Shown here: piece after piece, positions 1-64,000 of the stretch
Numbering within the stretch: the first letter of the stretch is position 1
How the letters are laid out: each line of letters begins with the position of its first letter
NCBI RefSeq assembly: GCF_037154075.1
Contig: NZ_JBANRJ010000001.1
Span: 2,847,501-2,911,500, forward strand
DNA from: Sphingobium aromaticiconvertens
GTDB lineage: Bacteria; Pseudomonadota; Alphaproteobacteria; Sphingomonadales; Sphingomonadaceae
Direction: 5' to 3'
DNA: 64,000 nt
The notes under the pieces: model-generated
What the model saw: the letters and a program-made list of their open reading frames with translations, nothing else
Databases searched by the model: none
Told to the model about the DNA's origin: nothing
Translations under genes and position numbers: made by a program

Positions 1-257
1 GCGTCATGAGCGATGTTGCCAACGACGTGCCGGTGGACGAGCAATTGATCGCTGCCCAGCGACTGGAGCAGGCCGAGGCAGTGTTGCGCGCGCTTGGACC
101 ACGCGTTGAGATGGTATTTCGTCGGTTCCGGATGGAAGGCATAGGACAGCGCGCCATTGCCGAGGAACTGGGCGTCAGCCTGACGACGGTCGAAAAGGAT
201 CTGCAAAAGGCGTATCGCGCCATGCTGACCCTCAAGCAGAAACTGGATACGGAATGA
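1..257 (+). CDS. ECF-type RNA polymerase sigma factor, C-terminal part (FecI-like), cut by window edge
   Basis: The frame is open to the left edge, so the real start lies outside the window and only about 84 residues are seen. They form sigma-70 region 4: a helix rich in Arg/Glu, then a helix-turn-helix around GQRAIAEELGVSLTTVEKDL, which contacts the -35 element. The gene ends at 257, 37 bases before fecR, and a TonB receptor with a signalling domain follows. That order is the classic FecI-FecR-receptor surface-signalling unit. The family directs transcription of the neighbouring receptor gene once the anti-sigma factor relays a signal. The ATG at 6 is probably internal, because region 2 would be missing. 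The FecI subtype is inferred from context. Confidence 0.85.
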   Translation, partial: VMSDVANDVPVDEQLIAAQRLEQAEAVLRALGPRVEMVFRRFRMEGIGQRAIAEELGVSLTTVEKDLQKAYRAMLTLKQKLDTE

Positions 258-294
258 CGGGCGCAGTGACGTCTTGTGTCGCAAGGGGCAAGAT

Positions 295-1242
295 ATGAAC
301 AGGGCTGATGCCATGATCCAAGAGGAAGCGCTCGGATGGGTAATCCGAACGCGCGATCCGGACTTTATCGACTGGACGGGCTTCACCGCCTGGCTGGAGG
401 CCGACTCGCGCCACGCCGCCGCCTATGACGTGCTGGCGACCGATGACGCGGATCTGGCGGCACTGGTGCCCAGCGAGCCGGTTATTGTGCCGCCGCCCGC
501 CAATGATGTGGGCGAGCCGGGCTGGCGTCGGTGGCGCTGGCTGGCTGGTGGTGCCATTGCCGCTGCGCTGGTCGCGACACTGTCCATTGCCACGCTCAAC
601 CGTACAGACATCTATACCGTGACCACCAAGCCGGGCGAGACGCGCGTCATCGCGCTGGAGGATGGCACGCGGATCGATGTGAATGGCGGCAGCACGCTGA
701 GGCTGGATCACAAGAATCTGCGCTTTGCCGCGCTCGATCAAGGCGAGGCCGCTTTCACCGTCACCCATGACGAACACGACCCGTTCCGTGTGAAGGTGGG
801 CGAGACAGTGTTCGAGGATGCAGGCACGGTGTTCAACATCGTCCATAGCGGCACGACAACACGCATCGGCGTGTCGGAAGGGTTGGTCGTATACAACCCT
901 GAATCCGAAGCGATCAGCCTGCCCGCCGGACGCGCATTGGTGGAGGATGCGGCGGGGCTGCGCCTGTCGGCCGTCGATCGGCAAGCTGTGGCAAGCTGGC
1001 GGCAGGGACGGCTCATTTATGACAATGCGCCGATCGGCGAGGTGACGGGCGACATATCGCGGTCGCTCGGCGTCCGGCTGGATGGCACGAGCAGCGCGAA
1101 GGCGATGCGCTTTACCGGCACGATCCTGCTGGACAAGGATGCGCCGCGCTTCTTTGCCCGCACCGCGCCGTTGCTGGGGCTATCGGCCGTGCGACAGGGC
1201 GATGCCTGGTTGCTGAAGGAGAAGGATGGCACGCAGCGCTGA
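295..1242 (+). CDS. FecR-family anti-sigma / sigma regulator, single-pass inner-membrane protein
   Basis: A protein of 315 residues. Residues 1-80 are a cytoplasmic FecR N-terminal domain (DUF4880-like) with the W-x-x-W-L-x-x-D-x-x-H pattern near residues 27-40. A hydrophobic segment spans about 82-101. The periplasmic FecR domain (about 109-205) follows, with PGETRVIALEDGTRIDVNGG, and then a C-terminal DUF4974/STN-like region. The family senses the receptor's signalling domain in the periplasm and frees or activates the cognate sigma factor inside the cell. The ATG at 295 is chosen because it has an AAGGGG-type site just upstream; an in-frame TTG at 274 lacks support. The 3' end overlaps the receptor gene by 17 bases, so the two are co-translated. 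Confidence 0.9.
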   Translation: MNRADAMIQEEALGWVIRTRDPDFIDWTGFTAWLEADSRHAAAYDVLATDDADLAALVPSEPVIVPPPANDVGEPGWRRWRWLAGGAIAAALVATLSIATLNRTDIYTVTTKPGETRVIALEDGTRIDVNGGSTLRLDHKNLRFAALDQGEAAFTVTHDEHDPFRVKVGETVFEDAGTVFNIVHSGTTTRIGVSEGLVVYNPESEAISLPAGRALVEDAAGLRLSAVDRQAVASWRQGRLIYDNAPIGEVTGDISRSLGVRLDGTSSAKAMRFTGTILLDKDAPRFFARTAPLLGLSAVRQGDAWLLKEKDGTQR

Positions 1243-3667
1243 CCGTGCCGCCGTCCTCGCCGCCCTTATCCTGACGGCGGCATCGCCCGCGCAAGCGGCG
1301 GACAGGCAGCAGATCAGCATCGCCGGGGGACGCCTTGGCGATGCAGCGATAACGCTTGGCCGTCAGACCGGCAGCAGCATCGGCATGTCCGATCAGGCGC
1401 TGGCCGGGATCAGGGTGAAAGGCGTGCAGGGCCGCATGACGCTGGATCGTGCCCTCGCCCGCCTGCTCGACGGGGCGGGCGCGCGGGCCGTGCGCGTGGC
1501 CGAAGGCAGTTGGCGGATCGTGCGGGCGGAGAAGGCTGTGCTGCCGAATCGCCCTCCTGCCCCTGCCCCGGCACCAGCGCAGGAACCCGAGTCCGTCGAC
1601 ATCGTGGTTACAGCCTCCAAACGGGATATCCCCCTGCCCCACTATGCCGGCGTGGTCGAGCAGGTTGGCGGCGATCTGTTGACCGCGCAGGAGGCATCGG
1701 CGGGGACTGCGACATTGCTTACACGCGTTGCGAGCCTGAGTTCCACCCATGTCGGGTCCGGCCGCAACAAGCTGTTTATCCGCGCGATAGCCGATTCCGG
1801 CTTTTCCGGCCCCACCCAGGCGACCACCGGGCAATATCTGTCGGACATGCGCCTGAACTACGCCGCGCCTGACCCCGATCTGCGCCTCTATGACGTCGGT
1901 GGGATCGAGGTGTTGGAAGGACCGCAGGGGACGCTTTATGGGGCGGGGTCACTGGGCGGCATCATACGCATCATCCCCAATCCGCCCAATCTGGCAATGA
2001 CCGGCGGACAGGTCAGCAGCGGCCTGTCCGCGACCCAGCATGGCGCAGCGGGCGGCGACCTGTCGGCGACGCTCAACATGCCCATCATTTCCGAAAAGCT
2101 GGCGCTGCGGGTCGTGGGCTATGGCGTCAACGACGCGGGCTATATCGACAATATCCTGACGGGACGGAATGACGTCAACCGAACCTATACCTATGGCGGT
2201 CGCGCGACACTGCGCATTGCGCCCGATGACGACTGGACCATCGACCTCAACGGCGTTTACCAGCATATCGAAGGGCGCGATGCGCAATATGCAAGCCGGT
2301 CCATCGGTAACCTGTCCCGCGCGTCCAGCATCGCGCAGCCCTATGATGCGGACTATCTGTTGGGCAATGTGCGGATCGAGAAACATTGGGACGACCTGCG
2401 CTTCGTTTCCTCGACCGGCTATGTTCGGCACGTCCTGTCCGAAAGCTATGACGCCACCCAGGCCGATGGTGTCCCGGCGCTGTTCCGCCAGCGCAACCGG
2501 GTCGGCATTTTCTCGACCGAGAACCGGCTGGTCCGTGATCTGGACAATGGACTTGGCTGGATATTGGGCGCGTCCTATCTGCAAAGCACGTCGGACATCA
2601 GCCGATCGCTCACCTATCTGGGGCCGACACCCGCCATGGCGCAGGCCAGCCCTATCATTCCGGGCGTGCCCATATATGGCTTTGGCCGCCGCGCGCCGAC
2701 GACCGGCGTCCATAATGAGGTGCGCGAAGCCACGCTGTTTGGCGAAGCCTCCTTCGAGCCGCTGCCCGGCCTGATCGCTACAGTGGGAGGACGATTGACG
2801 CTGAGCCGCCTGGAGGGACGGGCGATTGATCCGATCGCCATCCTGTCCGACAGCGAACTCGCCCGCGCGGAGGCGCAAGCCGATCGCAACGAGACGATGT
2901 TCCTGCCCTCCTTCTCGCTGCTGACCGACAGGCTGGGTGGCGTCACCCTCTATGCCCGGTTCCAGCAGGGGTTCCGCCCCGGCGGGCTGGCAGTCGACGA
3001 CCAGCGTATCCAGCGGTTCCACAATGACCGCATGTCGACGGTGGAGGTCGGGATGCGCAAGGGCGTAGCGGGTCGCGATCCCTTCGCGATCGCGCTGAAC
3101 GCCGCCTACACCGACTGGCGGGACATTCAGGCAGACGTCACCGACCGGCTGGGCCTGCCGACGACTGCCAATATCGGGAACGGGCGCATCTATACGCTGG
3201 AAGGGCGTGTGGCGATCCGGCCAACGTCATCGCTCACGCTGGACGGCAGCATCATCTACAACGACAGCCGCCTTAGCCAGCCCGCGCAGTTCGTGCGCCT
3301 GCTCAATTATCAGGGTTCCTCGCTCAGCCTGCCAAATGTTGCCAATCTGGGTGGCCGGATCGCGGCGGATTATCGACTGCCGGTTGGGGATACGGGGCAA
3401 TTTCGTTTGTCGGCTTCGGCCCGCTATGTCGGGAAATCGCGCCTTGGCGTTGGTCCGATCTTCGGTCAGGAGCAAGGCGATTATGTCGACACCGCCCTGT
3501 CGGCCAGCCTGCGACGGGGCGCGGTCAATTATACGCTGTCGCTGACCAACCTGCTGGACACGGTCGGCAACCGTTTTGCACTGGGCACGCCGTTCAATCT
3601 GACGGGCGATTATTTCACGCCTTTGCGCCCCAGAACCGTCAGGATGGGTGTCGATTTCGCATTTTGA
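1226..3667 (+). CDS. TonB-dependent receptor with N-terminal STN signalling domain
   Basis: An 813-residue outer-membrane receptor. A signal peptide ends near residue 25 (SPAQAAD). The STN domain (about 27-100) is followed by a Pro/Ala linker and a TonB box-like DIVVTASKR at 125-133. The plug carries the conserved VLEGPQGTLYGAGSLGG motif, and a long beta-barrel ends in Phe. The STN domain plus FecI/FecR next door marks it as a transducer: binding of a ligand, typically a ferric siderophore or haem, both imports it with TonB energy and switches on the sigma factor. The ligand cannot be read from the sequence. The start overlaps fecR by 17 bases. Confidence 0.93.
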   Translation: MARSADRAAVLAALILTAASPAQAADRQQISIAGGRLGDAAITLGRQTGSSIGMSDQALAGIRVKGVQGRMTLDRALARLLDGAGARAVRVAEGSWRIVRAEKAVLPNRPPAPAPAPAQEPESVDIVVTASKRDIPLPHYAGVVEQVGGDLLTAQEASAGTATLLTRVASLSSTHVGSGRNKLFIRAIADSGFSGPTQATTGQYLSDMRLNYAAPDPDLRLYDVGGIEVLEGPQGTLYGAGSLGGIIRIIPNPPNLAMTGGQVSSGLSATQHGAAGGDLSATLNMPIISEKLALRVVGYGVNDAGYIDNILTGRNDVNRTYTYGGRATLRIAPDDDWTIDLNGVYQHIEGRDAQYASRSIGNLSRASSIAQPYDADYLLGNVRIEKHWDDLRFVSSTGYVRHVLSESYDATQADGVPALFRQRNRVGIFSTENRLVRDLDNGLGWILGASYLQSTSDISRSLTYLGPTPAMAQASPIIPGVPIYGFGRRAPTTGVHNEVREATLFGEASFEPLPGLIATVGGRLTLSRLEGRAIDPIAILSDSELARAEAQADRNETMFLPSFSLLTDRLGGVTLYARFQQGFRPGGLAVDDQRIQRFHNDRMSTVEVGMRKGVAGRDPFAIALNAAYTDWRDIQADVTDRLGLPTTANIGNGRIYTLEGRVAIRPTSSLTLDGSIIYNDSRLSQPAQFVRLLNYQGSSLSLPNVANLGGRIAADYRLPVGDTGQFRLSASARYVGKSRLGVGPIFGQEQGDYVDTALSASLRRGAVNYTLSLTNLLDTVGNRFALGTPFNLTGDYFTPLRPRTVRMGVDFAF

Positions 3668-3759
3668 GATGATCTGCGGCATTTAGGCTGACGGAAAGCC
3701 GGGACTCGTGCCGTCCCCTCCGCAGCACGCGCAAAGGCGCGGTCCGCAGAGGAGACATC

Positions 3760-6700
3760 ATGCGACATTATCTGACCTGCACAGCCATGGCCTCCGTTCT
3801 GGTGGCGTTGGCGGCGGGAGAAGCATCGGCCGAAACCACCATCAGCACGGCAACCACGACCCCGGTCGCCACCGCAACCGTGGCCAATGGGGTCGCCGAC
3901 GACATCACCATCAGTTCGGCAGGATCCATCACCCTGACCAGCGGCGCGGCCGTCACGATCAACAGCAACAACAAGGTCAGCAACGCCGGCACGATCAAGA
4001 TGACCGGCGTCGACAATGCGACCGGCATCCTGGCCATGCCCGGCACCAGCGGCGACATCATCCACAGCGGCACCATCACCCTGGACGAGGATTATACCGC
4101 GACCGACACCGACAGCGATGGCGATGTAGACGGTCCGTTCGCCAAGGGATCGAACCGCAACGGCATCTGGGTGCAGTCCGGCGCGGCGCATACGGGCGCG
4201 CTGACCAGCAGCGGCACGATCACGATCGAGGGCAACCAGTCGACCGGGATTCGCCTGGACGGTCCCCTGAACGGTGCGCTCAGCACCAGCGGTACCATCA
4301 GCGTCGTGGGCGACAACAGCTATGGCGTTCTGGCTAATGCGGTGACGGGCGATGTCACACTGCGCGGATCGACGGCGGTTGCCGGCGCAAACAGCGTTGG
4401 CGCAGCCCTGATGGGAGATATTGGCGGCGCGCTGAAGATTCAGGGAACGATCGTCAGCACCGGCTATCGCTCCACCACCGCACCGACCGATGTGAGCAAG
4501 TTGGATGCCGACGACCTGCTACAGGGCGGCCCGGCGGTTCGGATCGCGGGCAATGTCGCGGGCGGGATCATCTTTGATGCGCCGCCGACGCTGAGCGAAA
4601 CCGATGCCGATGTCGACAAGGACGGCCTGCCCGATGCGACGGAAGGCACATCGTCCATTACCTCCTATGGGGCCGCGCCTGCGGTCGAAATCGGCGCGGC
4701 TGATCGTGACATTTCGATCGGTGCTGTTGCGGCGGACACCTCCGGCTATGGCCTAATCGTCAGGGGCAGCATGGTTGGTTCCGGCGTCTATGCGGGCGTG
4801 AACGCGACTGGCCTGTCGATCGGCGGACTGGGCGGCGGCGTGACCATTGCCAAGGGTCTGGACGTCCGCGGCGCCATTGCCGCTGCCTCGCTCGATAGCA
4901 ATGCGACCGCCGTGCGGATCGGCAGCGGGGCCAATGTCGGCGCGGTCGCAGTTTCCGGATCACTAGGTGGGGCCGGCTCCGCGCTGGACGGGACTGTCGC
5001 ACGCGGCCTCCTGATCGAGAGCGGCGCGAATGTGAACAGCATCGCCATCAGCGGCACAGTCAGCGCCGCAGCGCTCAGCAGCGAGAAGGGCACGGCCGTC
5101 GCGATTGCCGACCAGTCGGGCACCGTCACGTCGGTAAGCAACACCGGCAAGATCACCGCGAGCGGCGGCAAGACCGGCGCCAATGTCGCGCTGGACCTGT
5201 CAGCCAACAGCAGCGGCGTGACGATTACACAGGCTCTGGCCTCCGATACCGCCGCCGCGCCCTCTATCAGCGGCGACGTTCGACTTGGGTCGGGCAATGA
5301 CCAACTGGCCGTATCGGCTGGCACGATCATCGGCGACGTCGCCCTTGGCGGCGGCGATGACAACGTCACGCTGTCGGGAACTTCCGCCCTGACCGGCGCC
5401 GTCAACTATGGCGCGGGCAACTCCAACCTGACGCTGGCCGACAGCGCGAAAATCACGGGCAACATCGATTTTGGCGGCGGCGCTGGCACGCTGACGCTGG
5501 GCGGCACATCGTCGCTGACGGGGTCTATAGCCAACAGCGGCGGCATGGCGCTGGTGCTGAACGGCGGTTCGTTGAATGCAACGAACAGCGGGACGTTGGC
5601 ATTGTCCTCCCTGACCGCTTCATCCGGGTCGACAATCGGCGTCAATATCGACGGCGCAACGGGCACGAACACCCTGTATGACGTGGCGGGTGCAGCCAGC
5701 TTTGCAAGCGGATCGAAGGTTCAGGCGACACTGACGCAGGTGTCCGGGTCGGAAGGCGATTATGTGATCGTCCGGGCCGGCACCCTGAGCGGCACGCCCG
5801 ACCTGTCGAGCAATGCGGTATTGCCCTATATGTTCAAGGGTACGCTCACCAGCAACGCATCGACCGGCGAAGTGACATTATCGATTGCGGAAAAAAGCGT
5901 CGCCGACCTTGGCCTGAACGGGTCGCTCGCGCGAGCCTATCCCGCGATCTTCGCGGCGCTGGACAATGACAGCGCCATTGCCGACACTTTCCTGTCGGTT
6001 GCCGATGGCGCCACATTGAACAGCGCTCTGCGCCAGATGCTGCCGGATCATGCGGGTGGCACGTTCGAGGCCGTGACGTCCGGTTCTCGGGCAACCGCGC
6101 GCATCCTCAGCGATCCGGGCGGCATGGCTCGCACGCAGGATGGCCGGCTCGGCTTCTGGCTCAACCAGATCGCTTTTGGCAGCGCCAAGAGCGTGGGAAG
6201 CACCGCCTCCTACGACATCACCGGCTGGGGCGCGTCGGGCGGGGCCGAATATCTGACCGACATTGGCGCATTTGGAGCGTCGCTCGCCTATATTCACGGC
6301 AATGACTCCAGCGGCGGGTCCAACAGCGCGGTCGATTCCGACCAGTTCGAGCTGGCGGCCCACTGGCGCGGCCAATGGGGTCCGCTCCAGGGTTTTGCAC
6401 GGGTATCGGCAGCGACGATCGACTTTGGCGGCACACGACGGTTCATCACCAGCGCCGCAACACGAACGGCGGAAGGCGACTGGTCAGGCAAGCTCTATTC
6501 GGCCACCGCTGGCGCATCCTATGAGAAGAGCTTTGGCCGGTTCAGCCTGCGTCCGGCAATCGGGATCGACTATTACCGCCTGAAGGAAAGCGGCTATGCC
6601 GAAACGGGCGGCGGCGATGCCTTCAACCTGACCGTGGACGGGCGCACCAGCGACGAGTTGACCGCCAACGGCACGCTGACCGCCGCCTATGACATGGGCA

Positions 6701-6969
6701 GCCTCAACCGTGCGGATGGCTGGTTCCGTGTGGAGTTGGAGGGCGGGCGTCGCCAGATCGTCGGCGGGTCGCTGGGCAACACTATCGCGCATTTCAAGGA
6801 TGGCGACGACTTCACGCTGGTGGCCGAGGAACGGACCAATGGCTGGACCGGCCGTGCGCGCCTGATCGGTGGCACCGACACTTTCCGGGTCGGCGGCGAA
6901 TTCAGCGCGGAAGAACAACAAAATCATGTGGCGATCGCATTTAGGGCGACGGTTAACTTCATCCTGTGA
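3760..6969 (+). CDS. Type V autotransporter adhesin-like protein with C-terminal beta-barrel
   Basis: A protein of 1069 residues. A signal peptide covers about 1-24 (AAGEASA). A long passenger rich in Ser, Thr, Gly, Asn and Ala has many imperfect repeats of the form G-T-I-x-x-S/N-G, typical of a parallel beta-helix. An autotransporter barrel occupies about 790-1069 with alternating aromatic strands; the last residues are NFIL, where most families end in Phe. Two Asp-rich inserts resemble calcium-binding loops, at about residues 116-125 (DTDSDGDVD) and 281-293. A good AGAGGAG site precedes the ATG. The gene starts 92 bases after the receptor and is followed by a strong terminator, so it may be the last gene of the sigma-controlled unit. 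The function of the passenger is not recognisable. Confidence 0.88.
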   Translation: MRHYLTCTAMASVLVALAAGEASAETTISTATTTPVATATVANGVADDITISSAGSITLTSGAAVTINSNNKVSNAGTIKMTGVDNATGILAMPGTSGDIIHSGTITLDEDYTATDTDSDGDVDGPFAKGSNRNGIWVQSGAAHTGALTSSGTITIEGNQSTGIRLDGPLNGALSTSGTISVVGDNSYGVLANAVTGDVTLRGSTAVAGANSVGAALMGDIGGALKIQGTIVSTGYRSTTAPTDVSKLDADDLLQGGPAVRIAGNVAGGIIFDAPPTLSETDADVDKDGLPDATEGTSSITSYGAAPAVEIGAADRDISIGAVAADTSGYGLIVRGSMVGSGVYAGVNATGLSIGGLGGGVTIAKGLDVRGAIAAASLDSNATAVRIGSGANVGAVAVSGSLGGAGSALDGTVARGLLIESGANVNSIAISGTVSAAALSSEKGTAVAIADQSGTVTSVSNTGKITASGGKTGANVALDLSANSSGVTITQALASDTAAAPSISGDVRLGSGNDQLAVSAGTIIGDVALGGGDDNVTLSGTSALTGAVNYGAGNSNLTLADSAKITGNIDFGGGAGTLTLGGTSSLTGSIANSGGMALVLNGGSLNATNSGTLALSSLTASSGSTIGVNIDGATGTNTLYDVAGAASFASGSKVQATLTQVSGSEGDYVIVRAGTLSGTPDLSSNAVLPYMFKGTLTSNASTGEVTLSIAEKSVADLGLNGSLARAYPAIFAALDNDSAIADTFLSVADGATLNSALRQMLPDHAGGTFEAVTSGSRATARILSDPGGMARTQDGRLGFWLNQIAFGSAKSVGSTASYDITGWGASGGAEYLTDIGAFGASLAYIHGNDSSGGSNSAVDSDQFELAAHWRGQWGPLQGFARVSAATIDFGGTRRFITSAATRTAEGDWSGKLYSATAGASYEKSFGRFSLRPAIGIDYYRLKESGYAETGGGDAFNLTVDGRTSDELTANGTLTAAYDMGSLNRADGWFRVELEGGRRQIVGGSLGNTIAHFKDGDDFTLVAEERTNGWTGRARLIGGTDTFRVGGEFSAEEQQNHVAIAFRATVNFIL

Positions 6970-7070
6970 CGTCTAAACACTGAATTGGCGGGCTATCCCA
7001 AGACCCTCCCTGGCCCGCCAGTCAGCCATGACCACAGCCCTCCCCCCAGGGCGTCATGGCACCAACAGGA

Positions 7071-7110
7071 AAGGGCGCGACCGTCCCCCGGTCGCGCCCT
7101 TTTTTGTTTT
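7071..7110 (+). terminator. Strong intrinsic terminator after the autotransporter gene
   Basis: Arms GGGCGCGACC (7073-7082) and GGTCGCGCCC (7090-7099) are a perfect 10-bp stem, extended by two A-T pairs, with a 7-base loop. TTTTTTGTTTT follows. A second, weaker hairpin (CATGAC/GTCATG with GCCCT/AGGGC) lies just before it at 7027-7058. Confidence 0.92.
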
Positions 7111-7199
7111 ACTTCCCTGCCTCACACCAAAGGACGAATTTGGCCTTTGGATCGGGCTATACCGCAGTAAATGATGGAGAGAGCTGGACGCTCTAAACG

Positions 7200-7226
7200 A
7201 AAAGAGGCGGCCGTTAGACCGCCTCC
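7200..7226 (-). terminator. Intrinsic terminator of the gat operon
   Basis: On the minus strand, GAGGCGG pairs with CCGCCTC around an 8-base loop and is followed by TTTTCG. It lies about 30 bases past the gatB stop codon, back to back with the plus-strand terminator at 7071. Confidence 0.75.
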
Positions 7227-7254
7227 TTATATCATCAGCTAACTTCGGCGAGGA

Positions 7255-8753
<1,499 letters not shown>

Positions 8754-8757
<4 letters not shown>

Positions 8758-9092
8758 TTCAATGCTTTCAGATATTGGGCTGTTGCAAGCATTTCTTCTT
8801 TTAGCATATCTGCGGCAACGCCTTCTATTTGCGCCTTTTCGCAGATGTTCACGATAACATCCGTATATTCTGGATATTTTCGAAGCTCATATGCTGCGGC
8901 CATTTTGGAGGCGATACTGGCACCCGACAGACCAAGATGATCCATGATCTGGAAGAAGCGCTGATATTCCTGGTGTTGAACTTCCCGGCGACGCGCCAGC
9001 GTATAAAACACTGCCGACCATGCCAAGGCGGCGAGCGGGAGAACTATCCCTGCCCAAGCTATCCACTCCCCAGCAGTGGATAGGTTCATCAT
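8754..9092 (-). CDS. Small single-pass membrane protein of unknown function inside the gat operon
   Basis: About 112 residues from the ATG at 9092; an ATG one codon later is also possible. One hydrophobic segment ([21 protein letters not shown]) is followed by RRR, then a soluble helical domain of about 80 residues ([20 protein letters not shown], then [20 protein letters not shown]). The gene is coupled on both sides: TGATG joins the gatA stop to its start, and ATGA joins its stop to the gatB start. Base composition is a little more AT-rich than the neighbours. I do not recognise the family. The tight coupling implies expression in step with GatCAB, but nothing shows a role in tRNA amidation. 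Confidence 0.72.
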
Positions 9093-10573
9093 CACCACCA
9101 CTTATCCGGTCGCGCCGTGAACCCAGCGCGTTCCTCGATGGCGAGGCCCGCGTTCAGCACGCTTTGCTCGTCCAGCGCCTTGCCGATGATCTGAAGACCC
9201 AGCGGCAGCCCCTGGGCGTCAAGGCCGCCGGGCACCGACATGGCGGGCAGGCCTGCCAGCGACGCGGGGACGGTGAAGACATCGTTCAGATACATGGCCA
9301 GCGGATCGGCCTGCTTCTCGCCCAGAGCGAACGCCGCGGAGGGCGCGGTCGGGGTGAGGAGCAGGTCGCACTTTTCGAATGCCCGGTCGAAATCGCGGGA
9401 GATGAGCGTGCGGACCTTCTGTGCCTGCGTATAATAGGCGTCGTAGAAGCCCGCTGACAGCACATAGGTGCCCATCATGATGCGGCGCTTTACCTCTGGT
9501 CCGAAACCGGCGGCGCGGGTGGCGGCATACATATCCTGCAAGCCTGCGCCATCGGGCAGGTCGCGCTGGCCGTAGCGCACGCCGTCATAGCGGGCGAGGT
9601 TGGACGAGGCTTCGGCCGGGGCGATGATATAATAGGTCGGCAGCGCGTACTTCGTATGCGGCAGCGAAACCTCGACCACATCAGCACCAGCATCCTTCAG
9701 GAAGGCGATACCCTTTTCCCACAGCGCCTCAATCTCGGCGGGCATTCCGTCGACCCGATATTCCTTGGGAATGCCGATGGTCTTGCCAGCAAGGTTGCTG
9801 GACAGGCCCGCTTCCCACTGCGGCACGGCGAGATCGAGTGAAGTTGCATCCTTCGGATCAAAGCCCGCCATATTTTCAAGCATGATGGCGTTGTCGCGGA
9901 TCGTGCGCGCCATCGGCCCAGCCTGATCGAGCGACGAGGCGAAGGCGACGACGCCCCAGCGCGAGCAGCGGCCATAGGTAGGCTTGATGCCGGAAATGCC
10001 AACGAAGCTGGCGGGCTGGCGGATCGAACCACCGGTATCCGTGCCGGTCGCCGCCGGGCAGAGCCGCGCGGAGATGGCCGACGAACTGCCGCCCGACGAA
10101 CCGCCGGGCGCCAGCGCCGCATTGTCGCCATCACCCCGTTTCCAGGGCGAGATGACATTGCCGAAATAGCTGGTTTCGTTGGACGAGCCCATGGCGAACT
10201 GATCAAGGTTCAGCTTACCCAGCATTCCTGCGCCCGCAGCCCATAGCTTGCCCGATACGGTCGATTCATAGGTCGGCACAAAGCCTTCCAGCATGTGCGA
10301 CGCGGCGGTGGTCTGGGTGCCTTCGGTGCAGAAGAGATCCTTCATGCCGATGGGAATGCCCGACAGCGGCTTGAGCATGCCCGCAGCCCGATCCGCGTCG
10401 GCGGCATCGGCAGCTTCGAGCGCCTTCTCAGGCGTTTCGACGATGAAGGCGTTCAGCGCCTTTGCGGCGGCGACATTGGCATTGAATCCCTCGGCCACTT
10501 CGCGGGCGGAAAAGTCGCCGGCGCGGAAGCCGTCGCGGATTTCGGCGACGGTCAGGTTGGTCAGGTCGGTCAT
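9092..10573 (-). CDS. gatA: Aspartyl/glutamyl-tRNA amidotransferase subunit A
   Basis: 493 residues, an amidase-signature enzyme. The Gly/Ser-rich signature includes [15 protein letters not shown] and the stretch [13 protein letters not shown], which carries the catalytic Ser. The catalytic Lys lies in the [14 protein letters not shown] segment. GatA hydrolyses glutamine and channels ammonia to GatB. The start codon at 10573 overlaps the last base of the gatC stop, and the stop overlaps the next gene's start. The call is secure. Confidence 0.97.
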
Positions 10574-10860
10574 TATTCGATCACCTTGGGCACCGCGAAA
10601 AAGCCATGTTCGGCTTGCGGGGCATTGGCCAGCACTCTGTCGCGGATATTGCCGTCGGTGACGACATCGTCGCGCAGGCGCAGATGGTTGGGGATGACGG
10701 CGGTCATCGGCTCTACGCCGGTCACATCCACCTCGCCCAATTGCTCCACCCAGCCAAGGATGTTGTTGAGTTCCGGCACCATCGCCTGCGCCTCATCCTC
10801 AGTCACGGAAATCCGCGAGAGGCTGGCGATCTTCTTTACGGTTTGAAGGTCTATCGACAT
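10573..10860 (-). CDS. gatC: Aspartyl/glutamyl-tRNA amidotransferase subunit C
   Basis: 95 residues from the ATG at 10860 ([19 protein letters not shown]), typical GatC length. It contains the conserved [19 protein letters not shown] segment and the C-terminal [17 protein letters not shown] tail. GatC is the small belt subunit that holds GatA and GatB together. A longer frame reaching 10884 exists, but the family start is the internal Met. It is the first gene of the operon, divergent from the DUF3089 gene; their promoters must share 10861-10997. Confidence 0.95.
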
Positions 10861-10997
10861 GGCGCATGCCGCTAGCATTGGCACATCGCCGCTTCAAGCG
10901 CTTTGCTGCCTGAAGAGGCATAGATCACGCGACACTTGCAACCCTTTGCCGCTTGGGTCAGACATCTGCACGAGCGCGCAGGGGTGTGCGCGAACCC

Positions 10998-12137
10998 ATG
11001 CCACTGACGGAGAGCGCCTTGGCTCGCAAGTTCCTGTATCTGATTGCCGGATTGATCGTGTTGGTGATCGCGGCATTGCTGGCCTATCGCATCTGGGGGA
11101 TGCAGCTCATCCGGCTGGTGATGGTCCCGCGCGAAGCCTTTGTGCAAGTGCCGCCGCTGCCCGCCAACGCCTATGCCGACCCCAAGATGTGGATCGCGCG
11201 GCCCGACATCGTGAAAGACAATCCCGCGCTTTGGCAGCCCGCCGGATTCAAGGATGCGCCCGCCCCGGTCCAAGCACCGGTCTTCTTCATCCACCCCACC
11301 TCCTACATCACCACATTTGGCGACGCGCACTGGAACATGGCGCTGGGTGACAAGGAAGCGCTGACCACCGCGCAGCGACTGGTGCGCGCGCAGGCGAGTG
11401 CATTTAACGGCGTCGGGCCGATCTGGGCGCCCCGCTATCGCCAGGCCAATTATGGCGTCTTCCTGACCGACAAGCCGGAAAAGGCCAAGGCCTTGGATAT
11501 CGCCTATCGCGACGTCACCCAGGCCTTCGATGCGTTCCTGAAAGCCAATCCGACCGGGCCTATCCTGCTCGCCGGGCATAGCCAGGGGACGGCGCATCTG
11601 CTGCGCCTGTTGCGTGAACGGATCGCGGGCATGCCGCTGGCCGACAGAATCGCGGCGGTCTATGCCGTGGGCTGGCCGATCTCGGTCGAGGCGGATCTGC
11701 CCGCGCTGGGCCTGCCCGCCTGCGCTGGGCCAAAGCAGGCACATTGTATCGTCGGCTGGCAAAGCTATGCAGAGCCTGCCGATCCGTCCCCGGTGGTGGA
11801 GACGTTCGAGAAAGGGGCGGGCCTTGCCGGCAAACCGCGCAAGGGCACGCATATGCTTTGCACCAACCCGATTACCGGCACCTTCAACGGCGCGGCACCG
11901 GCGAGCGCCAATCGCGGCACGTTGAACAGCAAGGACGAAACCAAGCCGACAACTTTGGTCGAAGGCATCGTACCCGCGCGATGCGACACCAGCGGCGTGC
12001 TGATGATCGGCGAACCCGTCGACATGGGCCCGTATACGCTGCCGGGCAACAACTATCATGTCTATGATTACAGCCTGTTCTGGGGGAATGTGCGGACGGA
12101 TGCGAAGGAAAGGCTTGGCGTATTTCTGAAGTCGTGA
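10998..12137 (+). CDS. DUF3089 alpha/beta-hydrolase, membrane-anchored
   Basis: 379 residues from the ATG at 10998; an upstream in-frame TTG is ignored. An N-terminal anchor helix ([20 protein letters not shown]) precedes an alpha/beta-hydrolase domain of the DUF3089 type. The domain shows [18 protein letters not shown], the nucleophile elbow GHSQG in the middle, and conserved Cys residues. The Ser of GHSQG should be the nucleophile. The substrate is unknown; the fold suggests an esterase or lipase acting outside the cytoplasmic membrane. The stop overlaps the ruvX start (GTGA), so the two are translationally coupled. Confidence 0.85.
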
Positions 12138-12619
12138 TCCCGCAGGACAAGTCCCTCGTAACGGCCGACCGGGTCGCCTTTCGCGCGGTGCTGCCCGAAG
12201 GGGGGCGGCTGATCGGGCTGGACGTGGGGACCAAGACCATTGGCCTTGCCCTGTGCGATGCGGGCTGGTCGATCGCCAGCCCCGCGCACACGATCAATCG
12301 CGGCAAGTTCACCAAGGACAAGGCGATATTGGCAGCCTTCATCGCCGAACAATTTGTGAAGGGGATCGTCGTCGGCCTGCCCTTCAATCTGGACGGTAGC
12401 GAGTCCCCACGCAGCCAGTCCTCACGGGCCTTTGCGCGCAATCTGGCGGACCTTGGCCTGCCGATCCTGTTGTGGGACGAACGGTGGTCGACGCAGGCGG
12501 TGACACGGACGCTGCTGGAGGCGGATGCAAGCCGCGCGCGGCGCGACGTGCTGGTGGACAAGCTGGCGGCGAGCTATATTTTACAGGGCGCGATCGACGG
12601 GCTGGTGGCAGGATTGTAG
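12134..12619 (+). CDS. ruvX: RuvX/YqgF-type Holliday junction resolvase-like protein
   Basis: 161 residues with the YqgF fold. The N-terminal strand [17 protein letters not shown] carries the first acidic residue. [17 protein letters not shown] supplies the second motif, LLWDERWST the third acidic site, and [18 protein letters not shown] the last. The family takes part in pre-16S rRNA 5' end processing and has RNase H-like fold. The start is GTG at 12134, overlapping the upstream stop. About 160 bases follow without a recognisable gene before the end of dnaE. Confidence 0.92.
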
Positions 12620-12781
12620 CGGTGGGCTTGTTGTTACGGGACGTTCGTTATGGGTGACAAGCGGTCGTTACATTTGACCCCAGAACGAGCTAAACTGGAA
12701 TGTCGATTAGATTAAATTGTTATTGGGCTCGGCTGACCGACCATGAACTCCACACTTGGTCGTTAGCCGCCAGAAGAAGGA

Positions 12782-15700
12782 CTATCCGGCCACCAAGCGC
12801 ATCCCCCCACGCCGGGTTCGTGCCCTGTACCCATCCTGCTGCGGGGGGATTGGTTCGAAATAGTGGATGGCGACGTGATTCATGGTCGCGATGGCCTCCA
12901 CCTGATCCGCGTCGATCGTGAAGTCATCGCCCAGGAAAATCCGCACAGCCTTACCATCGGGCGCGCAGGCGCGTAGGAAAGCCTCGCTGCGACCGCCGCG
13001 GCTCTGTGAAAGCAGGTCGGCGAGTGGGCGGATTGCACTGACCTCCATGACGTCGATCACCAGTTCCATGCGTGAGGCATTGGCGAGTTGGCGGAAGGGC
13101 TGGACGCCGCGAATGGTGACGCGCGGCGTTTCCTCACCCGGCTGGCGATCCAGTTCGACGGACAGCAACGCGCACCCCCCCTCGCTCGCCATGGCGTCGA
13201 TCATCTTGCATGCTTCTTCTTCGAAGCAACTGGCCTGAAACTGGCCGCTGCTGTCGGAGAAGGTCGCCGCGACATAGCGGCCACCGCGTCGTGTATCGCG
13301 CCAGCGCACATCCTCCACCATCGCGGCCATGACGCCCATGACGCGCCCATCCGCATTGGGAACACCCATGGGCTGCGCGCAGATGGCGCCATAGCTTTTC
13401 GCGCCCTTGGCATCAGCGATATGGCGATAGCGATCGACCGGATGGGCGGAGAAATAGAAACCGAACGCGTCCTTTTCCTGCGCCATGCGGTCGGAAGTGG
13501 ACCAAGCCTGATGCGGCGGGATGCGGACATCGGCGTGGGTCGTCTCGACCTCTCCAAACAGCCCGCCCTGCCCGCTTTCCCGCGCTTCGGCGGCACTGGA
13601 CGCGACGCTGAGGATGGTTTCGGCGGCGGCATGGACGCCCGCGCGGTCAGGGTTGATGCCATCGAAGCCCCCAGCGGCAGCGAGGCTTTCAAGCTGCCGA
13701 CGGTTGAGCATGCGCGGTTCGATACGGTCGGCGAAATCGTCGAGCGATTGGAACGGCCCGCTCCCGTCCCGTTCCGCGACCAGCAGTTCCATCGCCTTTT
13801 CGCCCACGCCCTTGAGGCCACCAAGCGCGTAACGCACGGCAAAGCCCAGGCGTGGGTCTTCGGAGTCGGTTTCTACCGGCTCGACGGAAAAGTCCGCCTC
13901 GCTGCGGTTGATGTCCGGCGCCAGACATTGCAGGCCCATGCGGCGCATATCATCCACAAACACGGTGAGCTTATCTGTGAGGTGAATGTCATAAGCCATT
14001 GATGCGGCGTAAAATTCTGCTGGATAATGGGCCTTGAGCCACGCGGTCTGGTAAGCGAGCAATGCGTAGGCCGCAGCATGGCTCTTGTTGAAACCATAGC
14101 CCGCAAACTTGTCAATCAAGTCGAACAATTCGTTCGCCTTGGCCTTTGGAATGTTACTGGCGGCGCAGCCGGTGACGAAGCGCTGGCGCTGGGCGTCCAT
14201 CTCCGCCTTGATCTTCTTGCCCATGGCGCGGCGCAGAAGGTCGGCATCGCCAAGGCTGTAGCCCGCGAGGATCTGCGCAGCCTGCATCACCTGTTCCTGA
14301 TAGACGAAGATACCATAGGTTTCTTCAAGGATCGGTTTCAGAAGAATATGTGGATATTCAATCTCTTCCTGACCGTTCTTGCGACGGCCAAACATCGGAA
14401 TATTGTCCATCGGGCCAGGACGATAGAGCGAGACCAGCGCGATGATGTCGCCGAAATTGGTCGGACGCACGGCGGCCAGCGTCTTCCGCATCCCTTCGGA
14501 TTCCAACTGGAAGACGCCGACCGTATCGCCGCGCTGGAGCAAGTCATAGACGCCAGTGTCGTCCCATGTCAGCGTGTCAAGCTCGACCGTGACACCGCGC
14601 GCGGCCAGCAATTGCACGGCCTTTTGTAGCACCGACAGGGTTTTGAGGCCCAGAAAGTCGAACTTCACCAGACCCGCGCCCTCGACATATTTCATGTCGA
14701 ACTGCGTAACGGGCATGTCAGAACGCGGATCGCGATAGAGCGGCACCAGTTGCGAGAGCGGACGGTCGCCGATGACCACACCCGCCGCGTGGGTGGAACT
14801 GTGGCGCGGCAACCCCTCCAGTTTCATCGCATAGTCGATCAGGCGGCGGACCTGCGCGTCATTGTCATATTCGGCGCGAAACTCCGCAACGCCGTTCAGC
14901 GACCGGTCCAGCGTCCAGGGATCGGTCGGGTGGTTGGGGATCAGCTTGGCAAGCCGATCGACCTGCCCATAGCTCATCTGGAGCACGCGTCCGGTGTCCT
15001 TGAGCACGGCGCGGGCCTTCAGCTTACCGAAGGTGATGATCTGTGCCACATGGTCCGACCCATATTTCTGCTGGACGTAGCGGATCACTTCGCCACGCCG
15101 GGTTTCGCAGAAGTCGATGTCGAAGTCGGGCATCGACACGCGTTCCGGGTTCAGAAAGCGTTCGAACAGCAGTCCCAGTTGCAAAGGATCGAGATCGGTG
15201 ATTGTCAGCGCCCAGGCGACAACCGAGCCTGCGCCCGATCCACGGCCCGGCCCCACGGGAATGTCGTGGTCCTTCGCCCATTTGATGAAGTCGGCCACGA
15301 TCAGGAAGTAACCGGGAAAGCCCATCTGGATGATGATGTCCGTCTCGAACTTCAGCCGTTCCAGATAGGGCGCGCGCGCCGCCTCGTCAGTCACCCCCAT
15401 TTTTTCGAGCCGCGCGTCCAGCCCGGCGCTCGCTTGATCGCGCAGCATCCGCGCTTCACCCTCGATATCACCGGCGAGGCTGGGGAGGATCGGCTTACGC
15501 TTGGGCGCGGCGACGGCGCAGCGCTGGGCGACGACCAGCGTGTTCGCCAGCGCCTCGGGCAGATCGTCGAACAGACGCTTCATTTCCGCCGCTGGCTTCA
15601 TCCACGCATCGGGCGAACTGGTTCGGCGATCGGCGGTTTCGACATAAGCGCTGTCGGCGATGCAGAGCATCACATCATGCGCCTCATGGAAATGCGGTTC

Positions 15701-16327
15701 GGTGAAGCAGGTGGGGTTGGTCGCAACGATTGGCAGGTTACGGGCATAAGCAAGGTCGAGCAGATGCGGCTCCGCCTTGCCCTCGATCGGATCGAGGCGG
15801 CGGCAAATTTCGACATAGAGGCGATCAGGGAACAGCGCCTGTAGCCGGTCGGCATAGGCCAGAGCGGCATCGGGCTGATCCTCCCCATAAAGGCGGGCAA
15901 GCGCGCCCTCCCCGCCTGCGGTGAGCGCGATCAGGCCATCGGTGCGTCCGACGAGCCAGTCCATGTCGACATGGGCTTGCTGTTCGATCGGCCGGTCGAG
16001 ATGCGCCGTCGATACCAGCGCGCAGAGATTGTCATAGCCACGCATATCCTGCGCATAGAGAGCGATCCAGTCATGGACGGGCGGCGCATTGGCGGGGCGG
16101 TCGGGCCGCAAAACGCCCAGCATGGCGCCGACAATCGGCTGGACCCCCTCCCCCTTGCAGGCATCGGAAAAGGCCATCGACGCGTAAAGGCCGTTACGGT
16201 CGGTCAGCGCGGCGGCGGGAAAGCCCAGCGCCTTCGCCTGTTTGGCGATCGCCTTCGGCTCGATCGCTCCGTCCAGCATCGTATAACAGGAAAAGACGCG
16301 AAGCGGGACGAACGAAGCATGAGGCAT
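12782..16327 (-). CDS. dnaE: DNA polymerase III alpha subunit
   Basis: 1181 residues, the replicative polymerase. An N-terminal PHP domain is followed by the palm with PDFDIDFCETRRGEVIRYVQ (catalytic Asp pair). Finger motifs such as GPGRGSGAGSVVAWAL, a helix-hairpin-helix region and an OB fold complete it. The ATG at 16327 matches the family beginning (FVPLRVFSCYTMLDGA); the frame remains open about 69 codons further up, but those residues do not look like DnaE. In the PHP domain the usual R-V-H-S is R-V-F-S, so a metal ligand is lost and this domain is probably not an active nuclease. It is monocistronic here, convergent with ruvX. Confidence 0.96.
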   Translation of the reverse strand: MPHASFVPLRVFSCYTMLDGAIEPKAIAKQAKALGFPAAALTDRNGLYASMAFSDACKGEGVQPIVGAMLGVLRPDRPANAPPVHDWIALYAQDMRGYDNLCALVSTAHLDRPIEQQAHVDMDWLVGRTDGLIALTAGGEGALARLYGEDQPDAALAYADRLQALFPDRLYVEICRRLDPIEGKAEPHLLDLAYARNLPIVATNPTCFTEPHFHEAHDVMLCIADSAYVETADRRTSSPDAWMKPAAEMKRLFDDLPEALANTLVVAQRCAVAAPKRKPILPSLAGDIEGEARMLRDQASAGLDARLEKMGVTDEAARAPYLERLKFETDIIIQMGFPGYFLIVADFIKWAKDHDIPVGPGRGSGAGSVVAWALTITDLDPLQLGLLFERFLNPERVSMPDFDIDFCETRRGEVIRYVQQKYGSDHVAQIITFGKLKARAVLKDTGRVLQMSYGQVDRLAKLIPNHPTDPWTLDRSLNGVAEFRAEYDNDAQVRRLIDYAMKLEGLPRHSSTHAAGVVIGDRPLSQLVPLYRDPRSDMPVTQFDMKYVEGAGLVKFDFLGLKTLSVLQKAVQLLAARGVTVELDTLTWDDTGVYDLLQRGDTVGVFQLESEGMRKTLAAVRPTNFGDIIALVSLYRPGPMDNIPMFGRRKNGQEEIEYPHILLKPILEETYGIFVYQEQVMQAAQILAGYSLGDADLLRRAMGKKIKAEMDAQRQRFVTGCAASNIPKAKANELFDLIDKFAGYGFNKSHAAAYALLAYQTAWLKAHYPAEFYAASMAYDIHLTDKLTVFVDDMRRMGLQCLAPDINRSEADFSVEPVETDSEDPRLGFAVRYALGGLKGVGEKAMELLVAERDGSGPFQSLDDFADRIEPRMLNRRQLESLAAAGGFDGINPDRAGVHAAAETILSVASSAAEARESGQGGLFGEVETTHADVRIPPHQAWSTSDRMAQEKDAFGFYFSAHPVDRYRHIADAKGAKSYGAICAQPMGVPNADGRVMGVMAAMVEDVRWRDTRRGGRYVAATFSDSSGQFQASCFEEEACKMIDAMASEGGCALLSVELDRQPGEETPRVTIRGVQPFRQLANASRMELVIDVMEVSAIRPLADLLSQSRGGRSEAFLRACAPDGKAVRIFLGDDFTIDADQVEAIATMNHVAIHYFEPIPPQQDGYRARTRRGGMRLVAG

Positions 16328-16476
16328 GAGGGCAGGATAGCCCGGCGGGACCGATTCTGGGAAGGGTGTTGGCGGCATTTTTATGACGCAATCGGCTCCC
16401 CTCACTCGGCCGATGGATTCGCTAGACCTGGCGTGGCATGAAGGGTCGTCCAAGGGGACTGACAGGGAGGACTGGA

Positions 16477-17655
16477 ATGACACCGGGAGATCCGATTTCG
16501 AGCGAGCGCACGCTGACCCACCGCGCCAAGGCAATCATCATCCGCCCCAAGGAAGAGTGGCCAGTCGTGGAGGCCGAGCCGCGCACCACCAAGGAACTGT
16601 TCACCGGCTATGCCATGATTTTGGCGGCAATCGGGCCGGTCTGCCAGTTGATAGGCGGGCAACTGTTCGGCTTTGGTGCGCTGGGCGTCACCTATCGCCC
16701 CTCACTCGTTGGCGCTCTGATCCAGGCGATCATCAGCTATGGCCTGTCGTTGGTTGGGATTTTCATCCTGGCGCTGATCGTCAATGCGCTGGCGCCGACT
16801 TTCAACAGCGTCGCGAACAAGGCCAACGCCTTCAAGCTGGTCATCTATTCCTCGACCGCAGCCTGGCTGGCGGGCATATTTTTCCTGATCCCGTCGCTAG
16901 GTTTTCTGGCGATCGTCAGCCTCTACAGCTTCTTTCTGCTGTACACGGGTCTGCCGGTGCTGATGAAGACGCCGGAGCAGAAGGTCATGCCCTATCTGAT
17001 CTCCACCATCGTCGCGAGCATCGTGCTTTTTCTGCTAGTCGGTGCAGTCATCGGCGCGATCACAGCGTCGTTCGTCAATCTGGGCAGCGGCTATGAAGAC
17101 AAGATCGAGGGGGAAATGACGGTGCCCGGCATGGGCAAGGTCGATCTTGGCAAGTTGAGCGCCGCCAGCGCGCAAATGGAAGTCGCCGCCAAGAAGATGG
17201 AAAATGCGACCAAGTCGGGAGAGTCAACCGCCATTCCCGCCGCGACCCTTCAGGCGCTGCTCCCCGCCAACATCGGCCGTTTCGCGCGGACCGAGGTTGA
17301 GAGCAGCAGCATGGCGGCGGGCGCCCATGCGAGCGCCCGCTACGAAGCTGGAGATGACAATCTGCGGGTCGAAGTGACAGACATGGCCATTGCGGGCGCT
17401 TTCGCCGGGCTGGGCGCAGCGCTCAATGTCCAGTCGAACAAGGAAACCGCGACTGGCTATGAGCGGACCCAGACCGTCGATGGGCGTATCGTCAGCGAAC
17501 AATGGGACAAGGAAAGCCGCGAGGGCAAGTATATGACGACGCTCGCCAATCGTTTCATGATCGAAGCGAGTGGGAAGGTCGCCAAGGTTGACGAACTCAA
17601 GGCTGCGGTGAACGCGATCGGCCCGGACAAGCTGGCCGCGCTGGCGAAAAATTAA
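16477..17655 (+). CDS. Yip1-family integral membrane protein with C-terminal soluble domain
   Basis: 392 residues from the ATG at 16477, which has an AGGGAGG site 7 bases upstream. The N-terminal half begins with RAKAIIIRPKEEWPVVEAE, typical of bacterial Yip1/YIF1 proteins. It has about five membrane helices (TGYAMILAAIGPVCQLIGG through TIVASIVLFLLVGAVIGAI). The C-terminal 190 residues form a hydrophilic domain with a Lys/Ala-rich helix and beta strands, absent from minimal Yip1 proteins. The role is unknown; the bacterial family is a conserved membrane protein without assigned activity. A long inverted repeat follows the stop. Confidence 0.8.
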   Translation: MTPGDPISSERTLTHRAKAIIIRPKEEWPVVEAEPRTTKELFTGYAMILAAIGPVCQLIGGQLFGFGALGVTYRPSLVGALIQAIISYGLSLVGIFILALIVNALAPTFNSVANKANAFKLVIYSSTAAWLAGIFFLIPSLGFLAIVSLYSFFLLYTGLPVLMKTPEQKVMPYLISTIVASIVLFLLVGAVIGAITASFVNLGSGYEDKIEGEMTVPGMGKVDLGKLSAASAQMEVAAKKMENATKSGESTAIPAATLQALLPANIGRFARTEVESSSMAAGAHASARYEAGDDNLRVEVTDMAIAGAFAGLGAALNVQSNKETATGYERTQTVDGRIVSEQWDKESREGKYMTTLANRFMIEASGKVAKVDELKAAVNAIGPDKLAALAKN

Positions 17656-17664
17656 TGTGTTTTC

Positions 17665-17704
17665 GCGATTTCAAGTCAGTTGAACTCAACTGACTTGAAA
17701 TCGC
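17665..17704. repeat. Perfect 19-bp inverted repeat between convergent genes
   Basis: GCGATTTCAAGTCAGTTGA (17665-17683) and its exact reverse complement (17686-17704) are separated by only AC. It lies between the Yip1 gene stop (17655) and the lolD stop (17709), where a bidirectional terminator would sit. No T-run follows on either strand, so termination is an inference. The sequence is far less GC-rich than its surroundings. Confidence 0.8.
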
Positions 17705-17708
17705 TTCG

Positions 17709-18380
17709 CTAGGCCAACACGCCTTCGTGCAGGCGGACCACCCGGTCCATCTTCTGGGCGAGCCGTTCATTATGGGTGGCGACCAGTGCGGCCGAGCCTT
17801 CTTCGCGCACGAGGCGAAGGAACTCGGCCAGAACGACGTCGGCGGTGCGCTCGTCCAGATTGCCCGTGGGTTCATCGGCCAGCACCAGGGCTGGGCGATT
17901 GGCCAGCGCGCGGGCGACGGCGACCCGCTGCTGCTCGCCGCCCGATAGCTGGCTGGGGCGGTGGTCGAGGCGGTGGCCAAGACCAAGGGACGACAGCAGG
18001 GATTGGGCGCGGGCAACCGCTTGGTCCATCGTTACGTCGCGGATCACCTGCGGCAGCACGACATTCTCAGTCGCGTTAAAATCCGGCAACAGATGGTGGA
18101 ACTGATAGACAAAGCCCAGTGAATCGCGGCGCAGGCGCGTGCGACCATCATTGTCGAGGCGCGCGGCCTCCTCCCCCTCGATCCTGATCGAGCCGTCAAA
18201 GCCGCCCTCCAGCAAGCCGACTGCCTGAAGCAGGGTCGATTTACCCGAGCCGGACGGGCCGAGCAATGCGACGATCTCGCCCTGCCCCACGGTCAGGTCC
18301 ACGCCACACAATACGTCAATGGTGACACCGCCCTGGGTGAAGCTGCGGGTCAGGCCCTTTACTTGCAGGATATCATTCAT
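17709..18380 (-). CDS. lolD: Lipoprotein-releasing ABC transporter ATP-binding protein
   Basis: 223 residues. Walker A is [14 protein letters not shown], the Q-loop region is [18 protein letters not shown] (typical of LolD), the signature is [15 protein letters not shown], and Walker B is [13 protein letters not shown]. It powers release of outer-membrane lipoproteins from the inner membrane to LolA. Its start overlaps the end of the permease gene by 8 bases, so the two form one operon read on the minus strand. Confidence 0.94.
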
Positions 18381-19623
18381 AGCGCAGCACCTGAACCGGA
18401 TCGGTATTGGCGGCCTTGAAGGCCGGATAGAGGGTGGCGAGGAAGCTGAAGACTAACGCCATCAGGCAGATGGTGGTGATTTCCACCGGATCGGCCTTTG
18501 ATGGCAATTCGGTCAGGAAGCGGATCGAGGGATCCCACAAATTCTGCCCCGTCACGAACTGGATCGCATTCACGATCCCCTGACGGAAGAACAGAAAGGT
18601 GAAGCCCAGCGCCAGCCCCGCAACCATGCCCAGCGTGCCGATGGTGACACCGACTGTCATGAAGATCTTGACCAGCCCGCCGCGCGAGGCACCCATCGTC
18701 CGCAATATGGCGATGTCGCGGGTCTTGGCGCGGACCAGCATGATGAGAGAGGAGAGGATGTTGAACACGGCGACAAGGACGATGATCGACAGGACGACGA
18801 ACATCGCCACCCTCTCCACGGCCAGCGCCTCGAACAGCGATGCATTCATCTGCCGCCAGTCCTGCACCACGGCACGGCCCGCGACCCTGGCGGCCAAAGG
18901 CTGAAGAATTTCGCCTACCTTGTCGGCATTTACCGTCTCCACCTCGATCATGCCGACGATATCGCCGAGCAGAAGCAGCGTCTGCGCGTCTTCCATCGGC
19001 ATAACGACAAAGGCTTTGTCATAGTCATAGACGCCGACCTCGAATATCGCCGCCACCTGATAGCTGACCTCTCGCGGCACTGTGCCGAAGGGGGTGGCGC
19101 GCCCGGCGGGGTTGATGATGGACAGGCTGTCTCCCACCTGGATGCCCAGATTTTCCGCCAGCCGGACGCCAATCGCGATCTTGCCACTGTTGGCGGTCAG
19201 GTCATTCAGCTTGCCCGCAACTACCTTGCCCTGCAGCGTGGGGTTGGCGCGGATGTCGGGCACGGTCATGCCGCGCACCAGTACCGCCTCAACCCGACCT
19301 TTGTAATTGCCCAGCAACGGCTGCTCGATCAGCGGGGTGGCGCTGGTGACGCCGGGAGTTGCCTTGGCCTCCTTCAGAACGTCGCGCCAGTCGGGCAGGC
19401 GCCCGCCATAGCCCTGGACCACTGCATGACCGTTAAGGCCCACAATCTTGTCGAACAGTTCGGCGCGAAAGCCGTTCATCACGCTCATGACGATGATGAG
19501 GGCGGCGACGCCCAGCATCACGGCGGCCAGGCTGATGCCCGCCACCAGGAAAATGAAGCCCTCTCCCTTGCCGGGTAGCAGGTATCGCTTGGCGATCATG
19601 CGTTCGTATCGATTGAGAATCAT
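18373..19623 (-). CDS. lolC: Lipoprotein-releasing ABC transporter permease (LolC/LolE type)
   Basis: 416 residues. A first membrane helix ([20 protein letters not shown]) is followed by a large periplasmic MacB-like domain. Three C-terminal helices form the FtsX domain, with [25 protein letters not shown] split across helix and coupling loop. It forms the LolCDE exporter with LolD. Only one permease gene is present, as in many alphaproteobacteria, so a homodimer with LolD is likely; choosing LolC over LolE is nominal. Start ATG at 19623. Confidence 0.92.
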
Positions 19624-19973
19624 GGGGCTGGATCGGGCCTTTCACTTGTCCCTGCATGGCTGCTCTAGCAGGGCAAAGCTGAACGGCAAGGGTGTGCGGA
19701 CAATGCTGAATTGTTGCAGCGATGACACAGGGACAACCGCAAAATCACGGCGGGGCAATTCTGGCCGTGACACCGCCCCGCCCTGAGCATATCGAAAGTG
19801 TCGAAGCACAGGTAAAGGCCGTGGTTCAGGGATACTGCTTCCCGTTTCGAGCTTAGGGGGCTGAGAAATGGTTGAGGCAGGACCAAGGGGGAGACGAGCA
19901 ATCGTCCATTAGTACCCGGATCGCAATCATACGCGGTTCGGGTACTTTTCGTTACAGTCCGCAACTCTACAAT
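19624..19973. other. Intergenic region between divergent lolC and hsp20, with a terminator-like hairpin
   Basis: No convincing protein gene is seen; short frames lack family features. It must hold the lolC promoter on the minus strand. At 19911-19946 AGTACCCGGA and TTCGGGTACT form a 10-bp stem (one G-T pair) with a 16-base loop and TTTTCGTT after it. This looks like a plus-strand terminator without an upstream gene. At about 19778-19808, CCCTGAGCATATCGAAAG resembles a degenerate copy of the dispersed CTGAGC..TCGAAG repeats common in this bacterial group. Confidence 0.4.
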
Positions 19974-20001
19974 CTTGAAACTCCATAATCTCCATCCATA
20001 T
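19974..20001 (+). promoter_or_regulatory. Likely RpoH (sigma-32) heat-shock promoter of hsp20
   Basis: CTTGAA at 19974-19979, then 13 bases, then CATCCATAT at 19993-20001. This fits the sigma-32 pattern CTTGAA-N13-CCCCATNT well. The predicted start near 20008 leaves a leader of about 90 bases, the right size for the thermometer-like element below. Confidence 0.7.
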
Positions 20002-20042
20002 CAAGAGCGTTCGGCCGCCAGATGGGGTCGGACACGAGTATC

Positions 20043-20100
20043 GCCGGATGCCATGATGGGTCCGGCTGTTCATTTTGCTCTTTTGGAGATTATGACAATG
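20043..20100 (+). ncRNA. ROSE-like RNA thermometer in the hsp20 leader
   Basis: A perfect hairpin GCCGGA..TCCGGC (20043-20066) is followed by TTTTGCTCTTTTGGAG. The TTGCTC stretch can pair with the GGAG ribosome site (20085-20088) across a U-rich loop. TCAT and ATGA close the outer stem around the start region. A U-U/C-G-C-U motif facing the Shine-Dalgarno in the last hairpin is the hallmark of ROSE elements, which block translation of alphaproteobacterial small heat-shock genes until warming melts the weak stem. Assignment is from pattern only. Confidence 0.65.
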
Positions 20101-20568
20101 CGTGGTTTTGACCTTACCCCCTATCGCCGCTCGACCGTGGGCTTCGATCGTTTGTTCGACCTGATCGAGAATAACGCCCGGTTGCAGCAGGCCGACAACT
20201 ATCCCCCCTTCAATATCGAACGCCTGTCCGAGGACCGTTATCGGGTAACGTTGGCCATCGCGGGCTTCCGCACTGACGAGATCGACATCACCGCGCAGCA
20301 GAACCTGCTTCAGGTGACGGGCCGCAAGGATGAGGTGGGCGCCAATGATCGCGCCAAATTTCTGCATGTCGGCATCGCCAATCGCAGTTTTGAGCGCCGG
20401 TTCGAACTCGCGGACTTCGTGCGCGTCGAAAAGGCGGATCTCGCCGATGGCCTGCTGACCATCGACTTGCTGCGCGAGGTGCCCGAGGCGATGAAGCCCA
20501 AAAAGATCGCCATCAACGGCGGTCAGGTGGTAGGCATCAACGCCAAGGACGATCGCGACGCGGCGTGA
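20098..20568 (+). CDS. Small heat-shock protein of the Hsp20/IbpA family
   Basis: 156 residues starting MRGFDLTPYRRSTVGFDRLF, the standard beginning of alphaproteobacterial IbpA-type proteins. The alpha-crystallin domain (about 35-125) shows YPPFNIERLSEDRYRVTLAI and ERRFELADFVRVEKADLADG, then GLLTIDLLREVPEA at the end. It is an ATP-independent holdase for unfolding proteins. The ATG at 20098 sits 9 bases after GGAG; the in-frame ATG at 20092 is too close. A heat-shock promoter and thermometer-like leader precede it and an intrinsic terminator follows, so it is a single-gene unit. Confidence 0.93.
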   Translation: MRGFDLTPYRRSTVGFDRLFDLIENNARLQQADNYPPFNIERLSEDRYRVTLAIAGFRTDEIDITAQQNLLQVTGRKDEVGANDRAKFLHVGIANRSFERRFELADFVRVEKADLADGLLTIDLLREVPEAMKPKKIAINGGQVVGINAKDDRDAA

Positions 20569-20591
20569 AGCCATCGTTTTGAAAGCAAGAT

Positions 20592-20619
20592 GGGTGCGGC
20601 AGCGATGCCGCGCCCTTTT
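20592..20619 (+). terminator. Intrinsic terminator of hsp20
   Basis: GGGTGCGGCA and TGCCGCGCCC form a 10-bp stem (one G-T pair) around a GCGA loop, followed by TTTT. It lies between the convergent hsp20 and kup genes and may also act on kup messages. Confidence 0.85.
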
Positions 20620-20629
20620 CATTAGTCGG

Positions 20630-22555
20630 TTAAATCTCGACCTGACTGCCCAATTCCACCACGCGGTTGGTTGGCAGGCGGAAAAACTCCATCGCGCTTT
20701 CCGCGTTCCGCAGCATCCAGGCGAAAATCTTCTCACGCCATAGCGGCATTCCGGGGTTTGCCGAAGGTAACAATGTCTGGCGCGCCAGGAAGAAACTGGT
20801 GTCCATCATCTTGAAGCCATGGCCGCAGCCCGTCACATTCTTGAGCGCGGCGGGCACATCCGGTTCCTGCATAAAGCCATATTGCAGGACGAGGCGGAAG
20901 AAGCCCTTGCCCAGATCCTCCAGCCGACAACGGCCATCATCCTCGACCACGGGCACATCCTTGATCTTGACCGTCAGCAGGATCACGCGCTCGTGCAGCA
21001 CCTTGTTGTGCTTGAGGTTGTGCAGCAGCGCATGGGGCACTCCATCCGGGCTGGAGGTCATGAAGACCGCCGTGCCCGGCACGCGCACTGCGCTGTTGGC
21101 AGCAGAGGCGACGAAGACGGGGATGGGCATCGCCGATTCGCGCATCCGGTCCTGCATCAGCTTGCGCCCGCGCGACCAGGTGGTGAGCAGGGTGAAGACG
21201 ATGAAGCCAATCAGCAGCGGGAACCAGCCGCCGTCGGGCACTTTGGTCAGGTTGGCGGCGAGATATGCACCGTCGACGATGTAGAATACCGCGAGCACCG
21301 GCACGGCATAATACCAGCGCCAGTTCCACAAACGATAGATCACGACCGTCAACAGCACATTGTCGATGAACATCGCACCCGTCACCGCGATGCCGTAAGC
21401 GGCGGTCAGGTTGGACGACGTCTGGAACACAAGCACCAGCAGGATGACCATGATCATCAGCCCCCAGTTGATGAGGGGAATGTAGATCTGACCGGCGGTC
21501 GAGGCGCTGGTATGTTCGATCCGCAGGCGCGGCATGAAGCCCAGTTGGATCGCCTGCTGCGTGACGGAGAAAGCACCGGAGATCACCGCCTGCGACGCAA
21601 TGATCGCGGCCAGCGTCGCCAGTCCGATCAGCGGCAGTTGCGCCCATTGTGGAGCCAGGTTGTAGAAGGGGCTGTGCAGCGCGGCCGCGCCTTCCCGAAA
21701 CAGTAGCGCGCCCTGCCCCATATAGTTCATCATCAGCGCCGGGAGCACGAAGGCCAGCCACGATACGCGGATCGGGCTGCGGCCGAAATGTCCCATGTCG
21801 GCATAGAGCGCCTCTGCACCCGTCACCGCCAGCACGACCGAGCCAAGCGCCAGGAAGGCGGGCAGCGGATCGGACAGGAAGAACATCGCCGCCCAATAAG
21901 GGTTCAGCGCCACCAAAATGCCAGGCGTCTGGGCGATGCTGATAACACCCAGCGCCGCGATCGTGATGAAATAGAGCAGCATGATCGGGCCAAAGAGCGT
22001 AGCGACCTTGTTGGTCCCCAGCCCCTGTATCCAGAAAAGGCCCAGCAGAATGATGACGGCAGCCGGCAGGATGATGGGTGCCAAATCTTCATTATAGACC
22101 GCAAGCCCCTCAACCGCCGACAGCACCGACACGGCCGGGGTAATCATCGAGTCGCCATAGAAGAGCGCGGTTGCAAATACGCCCAGCAGAATGATGCCCG
22201 ACGACCAGCGCGGCGTCTTCGTCGTACCGTTTATCAGTGCCAGCAGGGCCAGGCTGCCGCCCTCTCCCTTATTGTCCGCGCGCATGATGATGGTGACATA
22301 TTTCAGCGTCACGACCAGCATCATCGACCAGAACATCAGACTGATGACACCCATGATATGGGCGGGATCGAGGTCGAGATGATGATGCCCGGCGAAGGTT
22401 TCCCTAAAGGCATAGAGCGGGCTGGTGCCGATATCGCCAAAGACGATGCCGACGGCGCCAACGACCAGCTTGGCCGTCGCCTTCTGCCGACCGTGGCCGT
22501 GACCTTCCTCATCGCCATCGGCAGACGGCGTGCCTCCGACCACATGGTCAGTCAT
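20630..22555 (-). CDS. kup: Low-affinity potassium uptake protein Kup
   Basis: 641 residues, usual Kup length. The N-terminal signature [20 protein letters not shown] is followed by about twelve membrane helices, with [11 protein letters not shown] and [21 protein letters not shown] cytoplasmic C-terminal domain contains [20 protein letters not shown]. It imports K+ with H+. The N-terminal tail is His/Gly/Asp-rich ([12 protein letters not shown]). It is monocistronic; the stop faces the hsp20 terminator and the start lies about 160 bases past the end of the ccm operon. Confidence 0.95.
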
Positions 22556-22712
22556 GCTGGAAATACCGGAAGGTCATGATGGCGCAAACACCCATGAAGG
22601 ATAGCCGACCCCCTATATTTGATCGACCCTGCAAACCGCCGCGCCCTATCATGGGTGGATGGACCGCGCAATCGCGCGACTCAGGCGTTCGGCCTGATGA
22701 TATTGCGGTGCG

Positions 22713-23351
22713 TCATTGCAGCACGGGGCCGCGCCCCGACAGCATCGCGTCGATACGGGCGATATTGGCCTCCAACTGGCCCTTGATCTCGCTATCGTCG
22801 GGTGCGCTGGCAGCCAGCGGCGCCCATTGATCGCGCGCCGCCTGCAATTGCCCGGCCTGCGCCAGCGCCAATCCATAGAAATAGCGGGGTGCAGGCGCCT
22901 CCGGGGCCAGCCGTGCGGCCTGACGATAGGCATAGTCGGCGCCCGGCGAAAGCATCCCGCCGCCATGTGCGACGAGCGCGTTGCCGATGCCCAGCCACAG
23001 ATTGGCGTCGCCCGGCGTCTGTTTGAGGCCGGACAGGAGGACGTTGGCCGCTTCCTTCGTCTGGCCCCGGCGACCATAGCCGTCCGACATCACCAGCCAT
23101 TGGGCCGCCGGGCCATAGCGATCGGCAAGGCCGCGGCGCTGCTTGGCCATATCTTCGTCGAACGGAACGACAGCCTTCTCCGCCACGCGAGGCGATCCAC
23201 GCAAGGCTGGATTGCCCTGCCACGCATAACCAGCAAGGCCGAGCAGGAGTGCCGCGGCTGTCATCTCCCATGCGGTGCGCGGCAGCCGACCGATCAGCAG
23301 CATGGCGGCCAGCAGGAGTAGCGCGAGAGTGATGACAATGACCCAGCCCAT
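22713..23351 (-). CDS. ccmI: Cytochrome c biogenesis TPR protein (CcmI-like)
   Basis: 212 residues. Two N-terminal hydrophobic helices (WVIVITLALLLLAAMLLIG and WEMTAAALLLGLAGYAW) flank a short loop. A periplasmic TPR region follows (KQTPGDANLWLGIGNALVAH, then APRYFYGLALAQAGQLQAA). CcmI holds apocytochrome c for haem attachment by CcmF/CcmH. At 212 residues it is shorter than the roughly 400-residue CcmI of some proteobacteria, so it corresponds to a compact version. It is the last gene of the operon; its start overlaps the ccmH stop. Confidence 0.82.
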   Translation of the reverse strand: MGWVIVITLALLLLAAMLLIGRLPRTAWEMTAAALLLGLAGYAWQGNPALRGSPRVAEKAVVPFDEDMAKQRRGLADRYGPAAQWLVMSDGYGRRGQTKEAANVLLSGLKQTPGDANLWLGIGNALVAHGGGMLSPGADYAYRQAARLAPEAPAPRYFYGLALAQAGQLQAARDQWAPLAASAPDDSEIKGQLEANIARIDAMLSGRGPVLQ

Positions 23352-23761
23352 CAGCGTTTCTCCCCACGCTTGAGGCGCCCGCGCATCAGGAAGGCGCCGA
23401 GTGCCAGTAGCAACAAGGGCGCAGCCCAGAGCGGCCAGAGGATCGGCGCTGCGGTCGGCTGATAGCTTACCCAGTCGCCATAGCGTTCGATCAGCCAGCC
23501 GCGAATATGCTCGGGACTTTCACCGGCCATGATCCGCTGGCGGATTTCCGATCGCATATCACCCGCCATGCTGGCATTGCTGTCGGCGATGGACTGGCTC
23601 TGGCAGGTGAGGCAGCGGATGGTGGCCATCAACTCGCTCGCCTTCTTCTCCAACGCGGGGTCCGCAATCTGGCGGTCTGCATAGAGCGCAGGCGGCAGCG
23701 CGGTCTGGGCATGAACGGGAACCGCCAGCAGCAGCGCCAGAAAAGCAAGGATACGCATCAT
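23351..23761 (-). CDS. ccmH: Cytochrome c-type biogenesis protein CcmH (CycL)
   Basis: 136 residues. A signal peptide (LAFLALLLAVPVHAQ) is followed by the redox motif RCLTCQSQSIADSNA, whose two Cys reduce the apocytochrome haem-binding thiols. DMRSEIRQRIMAGESPEHI follows, and a C-terminal membrane helix (WPLWAAPLLLLALGAFLM) ends in RGRLKRGEKR. The LRCxxC motif is diagnostic. It overlaps the ccmG stop by 4 bases and the ccmI start by 1. Confidence 0.94.
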   Translation of the reverse strand: MMRILAFLALLLAVPVHAQTALPPALYADRQIADPALEKKASELMATIRCLTCQSQSIADSNASMAGDMRSEIRQRIMAGESPEHIRGWLIERYGDWVSYQPTAAPILWPLWAAPLLLLALGAFLMRGRLKRGEKR

Positions 23762-24285
23762 TTCGCCCGTTCCAGCAGGGCCAGCAATTTAGGAACATCA
23801 TCCTCGCGAATGTCGCCGATATGCTGGTGGGCGATGTGCCCCTGCCCGTCGATCACGAAGGTTTCGGGCACGCCCGAAGAACCCAGCGCGATCTGGACAC
23901 CGGAGCGGGCATCCAGGCCGATCCGCGTATAGGGGTTGCCCCAACGGCTGAGGAAAGCGTCAACATCGGGCCGCGCGTCGCGGATGGCGATGGCGTCGAT
24001 CTCCACGCCCGCCTGCTTGAGCGCCATCAATTGTGGCGCTTCGGCAGCGCAGGGGACGCACCAACTCGCGAAAATGTTAAGCAGGCGCGGCTTGCCCGTC
24101 GCCAACTGCGCGCTGGTCAGGCCGGCGCGATCGCTGGCCGCAGGCGGCAGGGTGAAGACGGGGAGTGGCTTCCCGACCAGTTTCGAGACGACCAGATGAT
24201 CGTCAGGCTGCATCAAGCGACCCGCAAAAAGGACAAGCGCCCCCAGAAACAGCGCGAGCGGGAGCCAGATCATCAGGCGCTTCAT
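23758..24285 (-). CDS. ccmG: Thiol:disulfide interchange protein CcmG/DsbE
   Basis: 175 residues. One N-terminal membrane helix (MIWLPLALFLGALVLFAG) anchors a periplasmic thioredoxin fold with active site WCVPC, the acidic helix after it (AAEAPQLMALKQ), and the cis-Pro region GVPETFVIDGQGHI. It passes reducing equivalents to CcmH for haem attachment. The start overlaps the ccmF stop (ATGA). Confidence 0.94.
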   Translation of the reverse strand: MKRLMIWLPLALFLGALVLFAGRLMQPDDHLVVSKLVGKPLPVFTLPPAASDRAGLTSAQLATGKPRLLNIFASWCVPCAAEAPQLMALKQAGVEIDAIAIRDARPDVDAFLSRWGNPYTRIGLDARSGVQIALGSSGVPETFVIDGQGHIAHQHIGDIREDDVPKLLALLERAK

Positions 24286-26213
24286 GCTTCAACCCTCCGG
24301 CCGCGCCATTTATGCTGCCAGCCGCGCCGCTCACGCCCGATGAGCGCCAGCACGCCACCCAACGCGATCAGGGCGCCGCCCAGCCAGATGAACGTCACGA
24401 ATGGTTTCCACCAGATACGCAATTGCCAGCGCCCCTGATCGGCCTCCTGCCCCAGAACAATATAAAGCTGACCGTTCCAGCGGGTAAGCAACGCCGCCTC
24501 CGTCGTGGTGGTCGGCGGGGTGGTGAAGAAGCGCGATTGCGGATGGATGGCGACCGGCGTGCCACCGCCCCGGCTGACCGTCATGTCCGCCTGAAGCGCG
24601 GTCCAGTTATCCCCGGCGATCGGCAAGATACGGTCGAAAACGATGGTCCAGCCAGCCGCATCGATCCGGTCACCCGGACGTGCGGCCACCAGCTTTTCTT
24701 GCGTAAAGGCTGAATCGGCCGCCATGCCAGCCACACTGACGGCACAGCCCAGATGGGCGATCACCATACCCCAGGTGAAAAGCGGCGTGCGCAAGAGGTT
24801 CCGTTTCCATAATGGCGCAAGGCTGGCGACCCCCACCCCCGCCGCGATGACAAGGCCCGCAAACGGCAACACGCCGATGGTTCGGCCGACGGTCAAGGCC
24901 AACGTCACCAGTGCAACCAGCCCGATCGCAGCGGGTACGGCAATACGGCGGGCGACGACGCCTGCCTGATCCCGCCGCCAGCGCATCAGCGGCCCGACGG
25001 CCATCGCCAGCATGAGGGTCAGCGCGATTGGTCCCGCCACCCGATCGAAATAGGGCGGCCCAACGGATACCTTGTGCCCGAACGCTTCGGTCATCAGCGG
25101 ATAAAGTGTGCCGATCAGAACGACCCCCAGAATGACGGTCAGCAGCAGGTTGTTGATGACCAGCATCGTTTCCCGGCTGACCATCTGGAACTGCGCGCCC
25201 TCCCGCACCGCGCCCACGCGCCAGCCGAACAGCGCCAGCGCGCCGCCAATATAGAAAGCCAGCAGCACAAGAATGAAGGTGCCGCGCGACGGATCGACGG
25301 CAAAGGCATGAACGCTGGTCAGGATGCCCGACCGCACCAGGAATGTGCCGACCATCGACATGGAAAAGGCGACCACGGCCAGCATCACCGTCCAGGCCCG
25401 CAGCGAATCGCGGGTCGCAAGTACAGTGACGCTGTGCAGCAACGCAGTCGCGGCGAGCCACGGCATCAGCGAGGCATTTTCGACCGGGTCCCAGAACCAC
25501 CAACCGCCCCAGCCCAGCTCATAATAGGCCCAATAGCTGCCCGCGGTTATGCCAAGCGTCAGCAACACCCAGGCCGCCAGCACCCACGGGCGCATGGCGC
25601 GGGCAAAGGATGCATCGACATTGCGGGTCAGCAGCGCGCCGATTGCGAAGGAGAACGCCACCGACAGGCCGACATAGCCGAGGTAGAGGGTCGGCGGGTG
25701 GAAGGCGAGGCCGGGGTCCTGCAACAGCGGATTAAGCCCCTGCCCGTCCTGCGGCGCGGGCGTGACCCGCGCGAAGGGGTTGGAGGCGAAGAGCAGGAAG
25801 GCATAGAAGCCAAGGCTGATGGCCGCCTGTCCGCCCAGCGTCGCCATATGCGTGTCACGGCGAAGCGCCCGCTCGAACAGCGCAACGGCAGCGCCCGCAA
25901 GGCCCATCACCGTCACCCACAGCAGCATCGACCCTTCATGATTGCCCCAGGTTCCAGCGAATTTGTAGAGCCAGGGCTTGGCCGAATGACTGTTGGTCGA
26001 AACCAGCAATACCGACATATCGGATCGCAGGAACAGCGCGATCAGGGCGATGAAGGCAATAGCTGTCAGCACGCCCTGTGCCACCGCGACAGGCCGCACG
26101 GCGCCCAGCAGGTCGGACTTGCCCCCTGCCAATCCAAAGGCCGTGAGCGCCAGTTGCAGGAGCGCCAGCGCGGCAGCGAACCACAACGCGGCTAGTCCAG
26201 CTTCGGCAATCAT
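24282..26213 (-). CDS. ccmF: Haem lyase subunit CcmF
   Basis: 643 residues with about fourteen membrane helices. The haem-handling Trp-rich motif WGGWWFWDPVENASLMPWL is present, along with NNLLLTVILGVVLIGTLYPL and many conserved His. It forms the CcmF/H/I complex that joins haem from CcmE to CXXCH motifs of c-type cytochromes in the periplasm. It overlaps ccmE upstream and ccmG downstream by four bases each, a tightly coupled operon. Confidence 0.95.
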   Translation of the reverse strand: MIAEAGLAALWFAAALALLQLALTAFGLAGGKSDLLGAVRPVAVAQGVLTAIAFIALIALFLRSDMSVLLVSTNSHSAKPWLYKFAGTWGNHEGSMLLWVTVMGLAGAAVALFERALRRDTHMATLGGQAAISLGFYAFLLFASNPFARVTPAPQDGQGLNPLLQDPGLAFHPPTLYLGYVGLSVAFSFAIGALLTRNVDASFARAMRPWVLAAWVLLTLGITAGSYWAYYELGWGGWWFWDPVENASLMPWLAATALLHSVTVLATRDSLRAWTVMLAVVAFSMSMVGTFLVRSGILTSVHAFAVDPSRGTFILVLLAFYIGGALALFGWRVGAVREGAQFQMVSRETMLVINNLLLTVILGVVLIGTLYPLMTEAFGHKVSVGPPYFDRVAGPIALTLMLAMAVGPLMRWRRDQAGVVARRIAVPAAIGLVALVTLALTVGRTIGVLPFAGLVIAAGVGVASLAPLWKRNLLRTPLFTWGMVIAHLGCAVSVAGMAADSAFTQEKLVAARPGDRIDAAGWTIVFDRILPIAGDNWTALQADMTVSRGGGTPVAIHPQSRFFTTPPTTTTEAALLTRWNGQLYIVLGQEADQGRWQLRIWWKPFVTFIWLGGALIALGGVLALIGRERRGWQHKWRGRRVEA

Positions 26214-26659
26214 TTCCCCACCGTCTTCAGCTCGTGGCTCGTCTCATTATACTGCATCCCCTCCAGCTCCCGGGGCATATAGCGTTCGTCATGCTTGGCG
26301 AGCAGGTTGGTGGCGACAAACGTCCCGCGCGCATCGAACGCGCCCTCTGCGACGACGCCCGATCCTTCCTTGAACAGATCGGGTGCGATACCGCTGAACG
26401 TCGCGGGCACGGTCGCTTTGCCATCGGTCACGTCGAAGTGGATGGTGACGCCATCGGTTGCGCGCTTGAGGCTGTTCTTCACCACCATGCCGCCCAGGCG
26501 GATGGCTTTGCCCGGCTCCACCCCTTTGGTCTTCGCATCGCCGGGAGTGTAGAAATAAGCGGCCTCATCCTTGAGCGCGGAGGCCGCGAGCAGCCCCGCG
26601 CCGATCAACGCGATCAGCGCGACCAGCGCCAGAATGAGCCTTTGATTCTTCGCTTTCAT
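26210..26659 (-). CDS. ccmE: Periplasmic haem chaperone CcmE
   Basis: 149 residues from the ATG at 26659; the frame extends upstream but overlaps ccmD. A signal anchor (LILALVALIALIGAGLLA) precedes an OB-fold domain. The haem-binding His lies in LLAKHDERYMPRE (AKHDE-x-Y-x-P), where haem is held covalently before transfer to CcmF. The start lies 10 bases past the ccmD stop. Confidence 0.95.
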   Translation of the reverse strand: MKAKNQRLILALVALIALIGAGLLAASALKDEAAYFYTPGDAKTKGVEPGKAIRLGGMVVKNSLKRATDGVTIHFDVTDGKATVPATFSGIAPDLFKEGSGVVAEGAFDARGTFVATNLLAKHDERYMPRELEGMQYNETSHELKTVGK

Positions 26660-26669
26660 GATGGGGCCT

Positions 26670-26801
26670 TCATCGCGCGGACACCTCTTCCGCCTGCCGC
26701 TCCGCGCGGCGCATGGCGCGATAGCTGGCAATGCTGACTCCCGCCGTCCCCAACAGGGTAAGCGCATAGGCGGCGATGACGAATATCCATTGATTGTGCA
26801 T
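26670..26801 (-). CDS. ccmD: Haem exporter accessory protein CcmD (very small)
   Basis: A 43-residue product, MHNQWIFVIAAYALTLLG onwards, with one membrane helix and a charged tail (YRAMRRAERQAEEVSAR). Size, topology and position between ccmC and ccmE identify CcmD, which helps release haem-loaded CcmE from the CcmABC complex. It starts 5 bases after the ccmC stop. Genes this short are easily missed by length cut-offs. Confidence 0.88.
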   Translation of the reverse strand: MHNQWIFVIAAYALTLLGTAGVSIASYRAMRRAERQAEEVSAR

Positions 26802-26806
26802 GACGA

Positions 26807-27529
26807 TCAGCCCCGGGCCAGACGCTGAAGCCGCGCCTCGATCTTGTTCGTCGCCAGAATCGCGCGCATCCGCATGAGAACGATGGCAGCAAAAAGCAGC
26901 GTGAAACCCAGCAGCGTCAACCCGAGCGGCCAGAGAAGCGACCCGTCGATGCTGGAACCGCGCATGGTGATGCTAGGCCCTTGATGCAGGCTGTTCCACC
27001 AGACAACCGAGCGGTTGATGATCGGAATATTGACCGCCCCGACCAGCCCGAAGATCGCGGTTACAGGGCTGACGCCACCCTGCCCATCCCGTGCGCTAGC
27101 CTGCGCCAGCGCGATATACCCCAGGTAGAGGAACAGGAGGACCAGCATGGAGGTCATACGTCCGTCCCATTCCCACCATGTTCCCCAGGTCGGGCGCCCC
27201 CATATCGAGCCGGTGACAAGGCAGATGGCGGTGAACAGCGCACCCGGCGCGGCGATGGCGCGGCCCGCTATGCTGGCCAGCGGATGACGCCACACCAGTT
27301 GCATCAGCCCTGCGATAGCGATCCCCGACCAGCCAGCCATGCCCAGCCAGGCGGCGGGCACATGAATATAGAGAATGCGGACCGTTTCCCCCTGAAGATA
27401 GTCGGCGGGTGTCAGCAAAAGGCCACAGACACAGCCTGCCAGTAGCAGGATGAAGCCAGACCAGAACAGCCAGCCGGTCAACGGCCGGGCGATCTTGAGA
27501 AAGCGTGTGGGATTGGCGAAGCGGTGCAT
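26807..27529 (-). CDS. ccmC: Haem exporter permease CcmC
   Basis: 240 residues with six membrane helices. It carries the family motif GTWWEWDGRMTSMLVLLFLY and conserved His in ILYIHVPAAWLG and NSLHQGPS. CcmC delivers haem to CcmE. It is the first gene of the minus-strand operon ccmC-D-E-F-G-H-I. The ATPase CcmA and permease CcmB, which often precede it, are absent; purF lies divergently upstream instead. Confidence 0.94.
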   Translation of the reverse strand: MHRFANPTRFLKIARPLTGWLFWSGFILLLAGCVCGLLLTPADYLQGETVRILYIHVPAAWLGMAGWSGIAIAGLMQLVWRHPLASIAGRAIAAPGALFTAICLVTGSIWGRPTWGTWWEWDGRMTSMLVLLFLYLGYIALAQASARDGQGGVSPVTAIFGLVGAVNIPIINRSVVWWNSLHQGPSITMRGSSIDGSLLWPLGLTLLGFTLLFAAIVLMRMRAILATNKIEARLQRLARG

Positions 27530-27677
27530 TATGTCCGCGTCTTTAGCGGCGTGCGGGCGGCAAGACCAGTAGGGCTTTCAACCCATTGCGACCACGATGA
27601 GGCGGTGCTTTCCACCCATTTGCAACCTGAGAAGGCCTTTTTTGTTACAGGAGGGCGACAAACCGACTTGAAGACAC

Positions 27678-27711
27678 TATATGCGCGCCATCAGCGTCAT
27701 TGATGGCGCGC
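27678..27711 (+). promoter_or_regulatory. purF promoter region with an 11-bp perfect inverted repeat
   Basis: TATATG at 27678-27683 could be a -10 element. Immediately after it, GCGCGCCATCA (27683-27693) and its exact complement TGATGGCGCGC (27701-27711) flank 7 bases. The repeat would cover the start of transcription and ends next to an AGGA ribosome site. It may be an operator or a leader hairpin. Confidence 0.45.
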
Positions 27712-27721
27712 AGGATCGGCA

Positions 27722-29200
27722 GTGGACCCGTTCAAGCTCATGCTCAGCACGAACCCTTTTGACGACGACAAGTTGCGTGAAGAATGCGGCGTTTTTGGCA
27801 TCTCCAGTGCGGAAACCGCATCGGCGATTGTCGCGCTTGGCCTGCACGCGCTCCAGCATCGGGGGCAGGAAGCTGCCGGTATCACCAGCTGGGACGGCCA
27901 TGATTTCCATACCCACCGGGCAATGGGCCATGTGGCGGGCAATTTCGACCGCGACGAAGTGATTCGCGGGCTGCCGGGTCACACCGCCTGTGGCCATGTG
28001 CGTTATTCGACGACGGGAGAAACCTCGCTGCGCAACGTGCAGCCGCTTTATGCCGAACTGAATTCGGGCGGTTTCGCGATCGCGCACAACGGCAACATCT
28101 CCAATGCGATGAAGCTGCGCCGCGAACTGATTCGCCGCGGGTCGATCTTTCAGTCTACGTCGGACACCGAAGTCATCATCCATCTGGTGGCGACGTCCAA
28201 CTATCGCACTCTTCTCGACAAGTTCATCGACGCGCTGAAGCAGGTCGAAGGTGCCTATTCCCTGATCGTGATGACGCCTGAGGGCATGATCGCCTGCCGC
28301 GACCCGCTGGGCATTCGTCCGCTGGTCATGGGCAAGCTCGGCGATTCGACGATTTTCGCTTCGGAAACCGTCGCGCTGGACGTCGTGGGTGCCGAATATG
28401 TCCGCTCGATCGATCCGGGCGAACTGGTGATCGTCACCCATGAGGGCGAAGTCCGCAGCCATCGCCCCTTTGGCGAAGTGCATCCGCGTCCCTGCATCTT
28501 TGAGCATGTCTATTTCAGCCGCCCTGATTCGATCGTCGATGGCTCCAGCGTCTATTCGGTCCGCAAGGCGATTGGCGCGCAACTGGCAATCGAAAATCCG
28601 GTCGAGGCGGATTATGTCATTCCCGTGCCTGATAGCGGCGTTCCCGCAGCGATTGGTTATGCCCAGCAATCGGGCATCCCATTCGAACTGGGCATCATCC
28701 GCTCCCACTATATCGGTCGCACCTTCATCCAGCCGGGCGACAAGGTCCGCCATCTGGGCGTGAAGCTGAAACACAACGCCAACCGAGCGCTCATCCAGGG
28801 CAAGCGGATCGTGCTGGTCGACGATTCGATCGTGCGCGGCACCACGTCACTGAAGATCGTGCAGATGATGCGCGAAGCGGGCGCGGCAGAGGTCCATATG
28901 CGGATCGCCAGCCCACCGACCAAGCATAGCTGCTTCTACGGCGTCGATACGCCGGAGCGGAGCAAATTGCTGGCGCACCGGCTGGATGTGGGCGGAATGC
29001 AGGATTTCATCCATGCGGACAGCCTGTCCTTCATCTCGATAGATGGTCTGTACAAGGCGTTGGGCGAAGCGAAGCGCGCGGACATCCGGCCGCAATATTG
29101 CGACGCCTGCTTCACCGGTGAATATCCCACCAGCCTGACCGATCAGGACGATGCCGTGGTGCAGAACCAGTTCGAACTGCTCGCCGAGCGGGTGGTTTGA
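27722..29200 (+). CDS. purF: Amidophosphoribosyltransferase
   Basis: 492 residues if started at GTG 27722 (AGGA 8 bases upstream); an in-frame ATG at 27740 would remove six residues. The nucleophile is Cys of EECGVFGI, so the residues before it are a propeptide. The PRPP-binding loop is IVLVDDSIVRGTT. Four Cys match the iron-sulphur ligands of the Bacillus-type enzyme: PCIFEHVYFSRPDS, HSCFYGVDTP and YCDACFTGEYPT. It makes phosphoribosylamine from PRPP and glutamine, the first committed step of purine synthesis. Confidence 0.96.
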   Translation: MDPFKLMLSTNPFDDDKLREECGVFGISSAETASAIVALGLHALQHRGQEAAGITSWDGHDFHTHRAMGHVAGNFDRDEVIRGLPGHTACGHVRYSTTGETSLRNVQPLYAELNSGGFAIAHNGNISNAMKLRRELIRRGSIFQSTSDTEVIIHLVATSNYRTLLDKFIDALKQVEGAYSLIVMTPEGMIACRDPLGIRPLVMGKLGDSTIFASETVALDVVGAEYVRSIDPGELVIVTHEGEVRSHRPFGEVHPRPCIFEHVYFSRPDSIVDGSSVYSVRKAIGAQLAIENPVEADYVIPVPDSGVPAAIGYAQQSGIPFELGIIRSHYIGRTFIQPGDKVRHLGVKLKHNANRALIQGKRIVLVDDSIVRGTTSLKIVQMMREAGAAEVHMRIASPPTKHSCFYGVDTPERSKLLAHRLDVGGMQDFIHADSLSFISIDGLYKALGEAKRADIRPQYCDACFTGEYPTSLTDQDDAVVQNQFELLAERVV

Positions 29201-29296
29201 CGACTATCTAAGGCCGCTCTTCCGGCGCAGGCCGGGAGCGACAGCTTCTCCTCCAGCATATAGAGACTCCGGCCATTGCTGGAATGACGAGGCATT

Positions 29297-30010
29297 ATGA
29301 CCGATCTTCCCCTCACCGGAAAACTCGCCCTTGTGACCGGCGCCAGCCGGGGCATCGGCGCGGAGACGGCCAAGGCGCTGGGCGCTGCGGGCGCACATGT
29401 CATCCTGACCGCGCGAACCACGGGCGCGCTGGAAGAAGTCGAGGAAGCGATCCATGCCGCAGGCGGCAGCGCTACGATCGCGCCGCTGGACCTGACCGAC
29501 GGCGAGAGCATCGGGCGACTGGCGGGCGCGGTGACGGGCCGCTGGCAGGCGCTCGACTATCTGGTGCTGAACGCAGCGACGTTGGGCAGCCTGGCCTCCG
29601 TTCCGGCGATTGATGCGAAGGAATTGGCGCGGTTGCTCACCCTCAACATCGGCGCACAGCAGGCGATAATTGCCGCCTTCGACCCGATGTTGCGTGCCAG
29701 CAGCGATGCGCGGGTTGTGGCCGTCACCTCCTCGGTCGGCGCGAAGCCGCGCGCCTATTGGGCCGCCTATGGTGCGTCCAAGGCCGCGCTGGACATATTG
29801 GTGGGCTGCTATGGCGAGGAAATGAAGAATATCTCCGCCATCCGCACCCATATCGTCGATCCCGGCGCAACCCGCACCGCCATGCGCGCGCGCGCCTTTC
29901 CGGGTGAAGACCCCGCGACGGTAAAGGGACCGGAGGTCGTGGCGCAGGCAATCCTGAACCTCGTCACCAGCGACGCGCCCAGCGGCCATCGCATCAGGGT
30001 CGAAGCCTAA
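29297..30010 (+). CDS. SDR-family NAD(P)-dependent oxidoreductase
   Basis: 237 residues, a classical short-chain dehydrogenase. The cofactor motif is VTGASRGIGAE, with NAAT for the NNAG-like motif, Ser in VTSSVG, and the catalytic YGASK. The substrate is unknown. It starts 96 bases after purF on the same strand. Its stop codon overlaps the end of the convergent cfa gene by three bases. Confidence 0.9.
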   Translation: MTDLPLTGKLALVTGASRGIGAETAKALGAAGAHVILTARTTGALEEVEEAIHAAGGSATIAPLDLTDGESIGRLAGAVTGRWQALDYLVLNAATLGSLASVPAIDAKELARLLTLNIGAQQAIIAAFDPMLRASSDARVVAVTSSVGAKPRAYWAAYGASKAALDILVGCYGEEMKNISAIRTHIVDPGATRTAMRARAFPGEDPATVKGPEVVAQAILNLVTSDAPSGHRIRVEA

Positions 30011-31275
30011 CCGCCCGGCTTGACGAGCGTCACCTGGGCCACATCGATCGTGCCGCCCAGAAAGCCGCCCTCGCAGTACATGAGATAATAGCGCCACAGC
30101 TTCACGAAGCGTTCGTCGAACTGCGTCGGAAGGTGGCCCGCGTCCACGGCTGCATCGAAACGCTCACGCCATCGCCGCAATGTGGTGGCATAATGCGGGC
30201 CGAAACGATGCACATCGCGCCATTCCAGCCCCTGCGCCTCCGCCAGCGCGCGGAAACGACTCTCCGACATCAACATTCCACCGGGGAACACATAGGTCTG
30301 GATGAAGTCGGCGGCGGCGGCGTAGCTGGGGAAGATGGCGTCATCGATCAGGATATACTGGATCGCCGCGCGACCACCCGGCCTCAACAGCCGGTCGATC
30401 GCGGCGACATAATCGGGCCAGTAGCGCTGGCCGACCGCTTCGATCATCTCAACGCTGGCGATCGCGTCATATTGGCCCACAGCATCGCGATAGTCGGTCA
30501 GCAATATATTCGCGTCGTCGCCTAACCTATGTCGGGCATAATCGGCCTGCTCGACCGAGAGGGTAAGACCATCATATTTTATGGGCGCACGCGCCAATGC
30601 CTGTGCAGCAAGACCACCCCAGCCGCAGCCTATTTCCAGCAATGTTTTGCCGGGCGCCAGATCAAGCCGGTCCAGGATCGCATCGACCTTGCGCGCCTGA
30701 GCTACTTCCAAATCCTCTTTCACATTATCAGGATCTCTGAACAAGGCACTGGAATAATGCATATTCCTGTCCAGCCACAGCGTATAAAAATCATTGCCCA
30801 GATCATAGTGAAAGGCAATGTTCCGGCGCGATCCGCTCCGGGTGTTACGATGAAGAACATGCCATGCAAGTCCGATCCAGCGGGTCGGGCCATGCGGACG
30901 CGCGGTCGCGCCCAGCGATACGGCATTGGCCATGAACAGCGCGAAGAGGGGAACAGGATCGGGACTGCTCCATTCCCCCGCCGCCCAGGCGCGATACCAT
31001 CCAGCCGATCCGCCAGCCGCCAACCGCAGCAAGGCCCGCCAGCTATGCAGGTCGACATGGCATTCCGGCCCGGCATTCCGGCCGCCCAATATGCGGACGC
31101 TCCCATCGGGCAGCGTTCCGTTCAACGTGCCGATAGTCAGCCCCGAATCGATCCGGTCAATCAGGCGATGAAAGATGGGCGCCACCCAGCGCGAAACCCG
31201 TCCGCCACCGCGCGATGACGACAGAAGAGGGCGCGTTCTGGCGCGCCGCGGGCGTTTCGGGTCGATCGCATTCAT
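30007..31275 (-). CDS. cfa: Cyclopropane-fatty-acyl-phospholipid synthase family protein
   Basis: 422 residues from the ATG at 31275 (MNAIDPKRPRRA); Met codons at 31290 and 31314 are alternatives. The N-terminal domain resembles a lipid-binding SCP-like fold. The SAM-binding motif is LLEIGCGWGGLAAQAL. HYDLGNDFYTLWLDRNMHYS and the C-terminal FGPHYATTLRRWRERF complete the Cfa pattern. It methylates unsaturated membrane phospholipid chains to form cyclopropane rings, usually a stationary-phase or stress adaptation. It is convergent with the SDR gene. Confidence 0.9.
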   Translation of the reverse strand: MNAIDPKRPRRARTRPLLSSSRGGGRVSRWVAPIFHRLIDRIDSGLTIGTLNGTLPDGSVRILGGRNAGPECHVDLHSWRALLRLAAGGSAGWYRAWAAGEWSSPDPVPLFALFMANAVSLGATARPHGPTRWIGLAWHVLHRNTRSGSRRNIAFHYDLGNDFYTLWLDRNMHYSSALFRDPDNVKEDLEVAQARKVDAILDRLDLAPGKTLLEIGCGWGGLAAQALARAPIKYDGLTLSVEQADYARHRLGDDANILLTDYRDAVGQYDAIASVEMIEAVGQRYWPDYVAAIDRLLRPGGRAAIQYILIDDAIFPSYAAAADFIQTYVFPGGMLMSESRFRALAEAQGLEWRDVHRFGPHYATTLRRWRERFDAAVDAGHLPTQFDERFVKLWRYYLMYCEGGFLGGTIDVAQVTLVKPGG

Positions 31276-31395
31276 AGCCGATCTTTGCATCAACCCGGCG
31301 CGCGCTTCAATCACGCTTTCAAGTGTGTGGATAGGCGGCCAACGTGCGTTTGCAAACGCCGTTGAGGAGGCGCCTCACCGGGTACTGGAGAATCG

Positions 31396-31515
31396 ATGTC
31401 GATGGAATGTGCTGATTTCAAGCTGCGCTTTGGGAAAGACGTCAAAGACTATGTTGATCGACGTCATGCCATCGGGCAATGGACGCGCGCAGTGTGTACG
31501 CCTATCCTGCGCTGA
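31396..31515 (+). CDS. Possible 39-residue small protein, unproven
   Basis: The 318-base gap between cfa and rppH holds one plausible small frame, MSMECADFKLRFGKDV onwards, ending VCTPILR. CTGGAG lies 5-9 bases before the ATG. I recognise no family, and chance cannot be excluded. Otherwise the gap should hold the divergent promoters of cfa and rppH; nothing else stands out. Confidence 0.25.
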   Translation: MSMECADFKLRFGKDVKDYVDRRHAIGQWTRAVCTPILR

Positions 31516-31593
31516 CGTCGTCAGACTGGCGCGGCACGGCAGGCAACGATGCCGCTAATCATAAGATGATTTTTCAGGGACATATTGGCCGAC

Positions 31594-32070
31594 ATGCCCA
31601 AGAGTGCAGAACTTCCTTACCGGCCCTGCGTGGGAATCATGCTGGTGAACATGGACGGTAAGGTCTTTGTCGGCCAGCGACTCGATAACAAGGTGGAAGC
31701 CTGGCAGATGCCGCAGGGGGGAATCGACGAAGGCGAAGATCCGCGCCTGGCCGCGATCCGTGAATTGGGGGAGGAAACCGGCATCGGTCCCGATCATGTC
31801 GAGATCATCGCCACGACCCGCGAGGAACATTTCTACGACCTGCCCGCCGATCTTGTAGGCAAGGTGTGGGGTGGCAAATTTCGGGGCCAGCGGCAAATCT
31901 GGTATCTTGCCCGCTTCACCGGTACGGATGGCGATATCAATATCCAGACAAGCCACCCCGAGTTCGGCGCCTGGAAATGGGCGGCTCCGGAAACGCTTCC
32001 CGACCTGATCGTGCCCTTTAAGAAAAAGCTGTATCGTGATGTCCTGCAGGAGTTTCACGACCTTATCTAA
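31594..32070 (+). CDS. rppH: RNA pyrophosphohydrolase (Nudix)
   Basis: 158 residues from the ATG at 31594. A TTG at 31585 is nearer to the AGGGA site and remains possible. The Nudix box GGIDEGEDPRLAAIRELGEE is complete, and QMPQGG before it and KVWGGKFRGQRQIWYLARF after it are typical of RppH/IalA. It removes pyrophosphate from mRNA 5' ends and so starts 5'-dependent decay. Confidence 0.94.
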   Translation: MPKSAELPYRPCVGIMLVNMDGKVFVGQRLDNKVEAWQMPQGGIDEGEDPRLAAIRELGEETGIGPDHVEIIATTREEHFYDLPADLVGKVWGGKFRGQRQIWYLARFTGTDGDINIQTSHPEFGAWKWAAPETLPDLIVPFKKKLYRDVLQEFHDLI

Positions 32071-32075
32071 ATCTG

Positions 32076-32098
32076 ACGCGGTTCGCCGCGTGGGGGTT
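32076..32098 (+). terminator. Hairpin after rppH, probable weak terminator
   Basis: ACGCGG and CCGCGT pair around a TTCG tetraloop, then GGGGGTTT follows. The stem is short and the T-run weak. Confidence 0.5.
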
Positions 32099-32135
32099 TA
32101 AAATCATATTATTGTCGGAGTATAGGGCATGCATC

Positions 32136-33047
32136 ATGCGCGCCCTTTCCTTCCTCGCCGTTCTTGCGATCGCTTCGTCGATCTCGTCTCCAGCATGGGC
32201 GGACGCCCCGCCCCTGCTGCCCCCCTCCGTTCGGGAAATGTTGGAGGCGGCCATCGCCAACGGCAGTGAGAATGACATCGCGACTGTCGCCAAGATCGCT
32301 CAACAGACCAATCCTGGCTCAGCCGATGAAATCGCGAAAATGGTCCAAAGCTGGAAGGATCGGACGAAGAAAACGCGCGAGCAGGTCATTCGCGAGGCCA
32401 GTTTTACCCAATTATGGAGCGGCCGGATAGAAGTGGGTGGCTTCCGATCGACCGGATCAACCAGCGAACTGGGCTTGAGCGGCAGTGCGAAAATCAAACG
32501 CACGGGCATTCAATGGTCGCACGAATTGCTGGCCAGCGCCGATCACCGTGAAGCAAACGGCATCGTATCACGCGACCGCTACCTTGTTTCCTATCAACCC
32601 AAATATCAGTTCGATCCGCGCGGCTTCGCCTATGGCCTGCTCTTGTTCGAACGCGATCCGGCGATTGGCTATGACGCGCGTTACACCGCTTCGACAGGTA
32701 TCGGTTACAAACTGATCGTCAGCACACCGCTGGACCTTCAGGTCGATATCGGTCCGTCAATCCGTTCGACCAATTATACCGATAGCCTTACGGAAACAAA
32801 GCTGGGCGGACGTGGATCGCTGGACCTGGCCTGGCGGCTGGCGCCCAACCTGACCTTCAAGCAGACTGCTTCGGGCTATGCCGAACGCGACGTCTATACG
32901 TTCAACGCGCTCAGCGCGCTGGAAACAAAGGTCGCCACGAACTGGGCGGCGCGTTTTTCCTACATGGTTCAGTATGAAAGCGAATCGCTGTTGACCGACA
33001 AGGCTTTCGATACGTTGAGCCGCGTGACGCTGACCTACGATTTCTGA
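32136..33047 (+). CDS. DUF481 outer-membrane beta-barrel protein
   Basis: 303 residues from the ATG at 32136. A signal peptide (RALSFLAVLAIASSISSPAW) ends at AWA-DA. A helical segment (about 25-85) precedes a barrel of alternating strands (WSGRIEVGGFRSTGSTSELG and later SRVTLTYDF, ending in Phe). DUF481 proteins are putative salt-induced outer-membrane barrels of unknown function. It is a single gene between rppH and the ast operon. Confidence 0.82.
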   Translation: MRALSFLAVLAIASSISSPAWADAPPLLPPSVREMLEAAIANGSENDIATVAKIAQQTNPGSADEIAKMVQSWKDRTKKTREQVIREASFTQLWSGRIEVGGFRSTGSTSELGLSGSAKIKRTGIQWSHELLASADHREANGIVSRDRYLVSYQPKYQFDPRGFAYGLLLFERDPAIGYDARYTASTGIGYKLIVSTPLDLQVDIGPSIRSTNYTDSLTETKLGGRGSLDLAWRLAPNLTFKQTASGYAERDVYTFNALSALETKVATNWAARFSYMVQYESESLLTDKAFDTLSRVTLTYDF

Positions 33048-33118
33048 CTGCAACTCCAATGGGCAGGGGTGGAGGCTGGCGTAGCCGTCTGATACACTTC
33101 TGACATGAGCGGCCCGAC

Positions 33119-34357
33119 ATGAGCAAATTGCAGCACAGTGAACAGACGGTCGTGGATCACGCGTCGGACGCGCCGATGCTGGACGCGGTGTTGCGCTGGA
33201 GCGCGGTGAACAGCGGATCGCGCAACCTGGATGGCCTTCGCACTATGGCCACGCTGCTCGCCGACGCCTTTTCAGTGCTGCCCGGTGCGATCACGCTGGT
33301 CGATCCTGTACCGGTCGAGACTGTCGATGCGGATGGACGCCTTCATCCGCTTCTGCACGGCCAGCATCTTCGTCTGTCGGTCAGGCCCGAAGCGCCCCGC
33401 CGCATCCTGCTGACCGGCCATATGGACACGGTGTTCGCGGCCGATCATCCATTCCAGACCACCCGCTGGTTAGAGGATCGCGTGTTGAACGGCCCCGGCG
33501 TCGCCGACATGAAGGGCGGGATCGCGCTGATGCTGGCGGCGCTGACCGCGTTTGAGCGCGCGTCGGAAGCAACAGCGCTAGGCTATGACGTCATTCTCAA
33601 TAGTGACGAGGAGGTAGGCAGCCCCTCCTCCGCCGCGCTGATCGCAAACATGGCACAGGGAAAACTCGCCGCGCTGACGTATGAACCCGCGCTGCCGGAC
33701 GGAACGCTGGCGGGCGCACGGGCAGGCAGCGGTAACTTCTCGATCATTGTCACTGGCCGTAGCGCCCATGCCGGTCGCAATCCGCAGGATGGACGCAATG
33801 CGATCGTCGCCGCTGCGGACATTGCCCTGCGGTTGAAGGCGGCGAGTGGGGATGGGTTTTCGTGCAATCCGGCACGGATCGACGGCGGCGGACCGAATAA
33901 TGTCGTGCCCGACCATGCCGTGCTGCGCATCAATTTCCGGCCCCGCACGTCCGCAGACGAACAGGTGGCCAGCGCCTTGATTGACCGCGTGATGGCGGAG
34001 GTCGCGCAGGATCATGACGTCATGGTGCGCCGGCATGGTGGCTTTGGCCGCCCGCCAAAACCGATGGACGCCAAGGCACTGGCCCTGTTCGACCTGGTGC
34101 AGCAGTGCGGCGCGGACCTTGGCCTGCCGATCGGCTGGCGTGACACCGGCGGGGTGTGCGATGGCAATAATATCGCGGCCTGCGGAGTCCCGGTGGTCGA
34201 CACGATGGGCGCGCGGGGCGGAAACATCCACAGCGGTGAAGAATTTTTGCTGACACAGAGCCTGCCGGAACGGGCCGCCCTGTCGGCATTATCGCTGATG
34301 CGGATCGCGCAGGGTCGGTTTGACCAACAGCGCTTTAGAGAGGGGACCAGCCTTTGA
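33119..34357 (+). CDS. M20-family metallohydrolase in the arginine succinyltransferase operon
   Basis: 412 residues with every M20 metal-site motif: TGHMDTVF (His, Asp), GPGVADMKGG (bridging Asp), NSDEEVGSPSS (catalytic Glu and Glu ligand), TYEPAL (Glu) and NIHSGEEF (His). A lid domain with GRSAHAGRNPQDG lies between. M20 enzymes cut amide bonds of N-acyl amino acids or dipeptides; DapE removes succinyl from succinyl-DAP. The stop overlaps the astA start, so it is co-translated with the arginine succinylation pathway. A succinyl-amino acid substrate, perhaps N-succinylglutamate, is inferred. It could instead be a carboxypeptidase G2-like enzyme. Confidence 0.85.
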   Translation: MSKLQHSEQTVVDHASDAPMLDAVLRWSAVNSGSRNLDGLRTMATLLADAFSVLPGAITLVDPVPVETVDADGRLHPLLHGQHLRLSVRPEAPRRILLTGHMDTVFAADHPFQTTRWLEDRVLNGPGVADMKGGIALMLAALTAFERASEATALGYDVILNSDEEVGSPSSAALIANMAQGKLAALTYEPALPDGTLAGARAGSGNFSIIVTGRSAHAGRNPQDGRNAIVAAADIALRLKAASGDGFSCNPARIDGGGPNNVVPDHAVLRINFRPRTSADEQVASALIDRVMAEVAQDHDVMVRRHGGFGRPPKPMDAKALALFDLVQQCGADLGLPIGWRDTGGVCDGNNIAACGVPVVDTMGARGGNIHSGEEFLLTQSLPERAALSALSLMRIAQGRFDQQRFREGTSL

Positions 34358-35379
34358 GCTTTTTCATGCGTAACGCGCGGCCGGACGACCTTCAGACGCT
34401 GTATGAAATGGCGAAGCTGACCGGGGGCGGCTTTACCAACCTGCCGCCCGACCGCACGTCGTTGATGGCGAAGCTGGAGCGGACTGCGCAAGCGCTGGAC
34501 CGGGCAGAAGGCGGCATTGAGGATGAACTGATCGTCATGGTGCTGGTCAACAGCGCCACCGGACAGGTGCGGGGTACGTGCCAGATTTTCAGCATCGTCG
34601 GGCAACACTGGCCTTTCTATTCCTATCGGCTGGGCATGTTGACCCAACATAGCCGCGAGCTGGAGCGGACTTTCCGCGCGCAGATGCTGTCGCTGACGAC
34701 CGATCTGGAGGGTTCGACCGAAGTGGGAGGCCTGTTCCTGCACCCGCGCGAACGAGCGGAGGGGCTGGGCCTGCTGCTCGCGCGCAGCCGTTACCTCTAT
34801 ATCCGCGGTCACAGGCCGCGCTTTGGCGACCGGATCATTGCCGAACTGCGCGGCGTGATTGACGAGGCGGGTGGATCGCCCTTCTGGGATGGCCTCGCAG
34901 GCCGTTTCTTTGGCATGAGCTTTCAGGAGGCGGACGAGTTTAATGCCGTGAACGGCAACCAGTTCATCGCCGACCTGATGCCCAAGACGCCCATCTATAC
35001 CGCGATGCTGACCGACAGCGCGCGCGCGGTGATCGGCCTGCCCCACCCCAGCGGTCGCGCGGCGATGCGGATGCTGGAGACGGAGGGTTTCGCCAACCCC
35101 GGTTATGTCGATATTTTCGATGGCGGTCCGACACTGGTGGGGCAGATTGACAGCCTGAAGACCATTGCTCAGGCCCGCGACGTGACGCTGGCCGGAATTG
35201 CGGATGACGACGCAGGTGGGCAGCGAATGCTGGTGGCGTCTGGTCGGCTGGCTGATTATCGCTGCGCCTATGGGCTGGTTACGGATGGCGATGAGGGCAG
35301 CGTGATGCTCGACCGGACCAGCGCGACGCTGATCGGGGTCGAACCGGGGCAGAGCTTCACCATTGCGGGGCGCGCATGA
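34354..35379 (+). CDS. astA: Arginine N-succinyltransferase
   Basis: 341 residues, an acetyltransferase-fold enzyme that transfers succinyl from succinyl-CoA to arginine, the first step of the AST catabolic pathway. It begins RNARPDDLQTLYEMAKLTGG and contains EVGGLFLHPRERAEGLGLLL, FWDGLAGRFFGMSFQEAD and MLETEGFANPGYVDIFDGGP, all typical of AstA. The start is TTG at 34354, overlapping the M20 gene stop and placed about 9 bases after GAGAGGGG; the ATG at 34366 is an alternative. The stop overlaps the astB start (ATGA). Confidence 0.94.
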   Translation: MSFFMRNARPDDLQTLYEMAKLTGGGFTNLPPDRTSLMAKLERTAQALDRAEGGIEDELIVMVLVNSATGQVRGTCQIFSIVGQHWPFYSYRLGMLTQHSRELERTFRAQMLSLTTDLEGSTEVGGLFLHPRERAEGLGLLLARSRYLYIRGHRPRFGDRIIAELRGVIDEAGGSPFWDGLAGRFFGMSFQEADEFNAVNGNQFIADLMPKTPIYTAMLTDSARAVIGLPHPSGRAAMRMLETEGFANPGYVDIFDGGPTLVGQIDSLKTIAQARDVTLAGIADDDAGGQRMLVASGRLADYRCAYGLVTDGDEGSVMLDRTSATLIGVEPGQSFTIAGRA

Positions 35380-36638
35380 CCGTCAGGGAAATCAATTTCG
35401 ACGGCATCATCGGTCCCAGCCATAATTATGCGGGCCTCAGCCTTGGCAACCTGGCCTCGACGAGCCATGCCGGTGCAGTCTCTCGCCCCCGCGCGGCCGC
35501 GTTGCAGGGCATCGACAAGATGCGCGCAAACCTGCGGCTGGGACTGACACAAGGTATATTCCTGCCGCAATGGCGGCCCAACGCGCACTGGCTGGCGTCT
35601 CTCGGCACATCGCTGGCGGAAGCGCAGCCCCATATTCGTGCGGCGGCGATGTCCGCATCCTCCATGTGGGCCGCCAATGCGGCGACCGTCTCCCCGGCCA
35701 GCGACACCGCCGATGGCCTTACCCACGTCACCGTCGCCAATCTGATGACGATGCCGCATCGCAGCCATGAATGGCCGCAGACGCTGAACCAGTTGCGGAC
35801 CGCCTTCTCTGCGCGCGACGCCTTCGTGATACATGACCCCATCCCGGCGCCCTTTGGCGATGAAGGCGCGGCCAACCATATGCGGCTGTGTGAGGGGCAT
35901 GATGTGCCGGGCGTCGAAATATTCGTCTATGGCGAGGCGGGGGGGCCCTTCCCCGCCCGCCAGCATGTCGAAGCGAGCCGGGCCGTCGCGCGGCTGCACG
36001 GCCTGTCGCCCGCCCGCACGCTTTTCGTCCAGCAAAGCGAGGAGGCGATCGCGGCAGGCGCCTTCCACAATGACGTAGTCGCGGTAGCGAACGAGACGGT
36101 GATCTTCGCGCATGAACAGGCCTTCGCGGACAAGGATCGATTTTACGCAGCGCTGCGCGATATGCTGCCCGCCGTTCAGGTCATTGAGGTGCCCGCTAGT
36201 GCGATCAGCCTGATCGACGCGATTCGCAGCTATCTGTTCAACGCCCAACTGGTAACGCTGCCCGATGGCGGCGGCATGGCGCTGATCTTGCCAAGCGAAG
36301 CACAAAGCGTGCCCGCCGTCTGGCAATGGCTGGAGGCAATGGTCGCAGGCAATGGGCCGATCCGCAAACTGGAGCCGGTCGATGTGCGCCAGTCGATGGC
36401 CAATGGCGGCGGCCCCGCCTGTCTGCGCCTGCGGGTGGTCGCAAACCCTGCCGATATCGACCCCCGCTTTCTGGTAGACGAAGAAAAGCTGGACGCCATC
36501 GCCGCCATCGTCGCTGCCTATTGGCCCGAAGAAATCGCGCCCGACGACCTCAACGACACACGGTTGATCGCATCGATCGAACAATCGTGGTTAACCCTTG
36601 TTGACCATTTGGGCCTGTCGGGCGATCTATTGCCATAG
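35376..36638 (+). CDS. astB: N-succinylarginine dihydrolase
   Basis: 420 residues. It begins EINFDGIIGPSHNYAGLSLG, the family signature, and contains AANAATVSPASDTADG, FHNDVVAVANETVIFAHE and the C-terminal NGGGPACLRLRVV. AstB converts N-succinylarginine to N-succinylornithine with release of ammonia and CO2. It is the third gene of an overlapping operon with the M20 hydrolase and astA. AstC, AstD and AstE are not in the window. Confidence 0.95.
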   Translation: MTVREINFDGIIGPSHNYAGLSLGNLASTSHAGAVSRPRAAALQGIDKMRANLRLGLTQGIFLPQWRPNAHWLASLGTSLAEAQPHIRAAAMSASSMWAANAATVSPASDTADGLTHVTVANLMTMPHRSHEWPQTLNQLRTAFSARDAFVIHDPIPAPFGDEGAANHMRLCEGHDVPGVEIFVYGEAGGPFPARQHVEASRAVARLHGLSPARTLFVQQSEEAIAAGAFHNDVVAVANETVIFAHEQAFADKDRFYAALRDMLPAVQVIEVPASAISLIDAIRSYLFNAQLVTLPDGGGMALILPSEAQSVPAVWQWLEAMVAGNGPIRKLEPVDVRQSMANGGGPACLRLRVVANPADIDPRFLVDEEKLDAIAAIVAAYWPEEIAPDDLNDTRLIASIEQSWLTLVDHLGLSGDLLP

Positions 36639-36670
36639 CAAGTCGGGGGGCCGACGGCTGGCAGGATGAG

Positions 36671-36892
36671 ATGGACCGGATCAAGCGCCTTTTCACGATC
36701 AAGACCAAGTTCGAGGCGTTTCTGGTCATCTATGCGCTGGCGCTGGGTGCGGCAGAGCGCGGCGTCGTCTATATGCAGCAATATCCAGGCTTTGGCGGCC
36801 AGTTGCTGGCACTGGCCTGCACTGGCGCTGTATTCATGTCCGGCGGCATGATCATCGATATGGTGGAATTACGGCGCCACCAATATGCCTGA
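36671..36892 (+). CDS. Small two-helix membrane protein of unknown function
   Basis: 73 residues, MDRIKRLFTIKTKFEAFLVI onwards. Two hydrophobic segments (FEAFLVIYALALGAAERGVV and LLALACTGAVFMSGGMIIDM) and charged ends suggest an inner-membrane hairpin. A GGCAGGATG site precedes the ATG. It starts 32 bases after astB on the same strand and may be read from that operon. No family is recognised. Confidence 0.65.
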   Translation: MDRIKRLFTIKTKFEAFLVIYALALGAAERGVVYMQQYPGFGGQLLALACTGAVFMSGGMIIDMVELRRHQYA

Positions 36893-36979
36893 TCCCCGTT
36901 CGATCCGAATTGGAGGCGATCACGCTATCCGATAAAGCGACCTTCCCTATCCTGCGGTCAAACAGGTGGGGAGATCGAG

Positions 36980-37873
36980 ATGAACCAGCTACGCACACCC
37001 GTACAGGGCCACCATGTGACAGCAGCTGAACTGGTCCGCAATTTCGCACATTGGCGCGATATTGGTGCACGCGATCCCGTCCTTGTGACCCATCATGGCC
37101 GGGAAACCCATATGCTGCTGGGCATCGACCATTATCGCAAACTGTCGCGCATGGATCGTCAACAGGATAAGGAAGGGGCCGATGCGCGGGTGCGCGACCT
37201 AGCAACCAGTCTGCATGAAGGGTTGATCCTCTGCATGGCGGACTTCCTGATTGATGTCGCCAATCCCGCTGCGCTGGCGATGACCCGGCGGCGTCACGAA
37301 CCGATCGAGGGCATTTTGCTGTGGGATGCTATCCCCGAACTCAGCAACACGCTGATAGAAGCGCATCTGCGCCATAGCCTGACCAGCGGTACGCGCAGCG
37401 CGGCGGACATCCCCTCTCCCTTCTTCCCCGATAGCTGGCTGCACGTTGAGAGCTTCGCCTTTGGCGAGGGCGTCGCCCTGCTGCTGCGCGACATCAGTCA
37501 GGATGTCAGCCAGCACCGTCTGGCCGATGCCAAGACCGCCATGTTGCGGGCGATGGAAGTGCATGGAGGGGTGGCCTATGCGCGGCTTTCGGCCCGTGGT
37601 TTCATCGATTTCATCAATCCGGGCTTCTGCACCCTCATCGGCTTGCCCGAGGAACGACTACGGCAAATACCGCTGCCCGACCTTGCCGATGTCGCCAGCC
37701 GCGCACCGTTGCGCGAAGGACTGGAGGGCGTGCTGCGCGGCGAAGGCGATCGGCTGCTGCGCGCGGCGCTCCTCACTAACCGGGGCGAGCTGGTGTCCGT
37801 CGACATCGCGCTGGTGCGCTTGCAAGGCACTTATGGCACCGAAGGCGCCATGGCGATCTTGACTCGGGCCTGA
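36980..37873 (+). CDS. YefM/Phd antitoxin-like N-terminus fused to PAS-type sensor domains
   Basis: 297 residues in three parts. Residues about 10-60 (VTAAELVRNFAHWRDIGARD, then PVLVTHHGRETHMLLGIDHYRKL) match the Phd/YefM antitoxin pattern: a conditional N-terminal helix, a basic strand pair and a closing Y-x-x-L. Two PAS-like domains follow at about 70-175 and 190-295; the second shows YARLSARGFIDFINPGFCTL and a C-terminal GELVSVDIALVRLQGT. No kinase, GGDEF or HTH output domain is present and no toxin gene is next to it. A GGGGAGATCGAG region precedes the ATG. A sensory DNA-binding regulator is the natural inference. Confidence 0.75.
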   Translation: MNQLRTPVQGHHVTAAELVRNFAHWRDIGARDPVLVTHHGRETHMLLGIDHYRKLSRMDRQQDKEGADARVRDLATSLHEGLILCMADFLIDVANPAALAMTRRRHEPIEGILLWDAIPELSNTLIEAHLRHSLTSGTRSAADIPSPFFPDSWLHVESFAFGEGVALLLRDISQDVSQHRLADAKTAMLRAMEVHGGVAYARLSARGFIDFINPGFCTLIGLPEERLRQIPLPDLADVASRAPLREGLEGVLRGEGDRLLRAALLTNRGELVSVDIALVRLQGTYGTEGAMAILTRA

Positions 37874-38096
37874 GCCAGACGCGCGAGAGAGAATGACGAT
37901 GGCCTGGGACGCCACGAGTACGCCACCAGTACAATAATTTGATCCATTTCGGTGGCAATCGCTATCCTTCGCTAAATCATCGCTGCTGTCGGGCGATCCA
38001 CCCCTCTCCCGCGGGAAGCCCTCTGCATAATTTACGCAATCGGATCGACCATGGCCGTGAACCGCCCGGTCAGCCCGTTCCGATAGCATCGCGCTT

Positions 38097-38543
38097 ATGC
38101 ACAATCCCGCTCCCCAACCTACCGATCCGCGCCGTCGCGCTGCCTCCCTCTCGCACGACAGGCGTGGGTCGGTCCTTGTTGAAGCCGCATTCGCTCTGCC
38201 GCTGCTGATCGGGCTGCTGTTCGGCATTCTCATCTATGGCAGCTGGTTCATGACCGCGCACAGTATCCAGCAGGCCGCCAACGACGCCGCCCGGATCGCA
38301 CTGGCGGGGCTGGACGATACGGAGCGGCGGATGCTGGTCGATCAGGCCGTAACACGCAGTCTGGCCGGGTCCACCCTGGTCGATGCCCACCTGTTGCACG
38401 TCGCGACCAGCATGACGGGCGGCTATTACAGTGTCCGCCTGACCTATGACCTCCAGGCCGATCCTCTTTTCGCGGCGTCCCCGGTGCCGCTGCCGACAAC
38501 ATCCATCCAGCGTGAAGCCATAATCAGGGTGGAGGCCAGATGA
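38097..38543 (+). CDS. TadE-like pseudopilin family protein
   Basis: 148 residues. A basic N-terminus (RRRAASLSHDRRGSVLVEAA) leads into the hydrophobic helix FALPLLIGLLFGILIYGSWF, the TadE pattern with Glu at the helix start. The rest is a small periplasmic domain. TadE minor pseudopilins are processed by a prepilin peptidase and help assemble Flp/Tad pili. Its stop overlaps the next gene start (ATGA). No other tad gene is in the window. Confidence 0.82.
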   Translation: MHNPAPQPTDPRRRAASLSHDRRGSVLVEAAFALPLLIGLLFGILIYGSWFMTAHSIQQAANDAARIALAGLDDTERRMLVDQAVTRSLAGSTLVDAHLLHVATSMTGGYYSVRLTYDLQADPLFAASPVPLPTTSIQREAIIRVEAR

Positions 38544-40198
38544 ATGAGGAGGGCGATATGAAGACGCTGGGCCAGACACTGCACAAGACACTACGCAAGG
38601 AGCAAAGGGGCGGTATCGCCATCCTCCTGGCTTCCTCTCTCTTCATGCTTGCGGGGGCCGCGACGGTGGCAGTCGACCTGGGGTCGGTCTATCTGGCAAA
38701 GCGGCAGTTGCAGGGGGTAGCCGATGCTGCCGTTCTGGCCGCCAATGCGGGGGGGCGCACCGCCGCCCAGCAGTTGCTGGTCCGCAGCGGCCTGTCCGCC
38801 GTCGAATTGGCGGCCCTGACCGATGGCCAATATGTCCGCGACCGCACCATTCCGGTCGCCAATCGCTTCACACCCGGCGTAACCCAGGCCAACGCGACGC
38901 AGCTAGTATTGCGCCAGCAGGTGCCCCTTTATTTCGCGCGGATATTGGTCGGTCGCGATCATCTGGCGATCGAGGCGCGGGCTACCGCAGCGCGGGCCGA
39001 TCTGGCCGCCTTCTCAATCGGCACTGGCCTCGCTTCGGTCGAAGGCGGACTACCCAATGCACTTCTGTCAGCACTGGTGGGCACGGAGCTGAACCTGTCG
39101 GTCATGGACTATCAGGGGCTTGTGGATCTGGATGTCGACCTGCTGGGCTTTGCCCATGCCCTGCAAGCGCGGGCCGGTGCAGGCGACGACAATATCCTCG
39201 CCCTGTTCGGTCGGGAGGTGCCCGCCGCCGACATCGTCAATGCCCTGGCCGATACCGCAAGCGGATCGCAAGCCGCCACCACGCTGCGGAACATTGCCAA
39301 TCGCCTTGCGGGCCGATCGATTCGTCTGGATGACATCATCGACCTCGGACCGATGGCGGATGACACCGGCGCGGGAAGCCCCGCACTGGTGCTGGACGCT
39401 TATACCTTGCTGCGCATGATCCTGGAGCCTGCGCCGGGTCAACCCCGCCAGATCGACATCAATCTTGCGGTCCCCGGCCTCACCTCGACCCGCGTGAAAC
39501 TGTTGCTGGGAGGAGGCCAAGCGCATTCGCCATTGCTAACCGTGACCGATGCGCGTGACGTGGTGATCCGTACCGCCCAGACTCGCCTCTCCCTCGAAAC
39601 CAGCGTCGGCACACCGATACCAGGCCTGCTGACTCTGCGGATACCCCTTTTGGTCGAACTGGCCGCTGCAGAGGCCCGCCTGTCCGCGATCAACTGTGCG
39701 GCTGGCAGTCCGGGCCACGGCGTTACCCTGGCAGTGACGCCCTCGGTCGGATCAGTGTCGCTGGGGGACGTTGATATGGCGCAGTTCGCCAACCCCGGAA
39801 CTGCGCTCACGCCGCGCCCGGCGCTGATGGGGCAACTGCTGTTGGGCACACGCATCACTGGCTATTCCCATGTCGCGCTGGGCGGGATTCAGCCGCAAGT
39901 CGTCCATTTCAGCCCATCGCAGATCGCGGCAAAAGATGTGCGCCGCGTCAGTACCAATGATCTGGTCGGCGGTGTCACCGGATCGCTTCTGCGCGATATT
40001 CAGCTTCAACTCACGCTGCTGGGTCTGCCAATCAACACGGGGCCGCTGGCCAGTGCCGTGGGCGGATTACTGAGTACCACGGCGCCGCTGCTCGATGGTG
40101 TTCTGAATAGTGTGATGAGCCTGCTGGGCGTGCGGATCGGTACTGCTGATGTCCGTGTGCATCAGATGCGCTGCGGCCGCTCTACACTGGTCGCCTGA
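38540..40198 (+). CDS. TadG-like pilus assembly-related membrane protein
   Basis: 552 residues. It starts at ATG 38540; an internal Met (MKTLGQ) is a possible alternative. An N-terminal Tad-type helix (GGIAILLASSLFMLAGAATV) with the DLGSVYLAKRQLQGVADAAV extension is the TadG hallmark. A long extracytoplasmic region follows, Ala/Leu/Gly-rich, without a visible von Willebrand domain. It pairs with the upstream TadE-like gene in an overlapping two-gene operon. A role in surface pili or secretion is inferred from the family. Confidence 0.8.
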   Translation: MNEEGDMKTLGQTLHKTLRKEQRGGIAILLASSLFMLAGAATVAVDLGSVYLAKRQLQGVADAAVLAANAGGRTAAQQLLVRSGLSAVELAALTDGQYVRDRTIPVANRFTPGVTQANATQLVLRQQVPLYFARILVGRDHLAIEARATAARADLAAFSIGTGLASVEGGLPNALLSALVGTELNLSVMDYQGLVDLDVDLLGFAHALQARAGAGDDNILALFGREVPAADIVNALADTASGSQAATTLRNIANRLAGRSIRLDDIIDLGPMADDTGAGSPALVLDAYTLLRMILEPAPGQPRQIDINLAVPGLTSTRVKLLLGGGQAHSPLLTVTDARDVVIRTAQTRLSLETSVGTPIPGLLTLRIPLLVELAAAEARLSAINCAAGSPGHGVTLAVTPSVGSVSLGDVDMAQFANPGTALTPRPALMGQLLLGTRITGYSHVALGGIQPQVVHFSPSQIAAKDVRRVSTNDLVGGVTGSLLRDIQLQLTLLGLPINTGPLASAVGGLLSTTAPLLDGVLNSVMSLLGVRIGTADVRVHQMRCGRSTLVA

Positions 40199-40227
40199 CC
40201 TGGAGCCTTCATCTGGGGAATGGTGTT

Positions 40228-40260
40228 GAAAACAAAATGGGCGACCCGCAGGCCGCCCAT
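40228..40260 (-). terminator. Intrinsic terminator of the downstream tRNA-Arg gene
   Basis: On the minus strand, ATGGGCGGCC and GGTCGCCCAT form a 10-bp stem with one mismatch and a TGCG loop, followed by TTTGTTTTC. It lies about 30 bases past the CCA end of the tRNA at 40292. Confidence 0.75.
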
Positions 40261-40291
40261 TAAATTCCTGATTTTCCATGCGAAAGGAAAA

Positions 40292-40368
40292 TGGTGCGCC
40301 CGGAACGATTCGAACGTCCGACCCTCAGATTCGTAGTCTGATGCTCTATCCAGCTGAGCTACGGGCGC
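40292..40368 (-). tRNA. tRNA-Arg (anticodon ACG), copy 1
   Basis: 77 bases including an encoded CCA. Acceptor GCGCCCG/CGGGCGC, D arm GCTC..GAGC, anticodon stem TCAGA/TCTGA with loop CTACGAA (ACG, read as ICG), and T arm with TTCGAAT. All stems close. Confidence 0.96.
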
Positions 40369-40380
40369 ATTGGAGTGGCG

Positions 40381-40409
40381 CAGATAGAAGGGAGCGGTTA
40401 ATCTGGCAA
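40381..40409 (-). promoter_or_regulatory. Promoter of tRNA-Arg copy 1
   Basis: On the minus strand TTGCCA, 17 bases, TATCTG, ending 12 bases before the tRNA. The same pair at the same spacing precedes copy 2. Confidence 0.7.
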
Positions 40410-40460
40410 CCCCTCTTTTCAGCATCTGTCAGATGCGGCGCCAAGCCCCGGAAACGAACA

Positions 40461-40484
40461 ATGGGCGGCCCTGAGGCCGCCCAT
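40461..40484 (-). terminator. Hairpin between the two tRNA-Arg genes
   Basis: ATGGGCGGCC and GGCCGCCCAT are a perfect 10-bp stem with a 4-base loop, 30 bases past the CCA of copy 2. It is a near copy of the hairpin at 40237, but the T-run is weak here, so read-through to copy 1 is possible. Confidence 0.55.
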
Positions 40485-40514
40485 CAAATCCCTGATTTCC
40501 TTGTGAAAGGAAAA

Positions 40515-40591
40515 TGGTGCACCCAGAGCGATTCGAACGCCCGACCCTCAGATTCGTAGTCTGATGCTCTATCCAGCTGAGCTATGGGTGC
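40515..40591 (-). tRNA. tRNA-Arg (anticodon ACG), copy 2
   Basis: 77 bases with encoded CCA. Acceptor GCACCCA/TGGGTGC, anticodon stem TCAGA/TCTGA, loop CTACGAA (ACG), T arm GGGCG/CGCTC. It differs from copy 1 by compensated changes in the acceptor stem and by changes in the T stem. The spacing is 223 bases from copy 1. Confidence 0.96.
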
Positions 40592-40603
40592 ATTGGAGTG
40601 GCG

Positions 40604-40632
40604 CAGATAGTAGGGGTTGAGAAATCTGGCAA
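40604..40632 (-). promoter_or_regulatory. Promoter of tRNA-Arg copy 2
   Basis: On the minus strand TTGCCA, 17 bases, TATCTG, with the same 12-base distance to the tRNA as in copy 1. Confidence 0.7.
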
Positions 40633-40744
40633 CCTCTTTTTTGCCGTTCCTCCATTTAGTTATTGGGACCACCAGCTTAACACCGCCCATCCTCTCGCAA
40701 CCTTTTCTCACGCCTATCCGTTACGTGAGCGGAAAGGATGCCTG

Positions 40745-41248
40745 ATGATGACATTCACACTCAATGAGATCGTGCTGCTAGGCCTGATGCTTCTCATCGG
40801 GCTGTTCCTGGGCCTGATGATGAGCGGACGGGGCAAGTATAAGCGGCTATGGCGCGAGGAACAGCTTCTGCACAACCAGACGCGGCAGGACCGAGACACA
40901 CGGGTTGAAGCAGCCAATGCGCGGATCGCGGAAATGGAGACGCATCGCGGACCGATTGGTCCCGGTACGGCAAAGGCTGTGGCGGGCGCGACCCAGGGGC
41001 GCGACGACCTGACCGTCATCCGCACGATAACGGATCAGGATCAGATAGCGCTGAACGAAGCGGGCTATCATCGTTACGCGCAAATCGCGACAATGAGCGC
41101 CGAACAGCAAGCGACGGTGGAAGCGCGGATGGGCCGCACGCCCGGCCTGATTGCTCGGGAAGAATGGCCTGAACAGGCGCGCCTGCTGAACAAGGGCAAT
41201 CGGGATGAACATTTGCGGCTCTATGAAAGCCGCAACACCCCAGTCTAA
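40745..41248 (+). CDS. Membrane-anchored protein with a helix-hairpin-helix-like domain
   Basis: 167 residues from the ATG at 40745, which follows GGAAAGGA. The frame runs back into the tRNA region, but those residues are artefactual. An N-terminal helix (EIVLLGLMLLIGLFLGLMM) leads into a charged coiled-coil stretch (RLWREEQLLHNQTRQDRDTR). A C-terminal domain of about 65 residues (DDLTVIRTITDQDQIALNEA, then YHRYAQIATMS) resembles the helix-hairpin-helix modules found at the ends of some ribosomal L21 and NuoE proteins. Its usual GIGP is replaced by TITD, so DNA contact is doubtful. The function is unknown. Confidence 0.75.
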   Translation: MMTFTLNEIVLLGLMLLIGLFLGLMMSGRGKYKRLWREEQLLHNQTRQDRDTRVEAANARIAEMETHRGPIGPGTAKAVAGATQGRDDLTVIRTITDQDQIALNEAGYHRYAQIATMSAEQQATVEARMGRTPGLIAREEWPEQARLLNKGNRDEHLRLYESRNTPV

Positions 41249-41262
41249 AGGCGGACCATAAG

Positions 41263-41299
41263 AAAAGGCTCCCGGCAGTGGATTGCCGGGGCCTTTTTC
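41263..41299 (+). terminator. Intrinsic terminator, probably bidirectional
   Basis: AAAGGC-T-CCCGGCA pairs with TGCCGGG-GCCTTT around GTGGAT, with A-run before and TTTTTCTTG after. It separates the convergent HhH-like gene and ppdK and can serve both. Confidence 0.85.
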
Positions 41300-41318
41300 T
41301 TGTGAGCTTCCCCCTGTA

Positions 41319-44012
41319 TCAACCGCGCTTGGCGAGCGCCGCCTGCGCCGCCGCCAATCGGGCGATCGGCACACGATAGGGCGAGGCCGAGACATAATCG
41401 AGGCCAATCGTCTCGCAAAAGGCGATAGAGGCCGGGTCACCGCCATGCTCGCCGCAGATACCCAGCTTGATGCCCGGACGGCTCTTGCGACCGCGCTCGG
41501 CGGCGATCTCGATCAATTCACCCACACCCTCGACATCGATGCTGACGAAGGGGTCGCGGGCGAAAATGCCCTTGTCCACATATTGCGTCAGAAAGCGGCC
41601 TGCATCGTCGCGGCTGATGCCGATCGTCGTCTGCGTCAAATCGTTGGTGCCGAAGGAGAAGAATTCGCCCACTTCGGCAATCTCTCCGGCCTTCAGTGCC
41701 GCGCGCGGCAGTTCGATCATGGTGCCGACCAGATAGTCGACGCTGGCGCCCTGCTCCGCAAAGACCTCAGCCGCGACGCGATCGACGATCGCCTTCATCA
41801 ACTCCAGTTCCTTCCTGGTCGCGACCAGCGGGATCATGACTTCCGGGATCGGCGCTTCGCCACTGCGCTGCTTGACGATCAGCGCCGCCTCAAAGATCGC
41901 GCGGGCCTGCATTTCGTAGATTTCGGGATAGGTCACGCCCAGACGGCAACCGCGATGGCCGAGCATCGGATTGAACTCATGCAGTTCGGAAGCGCGGCGC
42001 TTGAGCACCTCAATCCCGACATTGGCGGCCTTGGCCACCTCCTCGAACTCGGATTCCTGATGCGGCAGAAACTCGTGCAGCGGCGGGTCGAGCAGGCGGA
42101 TGGTCACAGGCAGGCCCGCCATCACCATGAAAATCTGCGCGAAATCGTCGCGCTGCTCGGGCAACAGCTTGTCCAGCGCCTCGCGGCGGCCCTTCTCGCT
42201 GTCCGCCAGGATCATCTGGCGCACGGCGGTGATGCGCGCTGCGTCGAAGAACATATGCTCGGTCCGGCACAGGCCCACGCCCTCAGCCCCGAAATCGCGC
42301 GCCGTCTGGCAGTCGAGCGGGGTTTCGGCATTCGCCCGCACCTTCAGGCGGCGGACCTTGTCGGCCCACACCATCAACACGCCGAAATCGCCCGCCAGTT
42401 CAGGCTGCACGGTGGCGACTTCGCCCGCCATCACTTCGCCGGTCGATCCGTCGATGGTGATGAGATCACCTTCGCCCAGTTCACGGCCGCCGACACGCAG
42501 AATTTTCGCCTTGTTGTCGATCGACAGGCCACCCGCACCGGAGACGCAGGGGCGGCCCATGCCGCGCGCAACCACGGCGGCGTGCGACGTCATGCCGCCA
42601 CGCGCGGTCAATATGCCCTTGGCCGCGTGCATGCCGTGAATATCTTCGGGCGAGGTTTCTACGCGAACCAGGATGACTGCATCGCCCATTTCACTGCGCC
42701 GTTCGGCAGTGTCGGCGTCGAACACGATCAGGCCGCTGGCCGCGCCCGGCGAGGCGGGAAGTCCCTTGGTCAGCACGTCGCGCGGCGCCTTGGGGTCCAG
42801 CGTGGGGTGGAGCAACTGGTCGAGCGCGGCGGGATCGACGCGGGCGACCGCCTCTTCCTCACCGATCAGGCCCTCGCTGGCCATGTCGACCGCCATTTTG
42901 AGCGCCGCCTTGGCCGTGCGCTTGCCCGAACGGGTCTGGAGCATCCAGAGCTTGCCCTGCTGCACCGTGAACTCGATATCCTGCATGTCACGATAATGTT
43001 TTTCGAGAATTTCGAACACCCCGGCCAGTTCGGCATAGGTCTCCGGCATCGCCTCTTCCATCGACAGCGGCTTGGCCCCTGCCCGCTCGCGCGCGGCTTT
43101 GGTCAGATATTGCGGCGTGCGGATGCCTGCGACGACGTCCTCGCCCTGCGCGTTGATCAGATATTCGCCATAATAGGCGTTCTCGCCGGTCGACGGGTCG
43201 CGGGTAAACGCCACACCCGTCGCCGAGGTTTCGCCCATATTGCCGAACACCATCGCCTGCACGTTGACGGCAGTGCCCCATTCGCCGGGAATGTTGTTCA
43301 GGCGGCGATAAACCTTCGCGCGCTCCGACTGCCAGGAACCGAACACGGCGGAAATCGCGCCCCAAAGCTGGTCATGCACATCCTGCGGGAAGGGCTTGTT
43401 CCACAGCTTGGCGACCAGCGCCTTATATTCGGCGACCAGAGCCTTCCAGTCGTCCGCCGTCATCTCGGTGTCGAGCGTATAGCCCTGATCTTCCTTCGCG
43501 ATTTCAAGGGCTTCTTCAAAGGCGCCATGATCGAGTTCGAGGACAACGTCCGAATACATCTGGATGAAGCGGCGATAACTGTCCCAGGCGAACCGCTCGT
43601 CACCGCTGGTGGAGGCCAGACCAAGGACAGTCGCGTCGTTGAGGCCCAGGTTCAGCACCGTGTCCATCATGCCCGGCATCGACGCGCGCGCGCCGGAACG
43701 GACCGAAACCAGTAGCGGATCGGCCGCGTCGCCGAAAACCTTACCCGTAATCCCCTGAATATGGGCGATGCCGTTCGCGACTTCCGCGTTCAGGCTTTCG
43801 GGATAGACGCCGCCATCTTCATAATAGCGGGTGCACATCGCCGTCGTGATCGTGAAGCCGGGAGGCACCGGCAGGCCGATCGCGGCCATGCCGTCCAGAT
43901 TCGCGCCCTTTCCGCCCAGAAGGTTTCGGTCGCCCCTGATTTTACCATCTGGGCCTCCATCATCCACGCCGCCGCCGAAACGATAGACATAACGGGTTGC
44001 GGTCGTGGTCAT
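41319..44012 (-). CDS. ppdK: Pyruvate, phosphate dikinase
   Basis: 897 residues from the ATG at 44012, which has GGAAGAGG upstream; Met codons at 44036 and 44057 are less supported. An N-terminal nucleotide-binding domain (NLLGGKGANLDGMAAIGLPV) is followed by the swivelling phosphohistidine domain with the catalytic His in GGMTSHAAVVARGMG. The C-terminal PEP-binding barrel has Cys in GICGEHGGDP. It interconverts pyruvate, ATP and phosphate with PEP, AMP and pyrophosphate, supporting gluconeogenesis from C3 compounds. It is a single gene. Confidence 0.96.
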   Translation of the reverse strand: MTTTATRYVYRFGGGVDDGGPDGKIRGDRNLLGGKGANLDGMAAIGLPVPPGFTITTAMCTRYYEDGGVYPESLNAEVANGIAHIQGITGKVFGDAADPLLVSVRSGARASMPGMMDTVLNLGLNDATVLGLASTSGDERFAWDSYRRFIQMYSDVVLELDHGAFEEALEIAKEDQGYTLDTEMTADDWKALVAEYKALVAKLWNKPFPQDVHDQLWGAISAVFGSWQSERAKVYRRLNNIPGEWGTAVNVQAMVFGNMGETSATGVAFTRDPSTGENAYYGEYLINAQGEDVVAGIRTPQYLTKAARERAGAKPLSMEEAMPETYAELAGVFEILEKHYRDMQDIEFTVQQGKLWMLQTRSGKRTAKAALKMAVDMASEGLIGEEEAVARVDPAALDQLLHPTLDPKAPRDVLTKGLPASPGAASGLIVFDADTAERRSEMGDAVILVRVETSPEDIHGMHAAKGILTARGGMTSHAAVVARGMGRPCVSGAGGLSIDNKAKILRVGGRELGEGDLITIDGSTGEVMAGEVATVQPELAGDFGVLMVWADKVRRLKVRANAETPLDCQTARDFGAEGVGLCRTEHMFFDAARITAVRQMILADSEKGRREALDKLLPEQRDDFAQIFMVMAGLPVTIRLLDPPLHEFLPHQESEFEEVAKAANVGIEVLKRRASELHEFNPMLGHRGCRLGVTYPEIYEMQARAIFEAALIVKQRSGEAPIPEVMIPLVATRKELELMKAIVDRVAAEVFAEQGASVDYLVGTMIELPRAALKAGEIAEVGEFFSFGTNDLTQTTIGISRDDAGRFLTQYVDKGIFARDPFVSIDVEGVGELIEIAAERGRKSRPGIKLGICGEHGGDPASIAFCETIGLDYVSASPYRVPIARLAAAQAALAKRG

Positions 44013-44185
44013 GCTGGCCTCTTCCTTAGTCATCATAGTAGGTGGCTTTCCCTGCACTGGATGCCCGGCGGTGCTTTGTGCGCCGCAACAATCATTACAA
44101 GCTCCGGGCGACTAGTGCACCCATGTTTACGATAAAAACTGTCCGACTGACGGAAATTTATCAAACAGGCCGACCAATTACTGCG

Positions 44186-46303
44186 TCACCCTGAAATTTT
44201 CGAAAAGTCGGCAACACCCTGCACTGCATCACGCACCCGCGCGAGCAGCGCCAGACGCGCGGCCCGCTTGGCCGGGTCGGCATCGTTGACGGTCACGGAT
44301 TCGAAAAAGGCGTCGATCGGCGCGCGCAGCGTGGCAAGGGCCGCCATCGCATCCTCGAACCGTTCCTCTTGCACTGCGGCGGCAGCGCGCGGTTCGGCAG
44401 CGTCGAGTGCTTCGCTGAGTGCCAACTCCGCCGGCTCGGACGGTGCTGCGGGCACAATCGTTGGATCGACCACTTCCTTTTTCAAGATATTGGCCGCGCG
44501 CTTGTATCCGGCCAGCAGGTTCGTTCCGTCATCGGTGGCGACGAAGGATTGCAGCGCCTTTACGCGGGCGAGCAGGCGAACAAGATCGTCTTCGTCGCCC
44601 AGCGCGAACACTGAATCGATTAGGTCGTGGCGGACACCAGCCTCCCGTTGTTGAACCTTTAGGCGATCGGCAACAAAGCTACGAATATCCAGCATATAAA
44701 CTTGTTTGAATGCAGCGATGATAGACGATCGAACAGTCTCTCCGGCCCCTTCGGTCGAACGCTCGTCAACAATATTTTGCGTCAGAAAATTTTGCCTTGC
44801 TTCTGCAAGCCATTGAGGCAGCTTTCCCCTCAACACGTTTGTGGTCAGGATGGACAATATGCCAAGTGCTGCCCGGCGTAGAGCGAACGGATCTTTTGAA
44901 CCCGTCGGCTTCATATCCTTCATAAAAAACCCAGCAATCGTATCCAGCTTATCCGCCAGCGACACCGCAATCGTTACCGCCGCAGTAGGAACATCATCCC
45001 CCTGCCCGACCGGCTTGTAATGGTCGCGAATGGCGTCCGCGACTGCATCCGGCAAGCCTTCGGCACGGGCATAATAGCCGCCCATAACCCCTTGAAGTTC
45101 AGGGAATTCGCCGACCATTTCGGTGACAAGATCAGCCTTGGCGAGACGGGCGGCCTGTTCGACCTGATCCGCGTCCGCGCCCTTGACGATCCCCTCTTCC
45201 ACCAGCCAGCGGGCCAGCTTGGCGACGCGCTCCACCTTGTCGGCGACCGTGCCCAGCTTTTCGTGGAAGGTGATGCGTTCCAGCTTCTTCGCGTGATCGG
45301 CAAGCGTCGTCTTGCGGTCCTGCTCCCAGAAAAAGCGCGCGTCGCTCAGGCGGGCGGCCAGAACCTTGCGGTTACCCGCTATGATTGCCGCGCCGCCATC
45401 CTTCGCCTCGATATTAGCGGTGCAGATGAAGGCCGGCGCCAGCTTGCCAGAATCGTCGCGGAGAACAAAATATTTCTGGTTTATCCGAAGGGTTAGCTGA
45501 ATTACTTCAGGTGGAACCTCAAGGAATGCCGGGTCGAAATCGCCCAGCAGCGGCACCGGCCATTCGGTCAGGCCCGCATTTTCCGCGACCAGTCCCTTGT
45601 CCTCGATGACGCTATAGCCCTTTGCGGCGGCGGCTTGCGCCGCCTTCTCCGCGATGATCGCCTGCCGCTCCTCATGCGATACGATCACATGGCAGGCGCG
45701 CAGCTTTTCGACATAGTCATGCGCGCTGCCGATGGTGATTTCGCCGGGGTGATGGAAGCGATGGCCAAGCGTGGCATAGCTGCTGCGCGTGCCGTCCACG
45801 TCGATATCCACCAGTTCTTCGCCAAGGATGGCGAGGATGCCCTGCAAAGGGCGGACCCAACGCAGGCTTGTCGTGGTCTGGGACGGCGCGCCCCAGCGCA
45901 TGGACTTGGGCCAGGGGAAAGCGCGGATGACGGCGGGCACGGCCTCGGCCAGCACCTGCGGCGTAGCGCGGCCCGGCTTGTTGACGAGCGCGAACCATAT
46001 GCCGTCGCGGTCCTCCAACTGATCTTGTGTCAGGCCCGTCTTGCGGAGGAAGCCTTCGAGCGCCTGTGGCGGCGCAGAGGTGCGCGGCCCCTTATGCTCT
46101 TCACTCACCACCGCCGTTTCCAGCGGCAGGCCGCGCGCGATCAGCGCAAGGCGGCGGGGCGTGACGAAGCTGTCGATGGCTTCCGGCACCAGCCCGGCTT
46201 TCGCCAGTTCCTCTGTAAACAGGCGGGCGAAATCCTCGCTGGCCTTCAATTGCATACGCGCCGGGATTTCCTCACAGCGCAGTTCGAGGAGGAAGTCAGT
46301 CAT
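44186..46303 (-). CDS. glyS: Glycyl-tRNA synthetase beta subunit
   Basis: 705 residues. It begins DFLLELRCEEIPARMQ, the family N-terminus, and contains ALPQxxLxW-like elements, RxSDARFFWEQDRKTTL and a C-terminal anticodon-binding-like domain. With GlyQ it forms the alpha2beta2 bacterial glycyl-tRNA synthetase. Its start directly abuts the glyQ stop with no spacer. The middle of the gene (about 44640-45000) is more AT-rich in codon choice than the rest. Confidence 0.96.
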   Translation of the reverse strand: MTDFLLELRCEEIPARMQLKASEDFARLFTEELAKAGLVPEAIDSFVTPRRLALIARGLPLETAVVSEEHKGPRTSAPPQALEGFLRKTGLTQDQLEDRDGIWFALVNKPGRATPQVLAEAVPAVIRAFPWPKSMRWGAPSQTTTSLRWVRPLQGILAILGEELVDIDVDGTRSSYATLGHRFHHPGEITIGSAHDYVEKLRACHVIVSHEERQAIIAEKAAQAAAAKGYSVIEDKGLVAENAGLTEWPVPLLGDFDPAFLEVPPEVIQLTLRINQKYFVLRDDSGKLAPAFICTANIEAKDGGAAIIAGNRKVLAARLSDARFFWEQDRKTTLADHAKKLERITFHEKLGTVADKVERVAKLARWLVEEGIVKGADADQVEQAARLAKADLVTEMVGEFPELQGVMGGYYARAEGLPDAVADAIRDHYKPVGQGDDVPTAAVTIAVSLADKLDTIAGFFMKDMKPTGSKDPFALRRAALGILSILTTNVLRGKLPQWLAEARQNFLTQNIVDERSTEGAGETVRSSIIAAFKQVYMLDIRSFVADRLKVQQREAGVRHDLIDSVFALGDEDDLVRLLARVKALQSFVATDDGTNLLAGYKRAANILKKEVVDPTIVPAAPSEPAELALSEALDAAEPRAAAAVQEERFEDAMAALATLRAPIDAFFESVTVNDADPAKRAARLALLARVRDAVQGVADFSKISG

Positions 46304-47203
46304 TTACGCGCTCCACCCCGGAAACTTTGTTGCCCAGTCTTCGGCATTGCTGGCGATCCACGCCTCGCAACTGCCTTTCGCCATGTCGCGCACCCGGCCC
46401 ATATAGCTGGCGCGCTCCTGTACGGAGATCACGCCGCGTGCCTGGAGCAGATTGAAGACATGACTTGCCTTGATCGCCTGGTCATAGGCGGCCAGCGGTA
46501 CGTTCGCCTCGATCGACGCCTTGCACTCGGACTCGGCATCCTTGAACCAGCGGAACAGCTTTTCGGTGTCGGCGACCTCGAAATTCCATTTCGACATCTG
46601 CTTTTCATTTTCAAGGAACACGTCGCCATAGGTCACACCGGCGTCGTTGAACTTGAGGTCATAAACGCTGTCGACGCCCTGAATATACATGGCAAGGCGT
46701 TCGAGGCCGTAGGTCAGCTCACCCGCGACCGGCTTGCAATCATAGCCACCCATCTGCTGGAAATAGGTGAACTGGGTGACTTCCATGCCGTCGCACCACA
46801 CTTCCCAGCCCAGTCCCCAGGCGCCCAGCGTCGGGCTTTCCCAGTCATCCTCGACAAAGCGGATGTCATGGACCAGCGGGTCGATGCCGATCTCCACCAG
46901 AGAACCCAGATACAGCTCCTGAAGGTTCGCCGGGCTGGGCTTCATAATCACCTGATATTGGTAATAATGCTGAAGCCGGTTCGGATTCTCGCCATAGCGG
47001 CCATCGGTCGGACGACGGCTGGGCTGGACATAGGCGGCGTTCCACGGTTGCGGCCCCAGGCTGCGCAGCGTGGTCGCGGGGTGAAAAGTGCCCGCGCCAA
47101 CCTCCATGTCGTAGGGTTGCAGGATCACGCAGCCCTGCCGACCCCAATAAGCGTGCAGAGTCAGGATCAGGTCCTGAAAGGATAGGACTTTGCCATCGGC
47201 CAC
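46304..47203 (-). CDS. glyQ: Glycyl-tRNA synthetase alpha subunit
   Basis: 299 residues. It begins [20 protein letters not shown] with the catalytic core motifs [20 protein letters not shown] and [19 protein letters not shown]. It activates glycine and charges tRNA-Gly with GlyS. The start is GTG at 47203. The two genes form an operon read on the minus strand; 153 bases separate it from the divergent TraB gene. Confidence 0.96.
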
Positions 47204-47355
47204 GTGAATATTGTCCCTGAAATGCCAGTTATTGCAGGCATCGCGCCTTGGCGCAGGACGGCGGGAGGGTCAAGGGGCGAGCAAAGCGCTTGCCCGCAAA
47301 GCGGCGTCCCCGCATGAGGGCAGAACTGACCGGATCGGAACGGGAGAATGATTGC

Positions 47356-48261
47356 ATGAAGGCCCCCTTCTCGCGCTGGCTGGCCGCCGCGCTGCTGTTG
47401 CTGGGCACCTACGCGCCCGGACATCCGGTAGCGGCGAAAACGCCCAAGGCCGCCGCCGCGCCAGCTCTATGGGTGGTGAAGGATGCCGACACGACCATCT
47501 ATCTGTTCGGAACGGTCCATGTCCTGAAACCTGGCATTCCCTGGTTCAGCGGCGACATAAAGCGGGCCTTCGACCAGTCGGACGAACTGGTGCTGGAGAT
47601 TGTCGAGCCTGAAAACCCCAATGAAATGGCGGCGGCCATGGCGGGCAAGGCGATGGCGAGCGATGGCGTCAAGCTGTCAGATCGCCTGAGTATGGATGCG
47701 CGTGGCAAATATCAGGCGGCGATGGTCGTGAACGGCTTGCCCTGGGCGGCATTTGAAGGGTTTTATCCCTGGATGTCAGGCATGATGCTGTCCGTCGCCC
47801 CACTGGAGCGGCTGGGATATAAGGCTGATCTGGGCGCCGAGAAGCAACTGACGCAGGCGGCCAAGGCAACCGGCAAGCCCGTCAGCGCGCTGGAGACGGT
47901 CGAACAGCAGATCAGCTATTTCGCCAGCCTGCCGATGGAACATCAGATCGCCTTCCTCAACGCCACCGTCAACGGCCTGCCGGACATGGAGCGCGAATTC
48001 GCTTCCCTGATCGACCATTGGCGCAAAGGCGAGTCCGACAAGCTGGCCGACGAAATGAACGATTCGCTGGAGGCCACACCAGAGCTGGCCAAGGTGCTGC
48101 TGGTCGATCGCAACGCCAATTGGGCTGCATGGATCAAGCAGCGGCTGGACAAGCCAGGCGCGGTGTTCATCGCGGTGGGTGCAGGCCATCTGGCGGGCCG
48201 GACCAGTGTGCAGGCGCAACTCAAGGGGCTGGGTGTTGCATCGAAACGGGTGCGCGACTGA
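47356..48261 (+). CDS. TraB/GumN-family protein, secreted
   Basis: 301 residues from the ATG at 47356. A signal peptide (RWLAAALLLLGTYAPG, cleaved near PVAA) precedes a TraB/GumN domain: LFGTVHVLKPG with the conserved GxxH, ELVLEI, LGAEKQLTQAAKATGKPVSA, LETVEQQISYF and the C-terminal VGAGHLAG. The family has conserved GxxH and Glu residues suggestive of a metalloprotease-like fold, but its activity in bacteria is unsettled. A second paralogue starts 5 bases after the stop. Confidence 0.87.
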   Translation: MKAPFSRWLAAALLLLGTYAPGHPVAAKTPKAAAAPALWVVKDADTTIYLFGTVHVLKPGIPWFSGDIKRAFDQSDELVLEIVEPENPNEMAAAMAGKAMASDGVKLSDRLSMDARGKYQAAMVVNGLPWAAFEGFYPWMSGMMLSVAPLERLGYKADLGAEKQLTQAAKATGKPVSALETVEQQISYFASLPMEHQIAFLNATVNGLPDMEREFASLIDHWRKGESDKLADEMNDSLEATPELAKVLLVDRNANWAAWIKQRLDKPGAVFIAVGAGHLAGRTSVQAQLKGLGVASKRVRD

Positions 48262-48265
48262 CGCC

Positions 48266-49150
48266 ATGATGCATGCGGCGTTCCGTTTTCTCTCGCTGTT
48301 TGCGCTGCTGCTGGTCGCGGCTTGCGGCAATCCGCCTTCTGCGGTCGAACAGGGCGGCGGGCCAGCGCTTTGGCGGGTGCAGAAGGGTGATCTGGACGGT
48401 TGGCTGTTCGGCACCGTCCATGTCCTGCCCGATGGCGTGGCGTGGCGAACGCCCCGGATCAACGCCGCGATCGACAAGGCCGATCGGTTGGTATTGGAAG
48501 TCGGCAATCTGGATGATCAGGCGGCGGTCATGGCCACGTTCGAACGCCTTGGCCGCAGCCCTGCCCTACCCCCGATCGCACAAAGGATCGCACCGGACGA
48601 ACGCGAAGCGCTCGACCGACTCGCCGCCAAGGGGACCGCGCAACCTGCGGGGCTGCGCCCCTATGAAAGCTGGGCGGCGGCGATGCTGCTGTCCGCCGCG
48701 ATCCAGCGCACGCTGGACGTCAGCGAAACCAACGGTGTCGAACCGACGCTCACCGCCCGCTTCCGCGCGGCGGGCAAAAGCATCGAGGGCCTTGAAACGG
48801 TCGAGGCGCAATTTCGGGCCTTCGACACTCTTCCAGAAGCGACCCAGCGGCGCATGTTGGGGGAGGTAATCGCGGACTTCGGTGAGATGGGACCGATGTT
48901 CGAAACCATCGTCAAGGCGTGGATGATGGGCGATATCGACGCCATCGCCCGCGCAGATACCGGCCGCCGTACACCCGACCCGATGGTCGAGGCGGCGGTG
49001 CTCACAACGCGGAACAAGGCATGGGTGGAAAAGATCGCAGTGATGCACGGTCGCCCCCTCATCGCGGTCGGCACCGCTCATCTAGCCGGGAATGACAATC
49101 TCATCACGATCCTTCAGGCGCGCGGCTTTACGGTGACGCGCCTGCCCTGA
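48266..49150 (+). CDS. TraB/GumN-family lipoprotein, tandem paralogue
   Basis: 294 residues from ATG 48266; a second ATG follows directly. The lipoprotein signal LSLFALLLVAACGNPP has a clear lipobox before Cys. The domain mirrors the upstream gene: LFGTVHVLPDG, RLVLEVGNL, GLETVEAQFRAFDTL and VGTAHLAGNDN. The two are head-to-tail in one operon, one soluble or periplasmic and one lipid-anchored, which suggests duplication followed by a change of location. Confidence 0.87.
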   Translation: MMHAAFRFLSLFALLLVAACGNPPSAVEQGGGPALWRVQKGDLDGWLFGTVHVLPDGVAWRTPRINAAIDKADRLVLEVGNLDDQAAVMATFERLGRSPALPPIAQRIAPDEREALDRLAAKGTAQPAGLRPYESWAAAMLLSAAIQRTLDVSETNGVEPTLTARFRAAGKSIEGLETVEAQFRAFDTLPEATQRRMLGEVIADFGEMGPMFETIVKAWMMGDIDAIARADTGRRTPDPMVEAAVLTTRNKAWVEKIAVMHGRPLIAVGTAHLAGNDNLITILQARGFTVTRLP

Positions 49151-49163
49151 CGCAACGCGCGAC

Positions 49164-49191
49164 TTGCTTTCCTGCCCTTTTCTGCTAATGG
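49164..49191 (+). promoter_or_regulatory. Probable rplY promoter
   Basis: TTGCTT at 49164-49169, 16 bases, TAATGG at 49186-49191. A leader of about 70 bases contains GCCCGCC and GGCGTGGCGGG, which can pair. Confidence 0.45.
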
Positions 49192-49268
49192 CCCGCCTTC
49201 CCGCTATGGTCATCCCTGGAGGCGTGGCGGGAAAGACACTTTAACCAACTGCTTTTTGGAGACACGCA

Positions 49269-49892
49269 ATGAGCGATCAGCTTACGCTGTCGGCCGAGGC
49301 ACGCGATCGGGCAGGCAAGGGAGCCTCCCGCGCTCTCCGCCGCGAGGGCCGCGTACCCGCCGTCATTTATGGAATGAATGAAGAACCCCTGTCGATCCAT
49401 GTTGAGGAAAAGCTCCTCGGCAAGCTGCTCGGCACCGGCCACTTCTTTAACTCGGTCGTCATGGTCGAAGTGAACGGCAAGGCCGTTCGCACGCTTCCCA
49501 AGGACGTCGCCTTCCATCCGGTTACCGATCGCCCGCTGCACGCGGATTTCCTGCGCGTGTCCGAACATGCCTCCGTCACCGTCGCAGTGCCCGTGCGCTT
49601 CGAAAATGAAGACGCTTCGCCCGGCCTGAAGAAGGGCGGCGTACTCAACATCGTGCGTCATGACGTCGAGCTGGTCGTCGATGCTTCCGAGATTCCCGAC
49701 GATGTCGTCGTGGACCTCAGCGGCTTTGAAGTTGGCGATTCGATCCACATCAGCGCTGTGAAGCTGCCCAAGGGTGCGAAGCCCGCGATCGAAGACCGCG
49801 ACTTCACCATCGCGACCATCGTCGCCCCGTCCGCGCTGAAGAGCGCCGGTGCAGAGGCCGAAGAAGCCCCTGCCGAGGCCGAAGGCGAGTAA
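49269..49892 (+). CDS. rplY: 50S ribosomal protein L25/general stress protein Ctc
   Basis: 207 residues, the long Ctc form. The N-terminal 5S rRNA-binding L25 domain shows [20 protein letters not shown] and [13 protein letters not shown]. The TL5 C-terminal domain contains [17 protein letters not shown]. It ends with an acidic Ala/Glu tail ([13 protein letters not shown]). TTTTTGGAGAC precedes the ATG. It is followed by a terminator and then pth, a common bacterial pairing. Confidence 0.95.
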
Positions 49893-49929
49893 TCGCCCGC
49901 AGCCTTCTTCCAGGGCTGGCAATTTTGAT

Positions 49930-49960
49930 CCCGTCCGCCTACCCGGCGGGCGGGATTTTT
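49930..49960 (+). terminator. Intrinsic terminator between rplY and pth
   Basis: CCCGTCCGCC and GGCGGGCGGG form a 10-bp stem (one G-T pair) around TACCC, followed by ATTTTT. It ends only 16 bases before the pth start, so pth is read by leakage or from an internal promoter. Confidence 0.82.
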
Positions 49961-49976
49961 CGTTGAAAGGGACATC

Positions 49977-50543
49977 GTGCAGATCTGGGCTGGCCTGGGC
50001 AATCCGGGCGCGCAATATGCGATGCACCGGCACAATGTCGGCTTTATGGCTGCCGATGTCATCGCCGACCTCCATCGCTTTTCCCCGCCAAAGAAGCAAT
50101 TTCAGGGCTGGGTGCAGGAAGGGCGGATCGGACCGGAAAAGATCATCCTGCTGAAACCTGCAACCTTCATGAACGAAAGCGGCCGCGCTGTGGGCGAAGC
50201 GATGCGCTTCTACAAACTGACGCCCCAGGACGTGACCGTCTTTCACGACGAACTCGACCTCGTGCCGATGAAGGTGAAGGTGAAGCGCGGCGGCGGCACC
50301 GCCGGGCATAACGGCCTGCGCTCGACCGACTCCCATATCGGCCCGGAGTTTCGCCGGGTACGGATCGGCATCGGCCATCCGGGGCATAAGGACCGGGTCC
50401 ACGGCTATGTGCTGGGCAATTATCACAAGAGCGAAATCGACGCCCTGGCCGACATGCTGGGCGCGATCGGTGCAGAAGCCGAATGGCTGGCGAAGGACGA
50501 TGACGCCCGCTTCATGAATGAAGTCGCGCTACGGCTTGCCTGA
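49977..50543 (+). CDS. pth: Peptidyl-tRNA hydrolase
   Basis: 188 residues. Start GTG at 49977 preceded by GAAAGGGA. WAGLGNPGAQYAMHRHNVGF holds the Asn and the catalytic His, KPATFMNESGRAV the second conserved Asn, and FHDELDLVPMKVKVKRGGGT the Asp. It recycles peptidyl-tRNA dropped by the ribosome. The final ribosome-rescue gene of the plus-strand block. Confidence 0.96.
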   Translation: MQIWAGLGNPGAQYAMHRHNVGFMAADVIADLHRFSPPKKQFQGWVQEGRIGPEKIILLKPATFMNESGRAVGEAMRFYKLTPQDVTVFHDELDLVPMKVKVKRGGGTAGHNGLRSTDSHIGPEFRRVRIGIGHPGHKDRVHGYVLGNYHKSEIDALADMLGAIGAEAEWLAKDDDARFMNEVALRLA

Positions 50544-50831
50544 CCTGCCAGTTGGCAGTTCGCCAGCGATTGCATGATCAGCGGTCCCCCCGACGGCTCG
50601 ATGCACCGCGAACCAGGTTTACAGCATATCGAAAAATGAATCCTTGCAGGACTCGCCGGACCACTTTCTGCCGGCCCGCTTCATGACGGCCATGAGGGTT
50701 GTAACGGGCGTAGGCAGGGTTCGGGATAATTCCGGGACTCTGTTTGCCGATTCACATATTGTTTTGTCCGTGTCGCGGAACGCTTTTCCCTTGCCTTATG
50801 AATGCCGCCGAAGCTAAGGGCCTCTGCGTGT
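50544..50831. other. Intergenic region with a probable tRNA-Pro promoter
   Basis: No protein gene is seen. TTGCCT at 50791-50796, 17 bases, CTAAGG at 50814-50819 is a plausible promoter for the tRNA that begins at 50832; the -35 resembles that of the tRNA-Arg genes. CCGGACCACTTTCTGCCGG (50659-50677) forms a small hairpin. Confidence 0.45.
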
Positions 50832-50908
<77 letters not shown>

Positions 50909-50948
50909 CTTTCATAAAATCGTTATATTACAAGGGCTTGAGGCCAAG

Positions 50949-50984
50949 CTCTGTAGCAAGTGCTGTAACGACTGCTGTAGCAAC
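50949..50984 (+). repeat. Three tandem 12-bp direct repeats near the tRNA-Pro 3' end
   Basis: CTCTGTAGCAAG, TGCTGTAACGAC and TGCTGTAGCAAC lie head to tail, starting 41 bases past the tRNA. Such GTAGCAA-type repeats beside a tRNA 3' end resemble integrase arm-binding sites at the edge of an integrated element. The rest of 50909-51221 has no gene; an 8-bp inverted repeat GGCGGTCA/TGACCGCC lies at 50988-51027. Confidence 0.6.
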
Positions 50985-51164
50985 AATGGCGGTCAATTTC
51001 GCATCGGTTGTCACGCCAATGACCGCCGTTGTCAGCGCCGCATACTGAACAATATGCATCCATCCGCCAGTCGGACACTCTGAAAATAAATATCAGATGC
51101 CAACTCCGTAAAAGCCCCAAGGCTTAGGCTGCATGCTATACAATAAACCCCCACTTTGGGCCTC

Positions 51165-51193
51165 TTGTGCCCACCTTTTTTGCCCGATAGCTG
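51165..51193 (+). promoter_or_regulatory. Probable promoter of the 60-residue gene
   Basis: TTGTGC, 17 bases, TAGCTG. The -10 region TTTGCCCGATAGCTGG is nearly repeated before the next small gene at 51449-51477. Confidence 0.5.
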
Positions 51194-51221
51194 GTTAGCC
51201 TCTTCAACCAAGGAGGCGAGA

Positions 51222-51404
51222 ATGACGACATTAAACGAACAGCAGTTGGCAGGCCTTGAGCGCATCGCCGATCAAATAGCGTGGCTGGATACGCCGGGGT
51301 CGTTTGAGGCTGCTGACGCGATCTATGCGCGGGTCGAGAAGGAACGTGCGGCATTCGCCAGAGGTGCGGCTGCGATATTGGGGCGGCTGCGCCAGCAGCC
51401 CTAA
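51222..51404 (+). CDS. Small acyl-soluble protein of unknown function (60 residues)
   Basis: 60 residues, MTTLNEQQLAGLERIADQIA onwards, predicted almost wholly helical (SFEAADAIYARVEKERAAFA). A perfect AGGAGG lies 6 bases before the ATG, which supports real translation. No family is recognised. It lies in the accessory-looking stretch after tRNA-Pro and shares its promoter design with the next gene. The word acyl in the name carries no functional claim; treat it simply as a small soluble protein. Confidence 0.6.
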   Translation: MTTLNEQQLAGLERIADQIAWLDTPGSFEAADAIYARVEKERAAFARGAAAILGRLRQQP

Positions 51405-51448
51405 CACCGCGCAAACCAGCATGCCCAAATCCCGCCGCAATTGCCAAT

Positions 51449-51477
51449 TCGACACCGGCGATTTTGCCGCATAGCTG
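51449..51477 (+). promoter_or_regulatory. Probable promoter of the 99-residue gene
   Basis: TCGACA, 17 bases, TAGCTG. TTTTGCCGCATAGCTGGCTT matches the promoter at 51165 in its last 20 bases with few changes. Confidence 0.5.
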
Positions 51478-51514
51478 GCTTGCTCCTGAAACGGTAACGA
51501 AAGGAGCTAACAAC

Positions 51515-51814
51515 ATGAAACTAGAAGACATCGGCGATCCCGCACTCATCGAGCGCGTGGGCCGGATCGTTTATGCAGCCTACCCGCCGGAAGAAATGGA
51601 CTTTGCCAAATGGTTGAATCAATGCCGCGCCGATGAACAGGGCGCATACCATCTGGGCATTTTCGCCTGTGACGTGCTGGATGAGCGTGACATTACCGAA
51701 GAACAACGGTCGGACCTTACGCGATATAGCCAACTAATGGCGCTCGCGCTCGACGTGGTGGAACTCCACGAACGAGCATTAAACGCACGAAATATTCCTG
51801 CTCTGATGGAATAG
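51515..51814 (+). CDS. Small hypothetical protein (99 residues)
   Basis: 99 residues, MKLEDIGDPALIERVGRIVY onwards, an acidic helical protein with DFAKWLNQCRADEQGAYHLG and YSQLMALALDVVELHERALN. AAGGAG lies 8 bases before the ATG. No family or domain is recognised. The gene is followed by a long hairpin. It shares its promoter pattern with the 60-residue gene upstream, so the two may be co-regulated parts of one small system or a remnant of a lost element. Confidence 0.62.
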   Translation: MKLEDIGDPALIERVGRIVYAAYPPEEMDFAKWLNQCRADEQGAYHLGIFACDVLDERDITEEQRSDLTRYSQLMALALDVVELHERALNARNIPALME

Positions 51815-51819
51815 TTTCA

Positions 51820-51856
51820 ATGGCAAGGGCACCGAATTTCACAGTGCCCTTGCCAT
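51820..51856 (+). terminator. 13-bp perfect hairpin after the 99-residue gene
   Basis: ATGGCAAGGGCAC (51820-51832) and GTGCCCTTGCCAT (51844-51856) are exact complements around 11 bases. No T-run follows, so the terminator role is likely but not certain. It also argues against a gene start at the ATG inside it. Confidence 0.6.
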
Positions 51857-51882
51857 CTCAAACGAAAAAGTTACCATGCGTA

Positions 51883-52101
51883 ATGACCGAACCAAAGCGC
51901 ACCGACCTTAATTTTCACAGCTTCCCTAAGCCAGAGGGAACGCCGGAGAATGAGGCACCAATTCTCCCGTTCACAAGGGGGCAACAGACGGCTTGGATCA
52001 TATTCGCAATCATAGCGGCGGTGACTGCGATCATCCTCTACATGGAAGCGCAGAAGCCTGACGGGGCGCTCTCGGTCTTCCCATTGCAAACGCCCTATTG
52101 A
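51883..52101 (+). CDS. Possible small membrane protein (72 residues)
   Basis: From the ATG at 51883: MTEPKRTDLNFHSFPKPEGT onwards. A soluble N-terminal part of about 38 residues is followed by one membrane helix (TAWIIFAIIAAVTAIILYM) and a short tail. The ribosome site is weak. The frame extends back to 51820, but that part lies in a hairpin. Its end overlaps the promoter of the marR operon. No family is recognised. Confidence 0.5.
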   Translation: MTEPKRTDLNFHSFPKPEGTPENEAPILPFTRGQQTAWIIFAIIAAVTAIILYMEAQKPDGALSVFPLQTPY

Positions 52102-52128
52102 AATCATATTATTAGTTCGCTAACTAAT
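52084..52128 (+). promoter_or_regulatory. marR operon promoter with MarR-type operator
   Basis: TTGCAA (52084-52089), 17 bases, TATTAT (52107-52112). ATTAGTTCGCTAACTAAT at 52111-52128 is an 18-bp palindrome broken only by one central pair, the classic TTAGTT-N4-AACTAA MarR site. It covers the -10 edge, the start of transcription and the first ATG, so bound MarR would block initiation. The leader is at most 8-14 bases and has no Shine-Dalgarno. Confidence 0.82.
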
Positions 52129-52576
52129 GTCAATGAATCGCAAGGGACTCGAACGCACGTTGGCAACGCGCCTCAACCCCGTGTCGCGCGCCTGGCAACA
52201 GTTGGCCGATCAGGCACTATCGCAGTTAGGCGTGTCGAACTCGACCGGCTGGTGCATGGTCTGGCTCAACCGTCTTGGGGAGGATGTGCGGCAGGCGGAT
52301 CTTGCCCGCGCCATCGGCATCACCGAAGCCTCGCTGGTCCGCATCCTCCATCAACTGGAGGCCTCAGACCTGGTGCTGCGGCAGGCCAGCCCGGACGACC
52401 GCCGCGTCAACCATCTGTTGCTGACGTCCAAGGGGCAGGCGCTGGCCGGTGAAATTGAGGAAACCCTGGTCAATCTGCGCGAGGACCTGCTGACCGGCCT
52501 TCCTTCACAGGACATAGCGGCCACGTTGCGCGTACTCGATCATCTGGCGGGCGCCATGGCAGAACGGCGGCAATAA
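52127..52576 (+). CDS. MarR-family transcriptional regulator of the efflux operon
   Basis: 149 residues; ATG at 52127 or two codons later at 52133. The winged helix-turn-helix is RQADLARAIGITEASLVRIL, then HQLEASDLVLRQASPDDRRV and LLLTSKGQAL, the MarR pattern. It probably represses its own operon through the palindrome over its start and is released by an aromatic ligand. The start codon is near leaderless. The FUSC gene begins 2 bases after its stop. Confidence 0.93.
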   Translation: MSMNRKGLERTLATRLNPVSRAWQQLADQALSQLGVSNSTGWCMVWLNRLGEDVRQADLARAIGITEASLVRILHQLEASDLVLRQASPDDRRVNHLLLTSKGQALAGEIEETLVNLREDLLTGLPSQDIAATLRVLDHLAGAMAERRQ

Positions 52577-52578
52577 TC

Positions 52579-54624
52579 ATGAGCGCGCGCTTCGGTTGGC
52601 CCCCGGCACTCTTCTCCCTCAAATGTTTCATGGCCGCAATGCTGGCGCTTTACCTCGCGCTCGCCATCGGACTGGAGCGGCCCTATTGGGCGTTCCTCAC
52701 CTCCTATATCGTCGCGCAGCCGCTGGCGGGCGCCGTGATCTCCAAGGCGATCTTCCGCATGATCGGCACGATCGTCGGCGCGGCTTTCACTGTGCTGGCG
52801 GTACCTGCACTAGTCAATGCGCCCGAATTACTGACGCTGGCCTTTGCGTTGTGGCTGGGCCTGTGCGTCTTCATCTCGCTACTGGACCGCACGCCGCGCG
52901 CCTACATGTTCGTGCTGGCGGGCTATAGTGCTTGCCTGATTGGCTTTCCCAGTGTCGACGCGCCCGGCACCATCTTCACCGTCGCCAGCCTGCGCGTGCA
53001 GGAAATCATCCTCGGCATTCTCTGCGGCAGCCTGGTCCATGGCCTCATCCTGCCCGGCTCCGTCACCAGCCTGCTGTTACGCCGCATCGAAACCATCCTT
53101 GGCGATGCCGAACGCTGGTCCCGGGACGCGATCGCGCCCGAACCCGTGCCGGGCGTCGAGCAGGAACGCCGCCGTCTGGCGCAGGACATCACTGAACTAC
53201 ACCAGCTTTCGGTTCACCTGCCGTTCGAAACCGCGCGCCTGTCGCCCCGCGTCCGCACCGTCCGCGCGTTACAGGATCAGCTATCGCTATTATTACCACT
53301 GGGTGCATCGGTGGACGATAGAATGACGGCGTTGCGGGACGAGGGCCACGCCCTCCCTCCCCCTGTTGCCACGCTGATCGAAGACGTCCGCGTCTGGCTC
53401 GCCGGCCCGGGTAGCGACAGCGACGCCCGACACGCAACCGCCGAAGGGCTGATCGCCCGCTGCACCGAACTGGAACCGGCAGTGGATGTCGCCATGTCCT
53501 GGCAGGCGATGATGATGCTCAGCCTGCTTGCCCGCCTCGCCTCCCTGATTGCCGCGCACCGGGACGCCCGCGACCTGCGCGACCAGATCGAAACGCACAG
53601 CCGCAAGCCCGTCACCCCGCGCGTGGCCGAACTGCTCCAGCTACGCAGCGACCGCGCCCTGCATCGCGACTATGGCGGCGCCCTGCGCGGGGCATTCGGC
53701 GCGATGTTGACGATCGTCATCGGTTGCGCCCTGTGGATCGGCAGCGGATCGGCGGAATTTTCCACCTCCATCATGCTGGCCGGCGTGTTCCTTGCGCTCT
53801 TTTCTGCCGTCGACGATCCCGTCGGGCCGCTCAAGGGCTTCATGATCGGCACCGCTATCGCCTCGCTCATCGGCCTTCTTTATGGCTATGTCATCCTGCC
53901 CCGGCTGGACGGCTTTCCGATGATGGCCGCCGCCATGGCGCCGATGCTGCTAGTCGGTGGCGCGCTGATGGCCTCCCCGCGTTATGGCCTGATCGCGATG
54001 GCCGCCATGCTGGGCCTGGGCAGCCCCGTCCTGCTGGGCGCAACCTATATCAATGCATTTGCCGCCTATGTGAATGGCGCGATCGCGCAGATCGTAGGCG
54101 TGTGGTTCGCGATACTGATGGCCCGACTGCTGCATTCTGCGGGAGCGGAAGCCGCCATCCGCCGCACCATCCGCGCCGGATGGGTCGACATCGCGGCACG
54201 CAGCGACAGCCGCGCCGCGCCGGATGTGCGCGGCTGGATCAACCGGATGCTTGACCGCATCGCCCTGCTCGCCCCGCGCCTTGCCGCACGCGGGGAGGAT
54301 AGCGGCAAGCCGCTTTACGACGCCCTGCGCGATCTGCGGACTGGCGTAGCAATCGGCGAGTTGCGGCAACTTCGCAACGCACTGCCCCCCATAGACGCCG
54401 CCGCGCTCACCGCAGTGCTGCGCAACGTCGGCACCTATTATGGTCGCCTGGACCCCAACGCCCCTGCGCCCGCAGACTCTGCGCTGCTCGCCCACATCGA
54501 CACCGCCATGGACCAGCTGACGCAGAATCCGCAGGCCGCCCGGCCCGCGACGCTGGCGCTTGTCGCCCTGCGCCGCAACCTCTTCCCACAGGCACATGGC
54601 TATGAAAGGCAGATGGCGGCATGA
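52579..54624 (+). CDS. FUSC-family inner-membrane aromatic-acid exporter (AaeB-like)
   Basis: 681 residues. Two blocks of about five to six membrane helices (from FMAAMLALYLALAIGLERPY and from FGAMLTIVIGCALWIGSGSA) are separated and followed by long cytoplasmic helical domains, the FUSC/AaeB layout. The family exports fusaric acid, p-hydroxybenzoate and related compounds together with an HlyD-type adaptor. The neighbours supply that adaptor, a DUF1656 protein and an outer-membrane channel, so a three-layer pump is encoded. The substrate is inferred. It overlaps the DUF1656 gene by 4 bases. Confidence 0.9.
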   Translation: MSARFGWPPALFSLKCFMAAMLALYLALAIGLERPYWAFLTSYIVAQPLAGAVISKAIFRMIGTIVGAAFTVLAVPALVNAPELLTLAFALWLGLCVFISLLDRTPRAYMFVLAGYSACLIGFPSVDAPGTIFTVASLRVQEIILGILCGSLVHGLILPGSVTSLLLRRIETILGDAERWSRDAIAPEPVPGVEQERRRLAQDITELHQLSVHLPFETARLSPRVRTVRALQDQLSLLLPLGASVDDRMTALRDEGHALPPPVATLIEDVRVWLAGPGSDSDARHATAEGLIARCTELEPAVDVAMSWQAMMMLSLLARLASLIAAHRDARDLRDQIETHSRKPVTPRVAELLQLRSDRALHRDYGGALRGAFGAMLTIVIGCALWIGSGSAEFSTSIMLAGVFLALFSAVDDPVGPLKGFMIGTAIASLIGLLYGYVILPRLDGFPMMAAAMAPMLLVGGALMASPRYGLIAMAAMLGLGSPVLLGATYINAFAAYVNGAIAQIVGVWFAILMARLLHSAGAEAAIRRTIRAGWVDIAARSDSRAAPDVRGWINRMLDRIALLAPRLAARGEDSGKPLYDALRDLRTGVAIGELRQLRNALPPIDAAALTAVLRNVGTYYGRLDPNAPAPADSALLAHIDTAMDQLTQNPQAARPATLALVALRRNLFPQAHGYERQMAA

Positions 54625-54836
54625 CCGGTGAAATCGCCATTGGCGGCGTCTTCTTTCCCACTTTGCTTCTGCTCTCGGTGGTGGCGCTGTTCCTGACCTT
54701 CGGCCTGATCCGACTGGTCGGCTATTTCAGCCTGTACCGCTTCGTCGCCTATCGCGCGCTGGTGGACCTGTGCCTCTTCATCTTCAGCCTCGGCCTGCTG
54801 GCCGTCCTTTTCCCCCTGCTTGGTATCCGCACATGA
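54621..54836 (+). CDS. DUF1656 small membrane protein of the efflux system
   Basis: 71 residues with two hydrophobic helices (FPTLLLLSVVALFLTFGLIR and ALVDLCLFIFSLGLLAVLF). It begins GEIAIGGVFFPT, the typical DUF1656 (AaeX-like) start. Such proteins sit between FUSC and HlyD genes. Both ends overlap neighbours (ATGA). Its exact job is unknown. Confidence 0.88.
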   Translation: MTGEIAIGGVFFPTLLLLSVVALFLTFGLIRLVGYFSLYRFVAYRALVDLCLFIFSLGLLAVLFPLLGIRT

Positions 54837-55720
54837 AGCCCCTTGCCACGATCACGCGCAGCGCCGCCACCATCGTCATCGTCATCATCGCGATCCTGAT
54901 CGCGCTGTGGATGTGGAACCATTATGAGCGCAGCCCCTGGACCCGCGACGGGCGGGTGCGCGCCGACGTGGTGCGGATCACGCCCGATATTGGCGGACTG
55001 GTGACGGAGGTCGCGATCCGCGACAATCAGGCGGTGAAGGCAGGCGACCTGCTATTCGTGATCGACCGTCCCCGCTATTCGCTGGCGGTGGAACAGGCCA
55101 AGGCGCGGATCGCCAGCGCCCGCGCCACGCTGGGTCAGGCAGAGAGGGAAGCCCGCCGCGACCTTGCGCTGGGCGATCTGGTCGCTGCCGAGAGCCATGA
55201 ACAAAATGTCGCCCGCGCCGCCACCGCCCGCGCCGCCCTTGCCGAAGCCATCTCCGCGCAGGACGGTGCGGAACTGGATCTGCGCCGCACCCGCGTCACT
55301 GCCTCGGTCAACGGCGTCGTCACCAATCTGGACCTCCATCCTGGCGACTATCTGGCGGCAGGCACCCAAGCGATGGCGCTGATCGACAGCGACAGCCTGC
55401 GGGTGGAGGGCTATTTCGAGGAAACCAAGCTGCCCATGATCCACCCCGGCGCGCCCGTCACCGTGCGGTTGATGGGCGAAAATCGCGACATGAAGGGCCG
55501 GGTCGAAAGCATTTCGTCGGGCATCAACGACAGCAGCCGTTCGGATTCCGGCAACCTCCTTCCCACGGTCGAGCCGACCTTCAGCTGGGTCCGCCTCGCC
55601 CAGCGCATCCCCGTGCGGATCAAGCTGTTGGAGGTGCCCCGCGACATCCGCCTGATCGCCGGACGCACCGCGACCGTCACCATTCATCCGACCGCAGCCG
55701 CCCAGCCGGAAAAGCGCTGA
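54833..55720 (+). CDS. HlyD/AaeA-type membrane-fusion protein
   Basis: 295 residues from the ATG at 54833. One N-terminal helix (ATIVIVIIAILIALWMW) is followed by the biotinyl-lipoyl half (WTRDGRVRADVVRITPDIGG), a short coiled-coil hairpin and the second half with DLHPGDYLAAGTQAMALID. It links the inner-membrane FUSC pump to the outer-membrane factor. The start overlaps the DUF1656 stop. Confidence 0.92.
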   Translation: MKPLATITRSAATIVIVIIAILIALWMWNHYERSPWTRDGRVRADVVRITPDIGGLVTEVAIRDNQAVKAGDLLFVIDRPRYSLAVEQAKARIASARATLGQAEREARRDLALGDLVAAESHEQNVARAATARAALAEAISAQDGAELDLRRTRVTASVNGVVTNLDLHPGDYLAAGTQAMALIDSDSLRVEGYFEETKLPMIHPGAPVTVRLMGENRDMKGRVESISSGINDSSRSDSGNLLPTVEPTFSWVRLAQRIPVRIKLLEVPRDIRLIAGRTATVTIHPTAAAQPEKR

Positions 55721-55723
55721 CCC

Positions 55724-57142
55724 ATGGTCCGCCACTCTCTTCTTCTCGCCGCAACCGCCCTGCTGTCCGCCTGCGCCACCGCCGGGCCGGATTACCGCCC
55801 CCCGGAACATTCGATCGCCACCCAACCCAAGGCGACCGGCAATTTCATCGCCGCCTCCGGCGCCTCTATCTCGCAGGCACCACTGCCTGACCGCTGGTGG
55901 CAGCTTTATGCCGACCCGCGCCTCGACGCGCTGATCGAACAGGCACTGGCCGCCAATGCCGATCTGCGCGCCGCCGACGCCAATCTCGCCCGCGCCGACG
56001 CGATCGTGCGAGAGGCGCGCGCCGGGCGCACAATATCGACCAATATCAGCGGCGGCGAAAGCCTCACCCGCCCTTCAGGCACGGGCGAAAGCCTGCCGGG
56101 CGTGCTTGCCTATGACCTTGGCCTCTCCGCCTCCTATCCGCTCGACCTGCGCGGCAAGATCGCGCGCGGGATAGAGGCTGCGCAGGCCGATGCCGAGGCC
56201 GTGGCCGCTGCCCGCGACGCAGTGCGCGTCAGCGTCGCCGCCGCCACGACCCGCGCCTTTGCCGATGTCTGCGCCGCCAACTATGCGCTGGACGTCAATC
56301 GCACCGTTGTCGCGCTACAGCGCCAGACGCTCGACGCCACCCGGCGGCTCCAGCGCGGCGGGCGCGGCACCGCCTTCGACGTCAGTCGCGCACAGGCCGC
56401 CGTCGACCAGAGCGCGGCCACCCTGCCAGCGTTCGAGGGGAAGCGGCAGGCCGCTCTTTATCTGCTCGCAACCTTGCTCGGTAAACCGCCTGCAGATTAT
56501 CCGACAGACATCGCGACCTGCGCGACCCTGCCAAGGCTCAACGCCCCCCTGCCCGTGGGCGATGGCGCAGCCCTGATCCGCCGGCGCCCGGACATTCGCG
56601 CTGCCGAACGTTCGCTTGCCGCCAACACTGCCCGAATTGGCGTGGCGATGGCCGACCTCTATCCTCAGGTCAGCCTTGGCGGGTCGGTCGGCCTGACCGG
56701 CCCGGTCAAATCCTTTGGCTCCACCTCTTCCTTCGGTTTCAGCCTTGGCCCGCTGCTCAGTTGGTCTTTCCCGAACCGCCCGGTCGTCCGCGCCCGCATC
56801 GCGCAGGCCGGCGCACAGGTGGAGGCCGACGTCGCCCAGTTCGACGGCACGGTGCTGGAGGCTTTGCGGCAGGTCGAAACCGGCCTCGAAACCTATCGCC
56901 GTGATCAGGACAGCGCCACCGCCCTCGCCCGCGCCCGCGACAGCGCCGCCCAGTCGGCGAACCAAGCGAACCGTCTGTTCCGCTTTGGCCGCAGCGACTT
57001 CCTTGCCCTCCTCGACGCGCAGCGCAGCCTCGCCAGCGCGCGGACGGCAGCGGCAGCGGCACAGGTTGCGCTGGTCGATGGCCAGATCGGCCTGTTCCTC
57101 GCTCTTGGCGGCGGCTGGCAGGATGGGACGCCCCCTCGCTAG
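55724..57142 (+). CDS. NodT-family outer-membrane efflux lipoprotein
   Basis: 472 residues. A lipoprotein signal (LLLAATALLSACATAGPDYR) has the lipobox LSAC and then the usual PDYRPPE start of NodT/OprM proteins. It contains two TolC-type repeats and RRRPDIRAAERSLAANTARI, the family signature. It forms the trimeric exit duct for the FUSC-HlyD pump and closes the operon. It starts 3 bases after hlyD. Confidence 0.93.
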   Translation: MVRHSLLLAATALLSACATAGPDYRPPEHSIATQPKATGNFIAASGASISQAPLPDRWWQLYADPRLDALIEQALAANADLRAADANLARADAIVREARAGRTISTNISGGESLTRPSGTGESLPGVLAYDLGLSASYPLDLRGKIARGIEAAQADAEAVAAARDAVRVSVAAATTRAFADVCAANYALDVNRTVVALQRQTLDATRRLQRGGRGTAFDVSRAQAAVDQSAATLPAFEGKRQAALYLLATLLGKPPADYPTDIATCATLPRLNAPLPVGDGAALIRRRPDIRAAERSLAANTARIGVAMADLYPQVSLGGSVGLTGPVKSFGSTSSFGFSLGPLLSWSFPNRPVVRARIAQAGAQVEADVAQFDGTVLEALRQVETGLETYRRDQDSATALARARDSAAQSANQANRLFRFGRSDFLALLDAQRSLASARTAAAAAQVALVDGQIGLFLALGGGWQDGTPPR

Positions 57143-57320
57143 AGCCAGTTCCTGGTTCCCATTATCCTTGGCATGGCGGATTGCTTGCGCCACTACGTTG
57201 AAGCACAGGCATGCGACGAAGAAAGGGCGACCTTATCCGCGCTTTGCCCTGAATTAGAATTGCTATCGCGCAATCAGACGGAACACCTCCGATATTGCGG
57301 CCTTACCCCCAAAAGGGACA

Positions 57321-58637
57321 ATGGACGCCATGACGATACACTATCGCAGTTTCGGATTTCAGGTGCTGGTCGGCATGGTCGTTGGCCTTGCCCTGGGCTT
57401 TGTCGCCCGGACCATGGGCGCGGGGCCAGAGGGCGATCTCAACTGGCTCGCTGAAACGCTCAAGACGATTGGCAGCATCTTCGTATCGCTGTTGAAGGCG
57501 ATCGTGCCGCCGCTGGTCTTCGCCGCGATCGTCGCCAGCATCGCCAACCTCCGCGCGCTCGACAATGCCGCCCGCCTTGCCGGCCAGACATTGCTCTGGT
57601 TCGCGATCACCGCCCTGATTGCGGTCAGCATCGGCCTGCTGCTGGGCGTCCTCATCCAGCCGGGCATCGGCGCGCAGGGACCGGCAACACCGCCCACAGC
57701 TCCCTCCTCCGTCGGCGGCTGGCTCGATTTCCTCAAAGGTCTGGTGCCGGGCAACAGCTTGGCCCTGTTGGCCAGTACCAAGATCACAGGTGGCGCGGCC
57801 AGTACCAGCATCTCCTTCAATATCCTGCAACTGCTTGTCATCTCCATCGTCGTCGGCCTCGCCACGCTCAAAGTGGGCGAAAAGGCAGAGCCGTTCCTGA
57901 CCTTCGTCCGCTCCTTCCTCGCCATCGTCCGCGCGCTGCTCGGCTGGGTCATCCGCCTGACGCCCGTCGGCTCGGCGGGGTTGATCGGCTCGGCGGTCGC
58001 GACCTATGGCTGGGACGCACTGGCGCAGCTTGGCACCTTCACCGGCGCTATCTATCTCGGCCTCGCGCTGGTGTTGCTGGGGGTCTATCCGACGCTGTTG
58101 ATCCTCAATGGCCTCAAACCCCTCCCCTTTTTCGCCAAGGCATGGCCCGCAATCCAGTTGGGCTTCGTTTCCCGTTCCTCGGTCGGCACCATGCCGGTGA
58201 CGGAGGCCGTTACGGAGCGGATGGGCGTGGAAAAAAGCTATGCCGCTTTTGCCATCCCGCTGGCCTCCACGACCAAGATGGACGGCTGCGCCTCCATTTA
58301 TCCGGCGCTGTCGGCGATCTTCGTCGCGGGCTTCTATGGCATTCACCTCCACGCGATCGACTATGCGCTGATTGCCTTTGTGTCGGTCATCGGGTCGGCG
58401 GCGACGGCAGGCCTTACCGGCGCCACCGTGATGCTCACCCTCACCCTCTCGACGCTGGGCCTGCCGCTGGAGGGTGCGGGCCTGCTGCTCGCCATCGACC
58501 CGATCCTCGACATGGGCCGCACCGCGGTCAACGTCGCGGGACAAGTGCTGGTCGCGACCATCGTTGCCAAGCGGGAGGGGATATTGGACGAAGCCGCTTA
58601 TGCCAGCGCAGGAGAACTGGTTCCTGCACAGGCCTGA
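57321..58637 (+). CDS. Dicarboxylate/amino acid:cation symporter (SDF family)
   Basis: 438 residues, eight-helix SDF fold. The serine-rich hairpin SRSSVGTMPVTEAVTERMGV and the helix after it are present. The usual NMDGT sodium/substrate motif reads TKMDGCASIYPALS, where Asn and Thr are replaced. The family takes up C4-dicarboxylates, glutamate or related solutes with Na+ or H+; the changed motif leaves the substrate open. Start at ATG 57321 or 57330; AAAAGGGAC precedes it. About 178 bases separate it from the efflux operon and hold its promoter. Confidence 0.88.
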   Translation: MDAMTIHYRSFGFQVLVGMVVGLALGFVARTMGAGPEGDLNWLAETLKTIGSIFVSLLKAIVPPLVFAAIVASIANLRALDNAARLAGQTLLWFAITALIAVSIGLLLGVLIQPGIGAQGPATPPTAPSSVGGWLDFLKGLVPGNSLALLASTKITGGAASTSISFNILQLLVISIVVGLATLKVGEKAEPFLTFVRSFLAIVRALLGWVIRLTPVGSAGLIGSAVATYGWDALAQLGTFTGAIYLGLALVLLGVYPTLLILNGLKPLPFFAKAWPAIQLGFVSRSSVGTMPVTEAVTERMGVEKSYAAFAIPLASTTKMDGCASIYPALSAIFVAGFYGIHLHAIDYALIAFVSVIGSAATAGLTGATVMLTLTLSTLGLPLEGAGLLLAIDPILDMGRTAVNVAGQVLVATIVAKREGILDEAAYASAGELVPAQA

Positions 58638-58714
58638 ACGACAGGACCAATAGCGGATTTTCTGCCCAGCACCGTCCTTCCCGCATAAGAGCAGTCAAGC
58701 GGGGACAAGCAAAT

Positions 58715-61711
58715 ATGAAGGCCACAGGACACAGGGCAGCGCTGGCCGCAACGCTGGCGATGCTGGCGACGGGAACATCGCTCACGCATGCCCAGACATC
58801 CGCCCCGTCCTCCCCCGCGCTGACCCCGCCGGGCGGCGGCAAGACCATCGCCTTCGACGTACATGAAGGCACCTCCATGTCTGTCTCCGCTTCTCCCGAT
58901 GGCCGGATGCTGGCTGTCGACCTTCAGGGCAGCCTGTGGCTGATCCCGGCCAAGGGCGGGCGGGCGAAGCGGATCACCGATTATTTCAGTGACGCGCGCC
59001 AGCCGGTCTGGTCCCCCGATGGCAAGAACCTCGCCTATTTCGCCTATCGGGAGGGCAATTACGACCTGTGGATCGTCGATGCCGACGGATCGAACCGCAA
59101 GCAACTGACCGACAGCCTCTATGACGACCGCGAACCCGCCTGGTCCCCGGACGGCAAGAGCATCGCCTTTTCATCTGACCGCAAGGGCGCGGGCGACCCC
59201 AGCTACAATATCTGGACGATCGAGTTGACGACCGGCGCGCTGAAGCAGGTGACATCCAACCCCTTTGAAGATCGCCTGCCCACATGGTCGCCCGATGGCG
59301 CGCGGATCGCCTATGCCAGCCCCCGCGGCGACAAGTCTGCCTTGTGGATTACAAGCCTGATCGATGGCAACGAGACGCTGCTCAGGGAAGTCGCGGGCAA
59401 GATCGACGCGCCATCCTTCAGCCCGGAAGGTGCACTGGCTTATGTCGTCGCAGATCAGGCGAGCAGCCATCTGGAAGTGGACGGCACGACAGTGTCGGGG
59501 AACGAAAATGTATTCCCCTTCCGTGCCTCCTGGATGCCCAAAGGCGGTTACTATTATGTATCGGACGGTAAAATTCGGCAGCGCACCGGCAAATCCGTCA
59601 AGACCATCCCCTTCACCGCCGGACTGGAAGTCACCCAGCCCAGCTACACACGAGCAAAGCGTGATTGGGATTCAACCGCCCCTCGCAAGGTACTGGGCAT
59701 CGCTCGCCCCACCCTCTCGCCCGATGGCGAAAAGATCGCCTTCATCGCGGTCGGCGATCTCTATATTGTGTCGGCCAAGGGCGGCAAGCCGGAGAATCTG
59801 ACCAAAGATCATGCAATGGACGCCGACCCAAGCTGGTCCCCGGACGGCAAACAAATCGCCTATAGTTCCGACAAGGGCGGCGGTTTGCCCCAAATCTGGA
59901 TTCGCGACCTCATAACCGGCAAGGACCGCCAACTCACCACTATGGACACCCAGCCGCTGGGGGCGGCATGGTCGCGCGACGGCAAGTCCATCGCCGCCAT
60001 CGACGTGGATGGACGTTGGGGGGTAGCAGGCGTCTTCACCATCGACGTGGCGACGGGCAAGATCACCCGACTTCAAGGTTCGCTCCCCCAACCAGGCGAA
60101 CCAAGCTGGTCGGCGGACGGACGCTATGTCGCCATCTCCCTCTCCAAACTCTATTCCAAAAGCTTCCGTGAGGGCACCAATCAGGTCTATGTGATCCCTA
60201 CCGATGGCAAGAGCGCGCCTTTCTGGCAGATACCCGATGCCGACATGTCGATCGACACGCGCGGCGGCGGCGGTCCCGCATGGTCGCCCGATGGCACCAA
60301 GATGGCGGCGATCTACGAAGGTCTGCTGAAAGTCTGGCCGGTCGGATCGGACGGCAAGCCCGCCGGGCCGCCTCGCGCCTACACCTCCGAAATCGCCCAT
60401 TATCCCACATGGTCGGGCGACAGCCATACGATCCTCTACCAATCGAACGACAGGTTGAAGACCATCGATGTCGAAACCGGCGTCGCGCGCGAAGTGCCGA
60501 TAGACTTCACCTACACCCTCGCCAAGCCCAGCGGACGGACGGTCATCCACGTCAGCGGCCTTGTTGATTCCGTGCGCGACGAAACCCAGCGCGACAAGGA
60601 TATCGTGATAGAGGGCAACCGGATCGCGTCGGTCGTTGCCCATGACCCGGCGCTCCATGGCGGCGACGCAAAGGTCGTGGACGGCACCGGCATGACCGCC
60701 ATTCCCGGCCTGATCGAGCATCACTCCCACTCGCAAAAGGATTTCGGCGCAGCGTCCCACCGGGCCTGGCTCGCTTATGGCATCACCACAGTGCGCGATC
60801 CGGGCAACCAAGCCTATTATGGGATCGAGGATCGCGAAGCCGCCGAAGCGGGCGTCCGCATCGGCCCGCGCATCTACACCAATGGGCCGCTGCTGGAATG
60901 GCAGCGCGTCTATTATAAAATGGGTGTCGCCGTCGCCGGTCCCGCCCATCTGGAGCGCGAACTGGAACGCGCCCGTATTCTGAAACAGGACGTTCTCAAA
61001 AGCTATGTGCGGATGCCCGACATCCAGCAACGCCGGATCGTCGAGGCCGCCCATGAAATGGGCGTGCCGGTGACGGGACATGAAATCTTTCCCGCTGCCT
61101 ATACCGGCGTGGACGGCACCGAACATATGGGCGCGACCAGCCGGCGCGGTTATTCCCCCAAACAGGGACCAATGGGCCGGTCCTATGAGGATGTGATCCA
61201 GCTATTTGGCAAGAGCCACCGCGTGCTGACACCCACCATGTTCGGCGCGCTGACCGGTTATCTGGAGAAGAACCCGACCTATCGCGACGATCCGCGCGTC
61301 AACCTCTATCCGCTCTGGGCGCAGGAGTCGGTGCGCGGAACGGACGGAATGGCCCGGATGCTTGGCCCCATGCTGGAGGGGCAGCGGCAGGCGATCAAGG
61401 CCATGTATGACGCAGGGGTCAAGCTCACCGCAGGCACGGATACGATCATCGCCACCAACCTTCATGCAGAGATCGCCTCCTATGTCGATGCAGGTCTCAC
61501 CCCGTTTCAGGCGCTCCAGTCGGCAACCGTGACCCCCGCACAGGCGCTCAATCTGGACGCAGGGACGATCGAGCCGGGCAAGCTGGCCGACATCGTACTG
61601 CTGAAGGGCGACCCGCGCGAAAATATCGCCAACACCTTCAACGTCGATACCGTGATCGCCAATGGGACAGTCTACAAGATGGAAGACCTGCTCAAGCCGA
61701 AAGCCGACTGA
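58715..61711 (+). CDS. Secreted amidohydrolase with N-terminal TolB-like beta-propeller
   Basis: 998 residues from the ATG at 58715, where a signal peptide begins (ALAATLAMLATGTSLTHAQT). Residues about 50-600 carry repeated PD40 blades of the WSPDGKxIAF type (for example PVWSPDGKNLAYFAY). An amidohydrolase domain follows: IEHHSHS at 668-673 (His-x-His), VTGHE and GTEHMG (two more His) and LTAGTDT (Asp), a complete binuclear metal site. It may hydrolyse cyclic amides or peptides in the periplasm; the propeller probably controls access. A much longer open frame upstream lies inside the symporter gene and is not used. Confidence 0.88.
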   Translation: MKATGHRAALAATLAMLATGTSLTHAQTSAPSSPALTPPGGGKTIAFDVHEGTSMSVSASPDGRMLAVDLQGSLWLIPAKGGRAKRITDYFSDARQPVWSPDGKNLAYFAYREGNYDLWIVDADGSNRKQLTDSLYDDREPAWSPDGKSIAFSSDRKGAGDPSYNIWTIELTTGALKQVTSNPFEDRLPTWSPDGARIAYASPRGDKSALWITSLIDGNETLLREVAGKIDAPSFSPEGALAYVVADQASSHLEVDGTTVSGNENVFPFRASWMPKGGYYYVSDGKIRQRTGKSVKTIPFTAGLEVTQPSYTRAKRDWDSTAPRKVLGIARPTLSPDGEKIAFIAVGDLYIVSAKGGKPENLTKDHAMDADPSWSPDGKQIAYSSDKGGGLPQIWIRDLITGKDRQLTTMDTQPLGAAWSRDGKSIAAIDVDGRWGVAGVFTIDVATGKITRLQGSLPQPGEPSWSADGRYVAISLSKLYSKSFREGTNQVYVIPTDGKSAPFWQIPDADMSIDTRGGGGPAWSPDGTKMAAIYEGLLKVWPVGSDGKPAGPPRAYTSEIAHYPTWSGDSHTILYQSNDRLKTIDVETGVAREVPIDFTYTLAKPSGRTVIHVSGLVDSVRDETQRDKDIVIEGNRIASVVAHDPALHGGDAKVVDGTGMTAIPGLIEHHSHSQKDFGAASHRAWLAYGITTVRDPGNQAYYGIEDREAAEAGVRIGPRIYTNGPLLEWQRVYYKMGVAVAGPAHLERELERARILKQDVLKSYVRMPDIQQRRIVEAAHEMGVPVTGHEIFPAAYTGVDGTEHMGATSRRGYSPKQGPMGRSYEDVIQLFGKSHRVLTPTMFGALTGYLEKNPTYRDDPRVNLYPLWAQESVRGTDGMARMLGPMLEGQRQAIKAMYDAGVKLTAGTDTIIATNLHAEIASYVDAGLTPFQALQSATVTPAQALNLDAGTIEPGKLADIVLLKGDPRENIANTFNVDTVIANGTVYKMEDLLKPKAD

Positions 61712-61725
61712 CCGGACATTGACTC

Positions 61726-61758
61726 CTCGCCATGCCGTTCCTAATTCGGCACGGCGAG
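61726..61758 (+). terminator. Long hairpin after the amidohydrolase gene
   Basis: CTCGCCATGCCG and CGGCACGGCGAG pair over 12 bases with one mismatch around a 9-base loop, 15 bases past the stop. No T-run follows, so it may be a Rho-aided end or part of the sugE leader. Confidence 0.5.
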
Positions 61759-61817
61759 GCCACGTCCTCCCCCTTCATGGGCAGAAATCCGGGACGGCCC
61801 GGCCTCTCTTGAAGGAG
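61756..61817 (+). promoter_or_regulatory. Possible guanidine-II (mini-ykkC) riboswitch before sugE
   Basis: CCGGG-ACGG-CCCGG at 61789-61802 is a perfect hairpin with an ACGG loop, the ACGR hallmark of guanidine-II hairpins, 8 bases before the GAAGGAG ribosome site. The partner hairpin is less clear: GAGG..CCTC at 61756-61769 has CCACGT in the loop, ACG kept but R replaced by T. The gene downstream is the expected target. Confidence 0.45.
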
Positions 61818-61823
61818 TCTGCC

Positions 61824-62144
61824 ATGGCCTGGCCCATGCTTGTCGTTGCCGGTTTACTTGAGGTCGTCTGGGCCTTTGCAATGAAACAGTCGGAAGGCTT
61901 CACCCGCCTGTGGCCGACCATCATCATGGCCGTAGCCATGGTGGCGAGTTTCGCCCTGCTCGCGCTTTCCATGCGCTCCTTGCCGCTCGGCACCGCCTAT
62001 ACGGTGTGGACGGGCATAGGCGCGGTCGGCGCGTTCCTCGTCGGCATCACCTTTCTTGGTGAAGGTGTCAGCGCCACGCGCCTGATCGCGGCGGCGCTGA
62101 TCGTGGCCGGGCTGGCGCTGATGAAATTGTCCAGCACCGCCTGA
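61824..62144 (+). CDS. sugE: SMR-family guanidinium exporter (SugE/Gdx)
   Basis: 106 residues, four membrane helices. MAWPMLVVAGLLEVVWAFAM has the essential Glu of helix 1. The Gdx-type signature is AYTVWTGIGAVGAFLVGITF, followed by LGEGVSATRLIAAALIVAGL. Gdx proteins export guanidinium in exchange for protons as dual-topology dimers. GAAGGAG precedes the ATG. It ends 7 bases from the end of the convergent gamma-glutamyltransferase gene. Confidence 0.92.
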   Translation: MAWPMLVVAGLLEVVWAFAMKQSEGFTRLWPTIIMAVAMVASFALLALSMRSLPLGTAYTVWTGIGAVGAFLVGITFLGEGVSATRLIAAALIVAGLALMKLSSTA

Positions 62145-62151
62145 GCGGCGC

Positions 62152-63975
62152 TTAATAGCCTACGGCATAACCCATGCGACGTGGATCGGCCCCACCCATC
62201 CGCGCACCCGAAGCATCGGCCAGCACCCCCTGCACGCTGCCAATGGCATAGGGACCGACCGTTTCCAGCCGGTGCCCCATCGCCGTCAGCCCCTGTGTCG
62301 TGGCAGGGTCGAAGCGCCCCTCCATCTGCACCGTGATCGCCGCGCCCGGCTGGTAGAAACTGGGTTCGGCGTCCAGGGCAAAGCGCGGCGCTTCGATCGC
62401 GGCCTGAATACCCATGCCCCGGTCGATCACATTGATCAGAAACTGGAACTGCGTCTGGCCGATCGTCTCCCCGCCCGGCGATCCGCAGACCAGCCTGAAC
62501 CGCCCCTTGTCCAGAACGATGGTGGGACCATTGCCCAGCAGCGCGATCTTGCCGGGCGCTACCGTGTTGGGATGCCCTTTGTCCGGCGCGCTGGACCCAA
62601 CCCGCAAGCCGTTGTTGCAGAGCAGGCCGGTGTCGCCCATCACCACGAACGTGCCAAAGCCCCCGCCGACCGTCGTAGTGACGGCGATGGCATTGCCGTC
62701 CGCATCGACCACCGCCAGGCTGGTCGTATCTCCACCCCGGCTGCGTCCGTCGCGCACGGCCAGTTGCACCCTGTCATCTATATAGCCCGCAATCTTTGCG
62801 CCCTCGGGATAGGCGACCGCACGGGCGGGATCGATCAGCTTACGACGCTGAGCGGCGAATCCCTTGGACAGCAGCATGTCCACCGGGATCTTGCTGAACG
62901 CCGGATCGGCGGCATAGCGATAGACATCGGCCTTTGCGATCTTGATCGCCTCTATCAGCAAATGAGTCGCCTGCGGGCCACCGGCTGGCAGCGCGGCCAG
63001 ATCAAAACCCTCGACGATGTTGAGCTGTTCGCAAACCTCCAGCCCTGTGCGGGAGGTCAATGGGCTGCAATAGACATCCAGACCGCGATAATTGGTCGTT
63101 ACCGGATCGGCCCATTTGGCCGCATAGGCACGCATATCGGCCATCCGCAACCAGCCGCCCTGATTTTCCGAAAAGCGTGTCATCTCCTGCGCGATCGGCC
63201 CTGCATAAAAATAATCGTGGGCAGCCTGCAACGCCCGGTCCCGATCTGCCCCGCCCTTCCGCGCCTTTGCCTCGGCATCCACCAACGCCTGCAACGTCCG
63301 CGCCAGTGGCATATTGCGAAAGATCGAGCGCGGCTCTGGCGGTTGTCCGCCGGGCAAGAAGATCGCGGCGGTCGTGGGATATAGCGCCAAAGTCTTCTGC
63401 GCCCGCCTGATGAACATCGCGATCGACGGATCGAGTGGATGCCCGTCCCGCGCATAACCGATCGCCGGTTCCAACAGTGTCGAAAGCGGCAACCGACCAA
63501 AGCGCCGGGCCAAAGCGATCCAGCCGCCAAAAGCCCCTGGCACCGCCACTGCCTTATGCCCATGATCCAGCAGCTTGGGATCGACGTTAGGGTCCAGCAA
63601 TTTCGGCGCTCCCCCGGCAAACGCCAGTGACAGCACCTTGCCCGATTTGCAATCAAGGCATGTGGCAAAACCGTTACCCGCCGCGCTCGATGCCCAAGGT
63701 TCCACGACATTCATCACCGCCATCGCCGCGACAGCAGCATCAGCCGCGCTACCGCCCTGCATCAACATCCGCGTGCCCGCCATCGCCGCGAGTGGATGCC
63801 CCGCCGACACGCCGCCGGTCGGCATCGGCACCTCGACCCGGTGCTGGGCAACCGCCGTTGTTCCGGTGCGAGGCGCATCCGGCGCGCGATCTCCCGACTG
63901 GGCCCGCGCGCGGATCGGCATGGCAGAGAGCGCCACCACGCCAAGGCCACCGCCCAGCAGTGCGCGACGCCCCAT
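62152..63975 (-). CDS. Gamma-glutamyltransferase, probable Tat-exported
   Basis: 607 residues from the ATG at 63975. The N-terminus MGRRALLGGGLGVVALSAMP has twin Arg and a hydrophobic core like a Tat signal. The Ntn-hydrolase domain shows GGVSAGHPLAAMAGTRMLMQ, GGSAADAAVAAMAVMNVVEP and the nucleophile Thr at GGDTTSLAVVD, where autocleavage makes the large and small subunits. GSPGGETIGQTQFQFLINVI is typical of the small subunit. It splits gamma-glutamyl bonds such as in glutathione. The frame stays open to the right edge, so a start beyond the window is possible. Confidence 0.9.
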   Translation of the reverse strand: MGRRALLGGGLGVVALSAMPIRARAQSGDRAPDAPRTGTTAVAQHRVEVPMPTGGVSAGHPLAAMAGTRMLMQGGSAADAAVAAMAVMNVVEPWASSAAGNGFATCLDCKSGKVLSLAFAGGAPKLLDPNVDPKLLDHGHKAVAVPGAFGGWIALARRFGRLPLSTLLEPAIGYARDGHPLDPSIAMFIRRAQKTLALYPTTAAIFLPGGQPPEPRSIFRNMPLARTLQALVDAEAKARKGGADRDRALQAAHDYFYAGPIAQEMTRFSENQGGWLRMADMRAYAAKWADPVTTNYRGLDVYCSPLTSRTGLEVCEQLNIVEGFDLAALPAGGPQATHLLIEAIKIAKADVYRYAADPAFSKIPVDMLLSKGFAAQRRKLIDPARAVAYPEGAKIAGYIDDRVQLAVRDGRSRGGDTTSLAVVDADGNAIAVTTTVGGGFGTFVVMGDTGLLCNNGLRVGSSAPDKGHPNTVAPGKIALLGNGPTIVLDKGRFRLVCGSPGGETIGQTQFQFLINVIDRGMGIQAAIEAPRFALDAEPSFYQPGAAITVQMEGRFDPATTQGLTAMGHRLETVGPYAIGSVQGVLADASGARMGGADPRRMGYAVGY

Positions 63976-64000
63976 GGCCGGGCCGTTCGGATTGGAGGGC

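Follow-up and report, generated by a model that had tools for sequence, protein, structure and literature searches.

In the bHLH-PAS factors a dimerising DNA-binding head is placed before two PAS domains, with a DNA-binding fold unrelated to that of Phd, and PpsR is a one-component PAS regulator whose HTH lies at the end opposite to the head described here. MqsA, still one half of a toxin-antitoxin pair, is an antitoxin of a fold family other than Phd/YefM. An alphaproteobacterial class of toxin-antitoxin (TA) modules pairs PHD with SMa0917-type PemK/MazF-like toxins (PMC2701414). YefM sites have a TGTACA core and the long palindrome overlaps the -10, and MqsA is described as also regulating rpoS and csgD (PMC4803016), an earlier example of biofilm genes under the control of an antitoxin-type protein.

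The window, by which we mean the whole stretch of 64,000 nucleotides of Sphingobium aromaticiconvertens DNA that was analysed, encodes a protein (Phd-PAS) in which a head of the Phd/YefM antitoxin type is joined to two PAS domains. We consider it likely that Phd-PAS is a one-component regulator, the antitoxin head of which binds a palindrome at the promoter of tadE/tadG, a pilus-assembly-like gene pair, under the control of the PAS domains, probably as an activator, so that it would control genes for pilus-like or adhesive structures of the cell surface.

36980..37873, + strand: Phd-PAS-PAS gene, 297 aa, from Pfam and structure prediction.
37007..37159, + strand: predicted DNA-binding head, residues ~10-60, from conservation and predicted fold.

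The protein is laid out as the head (residues ~10-60), a linking helix (49-77), PAS1 (~77-173), two helices (173-179 and 184-195) and PAS2 (~197-297). A preliminary description of the locus had recognised the Phd/YefM-type head, the two PAS domains and the lack of an adjacent toxin gene, and Pfam, Foldseek and the predicted fold confirmed this reading; no toxin gene lies beside the Phd-PAS gene in the window. The Phd/YefM Pfam match of the window protein is weak, under the curated cut-off, and the domain was matched at E ≤ 1e-3 by 25 of 52 family members. When the full-length model was compared with the PDB using Foldseek the PAS domains filled the list and masked the head, therefore the head was predicted by itself, and the predicted fold matched YefM/Phd structures, including E. 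coli YefM (yefM-yoeB, 2a6q), as the preliminary description had expected of such a comparison. YefM operators are palindromic too (PMC4803016). The tandem PAS domains are supported by Pfam and by Foldseek of the full model, for which the top row was the tandem-PAS repressor PpsR (4hh2). The PAS pair is alike in the two proteins, whereas the head of Phd-PAS is N-terminal and of Phd type. The tandem PAS domains of the bHLH-PAS proteins ARNT, HIF-2a and CLOCK-BMAL1 also match the model structurally, and the two layouts appear to be convergent. Neither an HTH nor a bHLH domain was found by Pfam in the window protein, and no full-length paralogue was found in the S. aromaticiconvertens genome. Two marks of a one-component PAS regulator are present, namely PAS sensor domains and, by prediction, a head of Phd/YefM fold on the same chain.

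The VTAAELVRNF...VTHHGR stretch of the head ranks with the most conserved segments of the family. R20, F22, T37, H39, G40 and R41 are invariant in 23 aligned family sequences, and among 52 sequences the sole invariant columns are H39, G40 and R41 in the head and R206 in PAS2. Such strong conservation argues against the head being a dimerisation or scaffold remnant without DNA binding in what would be a cytoplasmic PAS adaptor; we regard that reading as very improbable, even though the weak E-value of the head in the window protein and the inferred nature of its DNA binding would both agree with it. In the regulator that we propose, the head would dimerise and the PAS domains would sense a signal such as a small molecule, a redox change or the like. 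Past the head, the chain is modelled as one helix running into PAS1, at the place where a toxin-binding tail would be free, and this continuous helix, residues 49-77, could relay the PAS signal to the head.

The protein search returned 106 relatives at E ≤ 1e-3 and the profile search 135, of which the best 120 were listed (~8,000 candidates scored in each). Relatives with a stated organism are mostly Sphingobium and bear names such as 'PAS domain-containing protein', and our analysis suggests that these Sphingobium proteins, annotated only in this way, are transcription regulators of attachment. Of 298 genomes from the same taxonomic family, 34 gave a Phd-PAS match of ≥ 100 bits (at most seven candidates scored per genome), thus the earlier statement that the fusion is unusual needs a limit, as it recurs within its own family. 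The weaker matches among the 143 matching family genomes were mostly long PAS proteins or short head-only frames. Across a class-wide sample of 385 genomes (at most six candidates scored in each), full-length matches were found only in the same family, in two genomes, the others being PAS proteins or frames of 90-184 aa with the head only. No paper on a Phd/YefM-PAS fusion was found by title or start of abstract, in a search with thin coverage of subscription journals. One genome, G155, carries three Phd-PAS paralogues (loci L056, L057 and L060), one of which alone adjoins TadE/TadG, and L087 and L088 hold a divergent variant of 325-342 aa, which resembles the head and PAS1 at 120-123 bits and sits among different genes.

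The gene neighbourhood in the window is as follows.

36671..36892, + strand: 73-aa protein with no Pfam match, a conserved upstream neighbour in Sphingobium-type loci.
38097..38543, + strand: TadE-like gene, 148 aa, predicted target (PF07811, 4.5e-12).
38540..40198, + strand: TadG-like gene, 552 aa, predicted target (PF13400, 1.2e-7; PF09977, 1.7e-7).
40292..40368 and 40515..40591, - strand: two tRNA-Arg (ACG) genes close together, which account for the odd overlapping ORFs at 40292-40591.

The TadG-like gene overlaps the TadE stop and is predicted to form a single operon with it; the same genome has a second TadE-containing locus at C1:1946500-1948619. The loci compared were the window, 20 named loci and 38 further stretches, with L052 set apart as a stand-alone head; 35 of the 38 further stretches hold a match of at least 100 bits, making with the window 36 of the 37 such places (G178 is missing). 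A simple ORF caller recovered the Phd-PAS gene in 53 loci and missed it in L051, L068 and L080. In 37 of the 53 a TadE- or TadG-like gene lies no more than 2 kb from Phd-PAS, some with only one of the pair called, and 36 of 52 is the safer count because L039 and L090, whose contigs are equally long, appear to be one locus. The order differs between lineages: Phd-PAS is followed on the same strand by TadE-TadG in Sphingobium and in the window, is divergent from TadE-TadG in L058, L061, L064 and L071-L076, and comes after TadE-TadG in L049, L065-L067 and L070. Eighteen loci are without TadE/TadG (16 of the 53, with L068 and L080), and on six of these stretches there is a YadA-like trimeric adhesin, which is the divergent next gene in L069, L083 and L084, is divergent with a called frame of 72-79 aa between in L053 and L054, and is present in L068 as an anchor end ~4.3 kb from Phd-PAS. 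In L078 an RTX-repeat protein adjoins Phd-PAS. The search for further fusions and their neighbours, proposed in the preliminary description, thus yielded a conserved family with recurrent TadE/TadG or adhesin neighbours, and in some genomes the target may be a trimeric autotransporter adhesin instead of TadE/TadG. An M20-type peptidase, AstA and AstB stand in a row at 33119-36638 and are kept beside Phd-PAS in Sphingobium-type loci; the same three are near Phd-PAS in L058, arranged otherwise.

The association extends to gene content. The TadG subfamily (≥ 230 bits) was found in 23 of the 298 family genomes, 22 of which also carry Phd-PAS at ≥ 100 bits (Fisher 1e-23), and at genus level 14 of 14 TadG genera have Phd-PAS, which is present in 21 of 96 genera (Fisher 5e-12); these Fisher values ignore phylogeny, and p-values here overstate independence because many loci are closely related. 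The sole TadG genome without Phd-PAS, G237, belongs to the same genus as the window. Phd-PAS and TadG lie together in 18 of the 22 genomes; in G217, G244 and G280 the distance between them is 198 kb to 1.3 Mb, and in G178 they are on separate contigs.

A 15-bp palindrome, TGCGTAA-N-TTACGCA, occurs upstream of TadE in most TadE-linked Phd-PAS genomes, and the head dimer would bind this site in the TadE/TadG promoter (targets 38097-40198).

38024..38038, no strand assigned: candidate operator TGCATAATTTACGCA, the best match in the window to TGCGTAA-N-TTACGCA.

A palindrome-constrained motif search of 23 TadE upstream regions, with Sphingobium down-weighted, returned TgCGtAAnTTaCGcA with a score of 69.2 vs 23.3-29.0 in six shuffled sets (first-order random sequences). 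This score is not blind, as the palindrome was first spotted by eye in distant loci and the 15-bp width was chosen afterwards; widths 13-19 also outscored their shuffles. The training regions were those with a recognised TadE start, which missed L049, L074, L075 and L076, and the 23 representatives were picked from the rest. Ten non-Sphingobium regions alone gave the same motif, at 48.2 vs 21.5-30.4 in 12 sets of real other upstream regions. With the matrix trained without Sphingobium, 38024-38038 was the top of the 64-kb window at 19.4 bits, the next being 9.8, and with the first matrix it reached 19.6 bits, the next being 9.5. The non-Sphingobium matrix also gave ≥ 10 bits in 15 of 17 Sphingobium-type regions, with L047 and L050 off the usual place, and in several loci there is a second copy ~85-130 bp further upstream. 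By letter count against the consensus the match is weak at many loci, the sites in the proximal zone are weak in L040, L041, L058 and L061 (1.7-5.8 bits), and no obvious operator is visible in the aligned Sphingobium intergenic regions. Genome-wide, the palindrome is not enriched (20 strand matches at up to two mismatches vs 28 for a reversed control), and that the window site is the genome's only exact match means little because the pattern was fitted to it. The region upstream of the Phd-PAS gene itself (36893-36979), which had been put forward for a DNA-binding assay, holds no match to the palindrome.

Presence of the palindrome tends to go with that of Phd-PAS. Of the TadG loci not used for training, six of nine with Phd-PAS have a site of ≥ 10 bits (G043 13.3, G123 14.9, G293 12.3, G280 13.6, G178 17.9 and G213 11.2 bits, the misses being G182 8.7, G217 8.3 and G244 4.1 bits), against none of five without it (Fisher 0.028). 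In G178 and G280 the palindrome precedes TadG even though Phd-PAS is distant, on another contig and 283 kb apart, respectively. The test has the following scope. G224 (17.8 bits) was left out since its site is the same as that of the training genome G042, and the weak Tad-like fragments of G229 and G253 (57-59 bits) stand outside the count; G043, G123, G182 and G293 are congeneric with training genomes; in G293, G280 and G213 the TadE frame was unrecognised and the site position was judged by distance to TadG. The controls without Phd-PAS were G237, G138, G174, G220 and G061, with a best score of 4.4 bits in the 900 bases preceding TadG and up to 9.3 in 1,500; of these controls G237 alone is closely homologous in TadG, and the remaining four are distant (147-202 bits). 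A sixth control, G273, was dropped with only 419 bases before TadG; counting it gives none of six (Fisher 0.017). All told, 22 genomes carry both Phd-PAS and TadG, and 18 of them have a site of ≥ 10 bits (the misses being G071, G182, G217 and G244).

The palindrome also accompanies part of the Phd-PAS loci that lack TadE. Among these loci, several of which are related, eight of 16 reach ≥ 10 bits upstream of Phd-PAS, at no more than 400 bp from the head (or from the ORF start, if the start of the head was unrecognised), vs 4.6% of 691 other upstream regions (binomial 2e-7). At ≥ 14 bits the palindrome was found in only four of 847 other-gene upstream regions, a control that includes neighbours of the Phd-PAS gene, which the 691-region control excludes. 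These four are one in L052, before a stand-alone Phd gene, two in L049 that share a single site, one on each side of it, before a run of genes ending in TadE-TadG, and one in L054, before a YadA-like gene near Phd-PAS. Taken together, comparative genomics points to a putative operator at the target promoter.

The palindrome could instead belong to another widespread regulator of surface genes, with Phd-PAS acting by protein contact only. Both the site and the Phd-PAS gene mark clades, four of the 22 genomes with Phd-PAS and TadG are without a clear TadE site, and G253 (L132), without a Phd-PAS match, has a 13.9-bit palindrome 50 bp before its 59-bit Tad-like fragment, which goes against our main reading. 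We nevertheless find this improbable, as the palindrome is absent from all five TadG relatives without Phd-PAS whose upstream DNA was compared and the same palindrome class precedes stand-alone antitoxin genes with a similar head in other alphaproteobacteria.

If Phd-PAS does bind this site, its spacing bears on the direction of control.

38084..38089, + strand: -10-like hexamer TAGCAT, with 55.5 bp between its centre and that of the operator.

The TadE ATG comes 7 bases after TAGCAT, hence a near-leaderless tadE transcript is possible. Spacing was compared in 29 rows, two of which are one locus, over a 51-bp zone lying 95-145 bp ahead of a fixed codon of TadE, and the rows include weak sites (L040 5.8, L058 2.7 and L072 7.7 bits). 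In the window 66 bp separate the site centre from the TadE ATG that follows; across the 29 rows the distance to the nearest ATG is 64-66 bp in 18, and five further rows (L039 and L090, one locus; L047, L051 and L086) come to 65-66 bp when translation is taken to begin at an earlier ATG. In 18 of the 29 rows there is a TANNNT hexamer at 55-57 bp from the site; these rows are all Sphingobium-type except L058, which gives no support because its site has only 2.7 bits. This hexamer spacing would put the site upstream of a normal -35, and activators that contact polymerase from the upstream side typically have their site at about -66. Judged from these two spacings, activation is the likeliest direction of control, and the bound regulator would activate tadE/tadG. 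The same spacings tell against Phd-PAS binding the operator as a repressor of tadE/tadG that is freed by the PAS signal, which we see as possible but rather unlikely. Repression would be in keeping with the PemK-linked stand-alone relatives scoring ≥ 9, where the palindrome is 19-66 bp before the head match, except in L052 (91), with the habit of most Phd/YefM proteins to repress, and with antitoxin operators, which usually overlap promoters and serve repression (PMC4803016). Compared with YefM sites, the Phd-PAS palindrome is TGCGTAA-N-TTACGCA and is placed well upstream.

The stand-alone relatives also point to a source for the head. The 49 stand-alone heads, scanned for sites within 160 bp, had a median best site of 12.2 bits where a PemK-like gene follows (24 heads, with near-identical members L189-L191, L159/L161 and L163/L164) vs 2.6 bits in the 25 others (Mann-Whitney 4e-6), and head score and site score were correlated (Spearman 0.55). 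Three of the partner genes matched PemK_toxin at 2.9e-5, 2.7e-5 and 0.053, and four PemK-linked heads (L188, L195, L172 and L175) are without the palindrome. Going by their PemK-like matches, these genes are probably SMa0917-type, and likeness of the head together with the shared operator class suggests that the Phd-PAS head, which would dimerise as proposed above, descends from alphaproteobacterial Phd/PemK-like antitoxins of this type. PHD/SMa0917 antitoxins have a similar head and the same class of 15-bp palindrome before their own gene, whereas Phd-PAS is without a toxin partner, PAS domains replace the neutralising tail, and the window palindrome precedes tadE and not the Phd-PAS gene itself.

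It had also been suggested that the protein senses a signal and neutralises an unlinked toxin. Its Phd/YefM head, and the PemK-like toxin genes that follow similar stand-alone heads, are what a sensor-controlled antitoxin would have, but the suggestion went unsupported: one PemK-like toxin query, of the kind found with similar heads, gave no match in the genome of the window, an empty result that is weak evidence, and nothing below E 0.1 in the compared Phd-PAS loci. The recurrent neighbours are TadE or adhesin genes, and in the model a predicted helix into PAS1 stands where a free tail would be, so that we consider this the least probable of the readings, and a very unlikely one.

The other suggestion, in which a one-component sensor has taken over the antitoxin fold as its DNA-binding head, gained support, with a candidate operator, a candidate target (TadE/TadG) and a likely source now found. 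On how this came about our judgement is evenly balanced: a TA autorepressor may have become a signal-responsive activator, with the head and operator type carried over, the operator shifted from overlapping the promoter to about -66, two PAS domains taking the place of the toxin-binding tail, and the regulator linked to different attachment genes (TadE/TadG, YadA-like) in each lineage. If true, this would amount to an antitoxin-based prokaryotic version of the bHLH-PAS layout, and to a testable case of a TA module taken apart, with its DNA-binding half and operator type reused in a sensory regulator. It would also assign to a TadE/TadG gene pair its regulator, the site and a step of signal sensing.

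Two further observations concern the stand-alone genes. The genome of the window has a stand-alone Phd-like gene of its own (a 95-aa frame; G000:C1:168198-168359, - strand; L089/L171), with another head type and without the palindrome. In L159, L161, L163 and L164, which have PemK-like partners, a related near-palindrome, TCCGGA-NNN-TCCGTA, lies 28 bp before the head match.
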